NCBI GenBank assembly: GCA_037974665.1
Contig: CM075770.1
Coordinates: 5,964,501-6,028,500, forward strand
Length of the DNA: 64,000 nucleotides
Source: Ehretia macrophylla
Taxonomy: Eukaryota > Streptophyta > Magnoliopsida > Boraginales > Ehretiaceae
Direction: 5' to 3'
A program made the position numbers and the translations under genes. The notes beneath the pieces are model-generated. The model did not search any database, was not told where the DNA came from, and saw nothing but the letters and a program-made list of their open reading frames with translations. Within the stretch, counting starts at the first letter, position 1; the number at the start of each line of letters is the position of its first letter. Of this stretch, positions 1-64,000 are shown one piece after another.

Positions 1-1568
1 TAAAACCTACTTTTTTAGGATCTCACTTTCATATATGTCATTGCAGAGCTACAGACTTTCAGAATTTTCCATAGATTGCAGTTTACAAAATGTTGTAACA
101 ACTATCTAGTTTTTGATGTTATGTTCACACTGTGATATTCTATCCTTCTAAGAGTATTATCTTGTACCCCAAGTTTAGCACGATAAATAACAAATTTTAG
201 CATATATGAACAATCCCTTTTTGTCTAATCTCAATTGTCAATCTGTTTGGCAGAGACAGGTCGGTTGAACACAATTTTTTTTATCTTGTAAATTAGTCTT
301 GTTCCTGCTAAGCCAGGGTATGAATCTTGTTGGCTGCAAGTTTGCGTCAAACAAAAGGCTCAGCTTTTTGGTTTTTAGTTTAGTTAGGGGTTGCTGTGGA
401 GATTGGAGAAAGATTTGTTTATGGACAAAAGATACCTGGTCAGACTTATTGATGGATCCTTTTAGATATACTTTGGGTTCAATCCAGTTACATATTCTTC
501 TTCCTCTGTTAATTTAACATTTGCCTCGCTTGCAAATCATTAATGAATACAACTCTATGAATGGACAAAATGAAGGTTGCATTAATAAACGAAGTACGTT
601 TACAATACAAGGTATGAAAAGTTTACTATAACTAATGTCATGAGAATACCAACATTCGTGCTTCAAGACGAATTCTGTTAATGAGATATGTTTTAACTTT
701 TCATTTTTTCATTCCGAAAAGAGTGTATGGGACACATATTTCCTTATTAGTTTAACAAAAGTTTCTACAGTTCGAGCAAAACTTTGATGCCGGTTGGCTA
801 GTCAACTTGCAAAAAAGAAGGAATAGAGAAGAGAGCCAATCAAGTGGCAATGGGCTATAACTATGTTTTTAGGACATCCAGAGCCGATTCAATTATTGAA
901 AATTAACCCATCAACTCCTCGAAAAGAACTGGCTAACAAATTAGTACTGTTTAGCAAGGATAGATTCATTTCATGCTCCCACACAAAATTGTCCACAACT
1001 TTGTGTCATCTTCAAATAAAAGGCTCTCAAATTTCCTAAACTTTCTTCTTATAATTTCATTATAATATGGAACAAAAAGCAAAAGCTAATGATGGGGCCA
1101 TATAATTGGATAAAATCTCCTGATTATGGTCCACTTAGGGGACAGAAATTATAGAAGCTCATATTTCCACTTGGCCCTCTATATGCTTCCCTTTTTAATT
1201 CCCTTTTTAATGTTTTATTATTGAGATAATAGTTCGGTGTACGAAATTTCTGTTATGTGTACTGTTCTGAAAAAGATCTATGAGGCCCTCAAAATTCTTC
1301 CTTTTTAATATTTTATTATTAAAAGAGTAGGCTAGTGCATGAAACTTTAACTATGTGTGTAATTCGAGAAAGGATCAGACCTACTTTATTCAATACACCC
1401 TTATTTTGAATCTAACAAGAGATTGTTTTGTCAAATGACAAGAACTTTAGTTTTACATCACGCGCGATGATAATTTTAGGATTGCGCCAAAACTCTCCTT
1501 CTAACTTTATTATAAACAAAAGACGATTTTTGATTTATGTCCCATGCTCAGAATCTACAACCTTGCTC
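1..1568. other. Intergenic DNA, no gene seen
   Basis: This is AT-rich sequence with no open frame that resembles a protein family on either strand. The last few hundred bases are presumably the promoter of the bHLH gene that follows. No repeat family was recognised here. Confidence 0.5.
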
Positions 1569-1580
1569 TATTTATATAGC
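1569..1580 (+). promoter_or_regulatory. TATA box of the bHLH gene
   Basis: A clear TATTTATATAG element lies 69 bp upstream of the ATG at 1649. Transcription would start about 30 bp downstream, near 1600, giving a short 5' leader of about 50 bases. The call rests on the motif and its spacing. Confidence 0.55.
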
Positions 1581-1648
1581 AGTCACACCCCATTTTTCAG
1601 GAAACCAACTCGACACTACCCTGAAGAGCTCCGCAAATACAAATTGCC

Positions 1649-3588
1649 ATGGCTGATCATTTCACACCAGAAATGCAACATTTTCAATCACCATTCTCTT
1701 TCATTGATCAAAACATGGAAATTCTAAACCAGTTTCAACAGATGAATCCAAGTGATGAAGAGATTTCACAATTGAATTTCCAGGGCTTGTTGGGATTCTC
1801 TCCTGACAACTTTCTAGCCCCAGTGCCTGAATTTCCTGGAAATTTGGCAGATGATTTTCCAGGCTTTTTCAGCCATGAAAACAGGACTGTGGTGCCTGCA
1901 ATTGAACCTATTACATCTTCTGAAAACGAGACTCGTAAAGCCAAGAAGAGGAGATCAATGGAGACCCCGGAAAGTAGTTTCTCAGCGAACTCCTCTTCTC
2001 CAGCTTCTGGAAATGGCATCAGAAGGAAAAATGTAAGTGGTCGATCAGACTTTTCAGGACTTTGATACTTCTGATTACGAGCGACGCCAACTTAAACGTG
2101 CTGTTTTATTATCTTTTGGCAGAGTTCAGGACGGGGAAAAAGAGCGAAAAGCAATGAAAAGGACGAGGAGAAACAGAAAGAAGTGGTACATATTAGAGCC
2201 AAAAGAGGGCAAGCCACTGATAGTCATAGCTTAGCAGAAAGGGTAATTCATTTGATATCAGGCCATTGATGCAGCTAATTTTAAACGTATTAAAAGTACA
2301 TTCTTGTCAAAACTAATATAGTCATTTGCTTTTTCATCAGCATAGAAGAGAAAAAATCAATGAGAGACTCAAGTGCTTGCAGAGTATTGTTCCAGGATGC
2401 TACAAGGTGGACTACTCTTTCATCTATTGCTTTTCTTCATCTGTAATATGTTTAAAAAAACTGTCTACGTGCAAGGCTAAACCACAAATTCCGCTTGCAC
2501 TTGGAAACATGTAGAAGCCAATAAATAGATATAATAAATTCTTTTCTAAAAGTTTAAACTTCTTGACGAGGTGGTTACCCAATAGTCTAATTGTACTCAA
2601 ATATTTGCTTGCTCAAATTGCAGACCATGGGAATGGCGGTAATGTTGGACGAGATAATCAATTATGTACAGTCTTTACAGAACCAAGTGGAGGTAAGTTA
2701 TCGACTAGAAATAACATTTCATTTTGAAAAATGAAGAGAAAAAAAATGACAAAAGGAAGCTCTAAGACAGATTAATATTGATGTATGTTTTGGATTCAGT
2801 TTCTTTCAATGAAGCTTACTGCTGCAAGCGCACTTCATGAATTCAACTCACAGCCAGACATTATGGAAACAATACAGGTATGAATCATCAATTTTACTGT
2901 ATTAATATATGCATCACCTTTGATGTTACATGCACATATGCAGGGTGGCACCCCAACTACAGAAAATATATTAATTTGTATAGTCGTGAGATTTATAGTT
3001 TCCATTGAGAAAAAAATCTTAAATCCACCCTTGTCCGTACATGCACTTTTCATGGATTTCTCATAAGTAAATAGAAATCTATACATTGTCTGTAGGCAGT
3101 GACGGATGTATTGTTGACCCAACGGGAGGTGCAGCTTTCACTGACTCAAAAAAATGTTAAAAATTCTATGTATTTTGCAAAAATAAATTAAAATACCTAT
3201 GTATTTTTAGATAAACAAAATCAATTAACACCAATAAAAAAAAAATGTATTCATATAGTTGAAAACTATGTCTTCACCCACCACTAAGAAAAATTCCTAA
3301 CTCATTAGCCTACCGGACAACAAAGTGGTAGAGAGCTCCAAAAAACTTTATTTTTTTTGGAACTCTCTGCCACGTGCCGCCCGGGCGGGATTATTTCAGA
3401 TTCCCTAATATTGTCATGCTTGAATACAAAAGTGACAATATTTTTTCTGGCTGCAGAGAGCAAACGCCTATGAGGCAATGAAGATGCAGAAGCTACTGAG
3501 TGAGGGGTGTGAAGGACAAGCTTCAACTCAACTTGGTGAAAAGGACCTCAATTTTGGCTGTTACTCAACATTGCCACCAACTATGTAA
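1649..3588 (+). CDS. BEE3: BEE1/BEE3-type bHLH transcription factor
   Basis: Exons are 1649-2032, 2123-2242, 2341-2406, 2624-2692, 2800-2877 and 3457-3588. All junctions are GT-AG, and they join into 282 residues ending at TAA. The bHLH domain spans roughly residues 150-205. The basic region contains HSLAERHRREKINERL, with the H5-E9-R13 set that reads E-box (CANNTG) DNA. The first helix, the loop VPGCYK and the second helix (LDEIINYVQSLQNQVEFLSM) follow. This extended second helix is diagnostic of the BEE/CIB subfamily of nuclear, brassinosteroid-linked growth regulators. The N-terminal 128 residues (exon 1) are acidic and serine-rich, and a basic KKRR patch precedes the domain. The length compares with about 260 residues for Arabidopsis BEE1 and BEE3. 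Family assignment is firm; BEE3 rather than BEE1 or CESTA is inferred from the neighbouring ESP1, DUF1666 and kinesin genes. Intron 5 (2878-3456) carries a relic of a dispersed MITE-like repeat. Confidence 0.9.
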
Positions 3589-5329
3589 CATCTATATTGA
3601 GAATTCAAGTATTGTATACATCATTAGTCCGACTCTACTCAACAGATGAAGAGGCCTTCCTATCAAATTTGTCCCCCTAAGTGCTATACATTGCAAACAT
3701 GAAGGCTAGAAAACACAATATACTTGTACCTTAACCCCCATATATTTGGGAATATAGTCAATTATTAATGAAGCCAAAGTGCAAAACTGTTTGATTTTTA
3801 GTTCATTTTGTTGTCAAGTATTAATTGATTTGGAATTTGAAATATGATTGGTCGGTTAAAAAACGACCTGATTTATGTATACTAATTCAAAAATTGTTAT
3901 TGACGTCTCTTTTCTGTACTAAACCTAGTGGGATAAAGCTCGATTTGATTTTCTTTAAATGAAAAAGGTTGTAATAAATAAAAAAGATATTTAGATCCGA
4001 ATAATGACAAATAAAAAAACAAAAAGCTCCACGCCAAGTTTGGTTTAACTTGTAGTTTGATTAATGGGACAGGAAACATATTCAACTGTTGCATACTTCA
4101 AATATCCGCCCACTTGATTTTGACCAGTTGCAATAGCAAGTTATTCTTTGCTGGAATGGCTTATATCCATAATGCATCAACTTGGTGCTTTGGCAATTTA
4201 GAATTTTTATAGTTAGAATTATAATATATAATTTGACAACCACAAATTTTTTTTTTTAAGTTTCAGTAAGAGTTAATTAATTTTTTATACTAAAATACAC
4301 AAAAAATGTATATGTATTTTAAAAACTTTTTAGGATCATTGGCAGGTTGCAACTGCCTATATATATATATATTTGGTCGAAAACAAATATCATTAAAAAA
4401 CAACACATACTATCCTACCCATGCCCTCCAACTGATAAACAAATTAGGAGAATTGATTGTTTTTTGAGAATCGTCTCTGCATCACTTTATGATGCTAACA
4501 TTACTGCAAGCTTAGAAATAATCAAATAGCTTTATCTCGTTTATGAATTTTTTTTTTTATAAAAGAACAGTTTGGTATACGAAACTGTCGCTATATAACA
4601 TTTTTAAGATTGAAAATAATTATATACTGAAACTGTACTCGTTTCATACAACACTGTTCATTTCAGCTACCCACAATATTGGAAAGATTCAGTTAATATT
4701 AAAATTTAAGAATTAAAATTAAAAATAAGAATCATAATTTTTGTCAGACCATGAAACAATTTCCATCAAAGGCATTGGAGTATCTACATGCTCTATATGT
4801 TTAGTTATAATTACCAGGACATGTACAAGTGTTGCATAAGCTCAATACAAATTAATACTTAATTACCAAACAATGATCAAGAATAATCACCTAAATGGAC
4901 ACTTCAATTAGTATCTCTAAATTATTAGTGGGACCATTAGCAACCAATTCTCTTCTAACAACATGCATGTAGAAAATCATCTTTGTTGATATAACTAGAA
5001 ACATTGCCTTGGCTCTAAAGACCAAAGTGACCCACAAATCTAGATTATCTAGGACGAAATATGTGTCAGCTTAATGGGAAAATGAAGGAAAAATGTCACA
5101 AGAAACTCTTCTTTATGAATTTATTCGCATCATGTTCCATGTCAAGAAACTCTTGTTTGTGTCGACATAAACATGCACTGGCGGAGCCAAATTCATACTT
5201 GTTTGTGTACACACTCTCAACTAGAAAGAATTTTTTTTGGTCCCAAAAAAATAAATCGTTATATTAAACTTTTTTTGTTGTATGAGCGTGTTCTTTAATC
5301 CTCATATTGTATGAGTGCACATTTTAACA

Positions 5330-5521
5330 CATGAGCGGATCAAAAAATTCCTTTTAGTGAGGACTAAATACATAATTCTTTAACTATATGAGTCATTTTT
5401 TTTTTAGTGGAAGCTAATTAATTTTTTTAATAAAAAATACATAGATATATATTTTTTTTGGTTGAAAAATATATAGAATTTTTTACATTTTTCTATGTAA
5501 CCCTATATGCATCTACCTCTG
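5330..5521. repeat. hAT-like MITE relic
   Basis: The ends (about CATGAGCGGATC at the left and TGCATCTACCTCTG at the right) resemble those of the better-preserved copy at 6839-7023. The interior shares the same AT-rich run with ACTAATTAATTTTTTT-like text. The flanking 8-mers match at only 5 of 8 positions, so the target duplication is not convincing. A further similar left end (CACTGGCGGAGCC) lies at about 5176, so this may be one of two nested or abutting copies. Confidence 0.45.
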
Positions 5522-6559
5522 CTCTAACGTTATATGAATGTACATCTTAATTTTGGGAGTTTTCCCTCCACCTCTTGACATAATAAGCAGGTGGAACCCA
5601 AAAATAGATATATACAGAAAATCTCATGGATGTTGCCAATTCATGATGTGAATGATTGGAAAGGGGCATTCACAATGAACAATTCTCAAAGTTTTGTTTT
5701 ACATATAAGTAGTTGTTTTTATGGGGAGAGGTTGAGGCAGATGCATTGCATCCATGAGAGGAAGACAGCTTAGATGGGCCAAATGTTCCCAAATTCGCAA
5801 TGTGGGTGTTCAATACCACTTCACTAAATGATAAGAAGTAATGAATCTTGAAAGCTACTTTTGTTCTCCTCTCACTCAAACTTTCTCTTTGACTACCTTT
5901 GACCAATTCTTGCCTGTCTCTTGGAGCATGCATGAACAAAGGAGGAGGAAAACTGGAAAAGGACTATTGGGTCCCAATGGAACAAATTAGATAGAGGGTC
6001 ACACATGCATATATATATATATTAGTTACAAAGGTGGAACAGGTAGATGCAAACTAACATGGGCAAGTTCAAGGTTCCAAACTTCATAGTTCATTATCAA
6101 TGTGTGGAAATTCTATAACGCGTAACATTTTTAGAAAGTTATTTGGGATTATATCAGGATTCAAATTTTAAGATACTCAAAAAAATAGACAATTCAGGTT
6201 AGTTAAATATGAAATCTACTAAGATTGGTCTCTGAAAAAATAAATTTTTAACTAATTTAAATTTAAAATAACTTTATAATTGATTCAAATATAAAATTTG
6301 TGGAAGTTATTGCTAGTCTTAATTCTTAATTTTGAGCCTCTACTATTGCGAAAACGGCAGTAGATAAAATTATTTGTTAGTTGTGACTTCTGAATCAAAT
6401 TGAATTGACAATCACTTGACTCGAATATGAAACTTTAATGACTTCTAAAGTGAAATTCACTCAACTTGGTATGGATCCAACCACATGGCATTCATTTGGG
6501 CTTAGAGGGAGACGACAAATTGAACTTCATTATTATATCAACGATTAATACGAAATAAA

Positions 6560-7165
6560 TTTAATAGATTATGCAGTATTTTAACAATTTTATAACACTT
6601 TAATTAGAAAATGAAAAGATTATTGCAATAAGTGTTTTATTACAACAGTTTTAAATAGTTACATAAACTAAAATGTTTTGTTACAATTTTATGTAATTGC
6701 CAATGATTTAAATTTTTTGTCACTTTTTATTAATAATTATTCATAAGATTATTTTTTTCATAATAATTTTAAAATTATAATTTAATTGCGACGATTTTCT
6801 TAACCGTTGCATACTATATACAAAAAAATCTTTACAGTCAGGGCGGATCCATTATTTCCTGTTAGTGGGGGCTAAAACACTATATGAATACATTTTTTTT
6901 TTTAGGGGAGACTAATTAATTTTTTTCAAATAAAAATACATATATATATTCTTTTTTTTAGAAATACATAAATTTTTTAACGTTTTTCTGACCCTCATCA
7001 ACCCCTATGTGCATCCACCTCTGATTACAGTGTAGAATTTATAACTGAACCATATACAATAATTTTTCAACTCACATAAAGTCATTTGCTATAGTTTTTA
7101 AACCTTTTACAACAGTTTTAGTACTATTACATTGGATAAAAAAAGTGTGATAGCAAGTGTAGTTT
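6560..7165. repeat. Dispersed AT-rich repeat, copy 1
   Basis: The text around TTATTAATAATTATTCATAAGA (about 6727-6750), together with runs such as CAACAGTTTTA, recurs at 20680-20910 and at 35970-36430. This copy is interrupted by the MITE at 6839-7023. No coding capacity is visible. It may be a non-autonomous DNA transposon, but its ends were not defined. Confidence 0.5.
6839..7023. mobile_element. hAT-type MITE, 185 bp
   Basis: The element starts CAGGGCGGATCCA and ends TGCATCCACCTCTG, which are imperfect terminal inverted repeats of about 14 bp. It is flanked by near-identical 8-bp direct repeats, TTTACAGT (6831-6838) and ATTACAGT (7024-7031). An 8-bp target duplication with CA...TG ends is the signature of the hAT superfamily. 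It has no coding capacity and sits inside copy 1 of the AT-rich repeat, so it inserted later than that repeat. Confidence 0.75.
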
Positions 7166-8592
7166 AGTGAAGGTTATGAAATATACAGATTGCAGATCAG
7201 GATGCAAAATCATTTCCACTCAACAAAATTTACATCCACTAAATATTATACTTACCGAAAACTGTTATTAGGAAAGTTTATCAATTGATATAAAAAAGCC
7301 CGATTCTGATGCCTTGTCATTCTCAGGGGATTGGGTGGTGTAAATTCTCTTATTAATGCAGTTTGTTTTCTGGCCAAAAAAAATAGAAAATGAATAAATT
7401 TAATTATTTTGGTAAGTAAATGAACATATTTAATGTAACTCTTGCCTATTGGATATCTAATGTCTTTCTAGAGCTCTAACACTTGTTTTCTTTTGACATT
7501 TCTTTAGCATGAATTAGATGATGTAATTCATATTTTTCAATGCATACTCTTTTGAGACCAAAAAAGAAAAGAAAGAAAAACAAGTTCAATAATAATTCGG
7601 CTGACTTTCTGTAGAAATTTTAAACACTTTTCTACTTCATGTATTTCTTTCTTTCTTATGATATTTTTTTTTCTTTTTTCTTTTGAAACTATGGATATTC
7701 GTGTTAAGATAACCGAAGTTCTATCATAAAATTAATTGGTGCTAAATAGAGTAAACTAAGATCTTATAATTTTTTTAGTAGTGATAAGGTAGTTTAAGAA
7801 TTTATTATTTTTTGACATAGAACAAGTGTAAGTTTTAATAATTAATTTGAGTTTTGCTCGACTAATCTTGTATAGGATCCTGAAAAACTTATGTGTCTCG
7901 TTAAGAAAGAATGAAAGAAAAAGGGCCAGAAGAGAGGCCGGCGCCGGAACGATAACTATTTCATTGGGATAATAGAGAATTTGAATTGCGAATAGATTCT
8001 CCATCAGAAAGGCTTGTACAAGCAACTTCCAATCTCTAGCATACTGTTAATTGTTTAAGGAAACTAAAATTGAATCTCACTATTTCCCTGTAGGCAATAG
8101 CGGTAGTTAGGTAAAATCGTTCTTGCAATATTGTAGGTTCGACACTCCCCACTACTCTCCCACGTTATCAAAAAACAAAAATATCATCCTATGAAACATG
8201 AACTCAATGAAGATATTATTGAAAATTAAAAAGAAATACAGTAAAGTTAATTTTTATAGAACGCAAAAAATAAAAGAATTATTCATGTCATACAGAAGCA
8301 CAAAATGACTTTATCATATTCTGATTTACGGGAATTGAACATTCGTCGAAACACATATCTCAAAAAACTACAGTAGCAATGTAACCTAACCATAGTAGAA
8401 TCTCCAATCTCATAGCTAAAAAATTGTAAATCAAAACAACCCATGATTAAAGAATAAAAGTTTAATCAACTCACTTTATTATGCCTAAAGTCCTAACAAA
8501 AAGAACAAGAAATGATCAGCAAACATCTCTAACCTAAAAATTCAAAATGCGAGAGTTTTCGAGATCGATTCTCGAATTAATTACGGAAAGTA

Positions 8593-9255
8593 TCAGAACT
8601 CCGGAAGCTCCCTCATGCTACCCAATGTGGAAGATGACATAGAGTTTCTCATGTTAGGCATCATCAATAATGGATCCGAGTAACTATAAAATGGTGGATT
8701 TGTGCAGAAGAAATCTGTCGAACTCGAATTGTAAAACGGCATGCCATTAAAGCAAGGAGTTGGTGGATCAAAAATCTGAGGAGCATAACAAGAATTAACC
8801 TGACCATCTCCAACACATGAACTGCCATTCTCATCTGTGATCACAGAAGATGACTCATTATCATCATTGCATGATGCACTTTTATTAGGGTTTTTGTTAT
8901 CAATTTCACCATCTTTATCATTTACCGGCTCGGATTTGAGTTCAGGAGGATCATGATCATCCTCGGGCGGCCGCGAAAAGCCGGTGAGCTTTTGCACCAA
9001 TGCCATGAAATCTTTAGGGTTTGTGTGGATGATTTTTGGAGAATGTGTGTAGATGATCACAGGGTGACGCTGCGGCTGAGGCGCCGGGGGCGTGTTGGCC
9101 GCCACGCCACCATTGATCACCAGTGAGGAAGATGTTGAAGATGAGGATGAGGATTGTGATGATTTCTTGATGAAATGTGAGTCCTTGTTGATCTTCAAAG
9201 GAGATGGAGTCATGACATTGATTTCCTTGTTTGCATGATTTTGTGTAGGGCTCAT
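8593..9255 (-). CDS. VQ20: VQ-motif protein, VQ20-like
   Basis: A single-exon gene of 220 residues starting at the ATG at 9255, as is usual for plant VQ genes. The diagnostic VQ motif FMALVQKLTG lies near residues 83-92, preceded by the block HPVIIYTHSPKIIHTNPKDF. This motif binds the DNA-binding domain of group I and IIc WRKY factors in the nucleus, and VQ proteins act as WRKY cofactors in defence and development. The N-terminus is serine-rich (residues 32-45). The region after the motif is acidic and low in complexity, and the C-terminus has tyrosine- and phenylalanine-rich patches. The start is supported by an in-frame ATG with a TATA box about 205 bp upstream. Similarity to Arabidopsis VQ20 is recalled, not computed; VQ8 is an alternative. 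A Mutator-type MITE lies directly upstream of the core promoter. Confidence 0.88.
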   Translation of the reverse strand: MSPTQNHANKEINVMTPSPLKINKDSHFIKKSSQSSSSSSTSSSLVINGGVAANTPPAPQPQRHPVIIYTHSPKIIHTNPKDFMALVQKLTGFSRPPEDDHDPPELKSEPVNDKDGEIDNKNPNKSASCNDDNESSSVITDENGSSCVGDGQVNSCYAPQIFDPPTPCFNGMPFYNSSSTDFFCTNPPFYSYSDPLLMMPNMRNSMSSSTLGSMRELPEF

Positions 9256-9457
9256 GGTAAGGATTTGAAATAAACCTAATTAATTACACTACAAAAAAAC
9301 AAAAACAAAAATTTTTCACTATTTGTCGTGTATATATGAATATAGATGTAGATCTATGTATATTTGTATGTAGATGAGGTGGCTTTGTTAGTTTGTGCTC
9401 TCCTTAATGTGATGGGCTTTGATTGGTGAAGGTAAGAGGAACAAAAGATGTGTGTGT

Positions 9458-9467
9458 GTATATATAG
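9458..9467 (-). promoter_or_regulatory. TATA box of the VQ gene
   Basis: Read on the minus strand, the sequence is CTATATATAC, about 205 bp upstream of the VQ start codon. The predicted 5' leader is about 170 bases. The neighbouring MITE begins only 21 bp further upstream. Confidence 0.55.
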
Positions 9468-9487
9468 GAGAGTTGAGTTAATAAAAT

Positions 9488-9922
9488 GGTTAAATACTTT
9501 TATTAGTCTCTTAATTTTGGTGAAAATAATAATTTGGTCTCTTAATTTTAAAAACATGTCTTTTAATCCTTTAAGTTTACAAAATAGGATATTGTTAATT
9601 GTTCTCAAATTTTTTGTCAAATTTTTGCCGTTAATTGCACGTGTCATGCCATATTGGTGAAAGTCTAACAGCTGAAAATGGATTAAAAAAATTGGCAAAG
9701 AACTAATTGCTTCCTACTTTAGTTAGTTAAAGAACCAAAGTGACCTAATAGTTGGGTAAAATGATCAAATAATAACCTGTTATAACACTCAGAGACTCTA
9801 ATTTCGAAACACGAATTCACCTTCCATTGTACAAAAAGAAAAGGGATGAAAAAGTTCATTTATGAAGTTAGGGGATTAAATTGTTATTTTGTTAAAATTA
9901 ATACTGATAAATATATTTACCC
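9488..9922. mobile_element. Mutator-type MITE in the VQ promoter
   Basis: A 435-bp element starts GGTTAAATACTTTTATTAG. Its right end, read in reverse complement, starts GGGTAAATATATTTATCAG. The two ends stay similar, with divergence, for about 50 bp. Nine-base flanks match at 8 of 9 positions: TAATAAAAT (9479-9487) and TAATAAAAA (9923-9931). A 9-bp target duplication with long inverted repeats points to the Mutator (MULE) superfamily. There is no coding capacity. The inverted repeats are diverged, so this is an old insertion. Confidence 0.6.
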
Positions 9923-9931
9923 TAATAAAAA

Positions 9932-11125
9932 TTTGTATATATGTGTTTGTTAGTAATATATGAATTTCAGGTTAGTTAAAGTGTGAGCATGATCTAATTT
10001 TTAGAAGAGATAAGATGGGGATGGACATGTGTGATAAATTTAGTTGTCTCAAGTGTAAATCCCTACCTGTATATCGAAGGTTGTTGGAGGAAGTTTACTA
10101 TGTGTCAACAACAACAAATATGTAGGTGTGAAATAATCGGCGCTTTAAGTGGAAAAATTAGTTAATTCCTATGAACAAGGGGATTTTTTTTTTTTTTTTT
10201 GTTTGTGTAATTTTTATAATCATATTTATTTATCTTTTAAAGACGTAGTAAATATATACATATTAATTGGTTAATTCTACTCTATATATCATAAGAACTT
10301 TTTTTTTAATTACAATTTTCAGATACTATTTTGATTTCGAATTACGTCTCTATAACATATATGTTGCAATCCTTGTGATATAGATCATATCAATTTTTAC
10401 GTTTATCTTTTTATTTACATTTTTATTTTTTCATTAAATTTAACTCAATCTGATCTACAAATACGTCTAAATGTTTAAAATACTTTTGTTTCCATGTGAA
10501 GTTTGATAAGATTTTGCAAAAGAAACTAATGTAATAAGAGATAATGGAGAAAAGTTACCTAGGCAAACATCGAAGAAATATGTATTTAAGAGCATATAAC
10601 CATTAATATTAGTTTCAATAAATTTTTGAGAAATAATTCATTGATAGAACGTATCTTTTTATTTCGTTCATTTCGATAGTACTTTGTACAAATCAAATAC
10701 ATTTACGCTTAGCGTCATCGTTCTTTCCATATTTTTCATCATACATTTGAGGAAAATGCTTGGGAACGATAATCCTTCCCCCAATGAGCAGTTGCATGTG
10801 TCAACGATAGGACAAAACAAACCAAATACATCCAAAAATTAGATGAAATGATCAACTGTTGTAATTAGAGATTATGGATTCGAATCACAAGTTCGACCTC
10901 CATTTTATGCACGAAAAAAAAAAAATGCCAGCCCAAGAAGATACTATAACAAATATGATTAGAAAGGGGAGGAAGAGGCCACCCATTTAAATGGAAGATG
11001 AAAATTATGCAGTTCATGAGATTCAACAAAGAGCAGCGTAATATTGAAGACTACAAAACTAACAGACCTACACTCAAAGAGAGAGGTAGGGACGTGAAGG
11101 AATTGGATGTCATTACTGAAAAACC
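9932..11125. other. Intergenic DNA between VQ promoter and ESP1 3' end
   Basis: No complete gene is visible. It contains long A/T runs, for example near 10180-10200. A short minus-strand frame (about 10693-10787) reads like protein but is isolated and was not called. The part from about 10960 onward has higher GC and probably belongs to the 3' UTR or downstream flank of ESP1. Confidence 0.45.
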
Positions 11126-11265
11126 ATTGCACTGCTATAATTGATGAATAGCGGAGCATCCCTGTCGCGCTATAGTTGATGGATAGAGGAGAAAGGTCGA
11201 CAGCTTAACGAAGAGCTGTAGATGACGTTTTTATCCCTGTCACGCTATAATCTGACGGATAGAGG
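11126..11265 (-). repeat. Threefold tandem-like repeat in ESP1 3' UTR
   Basis: Three related units of about 30 bp lie at 11126-11154, 11158-11189 and 11233-11265. The last two share a core that, on the gene strand, reads CCTCTATCC, then CTATAGC or TTATAGC, then GACAGGGAT. The first is more diverged. They lie 30-170 bases downstream of the ESP1 stop codon and would be transcribed in its 3' UTR if that extends so far. Confidence 0.55.
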
Positions 11266-11294
11266 TGCATGCTTCCTCGTGAAGAAGATTCTTC

Positions 11295-14200
11295 TCACTG
11301 CCGCATCATCTGTTGCAGCTGGAGCACTTGATTCCTTTGGTCAGGAGGCAGCATATTTAGCTGTTCTGGCGTCAGACTCATGACTTTCTCCAGTAGTGCC
11401 TTCTCCATCTCAGGTGTTAACTAAATCAAATATAACACTGTTAAGTCTCATGGGAAGGTCGAGTTCAGCGCGTGTGTATTAAGTTTTATCTGAAATTTAA
11501 AAACAGCAGATAGATTACTGGGGGGGTGCGAGGAGGCTGGTTGCTCGGTCCCATCTGTCCAGCAAATGGTGGAGGCCCTGGAAGCTGTGTCCCTGTTCTA
11601 TTCTCTGGAAGACCTGGAATCCAAGCCGATGCTTTATCCGCTTGCACAGAGCTCCCGGCTTGGTTAAATTCTGTTCCTATATGTGAACCTCCCACCTGAA
11701 CAGATAGAAGCATGTTGGAAGGCAGGAACCAGAAAAATGGCAAAGCAACAGAATCGGATTTTACAATCTTCACATGCATACGTCAATAAGGAAGAAAAGC
11801 AACTGATTGCTAAAAGTATATTTTTATGACAAAGCAGACAACTACCACAACTACATCACTGGAGATGATCATTGAAAAGTCCTCTTATATGTTAACACTA
11901 GGAAAATTTATTGATCATCAAGAAAACTCGAGACGTGTGTACTGGCCATTGCAGAAAATCAAGGTTGGATTCTTAAAAACAATAAACTCAATTATCGATG
12001 TCCAATGATTCTCTTAGAATGGAACTTTAATCACAAATAAAATGGTTATTGACGTATAGTGATTTGGCATGAACACCCATTATAAGCCTCTGTCAATAAC
12101 ATTTCTATAGGATTGCTTAAATACAGATAAAGACATGTTATAACGATTAATCAGAATGCATATACAACACATCTCAAACAGTCTGATGGCAACAAGAATG
12201 AGCCATGGATTTAATGTTTCTACCATACAAACCAGTGCAAATTACTGAACAGTCATAGATAATTAATAAATAACACCTCCAATGCCAATAAGACAAGGTG
12301 AACAAAATACAACCTCATTATGATCAAGATAAGTTATGGCCTCCTTTTTGAACTTTAGGTCCAAAGTCGACAAAACATCAAAGAAAGTAGAGATATTTCT
12401 ATTATTTCTTTGGCATAATAGGTTGATGAATATCCCATACTTTACATGCAATCAGATTTTGCAATGTCATAGGGTCTTATAGTCAACTTAGTTCAGTATT
12501 TAACACACAAGTTCTGTTTAAACTTTTCAAACAGATGAAATTTAAATTAAATTCTATTTCCTATCTTTAAGGATTAAGCATATATGGACCCTTAGGTTGT
12601 GTTTGGCATGCAGGAATTGAGTAGGGACAAAATGCCCAATCTGGCCTTCCTATCCATGAACTTCAAATGTGTTTTGCAATATTTGTCTCACCCAATGGTC
12701 TTAAACATAAGCTCATAGAGACATCCCTCTCCTAGTCTCTGGTGTAACTCATATATACCATCTTTCTTTTTTCATTTATCTTTCACCACAGAGAACCTGT
12801 AGATAGCATTTGATTATATGAACTCTATGTCACCAGTTCAGCGATTCGGAGTAAGAGCACAAGCAGATGCGAGTGTGTAAAAGTCTCACTTTAAGTGTCT
12901 GCTAGGTCCAGAGTGTCATGTATGTATACACATGTTATTTAATGCACATAACCAAAAACACAGTTATCCATATATGAGAAACTAATTTCCAGTCACAGTT
13001 CATTTTATAGAGAAAATTCAGCTGCTGAGCAGGTTCATGGAAGTCTTAAGTTCAACTGCTTCGCTTACCATTCTGGAATTCATGCTAGATTGAAATCTTG
13101 ACCAACCAGTGCTGGGTTTTGGCCCAGATAAGCTAATTCGCATCAAGTGAGTGAGCATGGAGTCACCCCACGAATCATGCATTTTAGTACGCATTCCGTG
13201 AACCGTTTGGAGAATCAAACTAAACACACGTACTTAATTTGCCCTGGCAACTAGATACACATTACTATCTGAGCTAAATATAGAAACCGTTCTATCTATT
13301 AACCACGACTCTACCCGGATTTCAATCCTGCACGCAATCTGGACCAATTCAGGATCGTTATTCTATGTGAAAATACTATCCGGATCATGATGTTCATAAC
13401 TATGAATTTAAGTATTTAACCATCACCAACATTCTTATAAATAGGGTGATATCAGGCAAGAATCAAATGCTTAGCTGTGCAGGCCACTCGAAGAACACTA
13501 GTACAGATAGCATGGGATAGGTGCCTAGGCAACTAAAAGTTATGTTAAATCCTAGTGGGATCAACCAAACTCAAAATTCAGTTGGTCAACCATAAAAAGA
13601 TCGACAAGAATTCGGCACGTTATTATCATTCAAAGACAACATTTGGAAAGGTGAGCACCTGATATAGTGACTGAGGTGGCAGGTGACTTGGAAGTGATGG
13701 CTGGCCTTGCATAAATGGAGGCCCTGCATTAACTGGAGGTTTTGTGCCTGGCTGAATCATTAAAAATCAAAATAGAAATTCAGACTTCGTATGCACTTGA
13801 AAACCCAATTTATTGACCAAAAAAGAAGAACAGGAAAACCAATTCTCAGCTTACATGGAACATAGGCTGTGAATGATGGAACTGAGGAGCACCAGGGTGC
13901 TGAAAACCCACATTCGGCTGAGAGTGAAGCTGGTGAGGGAAGGCAGGCATTTGTCCTCTGGGTTGTGGTGGTAGTGGGGGTTGAAGTGGCAGATGTTGGA
14001 TGCCACTCATTTGCATTGGTTGCTGCAACTGGGTGGAGGCAGGAGGCATTGGAGGTTGAAGATGTAATGGTTGTTGTGGAGCAGAATGATGGGGAAGTGG
14101 AGTCATATTAGGAACCTGAGGTGACTGTGGCTGCGTTACAGGAGCAGATTGGGAACCAACCTGTACCTTTGGCTGCTGTACTGATTGTAAGGAATGTGAT

Positions 14201-17200
14201 GGCAAACTTTGAGATGAAAAACTAGGAGGAGGGATGGAAGCAGATGATACAGGCATCACTGGTTGGCTTTGCTGCTGCTTTCTTGTCTGGTCCTGCACAG
14301 CTACTTGACCTTGCGATAATGGAGCAGTATTTGACTGTGGAATTGGCAATGTAGATGGCTGAGTATTTTGAGATGCTGCAGGTGGAGTGCTTGCAACCTA
14401 ACAGACGATGAATGTCAAAACATATAAACTGCAGTAAAAATGGAGATATTAAAACCACTTCGTCTCAAATTCAATGTCCACCTTTCTATTTAGGGGGTGC
14501 AAAACTATATTCGTTTCCCATAAACAGAATAGCTTCTTTTCTTTAATTCTTCTGGAAAACCATAAAACAAATATCTTGTTTAAGTGTCAGCTTTGTCTTG
14601 TTAAAAGTTGGAAAAAAGTCATTAGCAACCTGTGCCCCACTTACGACTCGCATAATTTTTTTTTTTGCTCAATAGGACTCACATGTGTAATTGAAAAATA
14701 CCACTTAAGCTAAAAGGGAAGTTCTATAAGATAACCGTTAGACCTGCTATGTTATATGGTTCGCAGTGTTGGGTAGTGAAATATCAACATGTTCATAAAA
14801 TGTCAGTGGCTGAGATGAGAATGTTGAGATAGATGTGTGACAAAACTAGGAAGGACAAGATTAGGAACGAGGTGATACGTGAAAAAGTAGGAGCGGCCCC
14901 GATTGAGGATAAGATGAGGGAAAATCGTTTGAGATGATTTGGCCATGTCAAGAGACGATTTGTCGAGACGCTTGTTAGAAGGTGCGAATGTTTAGAAATA
15001 TTACACCAGAAGAGGGATAAAGGTAGACCTAAAATGACTTGGACGGAGACAATTAGACGAGATTTTGTGTGTACGGAACTTATAGAGGATATGACTCTCG
15101 AAAAGAACGCATGGTGTCGCATGATCCATATAGCCGACACCACCTAGTGGGACAAGCCTCAGTATTGGTTTGGTAGGACTCACATAAATTTAATTATATA
15201 TAATTCAACATTTTCAAAATGGTTCCAGGTCTATTATGGACATAGTTTGAGACGAATAGAGCAGCATTGAGTATTTTGGACATGTAAAAGAACATACAGC
15301 TTGAGGAGGCTGCACCATTCCAAGCATGATTTGAGCCTGTTGTAACACAAATTCAGGGAAAATAAGTAAATGAGAGAATTTCAAACTGACTATAATTCCT
15401 CCAACCTACAACTAATATATTCACCAATGTCGAACAACAACACTTATAAACACTATTTAACCATGACAAGGTTGATCATTGGATCTTCACAATTCATGAA
15501 ATAGGTTTCCTACATGGATACATATACATTAAAACATGTAGGTTGGTATAAATTATGAAATGAGATACATTTCCCCAGGAAAATGCAAAAATGGTAGGTT
15601 TCCTCTTTCAACGTTAAAAATGGAAGCCACCTTCTACTAAAAGGGGTCAAGTAAGATATAAATAAATATCTAAACAGATAAATGGATTCGGTTTCATATC
15701 AAATACATAGCATATTTCCACGCCCATCACGTGGAGAGTTATTATTTCAGTTTATGCTCCAACCTCTCCTGATATTAGGCAACAGTAAAGGACATCTAAC
15801 TTAATGTTCATATTGTACAGAAGATAGAAGGAAATATATTCTTAAGTCATCCAATCAAATAAACAACACTCAGGAGACAAGGGTCTCAATTCGGTTTCTT
15901 TAAAGTATGTAATCTACTAGATACTCTAGCCACTGTTAGAATGCCATGTCTGGTCTGCATGTCATCATTCTCTTGGTCAAAGAAAGAGGGGCCAGTTAGA
16001 CCTGAAGTGAAACTCTAGATCCAGATTAAGAAAGAAATTAATCAATTACAACATAAAGAATAAACAATGATTGGCACATAAGAGACCCTCTCCTTTCTTT
16101 TACAAATAATTACTCCACTTGATCTTCATTACAAGCCCTGATATCTGGAGAAACATGAGATGGTACCCTTGCTGCAAAGGAGTTGCTCTTAAGTTTCTTT
16201 GTAGTGAATTTCAACAGCCACACAAATCTTTCTTTTTCCGAGAAATAGCCACACAAATCTGTCTTATGGCTCGAGATTTACGTTCTATGCTAAAGTACAT
16301 TTCAAGCAACACATGATGATTAACAGTCAAATTGCTGAAAGAGCTTCACCTAAAAATTGTTTAATTAAATACGTAGAGGAACAACCACTTGCTGTTAAAA
16401 GCTTAAGCTCCAATAGCTGGACATATACAAAAATAGTCAAGGACCTTGGTTTATGACAAGTATCATAAGAACAATGCGTGTAGCCTCTATACCAAAGAGA
16501 ATTCACCCAACAAAGTTCAGCTCATCACAAGACCAAGACACCAAATTTTAACACACTTCGGCTTTTCTCCTCTGAAGGGGAGCCTTTTTGCAACGGGTAA
16601 CATAATCGCAGGTCACGAATTTAGTCGTGGAAATAGTCTCTTGTAAAAATGCAAGGTAAGGCTGCATATAATAGGCCCTAAAATGGGTCAGACCCCGGAC
16701 CCCGTGCATGGTGGGAGATTCATGAACCGGATTACGCTTCCATGTGTCTCCACCACACATTTGCGTAAACCAAATTCTCTTCAATCAATTCATACTCATT
16801 TCGCACGTGATCATGTCTACGACAGACAGCAGAAATTTCCAAAGCATTCAACAATACAACCCAATTCCGTTACTTTTTAGGGCTTAAATTCCTTTCTTGA
16901 CATCATACCTATTTGATGTCAATATGCTTTTTGCAGTTTGTTATTCTCAATAACCAAATTATAGCTATTGATTTCATTAATCGACACCATAAAAGCTCGA
17001 AAATTTTCAACATTTTCATTCTTAATAAACCCTAAATTTAGCTGTATTGGAAGGAAACATAACAAAGAGCATAAAGAAAAATGAATTATACAAATAAAAT
17101 ACTAAAAAAATAAAATAAAAATTAAGAATTAAAGTAAACCTGGAAGAGAGCTCTAGTCAAAACAGGATTTTGAATGAGAATTTGCCTTGCCTGTTGCTGA

Positions 17201-17491
17201 TTCTGCTCTATCAATGTCTACGAAATAGCCCCAAAAGAAGAAAAATGTTGTTATAAATTTAATTTCATAATTAATTTTCGGAAAAAAGAAAGAAAAATTA
17301 GATAGTGAAACAAGAAAAAACGTGAATTTAGAGTTTACATATACATACTTATACAAACATATACATATATTTATATATATGTGTGTGTGTGTTTATACCT
17401 TCATCTGACACATTATATCGTAAAGTTGGCTCTTGGACATTCCGGCGAGGTTCCCCGGTAAGCCGTCACCGGCGATCTGCTTTCCCGCCAT
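11295..17491 (-). CDS. ESP1: ESP1-like CstF64-related mRNA 3'-end processing factor
   Basis: Seven exons in gene order: 17491-17399, 17217-17140, 15336-15298, 14397-13855, 13751-13659, 11695-11519 and 11420-11295. All introns are GT-AG in phase 0, giving 382 residues. Residues 17-70 (KSQLYDIMCQMK through QAQIMLGMVQPP) form the CstF64 hinge, which binds CstF77 or symplekin-type partners. Residues 71-340 are a glutamine- and proline-rich linker. The last 41 residues (LTPEMEKALL to QLQQMMRQ) match the CstF64 C-terminal domain that contacts the polyadenylation machinery. No RNA-recognition motif is present, which fits plant ESP1 (ENHANCED SILENCING PHENOTYPE 1) and not true CstF64. ESP1 acts in the nucleus in pre-mRNA 3'-end formation and limits entry of transcripts into RNA silencing. 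Introns 2 and 3 carry a SINE and a LINE fragment. Truncated CstF64 is the alternative reading, but the start is complete and the length matches ESP1. Confidence 0.88.
14685..15173 (+). mobile_element. 5'-truncated RTE-type LINE in ESP1 intron 3
   Basis: The plus strand encodes the C-terminal tail of an RTE-clade reverse transcriptase: RPAMLYGSQCWVVK, then MSVAEMRML, DKIRNEVIREKVG, RRCECL and KGRPKMTW, in one mostly open frame with a few in-frame stops. The fragment ends with a TTGGTTTGG run typical of RTE 3' ends. It is flanked by perfect 12-bp direct repeats TAGGACTCACAT (14673-14684 and 15174-15185), the expected target-site duplication. It lies antisense to ESP1 inside intron 3 and is spliced out. 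A related, more decayed copy lies at 48180-48620. Confidence 0.8.
16574..16741 (+). mobile_element. Au-type SINE in ESP1 intron 2
   Basis: The 168-bp sequence follows the plant Au SINE layout. It starts GAAGGGGAGCC, has a tRNA-like B-box region (GGTCACGAAT...GTCGTGGAAA), then a TCTCTTGTAAAAATGCAAGG block, AAGGCTGCATATAATAGGCC, and a CCCCGGACCCCGTGCATG block before the end near ATTACG. The family is recalled from memory. The copy is moderately diverged, the A-box is degraded and no clear target duplication was seen. It lies antisense to ESP1. Confidence 0.75.
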
Positions 17492-19148
17492 TCCTTTTCC
17501 GGTGTAGTGTATTACTAAGTCGCAAAGAGAGAGAGAGAGATTCTCCGGGTTTAATTTGGGGGATTTTATCATTGTGTTTTTATAGTTTGGGCTTTGTTGG
17601 CCCAAAATAGTTTGGGCTTATTGGTCTTTAATGTGGAAGGCTTGCGTAAATATCGGGCCCAACATCTGTCAATTATGTAGTTTTGTAATGGTAATACTCG
17701 AACGTCTTAATTTATATATCGCACTTTTTTGGATTTCTCCATTTACTTTGTTCAATTTTTCTTTATTATGAAAAACTCATCCTAAACAGAAATTTTTTAG
17801 ATTCATTCCAAGTTTACAAATCCATGATGCAGGAGCACACACCAATAAATATGCTCTGGTTGGGCAATGGCCAAACAATATGTGTGTTGGGAGGGGATAG
17901 GTTCTGACTGGAGACGTGGCCAAACAATGTTTAATAGATTTTTTAAAAAAAAACATATTTGGTTCTCCCGAGTAAAATGTCAAAAATATATAAAAATCAT
18001 TAAAAACATTAAGTTAGCTTAATGGTTAGTTAATATGTGTATGTCTATTACTGCTTATTTTGATTTATGTTCTTTATTAGATAGATAGATATAACTTTAA
18101 AGTACTTAGTGCTATACTTGTTTGGATTTTTTTTTTTTTTAACTACATAAAAATTAGGTGTCTTTTCTACTAATTCAAAAAATACTGTATAAAAAATACT
18201 ATACAAAAATAATATTAATAATTCGGCCCCGACTCCTAACATTAGATTTCTGACTCTACTCCTGGGTTCTGATAAGGAAGAAAATCTGACTAATAAGATT
18301 TGAACACGTGGCACACTCGGTCAACCTGATCCCATCTTGGTAGGGAAAGCTGGGTGCAAGGAAGTGTTGGGTCTTGGCCAGATAATCTTACTACCTTGTT
18401 CATGCAGATTCGAGTCGAGAATGTCCACTCAAACACACCACCTTCACTAGTTTAAGCATGACAATGCCAGAAAATCATGATGTCCGCTTAGCATTTCATG
18501 CACCCCATGTTTGTGTCAAGTAGCGGTAGGGATAGGTCCTCGTTAGACCCAGACAATCCAAAGACGCAACCTGGTGAGTATAGATATCCCCTCATTGGCA
18601 TCGATCAAATTAAGGCAACTCTTCTTTATATACTCTCTCTAGATCTCTGTTTAATATCTTCCCACTTTTTTAGAATTAAGTAATTAATCTGACTTGAATG
18701 ATCAGCCCTTTTTCACCTTGCATGCAAGTCAATACATTCATCCGCCTCAGCTTGCAAGTTCATTCGGCTCGAATTTTATTTTTACAGGTTTTAACTTGAG
18801 ATCTATAATTACAACGCGTTACTATTCGACTACTTCACACACAACCGTGGGTCATCTTTACTAAGCTTTTCTATCACTAGAAAAATAGATGGAGCATTCT
18901 TTCTTCCACAGTAAATATTTCTTGCTTTTGATTGGAATTAACATAATACATATACATATCACTAGGGTTTTCCCCAGTATAATGACCATAGCTAACTAGA
19001 CTTGACATCATGTCTATATCAAATTTATTGGAGGCATAGAAATTAAGTTTCCTGATTGCCTTGTTGATTGAAGCAGAAACATAATTACATAATAAGCTAA
19101 GAGCTGTTTACATGGAGTTAGTTCTTGAAATCTTCACATGATAAACCT
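17492..19148. other. Intergenic DNA, ESP1 promoter and NAC 3' flank
   Basis: The first 100 bp upstream of ESP1 hold a GA/CT run (about 17527-17542) typical of plant 5' leaders. The rest is unremarkable AT-rich DNA with long T runs near 18127-18140. No gene was recognised. Confidence 0.45.
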
Positions 19149-22098
19149 TCACCAAATACCGGAGTCCAAATTGTATGGTTGCTCCTCTGGTTGTTGCTGC
19201 AGATTTTGATCCAAAACCCTTGAAGAAGAAGCTGCAAAACTTGAAGTAATATCATTGCCCAACTGAGTATTATTAATCCCTTGTTGCAACAATGAGTAAT
19301 CATTAATATTCATCACTTGATCTCTAGGCAGCTGATAATTTCTAAGTTGCAATGCTCTAAGGAGCCAAGAATTCACAGACAGATTAGAGTTGAGTAAGCT
19401 AGCAGAAGGCCAAGTAAGTGATGCAAGAGCACTTGCTGTCTGGAGGTTCATGTTATCGACATTGTTGTAGTTTTGCATAGATAGATTACTGATGGCGCTT
19501 AATGGAGTTCCAATTTGATCACAGCTTGTATTTTGTAGTTCAATGTCACCCAACTCATTCATGATTGTGTTGGTATCACATGGAGACTCCATGGATTGTG
19601 GTGAGGATGATGTTTGTTGCGGTTTCTTCACTGTAGTGCTTTTCTGGAAGACTCGGCAAACTACCCACTCCTCCTGAACAACATAATAATAAGTAGACAT
19701 TGTATGTAATTAGTGAGAAAAATAATGTAATTGGTTCAAGTGAGAAATGCTAGCTATAGTCATTAACGAGGATGAATCTAGAATTCTTATATTAGTTGGG
19801 GTGAAATACACAATTTAATAAACATATATGAAATTGTTTTTTCATCTGGGATTAAATTAATTTGCTAAATTAAAAGTACCTTAAAAATATGCACATATTT
19901 TCGAATGAATATTAGGTTGAGCGGGGGCTATGGCTCTGCCTCTGGTCATTGATTTCTAATGGTCGCTTGCTATCCATTGCACATGACACGTTCTAAACGC
20001 AGGGTGGATTTAGAATATTTTTTCATGGGAGTTACAACCCATAATTTGACAACTATATGATGATATATATATATTGTTAAAGTTGGAGCCATTAATATTT
20101 TGTACTAAACATACATAGATAGATATTTAAAAAAATCTTACGGAGGATAGATATTTAAAAAATTAAGTTTATGAGCTACGTTAGTGAACTCTACGGTCTT
20201 CATTGACACCAAACTGCATCTGCATGCCCCCTACTTTCATGCATCCACATAAATGAGCATCCTATAATATCAGCATCGCATCGGGTGACAAGAACAAAAT
20301 GGCTCCGGATGCGAGTAAAGCAAGCAATTGACTAATCAAACATAGAATTATCAAAATGTCCAAGGACATAAAAATGTTTACCTTTACAGGCTTGTAAGCA
20401 AGCTTCGATTCTAGCCTATATTCATGCATTACCCAGTTGGTTTTTTCACCCTTGGGAGCTCTACCTCTGTAAAACACCAATGTTTTCTTCATCCCAACCA
20501 AGACACCACCACGAAAAATCTCCTTATCCTTGCCTGTTGTCTTCCAATATCCTGCTTCAGTGGCTCGATTGGTGCGCAGGCCGGTTGGATACTTCCGATC
20601 CCTCAAATTGAAGAAGTACCATTCTTTTTCCCCCATAGAGGCTTTGGCTGTAAAAAATTAATCCAATCAATAATCGCCATATCACTATAATATTTTAACT
20701 CTTTTACAATACTCCAATTGAACAATGAAAAAAAAATTGTTGCCCTATGTTTCTTCCACAATGATTTTGTTTAAACTAAAATTTTTGCAACGGTTAAGAT
20801 TTTTCTATCAAATTTTATTAATAATTATTTATAAGACTGCACGGTTTTTTAAACTTTTGTTTATTATTAAAAAATATCGTTGCAGTACAGAATGTGCAAG
20901 GGGACATTATACAATAGATAAAAAAAAAAATGTGCTAGTGTATATATGAAAATTGGAGACTCTTAGCTGGATTATTGCAAGTGTTTGACCTTCGTTTTGA
21001 GTTGAATAAAAGTTGCTCAATATTAACTAGATGGTGACATTTGCGATAATACGCGTATCTAAACACAGATTATGATCATGCCGACACCTTAAGAATCTGG
21101 AAGAATGCTAGATTTTGTTTGGTCATTGCTAACAACTATGTCTCAATATACCCATCACTTAATCCTTTTCTTTTGTTTTCTTTTTTTGTTTTCAAAAATA
21201 TGTAAATTAAGAGAAAAGATTGCAACTGAGTCTTAAGAAAATATTTGCTCCCATAATTACAATGTGCATGAATTAGAAGCGAGCTAAATTGTATGTACCA
21301 GCATGTTAGAAGGAAAGCATACCAACTAGAGATGTCAAAAGGACTTCATCCAATAGTATGAGCATTTTTATATGTCATTCGGGTGATACTGCAAATTCAT
21401 CTTATTTTATGTGGTAAAAGTTCTTATTATAAAAATAAATATTTAGCATTCAATACATAAACTTTGAACTTACAAAAAAGGGTAGTAAAGTATCGATCAC
21501 CGAATAATATAAAGGATTATTCTGAAAGAAAATAGAAAAATAAAAGAGCGAGAGATAGCAAAGAGACCATTAACCAGAAATACATTAAGTGGCAAGTGCA
21601 GAGAAAGGGTATTTCTTCAATCTTCTTTTCTTTTTCCTTATGTTGGAGAGGTGGTTTTTTTCTTTTTTTCTTTTTTTGTTTGGGGGGGGTAGGGGTATTT
21701 CATTTGGGATCTTCTTTTGCGTAGAAAGCTAGAATCTTTTGATCCAAAGGAAAGAAAGCATGGAGTTTTAATAGTTCACTAAGAATACTTTTTAAAGGAT
21801 TACGTGGTACAAATTAGTATTAGAGAGGAACACTTCAAGTATTACATGAGATACAACCATCAGAAAATACAACGATAACCAGGAAAGTAACCAAGAAAGT
21901 AAAATAATACATTGATATTGCAAGTATCAAACTAGCTATACCTGGAAGATCCCAAGGCTCGCACTTGTTGATATCAACGTCAACGATAGCTCTTGAAGTG
22001 AAACTAAAATCGGAAACCTTGTTCGTAAGGTAGTCAGTGATGAGCTCTTCATCAGTAGGATGAAACCTGAACCCTGGAGGAAGATTATGCTCCTCCAT
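19149..22098 (-). CDS. NAC058: NAC transcription factor, NAC058-like
   Basis: Three exons (22098-21942, 20647-20382 and 19673-19149) give 315 residues with the intron phases normal for NAC genes. The NAC domain spans residues 5-155. Subdomain A is [19 protein letters not shown], followed by [20 protein letters not shown], then [20 protein letters not shown] with [10 protein letters not shown] (the DNA-contacting part), [19 protein letters not shown] with [11 protein letters not shown], and [12 protein letters not shown]. The C-terminal 160 residues are asparagine-, glutamine- and serine-rich, as in NAC activation regions, and end with LDSGIW. The [15 protein letters not shown] text and the terminal DSxIW-like motif match Arabidopsis NAC058 (314 residues) as recalled. 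NAC058-type factors are nuclear regulators reported in leaf senescence, suberin and branching contexts. No miR164 site is seen, unlike CUC/NAC100-type relatives. Intron 2 holds two MITE-like relics and intron 1 a dispersed repeat. Confidence 0.92.
20000..20130. repeat. MITE-like relic in NAC intron 2
   Basis: A CAGGGTGGATTTAG left end, like the hAT-type MITE end at 6839, is followed by AT-rich text. A second relic of the same style lies just before it, at about 19770-19950. The right ends and target duplications were not resolved. Confidence 0.35.
20680..20910. repeat. Dispersed AT-rich repeat, copy 2 (NAC intron 1)
   Basis: It shares the TTATTAATAATTATTTATAAGA block and a TTGCAACGGTTAAG-like block with the copy near 6560-7165, and related text with that near 35970-36430. 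It lies wholly within intron 1 of the NAC gene, just upstream of exon 2, and has no coding capacity. Confidence 0.45.
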
Positions 22099-22865
22099 TT
22101 TTGTACACTTCAGGTTCTTGATGATTTCGTGAACTAGCTAGTAAAGAAAGCAATGGGCAAGCAAGCGATCGAAGTACGGATGTAATGAAGGTGGGGTATT
22201 AATGGCAGCTTACGTTGGTTTCTATACATCAGCCTTCAAGAAGAAGCAGCCATAGCTAGTCTATTTTTATGTTGATAATTACAGCTAACATATTGACAAA
22301 GATAGTGCATGAAGATTTAGATTTTCTAATGTTTATGATATTACCACAGTGCCATTGGTTAGATGAGCTGGATTGTTTTTTTTCCCTTTCTTGACCGGCC
22401 TAAACGTTTTCCATGTTTAGTGATACAAAGTAGACTTAAATTGAGTGGGTAGTCAGGTAACGATTTATTGTGAATAAACGTCCTGATTTTGGACCTACGT
22501 CCTTCATTCACAATTTTGTCTAATTCTTAACCGATTTAGAATTTGTGTTAGTATGTGTCGTTGTACTATGAAATTTATAGTATCGATATATATTTAATAT
22601 GATTCTATTTAGGGTGAGTTCCTGAACGCTTAAATTGGGGTTAGTAGGCATAAGATATGTCCTTAGGGAGGGGCAATTAATTAGTCAGTAGGGTTGAGTC
22701 TAATTTACACAAGATTGGAGATATTGTTCTTCAGTGGAATGTTCAACCACCTTCACCCATTTTTACCCACCAAGAACTCCCTCTAACCTCGACCTTGTCC
22801 AATGGAAACATGTTTCTATATCAACGTCAGAGCAATATTAAGTATAATGACAGTTGTTGGTTGCT

Positions 22866-22872
<7 letters not shown>

Positions 22873-22909
<37 letters not shown>
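22873..22909. repeat. TC dinucleotide microsatellite
   Basis: About 18 uninterrupted TC units, about 780 bp upstream of the NAC gene start. Confidence 0.9.
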
Positions 22910-22915
<6 letters not shown>

Positions 22916-24837
22916 CCACGAGTGTGTTTCTGTGCTCTATGAATATGTGAAAAATGTTGACGTGCTTCTTTAAGCAAGAATATTCAATATACTGATTGCT
23001 TATTAACAAAAAGTTAATGTCCATTCATAGCTCAGATAATGTAGATTAATGGATGTGCTTGGATTTGAAGTTTTCAACATCCGAGTCTAATTAATAGTAC
23101 TAATTTTCTTTAATGACGGGCTCATATTAGAGTGTTAAATTTCAGAATACATAACCACAATCAGAGAAAATATAGTCCAGGTTAGACACAATCCTTGTCA
23201 CAAAGGAAATCGATCAATTAAGCAAGCAAAACTATTTGCATTTTCCTTTTTTTTAAATAACATTCTGGCTATCCTTTTTTTTTATTTTTTAGTTTTGGTA
23301 GAATAAAGGCTGGAACCGTGATTTCGAATTCAAAATCTCTAATTATAACATGTCACTACTTCATCGTTAAACCCAACTCTTGAGCATTAGGCTATCGATT
23401 TTGACACATGAGGTATTATAAGTTCATCCACCTCAATTTTTCTATGATACCTTCGTGCTTCCTGCATTTAGGAAGCACAGTATAATTCCTTCACATTTTT
23501 TTTTGTTGTCACATAAAATAAGAATTTTTCGTCCACACAAACACACACACATGTATATATATATGTGTGTATATAATTAATATATATTAAGACGTTTCCT
23601 GGATGCTCATGATCTGTGTGATATGGATTGTTCAGATTAGGAGTGGTTAATATCTTCACCAAACTACGTGACCATATCCATATTAAGTATGATCATTTCA
23701 AACTTCCCCTGTTCAATTGCTTTATCTGGTCTTTGAAGCCCTCCATTTTTTCAATCCTAACAAGAACTTTCATATGCCGCTTTTCATGCTACCTCACAGT
23801 GGTTTCTTGACATTATATATATAGCTAGTTCTTATCATATATATGTGAGTCTTCAAGTTCAAGATCCTTGATATATGGATATAATGTACTTGGTAAGAGA
23901 ACATCCAGTAGCTATAGATCCATTACTACTTATGATTTAAAGAAACAAATTAATTCCCTCTTCACACGCAATTAATTCTCAGATGAGGTTCAAAATTACT
24001 AACCGTGTATATATTACCAAACGAAATAGTACTTTTATATCTCTTTTAGAAAATGAAAATTTGGTCCATGAATTTCTTTTTTTTTTTTTTTTTAATTAGC
24101 CTTTTGGTCTTTCAAATTTTAACTACTCTTTTAAGTATACTAATTAATATTACTGTGAAATCTGGTTTAAATCGAAGCCCAACTAATTAAGTGATGGATT
24201 ACTTCCAATCTTGACATATTAGACATAATATGAACAAATGATGGGCCTATAATTCTACCTTGATCAGCCCAATCAATGGTCTAAGTTTGTCCATATCTTA
24301 ACCTCGAACAAATGATGGGCTTGTATATTACACATAACTATTGTGCTAGAATCATTGTTGAGAGGGTCAGGTTGATCTTTCTTGATCTCCTAGTCCATGG
24401 ATAACCAAAAGTAGACCCTTGATCCTCAACCAAAGATTTGCTCATTCTCCATATTGAAATTGCACCAAAGTTACACCTCAACCAATTCTCCAATCATCTT
24501 CCTTTATCTCTTACTTATTTGCATGTCTTCCACTCCGTTGTACACATTCGTTTATTACCTAATATATAAAGAAATGCTTCTAAACTTAATGTCCCACGTT
24601 GATGTGCAATATCTCACATTAGAAAGAAACATGATAATTAAGTAGTTCATAAATTTGTGCTGTCGGTTTAAATAATAAATTTGATTAATTATTTTGCATC
24701 TATAAATTAATTTAAAGCCCAAACAGTAATCATAAGTTTATGACACTTATTTTATTTATGGACTCGATACATGTACCATGTATAACAGGTATAATCTTTA
24801 GATATCTTTTCATGTTAATTGGGAGTAGCTTAAAAAA

Positions 24838-25064
24838 ATAAAGTAGGAGACATCTTTTTTTCATGTTTTTCATTTATATATTTCTTATGAAACACGGTGC
24901 AAGTGATCATGATACAACTTTAAAAATTCTTATAATTTTTGGTTTTAATAAAAAATAAGACATATCTTTTAATGGTCGAAGTTGCCAAAAAAAAAAATTA
25001 CGTAAAGACATCTTCTTTTCTTTTTTCATGTTTTTCATTTATATACTTGTTATGAAACACGGTG
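24838..25064. repeat. Diverged direct duplication of about 60 bp
   Basis: Two copies, at 24838-24899 and about 25002-25064, share GACATCTT, then TCATGTTTTTCATTTATATA, then TTATGAAACACGGTG. They are separated by about 100 bp. It is a local duplication with no family recognised. Confidence 0.6.
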
Positions 25065-27501
25065 TGTGTGAATGGTGGTGCAACTTAAAATACTTTGATG
25101 TTAAAGTTTGCTAATCAAAAGCCTATTTCGTCTTTACACCATAGCTTTCAGTGTTGGTCTAACTTGTCTGCCTGATTCATCGCTTAACTTCTTATAATGT
25201 TTAATTAATTTTTTGGTCCCTTTGGAATACTCTCAAATCATCAAATTACTTTTCGCTTTGACATAAAAAGTGTTGGCTTGTAGATCAAAAGTTTTGAATT
25301 CAAATCTTTAATTCCTTATACTAAACTGATGACATATATTTGGTGTATCGCCACATTATGGGGTCTATAATCATGAGATCGACCCAATATGATCTTGTCC
25401 AAAATGAATTACTCGTTATGGCCTATTTATAGATTGAGGACTTCTTTTTTCTTTACCCGCTAAAACTCTTTCTTTATTTTACTTTGCTTATTAGCTTACT
25501 CATCTTCTCTTACTTCGAACATCTTCAACTTAGCCGAGTGTTCTTCCTAATCAAGAAGTATGAGTACCTTACCAATCGTTGAAACTCAATCGAGATATGT
25601 AGAACTACATAAACACTTCTACCAGAGCTAAAGGAGACCGAAAGAATAATTATATAATTCAGCTTCTAGTTTCATCAGACATTTCGAAAGACTTGAGCTG
25701 TGTTGACTTACATTGATCATCATTATGGGCCTTCAATTTCATGCACTAAGCAAGAGATTAAATTATCGGTCCACGAGGACAAAATCTTAGCAGAAAGCAT
25801 ATCCTGGGAAAGCTTAGTGGCAAAGTTAAAGACATGAGGCAATCAAGAAAGATTCGTGTTGAAAAAAGTTGGAAATGACAAGACTAACCCTCACTGTTGT
25901 GGAGGTCTTTTGGACATTTGCCTTTATTGCATTAAGCAAAGAATAATCTGCAATTTTCTGAGACTCCCAGTTTGATGAAAATACCTAATTTCGTCAACAA
26001 TTTGATAAGTGAAAAGTCTCCAAGAATTGGGTGGAGTGATCAAAAAACGTTTCATTCCGACTAAAAGTCTCACGTTTGAACTTATACTTTCATAATAAAT
26101 ATTATTTGATCTTTAATTGATTAACCTAGAAAATATATATGTTGGGACGTGTCGCTCGACTAAAAAAATTATAATTTTAGAGTGGATCTAATGTGATTAT
26201 GCACTAGATGAATTTCTCTTCATCTCCAAAAATGAAAATGTTAAGTGGGAATGTATATTTATGTTACTTTTTGTAGAACATTAAGTAATAATACTTTTCT
26301 AAAGAGAAAGTCACATATGCTCTAGATGCGTGTGGCTTGGTTTTGGTCTCTTCTTTTTATTTTTGTTTTCATTACGTTTTATAATTTTCTGGATAGCAAT
26401 CACTTTTCTTATCATCTCGAAATTACTAATTTAACAATAAATAGGAACTATAGTACAAGTTTTCTATACTTTTGATGTAAGTTACACCACATTATATTCC
26501 TCCTCTTTTTTTCTTTTTTTTTCTTTTGTTTCTCTTTGCAAAGTATGTGCTTACATATTGATTTTCGTATATACCTACAACCTAGATCTTGTTCAAAGCC
26601 AATCTCCTTGAGATTTATCCAAATGCGTTTATAAGTCAATCTCGAAAACTATATTGCATAAAGTTCCAAAAGTATGATAATTGAGGTTAAATTAAGCTGA
26701 ATATTTTGTTAATAGAAAAAACTTTAAAATGTTCATATCATTTGAACCACCATGACTGTATGTGAGAGGGGTATGTAGACTCTACAAACATCGAACCCAT
26801 GCACCTCTAGTATAATGTTGGTCGTAAGATCGACCCGTTATTAGGTCACTATTTGAGAGAGAACTATGAACTCCATTAGGTAGCATGTAGCTAGTTTGTT
26901 TTTAATAAGTATAGACATGTTCAAATTATAACATTCCGCTCAATATTGATTACATGGAGGATATATTTGTGTTTAATTTATTATAATTTGAGTTCTTAGT
27001 AATGTCAATATATAGATATTTTAATTTGGACCATGACTGATTAGTTCCAATATATTAACATGCTACTAATTGAATGTGGGTTGCTATTAAAATTGAGAGT
27101 GTGCGTAAAGCTGAAGGAAAATTAGGGGGAAAAAGAAAAAACATGTTATATATGCTTATCTTTTTAGATAGAAACTTAACATATGTCAGGCAACATCTGA
27201 AATCAATTCTTCTGATGGAAAATAAATTTACACATTACTAATCGAAATCAAATTTCATGTCCATCAATACAATTCTATATTTAGGTTATATTAGAGGCAT
27301 AAATAAATAATCACTAGGATATATATGTCATTCTGAAAAAAGTATGTAGGCCACCTTGGAAAACAAAGGAAGTTTACGAAAGCAATTAAAGCACACCACT
27401 TTTTTAGTAGTCTCACTTTGTTTTTGCTTTGTCTACGAGAAGAGCATTAATTAGAGGCTCGATCTTTGTAGACACGGCCAAGAAAAAAAAGAAAAAAAAA
27501 A

Positions 27502-28931
27502 ATGCAATGTTCAAAAGAAACAATTGTTAGGTTGTTCTACAATGTCTCAAGCTCTTTGCAGCTCCTCTTCCTCTTCATCTATGTCACTTCCATTTTACTT
27601 GCCAAGGTCTTCACCTTCCTTGGTGGCAATATATTTTTCCAAAGGTACAACTCTTGCACCCCCTCCCCCTTCCCGGGACTTGGATCCCCTATACAACGCT
27701 ATGAGGAAAATTCAGTTGTGGTCAACTGATGAGATAGAATATTCTGGTATCAAATTTGGGTTATCTTACGTTGCTTCGTATCTGAACCTAGTAATTTCTT
27801 CATTAATTGTAATAGTTCTATACTTGGGATTGGTATTACAGTTATGATAAAATGATTCCCGGGCGAACCTTTCCCTCCCTTATTTTTCAAATTATTTTTA
27901 ACATTGAATCGTACTTGTTATTTTTCAGGAATCAGGATGAGTATGGTTTTGGCGTATTTTCTGACGAAGAAGTGGAAGAAGAAGAAGAAGAAGAAGAAGG
28001 TGAATATTATCGTCATTTCGAGTCCACTCAGGGTGATCATTTTGTCGCCGATACAACTCCTGGAGGCGAAACGTTTACGTTTGTGCCGAGCAGACGAAAC
28101 CTGGAGGATGATCAATTCCAGGAAGCAGAAACTGCTACTCATACACACTTGAATGAAGAGCCTGAAGAAAACTCCGAAACTGAAGAAGAAATGTCCATAT
28201 ATAGCTCACCGGTTTCAGAACCTGAACAGCTGAGTGATGAAGATGTTGTTGAAGAAGTATTTCCAGTTACAGATCATTCTGGTCCTGTTTATGATTCTAC
28301 AAGAAATGATGATCTCCCCACATCAACAATTACCATGGGCAGAACTGATGAAAATGACTCAAATTATGGTATTTTACAATGATTAATTATATTATTTTGT
28401 GTTAAATATCATGTTATGACTGACGGAGTGTCTGGGGCCCACCTTCCTCTCTCACAGATGCACGGTCTGTCAACGTGACTAAAAGTTTTCCCTTAGCTAA
28501 AATATATATGTTGTTTTTGGTGTTTCAGAAAAATGTCATAGCCAAGTCATTAAAGAAGAGAAGGTGGAGGCTAAGATGAAGCGAGATGAAAATTATTTAG
28601 TTTCTGCACCAACCAGGTTAGAGAGCAAAAAGATTCAAGTAGCACGAGAGAAAGATGAGGAACGAATTTTCGGGGATTCTTGCACGAATGGATCCACTTC
28701 TAAGAGCTCTTCGGAATGGAGAAGTTCCATTAATTGTTCGGGGACTGAGGATCCATTTTCATCTTCTTCACGTAGGAGTTGCCCCAACTGGGAATCCTAC
28801 ACAGTCTTCCAAAAATATGATGAAGAAATGTTGTTCCTAGATAGAATTAGTGCACAAAAGCTAAGTGAAACAGGTACTATTCTTAGTTCATTTTACCTTT
28901 TATTCTCTTTTACTAAGCTTTTATCACTACA

Positions 28932-28975
<44 letters not shown>

Positions 28976-31740
28976 GATAGTCGATTTTTTTTTCTTGGCA
29001 GTTCATAAAACCGCTGCCTATGCTATTCGTGACTCCAACGTAGGGCGCTAGTATAACTTAAGCGGCGATTAAAAAATTACGCGCTATAGCCAAAATAGCC
29101 ATTGGCTTTAAGTTATTTTTTCAGAGAAATGTTATATATCATTTTATTTTCATCATTCATTTATAACTTTTTATGTGGATATCTCTGCATAATAGACAAT
29201 AAATAAATGATAAAAATAAAATAATATATAATAATGCTCGCGTTTTAGCTTCACTTGAACAATCAAATTATTGAAACAAAACATTTTTTTCAGAGTCGCT
29301 AAGGTCAATACAAGCATGTCCAAGGTCAATATCAGAAAGAATAGTTCACAAGATAGCAACAAGACACAAAAAATCTTCAGAGTTTCGACACAATCCATAT
29401 CATGAATTGGAGGCTGCTTATGTCGCACAGATTTGTCTAACATGGGAAGCATTGAATTGGAATTTCAAGTATTTTCAGTGTCTGAGAGATTCGAGACGCC
29501 AAGATGATCCTGGATGCCCTGCTCATGTAGCTCAACAGTTTCAGCAATTCTTGGTTCTTTTGCAGAGATACATTGAGAATGAGCCTTATGAGTATGGTAG
29601 AAGACCAGAGGTATATGCAAGGATGAGAAGCTTGGCACCGAAATTGCTTCAAGTCCCGGAATATCGAGGTATAGCAAAATCTAATTTCTACATTTACTTG
29701 AATGAAGTCGAATAGGGTAAATTATCATTAACAGGGTCGGACGTACATTTGAGGTAACAGGGCTGTAACTCTCACTGATTTACTTGAATGAAATGAAGTT
29801 GAAATGGGTAAATTACCATTAGCATGGGCGAATGTAATTTGGGATAACAAGGGTTGTAACCCCTACTAACACCAATTTTTTAAAAAAATGTGTAGGTATT
29901 TTTAAGATTTTCTTTGTTTGGAAAATTAATTAGTGTCCTATGAAAGAAAAAAAAAATTGCATATGAGTATCAACTGTGCAGACACATAGCCTTCACTAAA
30001 ACAATATCTTAAACCCACCAAGACTACCAGCTATATATAGAAAGTGAGTGCCAACTTAGTATGAAAATCTTTTTTTTTTCTTTTTGGTTATTTGGCTTAT
30101 AGGTAATTCGTTCATGGGATGAAGCTGTCCCAATAGTAGATTATGCATCACTTTTTCAGATACTAGTAGCTAAAAATGATTGCCAACTTAGTCATTAAGT
30201 AATTGATTTTATGGATTCTTTGCTTTATAAGTAGATAGCATTATAGACCAAAAGAAAGTAGCCAGATAGCATAATGAAGGGCGTAAATTTTTCATAATCA
30301 AACTGTGCGTCAATAATGTTTAAGTGATAATTCAGTTACATTATCTAATTATATTCATTGACCTAAATTATTTTTACTGAAAATAAATTATTAATTTATC
30401 AACATTAATCTCTACGTTACGAAAAAATTTAAATTCGTGGCCAAAGACTCTTTTTATTTGTCAATAAAGACGGGCCCCATTGAGTGTATATTCTGCTACC
30501 TGACTAGCCAAAATCCACTAGAATTATTGTCTATACTTGTGACTTTACTAAAAGCCTGCTTTAGTTAAAGTAGTATCTGCATGAACTTACATGTGTGTCT
30601 TGCTGTTTCATGCTAGATTCTGACGAGGAGAAAAAAGAGGAAGGTTTCTCATCAAGAATAGCTTCAGATTCATTTCTTGTAATAATGGAAGAAGCAATCA
30701 GAACATTCATGAATTTCCTTAAAGCAGACAAGGAAAATCGATGCCAAATATTGGCAGCTTTCTTTAGGAAAAATCGTAGAGGTTCAGCTGATCCAACTCT
30801 TCTCTTCCTGTTAAAGAAAATAAATAAAAAGGTAAGCTTATCACGTCTTAATTTCTCTTAATTGTTTTCAATTATTTTAAATTTGGGAAAAAAAAAAACC
30901 TATGTGTATTTTGTGGTATACTCTGCTAATTATTCCTCCTTTTAGAATAAACAAATAGAGCATTGTTATATATTATTTTTTTATATGTCGTTTAACTCTT
31001 ATTATTTCTCACGAATTGCTTTTATATAGGTCTTTGAGTCGTCACTAAATTGATTACTCATTCTCATCTTGATACTTGCTTGTATTGACAAATGTTTATG
31101 TGCTTTTTTATTGATGAAAATTACTATTCTAAAGTGATCACTCTTATAATGTTATCTGAACTACATGGTTAGCAAATCAAATAAATTTATGTGTTATTAT
31201 ATATCTATATATTAGGATATATATATTGTGAAAATTCTTTATTTTCTTTATAAGAGAAAAAGTTAATTATAAGAATTTATGATAATGGCGGATATTGTCT
31301 GGGGCGAAGGTAAATTATAAAAAAATTTATCCACCTTCCACTAGCGTTGGATTCGAGTTGAGTAATTAAGAAGGCAAGCGCCTCTAAGTCTGTCTGCTCT
31401 ATTGTCATTCCTAATTACGAAAGGGATAAAATGCCTTTTTCTTTAATTTTGAATCTAACCATTTAATTACTCTGAAAATTAAACTATGCAGAAAAAAATG
31501 AGGCTCAAAGATCTTCGACGCTCGAGGAAATGCTTAAGAAAAAGGAAGTTAAAGGAAGTGAACGAGATGGAGATTTTGATGGCCCTAATAGACCTTAAAG
31601 TGGTATCTAGGGTTTTGAGAATGACTGAATTGAATGATGAACAATTGCATTGGTGCGAAGACAAGATGAGCAAAGTGAGAATTTCTGATGGGAAACTACA
31701 CAGAGATTCTTCACCACTTTTCTTTCCTGCACACTGCTGA
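27502..31740 (+). CDS. DUF1666 family protein, function unknown
   Basis: Exons 27502-27644, 27929-28368, 28529-28873, 29294-29668, 30617-30831 and 31492-31740 join through GT-AG introns in consistent phase into 588 residues. Residues 13-40 are strongly hydrophobic ([20 protein letters not shown]) and probably form one membrane segment or signal anchor. A long acidic, low-complexity stretch follows, beginning [13 protein letters not shown]. The conserved DUF1666 part runs from about residue 310 to the end and includes [43 protein letters not shown]-like [19 protein letters not shown] and [20 protein letters not shown], ending with a lysine/arginine-rich segment ([15 protein letters not shown]). 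The biochemical role of the family is not known. It sits in the same order relative to ESP1 and kinesin genes as Arabidopsis At1g73850 (from memory). The start in exon 1 is the first ATG that gives the hydrophobic leader; an internal start is possible. Confidence 0.85.
28925..29113 (+). mobile_element. Possible CACTA-type end in DUF1666 intron 3
   Basis: CACTACAAAAAAAAAA at 28925 resembles the terminus of plant CACTA (En/Spm) elements. It is followed by a TA/GA microsatellite and then a GC-richer block with ACCGCTGCCTATGC and AAGCGGCGATTAAAAAATT text, reminiscent of CACTA subterminal repeats. No opposite end or 3-bp target duplication was found, so only a fragment is claimed. Confidence 0.3.
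29732..30050. repeat. MITE-like relics in DUF1666 intron 4
   Basis: Two successive partly repeated segments (CAGGGTCGGACGTACATTTG near 29732 and GGGCGAATGTAATTTGGGAT near 29826) share adjoining text with each other (TTACTTGAATGAA, GGGTAAATTA). They resemble diverged members of the GGCGGAT-ended family seen elsewhere in the window. The boundaries are uncertain. Confidence 0.3.
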
Positions 31741-32829
31741 TCAGTCCTGACCCACCAAAAAAGATCAATGTGTTGCTTCGATGACTAGATGGTGATTGTG
31801 CATGACTTAAGGTTGATGATCAATACCCTTAGCCACCTTTTTGTGGATAACGTAAAGAAAAGAGAAACGTTAGATACTACTCCATTTTTATCACATATTT
31901 ATCATTTTCTATGTAGATATTAAAAATAGAGAGAAAAAATTAATTGTTATTTTAACATGTCAACTAAATATTTATATAAGAGATAATAAAAGAATGATGA
32001 AAATAGAGTGGTATATTGCAACGCGTGTAAAGAAAAGCAACATGGACACATGTTACATAGGTGCCCACAAATCAAAGAAACTGCATGTGAGGTGACATGG
32101 ATTTGAATGGAGATTTGGAATCCATGAAAGAGAGGAGTGAAGCTGATTTGGGTTTACTGATTTGTTCAACATTGAAAGTGAAAGAGCAAAGACAAAAAAT
32201 AAAGGAACATAAGGATAGGAACAAGGGTAGCTTTATTAGTTCTCTTTATCTTTTTTATATTAGGGTTTATCTGTTTGAAAATTCTAGTTGAATCAAAAAG
32301 GCAAAGCTGCATAACCATGCAGATTGCAGTGGAATAAAAAGGTGGCACATGATACACTCAAAGGCATGAATGCCTACCTTGTCCCACTGGTTTTGTAAAG
32401 GGAAAGGCAAATAAACAAATGAATATACTATGATTTCAGTCCGCAGTTTGGTTTGTGCAGGCTGATTGATTAATTATTATTTGAGTCCGCAGTTTGGTTA
32501 TTCGTGCAATATAGATAATATATTTTGAGGGTATTTTCGATTTTCTTAAAAAAAAAAAATAGGAAGAATAAAATATCTTCTTGTATGACTAATTTATAAT
32601 CGACTCACGTCTCTCTTGAAGCCAAAAAAAGAAAAGTAAACATATGAGTATTACAAGATTCATCTAGCCAGCTAGGTAGCAAAAAGATCGCATAATTTGT
32701 AACAGTAGTCACTTTGCTATAATTGTATTCTGATTATATGTTGTTATATTATTAAATAACTTCCATCTGAATAAATGTACCTACGTCTTATTCTTGTTTC
32801 TTAATATTCGTCAAATTGAGAGAAGATTG
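31741..32829. other. Intergenic DNA, DUF1666 3' flank
   Basis: No gene recognised. The open frames on either strand here (about 32097-32357) have no family signature. Confidence 0.45.
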
Positions 32830-34085
32830 TGTTGTGTGGAGTCCATGCAAGAAGAGTGTGTACACTGTTAAGACGGGATATCATACGCCAAGGGAATTAA
32901 GTCTATTTTAATCGTGAGCTGAATGATAGTGATTGAGTTTCAAGTGCCGAAGGATGTCTGAAATCTTTTATGGTCTCTCAGGGTGCCACCGAAGGTGAGG
33001 TTCTTTATTTGGAAAGCGTGTAAGAATTGCCTCTCGACCCAAGATAATCGGTTTAGAAGGAAATCAGCATCCTCCCCTTTGTGTCCTAGCTATATGCAAT
33101 CTCTGTGAAGAGTCGGTGGAGCATCTGCTTCTTTTCTGTCCGTAGGTGCAAAGGTTTTGGTGTGCTTCTCCCCTGCAGTGTTCCTTTAATCCAGTTGATT
33201 CAGTGAGGTTTAGTGAATGCTTTTTGGACATTACTAGACAGTGTTGCAAGGCAGGATACTGCAAAGAGGAAGCATCTACCAAATTCGTATTGTGTTGTTG
33301 GCAAATATGGAAAGAGAGAAATAAAGTAGCAATTAATGGGATGGAGATTGATGTGCAAAAAGCTATTATCAGAGCCCAATGTTTTATTGCGGAATAGTTC
33401 TGCGAGAAGAATAGAAGGTGGAGTAGAAGTGTCATGAGGGTTCATGATGCACAGAAAGAGATTGTGCAATGGACACCTCCTTCATCAGGGGAGATCAAGG
33501 TTAATGTGGACGCAACATTTAGGAAGGATGGAAGAGCTGCTGGTGCATTTATCGGACGTCATTGGGATGGTGCAGTTCTTTTTGGGCAAACTGCATCTCT
33601 TCATTGTTTCTCGGTTGCGGAAGCTGAAGCCTTTGCAATCCACTGTGCATGTCTCTTTGTGAGACAAATGCAGCATTCTAGCATCATCATTGAAAGCGAT
33701 ACACAGGACGTTCTTAAAGCAATCGTTTGTCCGAAAAATGCCCTTTGTTGAAGACCAGTCACCATTGTGGAGGATATCAAAAAGATTGTTGCAGAGAACC
33801 CGAGATTGCGGTTCTAATGCGTCAGAAGAACGGCTAATAAACCTTGTGATTGGTTGGCAAAGGGTAGGCGTTGAGATGAGCTGTCTGATAATTAGTTTTC
33901 ATGTATCCCCCCACCCCCCCCCCCCCCCCCCTCCCCCCTCTCCCCTCCCCCTTCCCCCCTCCCCACACACACACACACCCACCACACCACACCACATGTG
34001 ATGTACCTTCTTGATCATAATTTGGGTTAACTTACATTAGGTCGTTTTGTTAATGATATTTGTTTTTTAGACCCAAAAAAAAATA
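32830..34085 (+). mobile_element. LINE relic: zf-RVT and RNase H-like tail
   Basis: The fragment encodes decayed pieces of the C-terminus of a plant L1-type LINE polyprotein. First comes a zf-RVT-like stretch (VPPKVRFFIWKACKNCLST near 32991-33048, with a Cys/His pattern following). Then comes an RNase H-like stretch, 33434-33751, with IKVNVDATFRKDGRAAGAF, VAEAEAFAIHCA and IIIESDTQDVLKAI; the catalytic acids D, E and D of the fold are visible. The frame is broken several times between the two parts. It ends near an A-run at 34074-34083. It is 5'-truncated and inactive. An expressed host RNase H-domain gene is unlikely because no intact frame covers both domains. Confidence 0.7.
33906..33990 (+). 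repeat. C-rich low-complexity tract
   Basis: About 55 bp composed almost only of C with scattered T, including one run of about 18 C, followed by an AC microsatellite to about 33990. It lies inside the 3' part of the LINE relic. The complementary strand has many G-runs of four or more. Confidence 0.9.
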
Positions 34086-34417
34086 TATTCGTCGAACTAG
34101 CTCCACGTGTTCAAGCTCTTTCCGGCAAAGGTTTTGGACTATATTTTATCTTAATGCATGAATAAATTAATTATGGATGCATAGTTTGATTGGAAGTGGT
34201 GACTCATTATGTAAGTTGTTATCAATTTAAATTAGAATAACAACCCACTAATAATTATTCATAATGGAGTCAACTATTTTAACGAAGTAACTCGTATGTA
34301 TAATGTAGTAGCTAGAATCTTACTTAGGTATTGAACAATTGGATAGAATGGTTAAGTAGTATTTTATTATGATCAAAAATTTTAAGTTTCAATCCCAATT
34401 TCGATCTCTATTATGAA

Positions 34418-34465
<48 letters not shown>

Positions 34466-35969
34466 CTCTTAGGTCCAGATTTGACTGAAGCCCAATCTGA
34501 GTTCAAATATAATAAACCCATAATTGGCTCTCTTTGTGAGGTTGCTTCCTAAAAAAAGATTGTGCAGCTCCAGATCCATTATTTTAATCGTAGATTTGAC
34601 TAGATGTGTTTTTAGTTGAAAAAATTAAATATTTCCCACTAGTCTACTAATATTTTATTTTCAAAACAATTTAACTCTTACATAGCCTCCGATGATGAAA
34701 AAGAAGATCTTAGTCCGCCTCTATACGTAACAAACTCTTCAATTTGAGGCCTCAACTTTCGTCTTTTGGGTTGCTATTCTAGCAAACATTTATATATTTG
34801 TTGACAATGGACTGACCCATTTAGACTTGCAAAATGCATCAGCCTAAAACTTCATCAGCTCAACAATAGGAAGAACACGACACTGGACAGGTTGGGCAAA
34901 AAGGTTGTCAGCAAACGACCCAGAATGACAGAATTTTTAAGGAAAATACCAAAAAATGATCAAGTTGAACGGTCCGATTTTATATGGTGTATAGATTTAC
35001 ATGCACGTGGATCCCACAACCACTAAGCAAGGCGGCCGGCTTGATTGTTCAAAAGCAAGCCTGGCCCGAGTTGTAAAGCTTTTTTCCTCTTTTTGCTTCT
35101 GGTGCAGAATTCTTGAATTCATCAGTTGCATTTTTTTGTAAATTAAGTTCCTTTGCCTTGTTTATCTTTGATAGATTTATTATGGAATATTCTAATATTA
35201 ACTGGGGTTGTAAATTTTATAAAATTATTGAGGACTAAGGCAATGTTAAAAGCCAAAATTTAATGAGTTAGATGGTCTAAATGATTTTTTAAACTAAAAA
35301 TATCAAGAATTGTTAAGTTTTTTTTTTTTATTCAGTAGGACTGTAATCTTTACTACCATTTCTATACACCCATTACTGGTGGAATCTTCAGATTTGTGAT
35401 TATTCCATTCTTTTATATTTTATTGCATTTTTCTACAATGAAACCATCAAAAATAGAAAAATAAAATAAAAATAAGAATAGGGAAACAAATAATGAACTC
35501 TATTCCTAGAGGCATGATTCAACGATAGTGGGATAAAACCGTTCATGCGAAGTCGCGGTTTTGACACCCTTCATGCTCTTGAATTCCGCTTTTAACTGAT
35601 TTGGTGTATATGTAAAGACGCACCGCTGCACTTGAGAGTTTACCAGTTGGTGGTCAGACTCCACCAATAATCCGGTGATCAGATTCTGTCAGCTGATTCT
35701 CACGGCATTTAAAAAAATTAATAATAATAATGAACTCTATGCAAAGCAAACATAGGGAAAAAGGCAAAGATGGAGATGCTTGACAAGGTCCCAATTTCCA
35801 TTCTTCTCTGTGTCTTTTCTCACTTTGGAGAGGAATCTGTGAGGGTATGCTCCATTTGCTTTTCCCCTACTGATGTAAACAAAGGAAAGAGCCGCTACTC
35901 TTGTTGAGATTAAAACAATCCATTTCGTAAGGTATTTTTTGTCCACGATATTTATTAGAGACTGATTTG

Positions 35970-36430
35970 TATTTTTTTACTATAGTATTTCAAATCTTTT
36001 GTAACACTCTATTTAAAAAATGAAAATATTGTTGTAATAGCATCGTTTGCACCAATTTTTCTAACCATTATATAAATTAAAACTTTTTAAACAGTTAATT
36101 CTTTTTTTTATCATTTTAATTTAATAATTATTCTTGAGATTATTTTTTTGCAAAGGTTTTAAAATTGTAAATTAAAAATTGTTGCAATAGCGAATTTAGA
36201 ATAAGATTGTAAGCAACGGTGTAGCCCAGTGGTGAGTCGTTTTTCGTAGCACTTGAAAGACCAATGTTCAAATCTTATAGGAATGAGGGCAAGTGGAGAT
36301 TGAGGGGTAAGAAAAAAAAAAGAAAGGTTACCATCGAATAAAGTCATTTGTAATTATTTTTAACTTTTTGCAACAGTTTTAAGGGTTACAACATATAAAA
36401 AATATGATACAATTTTTTTTAAGGCAGGGC
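35970..36430. repeat. Dispersed AT-rich repeat, copy 3, interrupted by a SINE
   Basis: The text around TTAATAATTATTCTTGAGATTA matches the copies at 6560-7165 and 20680-20910. After the SINE-like segment the repeat resumes with AAGTCATTTG...TTTTTGCAACAGTTTTA, which matches copy 1 after its own MITE insertion. Confidence 0.45.
36213..36325 (+). mobile_element. tRNA-derived SINE-like element
   Basis: A pol III-type A-box (TAGCCCAGTGG at about 36222-36232) and a B-box-like sequence (TGTTCAAATCT near 36265) are spaced about 40 bp apart. They are followed by a short body and an A-run (36312-36321). It interrupts copy 3 of the dispersed repeat. The family is not identified. Confidence 0.5.
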
Positions 36431-39400
36431 ATCCTCCTACAAAATTAGCTCATGTCAGAATGTTAAACTCTGATATACATAACTCTTCAAGAAAGAGACA
36501 TTAATTTAAGTTAATCAAATACAAAACCTACCGCAATACTTATTCTGCATTTTGTAACCTCTTATTAATGGGAATGCTTCAGAATGCAAATTATATTTAT
36601 CCCAAAAAACACTTTGCCTTAACCGTTTCATCATGAACTTAATACCAATTTTGCATTTATAAAGCAGTAAACAAACAGTGAAAAGAAAATAAAAAATAAA
36701 AAGAGAAAGAAAAAGGCTTTTGTCTCATGATATTAACTCTTTGTTTTTCTCTCTTTCTGTCTCATCCTTGTCTTTCACTTACGGGCCAACTTATCATGAC
36801 TCTTATTCTTCAAGTTTGACTTTTGAATTCTCATTTGAATTAGATCATGCAAAAATGCTTAAAAATTATTAATAAATCGGGAAAAGGGGATTGGAAAATA
36901 GAAAGGCATTTATCACGTAAATTAAAGTCGTTAAATGATTTTATCAACACACATAAGATATATATATATATATGTATGGAAAAGCTTAGTTATCACGACT
37001 CTTATATTTTTTTTATATATTTATTTAAAAAGAGATCTAAACTAATATTATATCTCATATAAAAAAATATTATACCTATTGAAAATCGATCTTAGAACCT
37101 CTTACACACTAAGTGAGAGCCACTCTTATCCCATTACTACACTTTATATTATCGTCTGCATGAGAAGACTCATACTTGGCGGTTTGGAGACTGTAGGAAA
37201 TTTGGATAGTCGATAGAAATTTAATAATGGTAAACTATTCAAATTATTTATTATAACTATATAAATCGTTCACTATTTTTAATATTTTTATAATATCATA
37301 ATCTTATGAGAAGATCTAAGTTCAACTGAAATACTATTAACTCTATAAGATATTTTAAATTACCTTGATACTTTTCATTCGGAAAACTAGTTAGTCCCTA
37401 TCACACCACTAATTTTGATCTCTAATACCACTTAATCTCCACTAAAAGAACATTTTAAATTTGCCCATGATAATCCGTTTTTTAACTATGCAAATGACAT
37501 ATATTGAAAAGGATTGGAGTTGAAAGAGGCATAGAGAATACCAACCCACATGGTATGCCAATGAAAAGCTTTATGTTCCATGGTTGTCACCTCTCTTGTT
37601 TTGTCTCCACGTGAAATTACTATAATCAGTGAAAGAAGAAAAAAGTATTTAGGGAATGGAAAAGTGTGGGTATAATGTACTGTTAATCAACGTCTATCGC
37701 AAAAAAAAAAAAAAAAAAAAATCTATCGCGAATAAAAAAGCTTTAATTAATTACCATGATCTTTATCTTTTACTTTTATGATATTACCATGATTGGAACT
37801 TAAATTGGGCAATGGCACCATTTTTGCAATGGCACCTTTTTTGGTATTATTATGTTATTATTATCAGATTTTAGATTGTGCAAAGGCAATGAAACAATGC
37901 ACACATTTTTTAAGGATGGAGAACTCATCTTAAACAAAATCACATTAAATTTATCTAGAATTGTAAATTTACTGGTGTGATAGCACGTCACAATGTAAAC
38001 TTTAGATTGGCTAAGAGTCAAATAATATTAGTAATGATAAGCTATATATTTGAACTTGAAACATTTGATTACAATTAATGGTGGATCTACTCTTACATGG
38101 GGCCACAACCCTGATTCAACTAATTTTTATTTTGAAAATATATGTATTTTAAAAGTATTTGTAATTTTAAAAATTATTTTAACCCTACTAAAAAAAATTA
38201 TTTATATACAAGTATTAAATTGTGTTATTTTAACCCCTAAACATAGATCTTAAATTTATTTTTAATCACAATAAATTTTTACTCGATTATTTCATTCAAC
38301 TCTTGAGCACGGAGTGCATAATTTGCTCTTCGGAAAATTGATATAATCGACATTAAACATGACAACGACTGTTACCTAAAACAGCTCGAGACCAGTGAAA
38401 ATGTCCCACTAAATTTCTGGTAAGAAGCTGATTTTGCTTCTTGACAATTCCATGAAAATGAGTGACATGACATTCGAAGGTTGGTTCAGTTAATCTGAAT
38501 ATTGTGGAAACAAGAAAAAAAAAATATATTACAAAGATTTCCATGTTGCCAAAAGTCGCTATTTCTAATGAAAAAGTACTCAAAAGTCCTACTTTTCAGT
38601 AATTTAGAAAATATGGTCCTTTCAAAATTTCTATGCACAACTTAATCTTGCTTCGGTCGATTGTTCCAAATAATTTTGCCAATTTTGCCGTATCAAAATA
38701 CTTACTTTCAACTAATAAATTATATAAATGTAATTAATACGTCTTTACGTAGCCTATTTGCTCCGTACCCTATTGTTTTTAATTTAATTATAGACATCGA
38801 GATACATGTTTTCGAGAATTATGAATTATAATTATAAAAAAGAAAGACAAAGAACTACAAGTCAAATGATTTCTCTTTTTCTTAAAAAAAAAAAAAAAAT
38901 TCATATCGCAACATTTAGGCATCTATCAAGGCATTCAAACGTGTACAGTAGTGGATCTAGGGGTGGACCTAGGGGGCCGGCCCCCAATATTTAAAAAAAA
39001 AAATATATATCGGTATCTCCTTTTTCTTTTTTGTCATCAATTTTGTTATTTGAATTTTGATTCTTAAATATTAAATTATCGGCTTTGTCCCTGAATGTAT
39101 CTATGAGCATACATATCGCTTTTATCAATGGAATGAAATGAGGATTTACTCAAAGAAAATGTGATTATATAGATAATATTTGCATAAATAGAATAAATAT
39201 CAGATAACAAGATAAGATAATGGCTAGTTAAAGAAATGGATTTTTTCATATCTAGTTGATTTGGGGGAAAAAAACTCTAGTTGATGGGATGTCATAGATA
39301 GATCATCTTTAAAAGTGATGTATTAATTCAAGTACAACTACTAACCCTCTAACATGATCCAATTTAATTAATTGGTGTAAAATACTTAAATTTATATTCA

Positions 39401-39659
39401 CAGTAATAGAAAACTTATTTTATTATAATTTTTTTTTAAATGATCAATATGAGATGGGGTGTCACAAACTATACCCTCAAGGGCACTTGGTTTGTAAAAT
39501 CTTACAGAATTGTCAAAAATGTGAAGTCGGGAATAAGCCCATATTTGGTTCACGTAATTAAAAAAAAAAAATCTTGGGTATATCACATTTTTTGGAATGC
39601 AATACTCTCATAATTTGCTCAATTTTTATTCCCATGTGAGGGGTGAGAACTCACATTTT

Positions 39660-40270
39660 CAAGTTGTCAAAATATTTTGGAGAAAATAAAAGACATAAAT
39701 ACCCATATTTAAAAAATACAAAAATAAGACAAGTAAAATAAATAAGTCTAACAACAAAAATATAATAAAATATAAAAATAAATATAATAAATTTGAAAAT
39801 AAAATAATACACAATAATATGAAAATAAATAGAATATAATTTATTAATTTCTTAAGTTAAATTATTATTTTTTTATAATTTAAGGTCATATTTAAAATAA
39901 TATTTTTAAATGCTAAATTTTAAATTTTAAATATAAATATAAGAAAATAAATAAATAAAGTATTTTTTATATATAACTTTAAAATAAATTTAGAAATAAA
40001 AATTAAAATAAAATAAGTGAATAATTATTAATTTTTTAAGTTAAATTAAAATTTTGTAATTTAATTTTATATTTAAAATAATTTTTTAAATGATAATTCT
40101 ATATTTTAAAATTTAAAATTAAATTTCAAATTTAAAAATAGAAATAAAAAATAAACAATTTTTTTTAAAATTTAACTTTTTTATAATTCTTTAAAAATAA
40201 ATTTTAATTTTAATTTTAATTTTTTGAAATTTTAAGTTAAAATTTATAAATATAAAAATAAATTTATTTT
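39660..40270. repeat. Extremely AT-rich block
   Basis: About 600 bp made almost entirely of A and T, with recurring AAATAAA, AAATTTAAA and TTTTAATTTT words. The flanks contain CTTGGTTTG (about 39488) and CCAAACAG (about 40494) text like that of plant MITE ends in inverted orientation. The block may therefore be the interior of a decayed MITE of about 1.1 kb. No target duplication was established. Confidence 0.4.
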
Positions 40271-41429
40271 TCTTGTATAAATGTGTTAGATATTTTCTTG
40301 CTTGCGTATTGGCAAAAGTATACAAAGTGTATCATGACTTGAATGCATTTTATGACTTTTTTTTTTTTTTTGAATTAGGGGTATTATTAAAAAATTACTC
40401 AAAATTCGTAGGAATATTGAGTCCAAACCTAACTTAACAATATAACATTTTTAGAAATTTGACAAAATATTCATAAAAATATTTTTAATGTACCAAACAG
40501 TTTTAATCACATTTATAAGAATAATATTCCTGGAAATGAATAATATTCCTGAAAATGTTATTTTTGAAAATGAAAAATCATTTCATAAAGCAAACTCCCC
40601 AACAATGTAACCACAATCCAAGACTACTAAGAAGTGGGAAGACCACACTCGTGCAATATTTGCTCCCATACTACTTGTAACGATCAAAATTCAATTGAAC
40701 ATATATTTTCCACACAACCAATGCAAGGGGGTTGTTAAGGAATAAGGTGTGCGGAGATTACATTTGCGTTGGTAGTCAACTTTAATATTACTTGTGACAC
40801 TCGGAGTTTAATTATTAGTCTGCTCATTAAATTTAATTGGCTTAAAATATTTGAATTCGTGTTTATAATAGTAGAATTTTATGGTACATCATATGATCTC
40901 AATCCATAAAAAATCTTATGTAAAACCAAAATAAATGACGCATTCAAAGATAACAAAACTAGATATATCAAATATCATCTTGTAAACCAAACAATCAAAG
41001 AAGTAATCACTTAAAAATTACAAAAATCTCATAGTATAAATATATATGTATATATATATATATATATATATACATATATACACACACAAAAATACAAAAC
41101 CACACATGAATATACACACACGCTAAATTGGAACCGTATGTAGAGAATTTTGTCAAAAATAATTATCGTAGACTAATTATCCACTAATCCAAAAATAATT
41201 AATTTAAACTATCACATGAATTTACAAATTTAATTTATAAACCTCAACTGTATTATGTATCTCACCAATACGGGTATATATATATATATATATAGTCGAA
41301 GCAAAAAAATTAAATTAAATAATCCGATAAATCAAGATTAGATCCAAGTGCACGTGCAACACACCAATTTTTTTATTTGTTCTCGTTTTCCCTTCCTACG
41401 CTCCTTCCCTTCTATGAATAGCCCCCCTT

Positions 41430-41483
41430 ACCCACTCTTATCTCTCTCTCTCCCTCCCTTTTCCTTCGCCTCCTCCCCAAAAA

Positions 41484-41514
<31 letters not shown>

Positions 41515-41516
41515 CC
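41430..41516 (+). promoter_or_regulatory. CT-rich leader upstream of the small unknown gene
   Basis: Runs of CTCTCT (about 41440-41455 and 41488-41516) precede the ATG at 41793. Such pyrimidine tracts are common in plant 5' UTRs and core promoters. TA/TG microsatellites follow at about 41674-41712. An intron in the 5' UTR is possible but was not resolved. Confidence 0.4.
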
Positions 41517-41792
41517 CCTCGCAAGCCTGGCAAAGAAAGCCATAGTTGTTTTCAACAGATAACACTTCCCAGGTCAGCTCTCTCTCAACCACCGATTTCT
41601 CCAACTTTTTTGACCCATTTTTTTCCGTTGTTACAAAGTCCTTATTATTCTTAGATACTAACATACACATACATATATATATATATATGTATATGTGTGT
41701 GTGTGTGTGTGTCTGTGTGTGTTTCTGTGTTTGTGTTAGATCTGAGGTTGTTTTTTGTTTTGGGTTAGGCTTTTTGTGAGAGAACAAAAAAT

Positions 41793-43119
41793 ATGCACCA
41801 GAAGGCCCGCCACCACCCCCACCACTTTGTTGTATCCATGGCTTCATCAGACGGCGTCGTTTGTCCTAAGCCTCGTAGAATTGGGACCCACTTCACACCT
41901 TCTTCTCCTTTGCTTCACATCAAGTGCGTTTTGGATTTTTTTTCTAATTTTTTTTTTGTTTTTGTTTTTTATAATTTGTGTTTTATTATACCCCTTTTTG
42001 TTTGTTGATTTTTTTAAATCTTTTTTTTTTGTGATTTTTGCAGTAATCAGACAATGGAGGCTTATGATGCAAAGGCTGGTAATGAATTGCTTGATATCAT
42101 TCTCGCAAAGGTAATTAATTAATTAATTTCTGATGCTTTATTTTTATTTTATTTCTTTGTGGAAGTTGAATTGTCATATAATAAATCAAAAGTGGGTTTG
42201 ACCATTTCCGGACCTGTACATAGTAGCAACTTTAGTAGCAACTTTATGCACCGGAATCGGAAAAGTTTTTACTTTTCTATACCCCTTTTCCTAGAATTAG
42301 AATCTGGTTATGTTTGGGAGAGATCAGGCACTGTTTGCATGTTGTTCATGAATATAACATGTTCTTTTAAAAAAAAAAAATTTATTTGTTTCTTATAATT
42401 TTGTCATAGATGGTTGAATGCATTTTTACATTCTGTGAGATTTTTTTTCTTGCTTCTTTACACTAATTTTTATGTTATGTCATAATTTAAGTTCATATTC
42501 GGTCTATGATTGGACTATGCTCGTTATCACACTAGGTAGGGTCGGTGGCCGGGTTGGTTAAATGGATCTCACAACGTCATTCCATATTCATATAGTTCAA
42601 ATTCAAAATAACTTGAAGTTTTTATATTGAAGTGTCATGTTAGAATAAGCTAACTTCATTTACGTAATTGAATTGTCATTTAAACTTATCAGATCTCACC
42701 CTATTTTCTTTGTCTTTTAGCTGCTATGCTAATTCAATATTTTTATTACGAATTGTGTTATTTTTTGGTTGATTATTTGTTGAGTTGAGTTTGATCTTAA
42801 TCGGCTCTTTTTTTTCGTGGCGTTGTTATACCAGGGGGCTTATGGTGCTGAGAAACACAATTTTCAGGTGGCCTCATCACCACCATTTTTCAGTGGCTCG
42901 CCACCGAGTAGGGCTTCAAATCCTGTCATCCAGGACGAGCAGTTTGGCAACAGCAAACTCAGTCCATTGCCACCGGTGTTTGAGCCATCAGCAGCATCAC
43001 CTTCATCGCGCAAGAGTGGTGGCGGATGTGTGCGTGTGAAGTACGGACATAGCCCTGCTCCAGTGAGGATCGAAGGCTTCAACTGTCGCAACAGTTGCAG
43101 CATCTCTGCAGTAGCCTAG
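41793..43119 (+). CDS. Small plant protein of unknown function (160 aa)
   Basis: Exons 41793-41923, 42044-42110 and 42835-43119 are joined by GT-AG introns in phases 2 and 0 into 160 residues ending at TAG. Visible blocks are VCPKPRRIG near residues 23-31, a short acidic helix-like stretch (MEAYDAKAGNELLDIILAK, residues 48-66) just before the second junction, a serine- and proline-rich middle, and a basic C-terminus VRVKYGHSPAPVRIEG followed by FNCRNSCSISAVA. The cysteines sit at the far end. There is no signal peptide, membrane segment or known catalytic motif. I recall similar layouts in small uncharacterised plant proteins, but I cannot name a function. The sharp exon and phase agreement, CT-rich leader and conserved-looking ends argue for a real gene. 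Confidence 0.75.
42545..42605 (+). repeat. Possible SINE remnant in intron 2 of the small gene
   Basis: GTGGCCGGGTTGGTTAAATGG resembles a tRNA A-box region, and TAGTTCAAATTC 30-40 bp downstream resembles a B-box. No tail or target duplication was identified. Confidence 0.3.
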
Positions 43120-45139
43120 ACACATACACCCCTTAAAGCAAAAGGGTGAGAGAGGAACAAAACAACACAATAACAAACAATTTGAAGAGAATTTTTTGGG
43201 AGAGAGGCACAACGACAACAACAACAACAACAACGATAATTTGTTTAGCTTTTGTATATATAGAGGTTAAGACTAAAAACCATGAGTCACCCGAAATTTG
43301 CTGAGTTTTGCGTTAAAAATCAGTCAAATATGTGTGATGTGTATATGTAATGAGGTGATGAGGAAGAGTTTAAGTTGATCCAAGAGTGAAAAATAATGTT
43401 AACAAAGAGAAAGGGTAACAAGCAAGAATCATCCTTTCTCTTTGTTTTACTACTTAGGTTTTTGGGTTCAGACCATGAAATGGTTCAGAACTTTTGATAG
43501 TCAAAGATGGTTCAGAACTTTTGATAGTCAGGTCACTCTTGTCCTTCATTGTAATTGTAAACCGAAGGCAAAGAGTTGATGTCTTTTAAGGTTTTCACAT
43601 TTTCTTCTTGTTTGGTTTTTTTTTGTTCTGTTCGTGTGTTGGTAGCAGTGACCCTTATAGAGATCATTCTGGCACACCGTATTTGTTCTTTTGGAACAAC
43701 GAAGGTTGAAATTGTGATTTGTGATTATAACACGTTATCTTTTGATCATTTAATCCAAATCTCGGGTATTGGCACGTGGTATTGGCCAATTGGCTTTGTT
43801 TTTTTCCAGCTTTGATCATGAGGTATGGAAACTAGTTTGAAAAAAGTGCAATGAATTGCGTTATTAACGCCACTAATTGATTAGTAGAGGTCAGTGTTAA
43901 ATTATCTTATCTGATGTGTTTGGTATATAAAAGAAATAGTAGAAGCCAAATTGCACAAGGCAAGTTGGAAGATTTTGTGATGGGGAAACATTGGAGACTA
44001 CGTGGATGGATTTGTTTACTTGTGTTTGTTTTTGGTCTTTTTAATTTTCTCGTTGAAATGTCAGCTTAAACATTGACCCCCAAGGGATAGATCTAGAGTC
44101 ACATCGTTTGGACCGTGAGTTAGAGATTCATTCATGTTAGGGTCACATCGTTTGGATTGTGAGTTAGAGATTTATTCACGTTATTTTTTTTAGGACTAAT
44201 TTTAGCAAATCTCATGTCAAACTAATTTTAAGGGGTTGATCTAATGGCGAAGCGTTTTAGATAGAGATTGAAATATTGTTCACGTCTTTTATTTAAATTA
44301 GATTATTTTTTTTTAAGATTAATTTCAATAAATCTCATGTCCCATTAAATTAATGTATATATTTTTTAGATGAAATTATGTATTTTGAAATTTAAATTTT
44401 AATACAAATTAAAAATATTTTTTAAAAATATATCGGCCATTAAAAACGAATAGACCCTAAGATTAGGGGTGGGCAAGCGGCACAATGTCGAACTTTATTT
44501 TTAAATGTTTGAAAGGTCTTGAATGCTGACTAGTATTTGTCCAAAAGGCTTGGCTGGCTTTTGCTCTCATGGTTGGGTACCACTTGACAGACAAATAATT
44601 AAATGAGGGAGTGTGTGGGAAATACGAATGTGTACTTTCTAAGAAGGGGACTAATGGCTAATACTCATGTAATGTGACTCCACGCCATGTTTTCTGATAA
44701 GCATGTGCTACTTGTTTGCTTTTTCATAAGATGACCACCTCCATCCAACCGTGCAGTGTTTTTGCTCAGCCCATTATTTTATTCTCATCTGGTCATCTTG
44801 ATAACTTTCCTCGTCAGATGACGTAGAGCAAGTCATTGTATTTAAAAGTTTATCCTTGATAGTTGAGTTTTATTATATAATTTAATGATTGAGTTTCGTT
44901 AATTAAATTCTCACGTTATTTAAAAAAATTTAATAACTTTTCCAGCCTCTCTCCCAACCCCTGCCCAAAAAAAAAAGACGTTCAACTAGATAAAGAGAAT
45001 AAACAAACAACCCCCAAGACATGGCTCGAATAGTTAAAATGTAGAGAAAGTCTTTAGTTGGTCATGGGTTTCAATCCCCACCTTACTTTTGAGGTTTCGT
45101 TCATGACACACCTAATACATCTGTTAAATAAAACAAATG
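43120..45139. other. 3' flank of the small gene and intergenic DNA
   Basis: The first few hundred bases are probably 3' UTR and contain a CAA trinucleotide run near 43208-43232 and a 24-bp direct repeat at 43480-43530. Further on there is a tandem duplication at 44098-44183, and a SINE-like segment (CATGGCTCGAATAGTTAAAA, then TGGGTTTCAATCCCCACC) at about 45019-45080. No gene was recognised. Confidence 0.45.
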
Positions 45140-46110
45140 AAATAACCTGGTGTAAACTGATTCTGTTACAATTCTGTTATATGTGATGTTACAACATTAA
45201 CTGGAATATCAGTTCTATAACAGACCAGTAACAATCTATTTCTCTAATTGCTTAGTTAGTTTATTCCACTTAATGTTCTAATATAAGTAGCAACAGTAAA
45301 TAGTAGCGGAAAGATAAAGCTTGTAAAAGAAACAAAGACACTAAGATTTAACGTGGTTCAACCGTGCGGTCTACGTCTACGGGACCTCTCCTGGTCCAAC
45401 AAACCTGTTCATTAAGAAACAACAAGTTACAATATCAATGGACTTACACAAGTAAAGACTCCCTCTTGACCTTTGACGCCTAGATGAAGAACTCCTTAAC
45501 GAACTTTGGTTTGACGAGCTACCTTCGACTTGCAACGTTCTCTCCCGATAACTACACCTTCTTCTCCCGAAGAATGAATGAAAAAGACAGTAATCTAATC
45601 ACTCAAAGACTCATACAAATCGTTCATGACTTACTGTCAAACAAAATTGCAACACTTAATACAATCAAGTACTAGAACTCAGATCGTGTTGCAACATCAC
45701 TTGGAATACTAGACATAAAACTCTCTTGTATTTTCTCTTGTTGCTCTCTGTCACTGTCTCTCCTCTACCGTGACCTTATGCTCCATATAAATACAAGATT
45801 GCTGCTTGGACATCTTGTCTTGGGCTTCAAGAAAGGCCTTGACTCATAAAACCTATTTTTTCTTTCCTTGTGAATATGCAATAAATGTCATTCCTTAATC
45901 AGCATAAATCTTCTTCTCATATGGTAAGTTCGCATAAGAGTTTTCCTGCACAATATAAAAGGAAATAACAAAAGTATGGTAATAACAAAAGTTATGCTAA
46001 AACATAGCCAATCAAATCCCAATCAATTTAATTGCCTTATCAATCTCCAATCAAATTAATTGCCTTAATAATCTTCAATCAATTAATCAATCGTCAATCA
46101 AGCTAATTGG
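45140..46110. mobile_element. Possible LTR-type fossil fragment
   Basis: The segment contains the word TTTAACGTGGTTCAACCGTG followed by CTACGTCTACGGGACC, which I associate with non-coding parts of plant Copia-like elements. No gag or pol coding sequence and no paired end repeat were found. It is a decayed, incomplete fragment of unknown age, and the family call is tentative. Confidence 0.2.
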
Positions 46111-46111
46111 C

Positions 46112-47525
46112 TCAACAACATCCTTAAGTGAGGCGCTGCACTCATAATTTTATCAATTGGTGGCAAGAACTAAAAGCTGGACAAACTCCTAGCTTTCATT
46201 TGCGGGTAAGCTTACTCTTGCTAAATCTATTCTTTATAGCATCTATAACTTCTGGAGTAGCATGTTTATCCTTTCTAAATAAGTTATCAAAAAGGTTCAG
46301 CAAAGCCTTTCAACCTTCTTGTGGGGTAGTAAGGAGGATTCTAGAGTTATGCCTAAAGTTGCTTGGAAAATCATTTGTCGGCCTATGGATGAAGGAGGAT
46401 TGGGACTCAAGAACCTTGAAGATGTTAATAAAGTAGCTGTGCTTAAACAACTTTGGCATGCTTATTCTGACAGGAAGTCTCTTTGGGGTTCTTGGGTTAA
46501 CATTGTGCTTCTAAAAAACAAATTCATTTGGAGTGTTGATATTCCTAAGGATGCCTCATGGTCTTGGAGGAAAATTCTGGGTGTTCGGGATTTGGCTTTT
46601 CAGTTTATCAGACATCAAATTGGCAATGGTGATAATTCCTTCCTCTGGTGGGATTGGTGGCATCCAAATGGTTGGTTAAGGAATGTGGTCAATTTACTTG
46701 TCATCTATGCTTCTCAGCTGGGGCTACAAAGTAAGGTTAAAGAAATTATCCGCAATGACAATTGGTACTGGCCAAGGAACTTGACAAATCTCAATACTGG
46801 GCTCCTTCCACCCTTGGGTCAAGATGATATTATCTATTGAACTCTTGGGTCCATTGGTAAATTCTCTACTGCTTTAACTTGGGAGGCCATAAGAGATAAA
46901 CATGAGAAGGTGAAATGGGATTATCTTCTTTGGAGGAATCCTTGTATTCCTAAACGTAGTTTCTGCTCTTGGTTAGCAATCCTTGATAGATTGCCAACAA
47001 AAGCCAGACTAATTAGTTGGGGTTTTCAGATTAATGATCAATGTGAACTTTGTCATATGGGGTTGGAAAAGCGTGATCACATCTTCTTTGAATGTACATT
47101 TAGTAGAAGAGTCTGGCAAATGTGTGCTAAATTTGCAATGACTACAGTTGGAAGTATTCGCTAGGATCAAACTCTTCACTACATCATTGAGAGTTGCAAA
47201 AAGAAGATTATTAAAGTAGCCATTCTTAAAATCGTCTTTCCTACTTGCATCTTTTATCTATGGAGAGAACGCAATTGTAGACTGTTTGGCAATGGAACTT
47301 CAACAAAAGACCAACTTCTTGCTATGATTGAAGAGATGATTAGACTGAAAATGCTTTCAGGTAACAAATTTAAGGACAATTCATGTAATTGTTCCCTTTG
47401 TACATATTGGAAGATTAGCGCTATACTCGAATAGATCCTTTTTGTATAAGCTTCTTTTATAAATTGTACTCCACAGTTTTTGATGTTGAATGAAACTTCT
47501 TACTGACTTAGCCAAAATAAAAATT
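46112..47525 (+). mobile_element. 5'-truncated LINE relic with zf-RVT domain
   Basis: The plus strand encodes the C-terminal part of an L1-type LINE reverse transcriptase: FAGKLTLAKSILYSIYNFW, MPKVAWKIICRPMDEGGLG with LKNLEDVNKVAVLKQLWHAY, then a zf-RVT region (WDYLLWRNPCIPKRSFCSWL, CELCHMGLEKRDHIFFECTF) with the expected Cys/His pattern. Several stops and shifts interrupt the frame. The 3' part continues to an A-rich end near 47525. It is truncated and inactive. Confidence 0.8.
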
Positions 47526-48179
47526 AAAAATTATCAATTGGTGATCATACTTCGCTAATTAGATTTCCCTTGTCATTAAAAAAAAAAAAAGAACAATTCA
47601 ACAGATCCATTAACATTTTTGTGGCTTTGCTTTTTTTATTTTTATTTTTCTTTTGTTTTCACTTCTGTCACCTGATATTGCTGATAATACACTAAATGAG
47701 AGGTGGAGAAAGACTTAATGAATTTAATGATAACATTCAAACAATATTTGTGTGTATGATGTTAATATATGAGATAATTTTAGACAAGAATAAATAATAT
47801 TTTTATATCAATATATAAAATTTTATCTAATAAAATAAAGTTTGATTTGATTTGATTCGATGCCTCATACATTTGTATAATAGAAAGAGATTTATACTTT
47901 CCAGAAGATCAAATATATTATGTAAGAATGGGTCCGCTCCTGAACTTGGTATATAACTTGGTCGTGTCAGAACCAAGTCCAAGTGTCCAACTAGTCAACT
48001 TAAACCGGCCAAGAAAAGAACGGCCAAATTAATTTGATTTTTGAGTGAAATTTTATCTTTTAGTTCAATGACATTGGATGGATCTAAAATTTTATTTTAA
48101 TGGAGATTATGAGACTAGTATTTTTTTGGGAAGACTAATATGATTTTTTGTACTTGATATACACATATTTTTTAAGCAG
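47526..48179. other. Intergenic DNA
   Basis: AT-rich spacer between two LINE-derived relics. Nothing recognised. Confidence 0.4.
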
Positions 48180-48620
48180 CTTTATTGTATGATTGGAGTG
48201 TCGGGCAATGAAGTACTATATGTTCTTAACATATCGAAAGTAGAAATAAGAATATTGAGATGAATATATGAAAATTAAAAAGGATAAGATTATGAACAAA
48301 GTAATATGAAGAAAAGTAGGGTGGCCCCGATTGAGGATAAAATAAGAAAGAATTGTCTGAAATGGTATGGACATATTAGGAGCAACCTGTGGAGGCCATT
48401 GTTAGTAGGTGCAAAAGTATGAAGATAGAATCATGTAGGAGGGGTAAATGAATATCTAAGATGAGTTGAACAGAAATATTTAGGAGAGATCTCACTTGTG
48501 TGGAACTAACAGAGGTACTTAGGAGAGGCCGTTGTTAGTAGATGCTAAAGATTGAGTTACATTGACGTACCTAACCCTACTTAATAAAAGACTTGATTTC
48601 TTTTGGTTTGATTAATATAC
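48180..48620 (+). mobile_element. Decayed RTE-type LINE 3' relic
   Basis: It aligns by eye with the insertion at 14685-15173: shared TGGCCCCGATTGAGGATAA, AAGGATAAGATTATGAACAA-like text, GGTGCAAAAGTATGAAGATA and an end with TTTTGGTTTGATTAA. It is much more diverged and partly rearranged, with a second AGGAGAGGCCGTTGTTAG block. It is old and inactive. Confidence 0.65.
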
Positions 48621-49104
48621 ACATATTTTCAAAAAAAATTGAAATAAATACATATATACTTTTACAAAAAATTAAAACCTCCACGGGATCTATACTAACT
48701 CCATCCTTAACGGTATTTTAAAGTAGTATTTCACTTTTTTCTTTTATTCAAAAGAGGCGTAAGTCATTTTATATAATTTAGGATATTACACATGAGAATT
48801 GATCTTCAAACCTCTCGTCTGTAAACAAGAATCATATTATTAGACCAAATGGCCAGTGGTAGTAATATTTCGCTTCTCACATCAGTTTTTGCGTTAGATT
48901 TGCAAATGAAAGCAAAGCTAGCCGGCCACTAGGCCAATAAGGTTTTGGCGTAGTAATTAAGGATGAGGTTTTGAAATTTTGAGATTTAAAATAAATTTTT
49001 TTTAACAACAAACGTATGTCTAGTTGACCCTACTTAGTGGAAAAATATTTAGTTTGGTTTAATTTGATTTAGTATTGTTATATGTCCAATCTTTATATAG
49101 GTTT

Positions 49105-49559
49105 GAGAAAATATCACGTTACTCCCATGTGATATGCGAAATTATCACTCTATCCCATGTGTTCGTAAAACTCCAAGAAAGTCTCATGTATTATTAAAAG
49201 GTTCTCACATTACTCCTTCCACGTCTCTTTTAAGAAATGACATTTTTACCCTTTTATAATGCATATATTTTTTTTTCTTTTTTCTTTTTCCCTTCATCTC
49301 CACCTATCTTCTACTAAATAAAATTTTTTTTTTTAAACAAAGATCTTCCCCAACCCCTTACCCCACTCCCACCCCCCACCCCTCACCCCTTCATACCCCC
49401 ATGCGAGGCACAACAGTGTGAAGGTGAGGGCTATCGGGTGGGAAGGGTAGGGTAGGGGGTGGGGAGGTTGGGGAATATGCTCTTTCTTAGAGTTTTACGA
49501 ACACAGAGAGATAAAGTGATAGTTTGTCATATCATAGGAGGGTAACATGATATTTTCTC
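49105..49559. mobile_element. Mutator-type MITE, 455 bp, 9-bp target duplication
   Basis: The inverted repeats are about 80 bp long. The left starts GAGAAAATATCACGTTACTC; the right, in reverse complement, starts GAGAAAATATCATGTTACCC. Both reach a shared GTGTTCGTAAAACTC block. The flanks are perfect 9-bp repeats TATAGGTTT (49096-49104 and 49560-49568). The interior contains inverted C-rich and G-rich arms, so nearly the whole element can fold back. There is no coding capacity. Confidence 0.85.
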
Positions 49560-50304
49560 TATAGGTTTTTCACTTTCACTATTTGTGGATTATTATATAA
49601 TTATCCAATATTAATGGTTTTCTTTGAAACTTATATTGATTCTCTCCAATTATATATATGTGGGTTGTAGTAGAAATTATCACTTAATTATCTTCGAAGA
49701 AAGCCCAAATATTGGTTTAAGGAAAGTATGTATGTAAATGAAATATGTTATGACTTATTTATTTAATTTAGTTATTTTTCTGGCCAAATGAATAAGGAGA
49801 ATTGTACATTGATATGGCATAGGAAATTTCGTTTTCGTTTTTATATATGATAGGAAATATTTTCTAGAAATCCTTTGAACTCAAACTACGGTACAGACCT
49901 TGAGATATATGATTACGTCCACAAGAGACATGATATAGTTTAACTAGACACAAAATTTAGTCTAGCCCTTTAAAAAATAATATGTTAATTAATTCGAACT
50001 TTATATGTGAGCAATGTTCCTTTCTTACCAAATACTCAACTACTAATCTAACCCCTTTGTTTATATGTGGCATCTTCAACTCTTCCTCACATTAGGAACA
50101 CCCATACTCTGTAATGGTTTGGCACACAACTTCATACAGCGACCTTATAGAATATAGAATAACCCAACGTCCTATATTTAGACAACACCAAAACACCTCT
50201 TGGTACTACTCCGAAGTCTGCAATATAAAAGGCTCTAAAGTGAATCATGTTATATGGTTCAACCACAGAGTAAGGCTCTGTTTAGTTTACTTGTAAAATT
50301 TTAA

Positions 50305-51467
50305 GAGAAAAAATTATATTACCTTCCTGTGTTATGAAAAGCTATTACGCTATTCTCATGTATTCTCAAAACTATTAAAACCCTTCGTGTTTTTTGAAAC
50401 TTATCACACCGTTCCCTTTCGTTTATTTTAAACTAATACCGTTAGAAAAATAATTGAAGTGACTGATTTGCCCCTCTTTTAATATGCTTTGTAAGAGAGA
50501 GAGAGAAAAAGTTCAAAATCCCTAATTTCTAATCTTCACAAAATCAAAAAGAGAGAAAAACACACCAAACTCTGCCTTAAATCGCGCGACAAAGACTAAA
50601 TCCGTGAGAGTTGGAGGCTAAATCGCGTGTCAAAGAGTAAGAGCTTAAGTCCGATCAAGGTATGTATGTAGTTGTTAATTTTTTTTGTGTCCAAGAGTGA
50701 GGAACGTTGGGTTGTTTACTGTTTTTGCATTTTTCTATTGTTTAATCAGTAGTGGTCCACCATTGTTAGGTTTTTTATAGACAATATATTATAATCAACG
50801 TGTGTATTGTCCACAAACTGAATATGTTGGGTTTGTTTATGAATATGTTATGTTGTAAACAATGTTGGATTTGAAAACGACATTTAAACCATGCAAGTGG
50901 GGTATAATGCCAAGTACATATTAGGGTTTTGGGTATTTTTGATAAATTAGAGCTTTTGAAAAATTAGGGTTTAAAAAAATTAGGGCTTTTTTGTTTTGTT
51001 TTTTTTAAAAAAATTTCTGAATTAGTCTGTTTTTGTTTTTTAATTTCTGAATTAGTTTTTTTATTTATTTCCGAAATAGTTCTCTAATGGCAGAACAATT
51101 GATAACAAAATTGACACCCCATTGTTAGGTCCTCAAATCTAGTAATGAGGAAACTAGGTCGTACATTGCATTTGTTGACCAAAATGAGGAGAGTGAGCAA
51201 AAAATGAGGGTCAATCTGGTGCAGGCCCTTTTAATTTCAAAATCAAGGGTTTTTTGGTCAATTTATGCCTCATATAAAGCTCAAAAACTCGCCAAGATGC
51301 TTCTTACGAGCGCGGATTGCACATTTAACAGCAAAACTAACGGACTGCAAATGGAGGAGGGCAATGTGATGAGTTTCTAAAAACACGAGAGGATTTTTGA
51401 TAGTTTTGAAAACATAAGGGGTGGCATGATAGTTTCGCACATCACAGGGGTAACGTAATATTTTTCC
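50305..51467. mobile_element. Mutator-type non-autonomous element, 1163 bp
   Basis: The ends belong to the same family as 49105-49559: left GAGAAAAAATTATATTACC, right in reverse complement GGAAAAATATTACGTTACCC, with similarity over roughly 110 bp. Perfect 9-bp target duplications AAATTTTAA flank it (50296-50304 and 51468-51476). The interior of about 900 bp includes a purine-rich leader-like part, T-rich stretches that look intron-like and short open frames. I recognise no transposase or host protein in it. Confidence 0.8.
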
Positions 51468-52228
51468 AAATTTTAACTTTTGAACTGTAAGCTTTTAGTA
51501 GTAGAATTTTTGTTAGAAATATTGTTGAACAAAAACCGTTAACAGTTTGACTTTTATATGTCTGGTGTGCCATATATATATATTATTGATTTACCAATCA
51601 CTACATGGCTCTAATCACTTGTAGAACCTTATGTTGAAATAATTTAAATTGTCATAATTACTCTATCGATAATGTCTTGACTTGTCTAGTTATTGCACTT
51701 TTTCACACCTCAGTAAGAATGCTAAGGTGATTGGTCTCTCTTACTTCATCTATTGATCGAGAAAAAATAAAAATACATAAAAAAAAGAAGAAAAGAGAGA
51801 TTCTTTTTGTCTCTCTTCAGAAGGACAAGCGAAGGATAAGGGACGTTCTCAACACGATAAAATATTTTCTTCGTATGTTGGTAAAAGAAAAGTTGTTTAG
51901 CTCGAAATTAACAAGTCGATTCGCATAACTCATTGCATTATTTTTTATGGGCTACATATTTGCATGATTGAGAAAAAAGAAGAAAAAAAAAAGAAGAAGA
52001 AGATATAAACATTATATGAACCTCCAAATAAATATAAATTCAGATTAAACACATTTTATACTTATCCTCGTACATCCCATTTGTTCAATTGGAGATCCGA
52101 TAAAACAGAATGAAACACAAAAGATTCAAAATCCCTAAAAGTTGAAAAACATTTAGAAAAGAAATGACATGACTCAATCAGAGGGATGAGTCATGGATGA
52201 TGATGATGGTGTTGTACTTGGAAATTAT
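51468..52228. other. RBCS 3' flank and intergenic DNA
   Basis: No gene recognised. The last 150 bp or so probably contain the RBCS 3' UTR. A purine-rich AAG run lies near 51975-52005. Confidence 0.45.
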
Positions 52229-53954
52229 TTAGTAGGTCGCAGGCTTGGAGGCAATGAAACTGATGCACTGCACTTGACGAACATTGTCGAATCCAATGAT
52301 TCTAACGAAGGACTCAGGGTACTCCTTGTTGCACTCCTGAAGCTCCTTCAACACTTGTGATGAGTCGGTGCAGCCAAACATGGGCAGCTTCCACATGGTC
52401 CAGTAGCGTCCATCGTAGTACCCTGGTGATCTGTGGTGCTCACGGTACACAAATCCGGTCTACAATCACAGATATACGAGTAACTAGTAAGATGACCACG
52501 TCAAACTAGGAAGAGATGACGTGAACTTTATAGAGACAACAACTTGCATGCGGAAAGAAGATATATATATATATATATATATATATGTATCTTTTGGAAC
52601 GTCTAATCTATGTAAAATAGTGTTTACTGTCACATTTTTTACAAAATAAGTACTTATATTAGTCTCTTGATAATGTGATTAAAAAGTTGAATGAATTGGT
52701 TTTATATTATACATTTTTAGAGTATTTACATTACACACGTATATCGCACGGGTATAAAATTAATAATAAAGGAAAGGAAAGAGAATTACGTCAACGGAGA
52801 ATTCAAGGCAGGGAATCCATCCACTGCGGATAAGGTAATCAATTTCCTTGGCCAATTGCTCCTGGCTAAGGTCGGGAAGGTAAGAGAGGGTTTCGAACTT
52901 CTTCTTGCCCAATGGAGGCCAAACCTGCAAGGAAAAACATAAGTTTCAAAATTCTCATTTCTCGTTGTACAACTAGTGAACTTGGTTATCTAACTCACGA
53001 GAATTTATAAAATCACCCTTCAGGACCTTTATACTAGTTTAAAACCAATTTAATGGCACCTGAGTTAATTATTTGTCCTACATTATTAAGTTACCATTTC
53101 ATTTTTAAAAACTTAAGTTGTGACAGGTGGGATTTGTTTTTTAATCTTGTACATGAATATATATAATTTTTTTTGTTTTGATGAATGGGTGGCAAGGAAA
53201 TTTAAATCCTTGAGTGCTAGGTAGTTACCAGTTATAATACCATATTAAGTTACTACTCTATGTAAAAGTTTAAACGGGTGGAGAGAAGTTTATTCTTTAT
53301 ATTTATTTATTCTCCAAGTTAGAAAGAATGGTATGGCAAACAATTTTGTGCAGTCAAAATTCTGAAGCACTAACCAAAAAAGGAAGAAGAATTTTTGCAG
53401 TTTACTAATAAAATATATTACATTGTGAAATGTTAATGTCTACTAATTATAATGTTGCTCCTTTTACTACATAAATTATCAGCCTATTTGTGCTTCATAA
53501 TATTCAAATTCCCTAGAATGCTAATTATAATTCTTTTATTTTGCTTGGTTGATTAAGATATAAGTAACAATTAATGCCTATTCTATAGTGTACATTTGTA
53601 CAATTATCGTGTTGTCTATATTTTAGTTTTTACGTTTTCACAAGCTACTAGTTATGTAACATTAGTTAACGTGTGCTAATAAGTGTAGAAGATATTACAT
53701 TATTAGAGTACGATAGAGAATAACTAATTTATTCGTCAAATTAAAAGAGGATAAATATAAAAAATCGTAAATACCTGCATGCATTGGACTCGGCCACCGT
53801 TGTTAGCAACGGAGGTGATGTCGGCGCTCTTGCGGGTGACAGGGAAGGCTGAGGCAGATTTCAAGCCATTGAAAGGTGCCACCATGGTAGCCTGAGCAGG
53901 GCTAGCACGGTTGATGGAAGCAACAGCAGAGGTTGAGACAATGGAGGAAGCCAT
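52229..53954 (-). CDS. RBCS: Rubisco small subunit precursor
   Basis: Three exons (53954-53775, 52924-52790 and 52459-52229) give 181 residues with GT-AG introns in phase 0. Residues 1-57 are the chloroplast transit peptide ([13 protein letters not shown]... with [15 protein letters not shown]), cleaved before MQVWPP at the usual [13 protein letters not shown] junction. The mature subunit carries the family blocks [55 protein letters not shown] and [19 protein letters not shown]. It assembles with the plastid-encoded large subunit in the L8S8 enzyme of the Calvin cycle. The length and the two intron positions are typical of dicot RBCS genes; intron 1 is long (850 bp). No defect is visible. 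The upstream sequence holds a TATA box and two I-boxes, so light regulation is expected. Confidence 0.97.
52563..52586. repeat. AT microsatellite in RBCS intron 2
   Basis: About 12 TA units inside the second RBCS intron. Confidence 0.85.
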
Positions 53955-54056
53955 TTTTGCTTGCTCTCTTGTTGCAATACTAGTTACTTCACTAGTCCAC
54001 AACTCAATAACAACACTTAATAGTGTGATGAAGCCTAAGCCTAGCCTACCTCGTCT

Positions 54057-54062
54057 TATATA
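54057..54062 (-). promoter_or_regulatory. TATA box of RBCS
   Basis: The minus strand reads GTATATAAG about 105 bp upstream of the ATG at 53954, predicting a 5' leader of about 70 bases. Confidence 0.7.
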
Positions 54063-54236
54063 CAAAAAAATTTCACAACATTGCTGTTTTCTAATTGGCT
54101 TTCGTGGACCCATCCAACGTACGGTTACATGAAGATCTAGTGAAGTCTTGGTGATTTTTGATCGTTGGATTTCCTGTCCAATGACATTTCAATTTTTTGA
54201 CCACATATTATTGGAAGGCTAAGATTGGATGGTTGC

Positions 54237-54295
54237 CTTATCGTTTGGCTCACCTCTCGGTATGCCCTGTGGCTATTGTGTCCCATAACCTTATC
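54237..54295 (-). promoter_or_regulatory. Paired I-boxes of the RBCS promoter
   Basis: Two GATAAG elements on the gene strand lie at 54242-54237 and 54295-54290, the second in the context AGATAAGGTTATGGGACAC. GATA-type I-boxes about 180-240 bp upstream of the TATA box are a hallmark of light-responsive RBCS promoters. No perfect CACGTG G-box was found between them and the TATA box; the closest ACGT core is near 54118. Confidence 0.6.
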
Positions 54296-54359
54296 TGGTC
54301 TTGTCAAGGGTGTGAAGTTGATTGTGTGATGCTTCATAGCCGTCCATCTATTTCTAAAT

Positions 54360-54575
54360 CAAAGGCCATTCTATCTCAAGATATTTTGCATTGTAAGAAG
54401 TTACAGAAATTAAATTACAGCTCGGCAGTCACAATATTGTAGATTGTTTAATTTTCTGACAATAATTCAAACTTTTGTTAGATAGAGATAGAAGAGATGA
54501 AATGTTCTTGAAGTTAATCATTGTATAAACTCCGGCCTTAAGCTTTCTTATTATAAAAAAAAAAAAAAAAAAAGA
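54360..54575 (+). repeat. Possible poly(A)-tailed retroposed fragment
   Basis: The sequence ends in an A-run of about 20 bases (about 54555-54574), preceded by a TATAAACTCC...TTAAGCTTTCTTATTAT stretch that resembles the 3' end of plant LINEs. The left boundary and target duplication were not found. It lies just upstream of the RBCS promoter elements. Confidence 0.3.
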
Positions 54576-56519
54576 AAGAGTTCATTTCTTATTGAATGCC
54601 TACACCAAAACCAACACAAGTTGATACTTGATAGTATGTATTGATACTTGTGGTTTTCCTGAGACTTAGATCTAGAGCTTTTTTTTTTTTTTTTTTTGGT
54701 TTAATAGTGAAAAATTCTCCTCGACAGATTTTTTTGAAATCACCTCTCAAGGTGCGATTGGACCATGACTATACCTAAATGAGTTATAATTATATTTAAT
54801 AATGTACAGAGTGTAGCACTAGGACTGGTTCGAATGCGATATATAAGTAAGTCTTTTCACACCCTCCAAGCAAAACTTAGATATAATGTTGATAGCTAAG
54901 ATGTGATATATTGTAGGCGGATTAGGACTTGCATGTGCACTACATTTTTAACAAAATATGCTGATAGCATCATATACAACTCATGAAACTTGATAAAGAA
55001 TATCAATACATTGAGTTTATTTCTCAACTAGTGTAGAGTTTAGACAACACTCTTGACAAGTTTAGCTTTCTACATTCTAGCTCGTGAATTTTGCCAGTGT
55101 CATCAACTTCGCTTTGCTAATTTCGTTCTAATATAGAAAGATGTACTTTTCAAATTTATAATAAGAGTCTCATATGTTTTTGCAGATTGTCAGTTATCTA
55201 ATACCACCTTCCTCTTTTATTGAAACTTAAGAATAATAATGCTTCCAATAAAGTCTTTAACACATGCAGAATTAGGGTTTCATTTAATTTGGTTTAGTGT
55301 ATTTTATAGAAAGGTATATGTAACATTGTAAAAAAAAAAAAAAAAAACTATTTTTCTCATATATATATATATATATATATATAAAGTCACATTTTTTAAC
55401 TATCAAGTCAATCAAATATTGTCTCCTTTAACATTTGCAGTTTGTTGAGGCTTATCTGCCGCCCTACTTTCAAGTCCCCATCCATCCACCAGTAGTTCGT
55501 TGCCGCAAATTTCTACTATCATATGAACGAAGAAAGACATGAAATAAAAGCATATTAATTAGTGAAGTTGAGATCCCAAACAACGTTAGCACCCTATTTA
55601 TATTAAGAAATCTTTTTATTTTTCATTAGAAAAACATAAATAATTCTCCGAATCGACGCATCTGAATATAAGTACCTTACAGAACGGCCACTAAGATTTG
55701 TCAACATCAAGAAAAAAGATGGAAAAGACTTGGCTATTGCTATTAAAAGAAGGAATTTTTTAAAACAATAAAAAATGGAGAAGAAATTTCAAAATTTGTT
55801 CTTATGCTTAGAAAAACTCGGCCACAAGTTAGTAATCTTTATAGATGTGCAATCGAAACCATACAAAAATTATGGCTCCTAGTAATCAAGAAAATCATGG
55901 CTAAGCTTATGTTTTCTTTTTCATTTTTTTTTCCTTTTTTGTTCTTTCTCTCTTTAGGGTCCACTTTCTTTGTTCACAAACGTTTTTTATTCTATTTGTT
56001 TTGCTTTTTATTGGTCGAGGACTGTTGAAAGCAGAACAAGATGTCAATTGCATTTAGATTGCATGAAAGCAGTTCAACTAACCGTATTTTATTTTCATTA
56101 ATTGTTGATAAGCATTTTCTAACTTTTTGGGAATGAGGTAAGCATCTCATTTGGATCCACTCTAACTGCCCCTAAATTTTATATATATATATATATATAT
56201 ATATCCTGTATGTGTATTTACTCCTTTTTTTTAAAAAAATATGTATATTTTTAGTAAGATCTCTTTGTTAGTTGGGGAAAAAATCTACACGAATTGAATT
56301 TTTTAGAAAACGTATTAAAAGACAATTTGATTTGGTTAAAAAATGTGTAGTTGATAGACAAAGATTGGTTGTTTAACAAGATGCAGAATTTATCACTAAA
56401 TATTCATTCACTAAAAAAAATACTAATATTGTAACCTTTATTGAAGTAAAATTCTAAGTTCACCGACGATAATTTCACCTTTTTTAGTCCTCAGGAAAGA
56501 AAAAAAGAGAGTTTTTTTT

Positions 56520-56625
56520 AGAGAGTTATAACTATGCAGCCAACCGCACGAATATTCAGTTGTGGGTTCAAATCCCCCTGCCCTATCCCATAATGTACAA
56601 AAAAAATAAAATAAAATAAAAACCT
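56520..56625 (+). mobile_element. SINE-like element with B-box and A-rich tail
   Basis: A near-consensus pol III B-box (GGGTTCAAATCCCC) is followed about 30 bp later by an (A)n(TAAA)n tail. The A-box is degraded. It is not an intact tRNA, because no acceptor or anticodon stem can be formed. Confidence 0.4.
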
Positions 56626-57303
56626 AAGCAGCCTTCATGAAGAACAAGCCCCATTAAATAATCAGACTTTCGATCTAGCGGTATGCCCCTCGCTACAAGT
56701 ATGAGAAATTGCTAGATTAATTATATGTGTGTCATCTTTTGATAAGTGTAATACGGCTTACACTTTTCTTAAAATAAAAAAATGACCATACCTTGCATAA
56801 TTCTTTGTCTTCTTAGTGGTCTTGCTCATTTGCATCTATAATGAAATTCATAGTTGAAACATTCCTAAAAATGAAATAGGCCATGGAGTTTGAAGGTTCT
56901 TCTTATTCTCAAGATAATTTTTGGTTATTTTACCAAGAGAAAACCTCATTACTAGTCCCCATTGTTTCTTTTTATCCCAAACTAGTCCCTATTGTTTCAA
57001 CTGTCCCAAACTAGTCCCCAATATTTCAAAAAAAATTCCAAATTAGTCCCTTCTGTTAAAAATATAACATATAACCTATTAAATGACTAAAACACCTTAA
57101 AACCTAATTAAAATTACAAAAAACCCCTCCCTCACCCATCTGATCCCCACCCCTATTACCAAATATCAGATACGAGCCTTTCACCTTTCTTAAGCTTATT
57201 AGAAAAAGACGTTAAATAATGATGGTAATCTACAGTTTAAATGTAACTTATGTTCTAATTCGATAAATTCATATATAATGCAAAAGCTTTTTCAAACATC
57301 GAG

Positions 57304-57551
57304 CAGGGCGGATTTAACTATAGGACAATAGGGATTCCGGCCCCTACTGATCGATGGTGGAGCCATAATTGCATGAATGAGGGCTACTCGATCCAAACTT
57401 TTTTTTTGAAAATATGTGATTTTTAAACTACTTTTTGTACTTTTTTAGTTGAAAAATCAATTTAGACTCCACTTAAAAAATTTATTTACATATGAGTGTT
57501 AATTTATTTGATTTTAGACCAAGCCAAACATAAATCCTAGATCGATTCCTG
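57304..57551. repeat. hAT-like MITE relic
   Basis: The left end is CAGGGCGGATTTA and the right end is TAAATCC...GATTCCTG. These ends resemble the MITE at 6839-7023, but no matching 8-bp target duplication was found. Confidence 0.4.
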
Positions 57552-57609
57552 TTATTAACCCCAATATTTTTTGTATTTTTAGTTTGAAAAATTAATTAGT
57601 CCTCACTAA

Positions 57610-57648
<39 letters not shown>

Positions 57649-58256
57649 TAATATAATATTAAATTATGAGTCCTAACCCCATTCATCCCTGACATCGAGT
57701 GACAAGTATCATGATTATTACATTAATGAAACTGACTGAAAAAATAAAAATAAAAATTATTTGTATATAAATATTAAATTGTGTCATAGTGCCATTCGGC
57801 CTTGTCATCGAGTATGAATGTATGATGATTATTACACTAATGAAACTGATACAATAACACAGTTTACAACTCAACCAAATACTCGAAGATAATATTGCAG
57901 AAACAAGACTATTTGGTGAACTGAGTCTAATAAGAGACCTTGGCCTGCATGATCTGCTTGGCTTGTGAGACACTGTATGTGTATTGATATTCAAAACATT
58001 TTTTCATGTATTACAACTGAAATTCTGTTAACTAAGCAACCTAAATAACAAAACCGCCACACCGGGGGGCACGAATCTGAACTATATTCGAATATAAAGA
58101 AGAAAAAAAGAGCGAGAGTAGGCGAGCGCAGGGAGGGAGATCTGTACATTTTGGGAAGAAAATAGAAAAGACAATTTAAGAACTTCTTGGCAGCTCAAAA
58201 TCAATGAACAAACTGCACAAGAAAGTTAACCAAGACAATGCTAGAACTTCTCATTG

Positions 58257-61200
58257 CTATCTTCTGGGAGTCTTGATTGATAAGTTGCTTCCGCTGGCAG
58301 ATTTTTTCAAACCTGGAAATGGAACACCAGAAAATTGATAAGAGATCGGATCGTTTCATGAGTCATGAATATTGATATATAAAGTAAACGTTCGATTACT
58401 GCATACCAGTTGAAGCCTTTGGAGAACCCCATGGTGATTTTGGCAGGGGCCGAGAAGTCCTGGATACCATCTTTGGTCTGCAAAAAGTTAATTCATAGAA
58501 GAGATCAAACTAATGTAAGCATTTTCATTTCATCATTCAAAAACGTGCACCAACACTTTTGAAAAATTCATTAATAGGCTAAATCTGTAGCCCAAAACCA
58601 GCGAATTTGACTTCAACAGGTGAGGGAATGATAAAGGGGCTCATAGACTGGGCGACAATGATGGCATATTAGAGCAATAGGTTAGTTATTCCTCTGAAGA
58701 ATGTAATCTGAAAGCAGCACTAAGATCTAGAGATAAGAAGAAAAACTAACTTATCAATCTTTTCTGATGTATTTTCTCCTTCTTGAACTGGAAGATTGCT
58801 TTCTGCGGAGTCATCAGTTTCTGTTCCCACAGAAAGACCGCTATCAGTTATATCACTCAGTCTCTCTTCATTTTCTGCATTGCTGAATCTTAAGATTGCA
58901 GCATCTGCAGCAAAATTATGAACAAGATTCCCTCCAGCGGTATTTGACTGCTGGGGGAATTCTTTCGGGTGTCTAATATCATAGCTAGAGTTCTGGGAAC
59001 TAGCTACTGAATGCTTATCACTATCCGAATCGTTGTCTTGATCTGATGCTGCTTTTTCAGTAAGTCCAGAGCCTTTTCCGCCAGACAATTTTAAGCTTCG
59101 TTCAGGAGTTCCATCTATGGAACCTATTCTTGGAGAGGAAGATGAAGAACCATACCTTAACGAGTTTGTTACATGTTTCTCACCATTGACTCCAGGGTAT
59201 ACATTTTTGAGATCCTTATGCAGCTGCAATCTCTCAATCTCCTCATCTTTCTTGGCAATTTTGTCCTTGAGTGATGCAACCTACAGTTTAAAAAGGAAAA
59301 AGGATCAGAAGGGAATGAAAGATGTGATTTGGAAACTAAAGGACTTATTAACAACCACGTGTAAGACATCTGTTTCTGATCTTTGAAATAACTAAAAACC
59401 TAAAAACGTCGAGCATATTCCACCTGATAACAATTAAGAGTAAATTTTTCCATCTTGAAAGATTCTGATAACAATAAAAATACAGTTCAAATTCAAAGAT
59501 TAGAAATACGAAAACAGAGAATCTTATGAGTTCTTTCATGCTTATACAGTTTTACTCCCTATACAGCTATCTGACATCAAGCTTGAGTTCTTGAAGTTAT
59601 ATCAGCACATTGATTGTATTTCAAATTGTTTTATTATCAACTGATTTGAAGCACTGTGTCGAAACAAAAATATCATATTACGACATTCAAAACTCTTGTA
59701 CAAAGAAGAAATGACAGTCATCAACATAATAAGGGGAATAGACGGGTACAAAGAGCACCTGTTCCATCAAGTCCCTGACGTCCCTGCCATCTTTGCTACT
59801 CTTAGCAGCACCAAGCTCAACTCCAGATACACGTTCAGCAAATTTCAAGGTACTCATGGATTCGGAATATGAAGCAACATCAGGATTGAGTTGCACAAAC
59901 ATAAGGGTTTTTGCTTGACCTCCTGTATCACCAGGGGCAGAAGCTAGTTAAGTTACATATTTGCAAAAAGTTGGATTCATGCTAACTAAGAGAAGCAGCA
60001 AATCCAAAGATACACTTTCTAGATTGTTCAAAGATTTTACCATTTTCATAATCTATGCCACGTCTCAGCATTTATCTAAGCCTTCTAAGCAATTACAAAA
60101 TAATTTTGACTAATTAAAACCCTGGAGGCTGGAGTTAATGGATATGCTTGGCTAGTACAAAGATAAAGATAAAAATGTGATAAGAGGTGCACAAAAACAT
60201 AGTATAGAGCATAAATTGCGATAACCACAGTAATCTATCACAAATCAACACGAGAATAAACAAAGAAATGTTGTAAGACATTCCAAATCGATATTGACCA
60301 TTTCCATATTTTATAGCAGAAAAGTGAAATATGAATATGCATTAGCATACAAAATACGCATGCATTTATTGCAAAACTTATTTTTTGTTTAGCTTTCATA
60401 TCCTTAAGACAATAAATTTTTAGTATCTCAAACTTAACATGAAAATATAGAAGAGTGAGTACCCAAAGAGCTCTGGAGAACTTGAGTAAGCTTGCTGTTC
60501 CTGTATGGTACATGAGGACTTTTTTGTGCCAAAGCAAATATAACATCTCCAAGGGCAGATAAAGATTTGTTGATATGTTGTGCTTCTTTAAGTCTGTCAC
60601 CAGTTACTTCAGAGCGATCTACTCTTTCACTTCCGGCAAGATCTACAAGATGAAGACTACTCCGCATAGTAGAACCAGTCTTCAGATCGGTTCCACGGAT
60701 ATGAATGGTTACAACACTGTGCAGGTGCATTCAAATTACTATTTCATGTTAACACAAACAATTCATAGATCAAATCACAAAAGACTTAGATATAGTACCT
60801 ATGTGATCGACTGCTTCTTTCATTTAAGGCCGTGGAACCTTTAGCTCTATTCTTTAGCCCAATATCCATTAGTTCCAAGACATCAGAGGTTGAGTTGACT
60901 GGAAACATGCTAGCATCTGGAACAGCTAAACCATTGGGTTGGCTGGTAGATAATATCCCAAGTGTGTGCAAATTAAGGAAGACAAAAAGATAATATAACT
61001 GTGATTAATTTGGTCGTTGAATGTTTAAAGAATGAAAAACAAGGAAAAATTAGAAGTTCATGGATTGAATGTCAATATCTTTAGGCTCAAAAACCATAAA
61101 GTATCATAATAAGTCGAATATATGTCAAATGACAGAACTTATGATCAAATCAAGGCTAGCAGAAAGTTTATTCATCAGTAGACACATCATCAAAACAGAT

Positions 61201-63787
61201 AAGAATAACGGAAACAGGTAAGGATATTTTTTCTGCGAACTATTGCTTGATAGTAGATCACGGACTTGTTCATTATAAATTTCTACCATCTGAACCCCGA
61301 TTTCATATGTAAAGGAGCTCTCCCTAGACTGAGATATGTGGAAAAGATCATTTAAAGCTCGATAATTGATACCCCATTGCTCTTCCGTTGCTCCGTCAGG
61401 GCCCATCTGGAGGACCATATTACTCCATTTCAGTGGTTTGTCAAAAGTACATTAAGAAGAGCATGTTAATATGCAAAAGTTCATACCATGGTATAGGTTT
61501 TCCCTGAACCAGTCTGGCCATAAGCAAAAATACAAACATTGTATCCATCCAAAACTGATTGTATCAAAGGTTGTATATCTGAAAATACTTCAGCTGCAAA
61601 GATGGAACAGAATTTTGAAGGCTTAGATCACTTCCATACTAAGGGATGCAAGTCGGAACTAGGAACCCTGATCTGAACAGCAGTTGCTGCCAGAGAAATC
61701 TATTTCATAGAAGAGTAAGAGAACACAAAATTGAAAGCAAAACCTTGTGTTGCTGGTAGGCCGTACACCTTGTTGAACTTGAATGAACGACGCGCTTCCT
61801 TTCCTTGTTTGGAAGGATTTACAACAATTAGCTCTCCATTTTCACCTATGTATTCGATGGTTGACTGCTTTTCTGTCTGCCCGGGAAGAAATGGCCTTAT
61901 CCGACAATACACTCTTATGTTTCCTACCAAAAGAAATTTTGAGAATATAAATAATAAAGTTGATTCATTCTTCAAAAAATTGAAAATACTCTGAAAGAGG
62001 TAGTACCTTTTAGCTCTTGGACCTCATTATGTAGTTTCCTATTTTCAGCAAGGACAGCATAATAGTTTTGAGCTGCATCTTGCAATGCTTTAACTTGAAG
62101 CCCTAAAATGAAGAGTTGACTTTTAGTAGAATTTGTGAAATGATCCTAAATTTATTATGAATTTTATTTCTTCCTCTACTGATTTTTCTTAAGGAATAAT
62201 CTTGGACGTAAATTGACGTAAGCGATTGAACTCCTCCAAAAAGCTCTTTTCTGTTTTCACAACTTCTTGTCTGATTGATTGAGAAGCAAACCTCAACTCC
62301 TGAACAATTTCACCATATAAGTTAAAAACAATGGATGGATCTTGGAATATCAATGACGTATATAAGTATTACTAAAGCATACACGTAGTGCACCAAGCTG
62401 GAATTCTGTGAATATCTGGTAGATGTGCTCTTTCTTGCTCCATCGCTCAGATTTTGACTCAGAAAAAGTGTCAAGCTCCTTTACTCTCTTGCTTGATTCT
62501 GTCAGGAGGTTGGCGACTTCCTTCAGCCTCTCCTCTAGCTCTTGTTGGGCTCCTCTAGCTTCTTTTTCCAACTGCAAGCAACGCTGTTCATACGTCTTCT
62601 TAGCTATATCTAGCTCTTGCTTAAGAGCGGCAATTTCTTGATTACTGTCGTGATTCTTTTTCATCAATTTAACCATATCCTGGTTATCAACTCTCTTTTT
62701 GTCTTCCACATTGGTCTTCTTGCTCTGCAATATAATTTTCAGCAAAAGAAAAAATGAAAACTAGTGAACCTCAATATTGACAAAATATTACCTAATGAGT
62801 TATCATCCAATCACTATTCCGTTTCTGAGACAATGAAATCTACCGTGCACAGCTTACACATATATCGTAAGCTCATCAATGGATAGACAATAACAAAATA
62901 TATTTCCAAACAATTGAAGTTCAAGGACATATTCATGCTGCCTCATCCGCAAAAAAACAATTACTTTCAGGTGGAAAGAACATAATGAGGCTTGAGTACC
63001 TTGATTTGCTGAAGCTGGTTCATAACAATCTGGTAGAGAAAACAAAATTTTATGTATGAGAGAACTAAATCTCGAGATAGTTTAGTATATGCAATAAGTA
63101 TATTACTTGGAAATCTGTACCTGTGTCTCTTCATTAGTCCCTGTCGCTAGAGCTTCAAGAACTTTGATCCTTGACTGATACTTCTCCTCTCGAGCCTTGA
63201 AAAGATTGTTTTGCTGCAAGTTTACATAGGAAGATGGATGAGGCTATGAGTTGGCATTTGTAGGAACCATCATGTCTTACTACTTTTAATTAGTATTACC
63301 GTTCTTAAATGTTCTGCTTGAGTAGATATCCGCCTCTCAATCTCCTGCACAACTTTCCTCAGCAGGCATGCCACACGCTGATAAACGGAAGCAGTTAAAT
63401 TAGTCAAACCCCATCTCTACGATTGTCTATATGTATAACATTGTATAAAATACATTTATTTTACAGAAGTTTGGCTCTTGTCATACATAAGGTATTTCTC
63501 CATTTTTCCGTTCGATACTTTCATCTAGAATTCCATTGACAACGCTTATAAGTGACTGAGTGGGGGCACTCTGCAGAAAACAGAAACTGAAATCATTATA
63601 GATATCCTGGAATCTGGTTGAGTAGGGTACACGGACAAGAAAGAGCCTTGAGAATTTACATCAAAACTGTTTGATTTCATCATCTCGGAAATCTTTGCAG
63701 CAGAAAGATCCGAATAGCATCCTTGTTTTAGCTGAAATACTTCATGGAACTTATTCCCGACATGATGTAGTAGTGCAGCTGACGGCT
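58257..63787 (-). CDS. KIN-14 family kinesin, C-terminal 878 residues (5' part outside window)
   Basis: Seventeen exons are visible in gene order: 63787-63660, 63570-63487, 63377-63300, 63213-63121, 63029-63000, 62724-62383, 62299-62218, 62102-62007, 61923-61744, 61593-61487, 61406-61228, 60963-60799, 60716-60463, 59922-59759, 59280-58751, 58477-58407 and 58312-58257. All phases agree, and every intron is GT-AG except the one at 61227-60964 (AT-AC). Coiled coil comes first (residues ~130-300, [37 protein letters not shown]). It runs into the KIN-14 neck [14 protein letters not shown], the mark of minus-end-directed motors. The motor holds the P-loop GQTGSGKT, switch [10 protein letters not shown], switch [10 protein letters not shown] and [13 protein letters not shown] serine-rich tail ends in [12 protein letters not shown]. 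It walks on microtubules; plant relatives with an N-terminal calponin-homology domain bind actin, but that domain would lie beyond 64000. Arabidopsis At1g73860/At1g18410 are the likely relatives. Confidence 0.93.
60964..61227 (-). other. U12-type AT-AC intron in the kinesin motor domain
   Basis: On the gene strand the intron begins ATATCCTTAC right after CAGAAAAA, matching the U12 donor ATATCCTT. It ends TTCCTTAATTTGCACAC, with the U12 branch-site motif TTCCTTAAT at 60980-60972, about 9-10 bases before the AC acceptor. No AG lies in the last 30 bases before the exon. Only this splice restores the frame: AAA AA plus A CTT GGG gives [18 protein letters not shown], as in related kinesins. It is 264 bp long and would be removed by the minor spliceosome. 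Confidence 0.9.
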
Positions 63788-64000
63788 CTACAAAGTTATA
63801 ACCAAAAGTAACTGATATGAATGATGAATTGTGTATAAACATTCAGGAGAAGTAACTAATATGAATGATGAATTGCATATAAACATTCAGGAGATCAAGC
63901 AAAATTAGACACATATTCCCTAATTCAGACAAGCTTGGCATGCAAAACGTGGTGTAGGCGAAAAATAAAATCAAGTGCCCATCTCACATTCTACATTAAG
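63788..64000 (-). other. Kinesin intron reaching the window edge
   Basis: The sequence upstream of the first visible exon is intronic. It contains a 44-bp perfect-register tandem duplication (63807-63850 and 63851-63894, three differences). No further exon was recognised before the edge. Confidence 0.6.

Follow-up and report, generated by a model that had tools for sequence, protein, structure and literature searches.

A U12-type AT-AC intron in the motor domain of a KCH-type kinesin-14 gene of Ehretia macrophylla

AT-AC splice sites average 0.06% across the plant genomes of 121 species, as stated in passages of PMC6310983, and introns of the wider AT-AN kind have been linked to CENATAC (PMC8280824) and to DROL1 (as cited in PMC11039992). 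U12-type AT-AC introns are marked by an RTATCCTT donor, a TTCCTTRAY branch site, a short distance from branch point to acceptor, a terminal AC and a non-zero phase, all of which recur in the intron described here, although its branch distance of 9-10 nt is slightly under the 11-13 nt optimum given in PMC3584512. Plant KCH kinesins, as described in parts of PMC5852081 and PMC7921805 for OsKCH1/2 and for seven Arabidopsis proteins, combine a calponin-homology (CH) domain with an internal kinesin motor, an arrangement that the present gene shares. The locus lies in a 64,000-nucleotide stretch of Ehretia macrophylla DNA (hereafter the window), and we put at about 0.96 the probability that it holds a U12-type AT-AC intron, removed by the minor spliceosome, in a land-plant kinesin-14 with a CH domain.

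The host gene and its AT-AC intron

The modelled gene and the elements of its intron are as follows.

58257..63787, minus strand: kinesin-14 (KCH-type) gene, 17 exons in the window, separated by one AT-AC intron and otherwise by GT-AG introns, 15 in number; its 5' portion, which includes the CH domain, falls outside the window
61228..61406, minus strand: upstream coding exon, ending in a split K codon at the intron
60964..61227, minus strand: U12-type AT-AC intron, 264 nt, phase 2
61220..61227, minus strand: donor ATATCCTT, matching the U12 consensus at 8/8 positions
60972..60980, minus strand: branch site TTCCTTAAT, matching the U12 consensus at 9/9 positions, with either 60973 or 60974 as the branch A
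60962..60967, minus strand: tandem ACACAC, of which only the middle AC (60965-60964) keeps the frame and is taken as the acceptor; the outer two lead to early stops
60799..60963, minus strand: downstream coding exon, beginning with the split K codon

The protein obtained with the AT-AC splice matches the kinesin motor family PF00225 at 370.9 bits (Pfam), and the first six matches in a search of solved structures (60 of 153 matches listed) were KIFC3, Kar3, AGR253Wp, KCBP, KIFC1 and Kar3 again, where AGR253Wp is presumably a Kar3 relative; alignments to these kinesin-14 chains begin in the neck stretch just N-terminal to the motor. A CH domain (PF00307) is found just outside the window, at 27.0 bits in one exon frame (cut-off 26) and at 51.8 bits once three pieces are joined by eye, and its presence beside a kinesin-14 motor therefore makes the gene a KCH-type kinesin-14. 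The Pfam scan of the 307 residues preceding the motor returned no families, and nothing in the window was matched in the Rfam and tRNA scans.

The preliminary description had placed an AT-AC intron at 60964..61227, and these coordinates are exact, with donor, branch site and terminal AC all read on the minus strand; its branch distance of 9-10 bases is likewise borne out, the last intron base lying 9 nt from 60973 (the second A) and 10 nt from 60974 (the first A). In the minus-strand splice model the termini are AT and AC and the reading frame stays open across the junction: the exon after the acceptor starts ACTTGGG, so that removal of the intron puts LGI after NSSQKK and the joined exons read KKLGI. 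U12-type introns are expected to lack a polypyrimidine tract; in the last 20 bases ahead of the terminal dinucleotide the pyrimidine share is here 0.75, within the 0.50-0.80 of the gene's GT-AG introns, and the branch site is itself pyrimidine-rich. The AT-AC intron is the only one of the 16 modelled introns to depart from GT-AG, and among the other 15 the best donor reaches 7/8 and the best branch site, sought within the last 40 nt, 7/9, in different introns.

A full U12 signature was defined as the donor, the branch site and an AC at 9-16 nt, with 60-2000 nt between the donor and the branch A. When 600 strands of 64 kb were simulated (third-order Markov, with the window's make-up), it arose in 15 of them, and the window's minus strand carries a single one, located at a frame-keeping exon junction. 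By these sequence tests the intron is real.

Conservation among paralogues of the same genome

A kinesin search of the genome gave 160 matches, and the intron site was read in a subset of the loci. Eight genes, this one included, are 53-96% identical across the exon that follows the intron, and every one of them carries an ATATCC donor at the shared phase-2 position; the full ATATCCTT donor is kept in seven of them, L016 having ATATCCTC. The introns end in AC in seven genes and in AA in one, their branch sites match at 7 to 9 of 9 positions (just 7/9 in L019, L014 and L020) with the branch A 9-11 nt before the end, and the joined exons read KKLGI, KRLGI, RRLDI, KRLEI and TKLET. In the three pairs tested the intron interiors were no more alike than shuffled ones, with the signals kept. 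A CH domain is present also in L014-L017, and none was found in the examined stretches of L013, L019 and L020.

In a tree of 16 motor rows, drawn from 23 loci with motor hits (L001, L003, L006, L008, L024, L037 and L038 were omitted, L008 being the same gene as L021), the eight genes with an A-type intron form one clade with support of 99/98. At the corresponding position a GT-AG intron interrupts three less closely related kinesin-14 genes, and two more distant kinesins, L001 and L002 (34% and 36% identity), read through that position unbroken. Plant relatives sought in viral_contigs and genome_contigs gave 2 and 19 pattern matches, respectively, of which none was confirmed.

Because the seven closest sister genes found in the genome have the same kind of intron in the same place, we take the signal to be real and old and not a chance match; its presence in the eight genes found for this clade makes it older than their duplications. 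The earlier proposal of a U12 AT-AC intron within a kinesin-14 motor domain thus stands, since motifs, frame and the seven paralogous genes agree.

Alternative splice models

An improbable refinement is that the U12 splice is used with a leaky choice among the three ACs, so that part of the transcripts is frameshifted and ACACAC dampens expression. With the outer ACs the 878-residue model would be cut short at 478 and 482 residues, and L012, L013 and L019 share an identical TTGCACACACTTGGG; this conservation, however, may reflect only shared ancestry and coding constraint on ACTTGGG, and the five other paralogues lack ACACAC there. A separate point against the AT-AC model as drawn is the spacing of its acceptor: the third AC, which breaks the frame, is 11-12 nt from the branch site and so closer to the 11-13 nt optimum of PMC3584512 than the chosen AC at 9-10.

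It had also been held that no usable GT-AG alternative keeps the frame, and this proved wrong as worded: 79 nearby GT/GC-AG pairs preserve an open frame as far as the final stop, seven of which (five GT-AG and two GC-AG) retain an 11-residue segment. The plainest is the following.

60943..61215, minus strand: best in-frame GT-AG alternative (rejected), which would put YPYL in place of LGILSTS

Use of this ordinary U2-type GT-AG intron would give YPYLQPNGL, the protein reading QKKYPYLQPNGL, and we consider it very unlikely. Its acceptor scores 8.6, equal to the gene's best real acceptor, and its donor, while weak (-0.5), is above the gene's worst real one (-4.0). When the AT-AC protein and this one alternative were compared on solved structures, several kinesin-1, -2 and -3 chains slightly preferred the alternative (AT-AC first: 1goj 212.2 vs 214.6, 7a3z 236.0 vs 237.2, 7eob 202.8 vs 204.7) and the CaKar3 fusion 4h1g was even (213.1 vs 213.2), whereas the first kinesin-14 chains among the matches listed favoured the AT-AC protein (5wde 284.8 vs 284.1, 3t0q 256.0 vs 251.3). 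Replacement of LGILSTS lowers the Pfam kinesin score by 5.2 bits, the AT-AC protein reaching 370.9 bits and the three alternatives scored reaching 365.7, 358.7 and 358.1. The GT/GC-AG splice models were rejected on two grounds: L013 and L019, the nearest two paralogues, have no AG where the alternative acceptor would lie, and AT-AC or AT-AA signals are kept in eight of eight genes examined; the AT-AC model is settled by this conservation among paralogues, not for want of alternatives.

That the major spliceosome handles the AT-AC termini is hardly credible: U2-type AT-AC introns do exist (PMC2831892, PMC8280824), but in sodium channel genes every such intron carries G at +5 according to passages of PMC2831892, whereas the present intron has C at +5 and a perfect U12 branch site, and C occupies both +5 and +6 in all eight paralogues.

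Proposed splicing and comparison with known systems

From the letters of the genome we infer that splicing takes place at 61228/60963. In the proposed pathway ATATCCTT would be recognised by U11 and then by U6atac, TTCCTTAAT would be recognised by U12, and the minor spliceosome would ligate 61228 to 60963, retaining the residues that line up with the LEI strand in other kinesin-14 motors. A missed site would probably cost the motor, stops being predicted 20 or 24 residues past NEQVRDLL with the other two ACs and 41 residues past it with the intron kept. Searches of the genome matched snRNA genes for U11 (2), U12 (1) and U6atac (7), one of each with a USE-like box and a TATA element upstream, and their 5' regions contain AAGGG, GUAAGGAA and AAGGA, complementary by eye to the donor or the branch site; U4atac gave no match in a genome search whose controls also gave none. 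Dependence of the intron on the minor spliceosome would follow from its splice signals together with these U11, U12 and U6atac genes. The A-type termini combined with U12 signals also suggest a likeness to the AT-AN introns that depend on CENATAC in human and DROL1 in Arabidopsis.

Correct KCH gene models need AT-AC (and AT-AA) splice sites, and the eight motor-family genes with an A-type intron offer a well-delimited group of targets to follow in minor-spliceosome mutants. Only tentatively, and with more doubt than belief, can one propose that the motor-domain A-type (AT-AC/AT-AA) U12 intron marks the whole KCH clade; these land-plant-specific motors would then rely as a group on the AT-AC branch of the minor spliceosome (DROL1/CENATAC), whose capacity would thereby be tied to transport in the preprophase band and the pollen tube, while sister kinesin-14 genes would escape through a U2-type intron at the same site.

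No description of the intron was found in the titles and abstract openings of open-licence literature among the matches listed, and it may well be present in U12 intron databases. It is a further case of the known U12 AT-AC type, and the kinesin-14 family offers a clear contrast of U12 with U2 introns at one homologous site. Burge et al. reportedly described U12-to-U2 intron conversion at conserved positions. Such conversion affects U12 introns of the AT-AC subtype less often than those of the GT-AG subtype, as indicated in parts of PMC2831892. Here, likewise, a single phase-2 position holds a U12-type intron in one kinesin-14 clade and a GT-AG intron in another, with the difference that the contrast lies among paralogues of one genome.

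An AT-AC intron within the motor domain

The features on which the splice model rests are:

63787 to 58257 (-), kinesin gene, modelled as 17 exons
61227..60964 (-), AT-AC intron in phase 2, starting ATATCCTT and ending ...TTGCACAC, followed by exon ACTTGGG
60980..60972 (-), its branch site, TTCCTTAAT

The kinesin model reads as a single open frame of 878 residues plus stop, and the AT-AC intron is the sole non-GT-AG one among the 16 modelled. U12-type introns have the consensus donor RTATCCTT and branch site TTCCTTRAY, which this intron matches at 8/8 and 9/9 positions, compared with best values of 7/8 and 7/9 among the other 15 introns of the gene; a similar consensus is given in PMC2846911. 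A full U12 signature was seen in 15 of 600 simulated 64-kb strands, and the real one also sits on a frame-keeping junction. The preliminary description had placed a U12-type AT-AC intron at 60964..61227, and the complete donor and branch site, the preserved frame and the signals common to eight paralogous genes bear this out: judged by its sequence, the intron is a genuine U12-type AT-AC intron, ordinary in mechanism. Another intron of the gene (62300-62382, -) carries a donor, GTATGCTT, that agrees with the U12 consensus at 7/8 positions, with a best branch match of 6/9; without a U12 branch site, it is probably U2-type.

At the acceptor lies a tandem ACACAC (60962-60967), common to paralogues L013 and L019, and its first and last ACs would put the motor out of frame. 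Of the three, only the middle AC keeps the frame; the two flanking ACs lead to stops after 478 and 482 residues and retention of the intron to a stop after 499 of the 878, all inside the motor. Measured from the branch site, the last AC is closer than the middle one to the 11-13 nt given as optimal in PMC3584512.

Competing splices and the paralogous genes

Contrary to the preliminary description, in-frame alternatives of the GT-AG kind do exist: near the intron, 79 of the GT/GC-AG pairs examined leave the frame open, 7 of them retaining an 11-residue segment. The best GT-AG alternative, 61215/60943, joins a weak donor (-0.5) to an acceptor scoring 8.6, equal to the best real acceptor in the gene, and yields YPYLQPNGL, the very residues the preliminary description had feared. 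The Pfam kinesin model places the AT-AC protein ahead of three alternatives by 5.2, 12.2 and 12.8 bits, and the first five kinesin-14 chains among the matches listed favour it by 0.7 to 4.7 bits; since 4h1g (CaKar3) scores the two proteins evenly and several kinesin-1, -2 and -3 chains among the matches listed slightly prefer the GT-AG alternative, protein fit is insufficient alone to decide the splice model.

We therefore turn to the whole genome containing the window (G000; 1.58 Gb, 20 contigs), searched with 212 motor residues. Ten matches cover the exon downstream of the intron, eight of them at 53-96% identity there, namely the window gene and genes on contigs 1, 3, 9, 10, 13, 16 and 17; the remaining two, L001 and L002 (34% and 36%), are more distant kinesins in which the site is read through unbroken. 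ATATCC occupies an identical phase-2 site in all eight genes, one base ahead of the L codon of LGI/LDI/LEI/LET, with branch-site matches of 9/9 (the window gene, L012, with L015 and L016), 8/9 (L013, L017) or 7/9 (L019, L014, L020) and 9 to 11 nt from the branch A to the intron end. That end is AC in seven genes and AA in the KCH paralogue L020 (contig 16, 1685000-1693000, -), whose AT-AA termini are, according to PMC10639083, those most often found among non-canonical minor introns of plants. Intron interiors are 69-78% identical in six pairwise comparisons by lenient gapped alignment, and in three pairs tested against 100 shuffles each the observed identity falls inside the shuffled range, so that outside the conserved signals the introns show no clear kinship. 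The GT-AG splice 61215/60943 depends on an AG that is missing from that position in the sequences of L013 and L019, and with the U12 signals kept in eight genes this splice is rejected; conservation in the paralogues settles the matter for the AT-AC model.

History of the site and the minor spliceosome RNAs

In three more distant kinesin-14 genes, L018, L021 and L023, the identical phase-2 site holds a GT-AG intron (junctions SSSKK-LEIKQ, VPPKR-LEVKQ and NQNAKK-LEIKQ, respectively). A phase-2 GT-AG intron lies about one codon off in L032-L036, which we take to be kinesin-13 genes, and in one of three candidate splices of L022; L037 and L038, which resemble KCBP, have no intron and by eye read through the site. 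In a query-anchored motor tree of 16 rows, with the columns surrounding the intron site removed, the eight U12 genes group together, set off by a branch supported at 99/98; the rows L002 and L007 are long and flagged unsure. The GT-AG introns of relatives at the same site, together with the single U12 clade, mark this as an intron position of long standing, occupied by a U12-type intron in one clade and by a U2-type intron in its relatives. The intron gains interest from its presence in all eight clade genes found in the genome and from this U2-type counterpart. A U12-to-U2 change is held likelier than the reverse, and rarer in AT-AC than in GT-AG U12 introns, in PMC2831892.

The genome holds two matches to U11, one to U12 and seven to U6atac. 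Upstream regions were checked for five copies: U11 L009, U12 L011 and U6atac L025 are preceded by a box resembling RTCCCACATCG, the plant USE, at -66 to -78 (one mismatch in L025) and a TATA at about -30, and neither element was found upstream of U11 L010 (contig 18) or U6atac L026, which for this reason look like pseudogenes. The further U6atac copies are L026-L031, of which the check covers L026. Inspection by eye shows possible pairing of the donor UCCUU with AAGGG of U11 and AAGGA of U6atac, and of the branch site UUCCUUA(A)U with U12 GUAAGGAA. The search for U4atac gave no match in this genome and was equally silent in its control genomes.

Identity of the kinesin and possible control of its intron

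Directly upstream of the window, L039 contains calponin-homology domain exons (PF00307; 27.0 bits in a single exon frame, the cut-off being 26, and 51.8 when three pieces are joined by eye). This domain places the kinesin gene in the KCH group. The domain is also present in L014-L017 and was not found in the stretches of L013, L019 and L020 that were searched. Other features of the window are:

53736-54188 (-), Rubisco small-subunit gene exon (PF12338, 77.8 bits), lying close to the kinesin gene
46283-46840 (+), open frame, by eye like the end of a non-LTR reverse transcriptase, with no Pfam match at 0.01
29275-29715 (+), DUF1666 gene exon (Pfam scan)
20262-20657 (-), NAC/NAM-domain gene exon (Pfam scan)
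8593-9279 (-), VQ-motif gene exon (Pfam scan)

According to PMC5852081 and PMC7921805, KCH kinesins are land-plant-specific proteins linking microtubules with actin, one member of the group marks the preprophase band, and a role in pollen tubes is proposed. Work on human CENATAC (PMC8280824) and likewise on Arabidopsis DROL1 (as cited in PMC11039992) reports that A-type minor introns are regulated separately, as a subset of their own, and we infer that such separate regulation may extend to the KCH genes.
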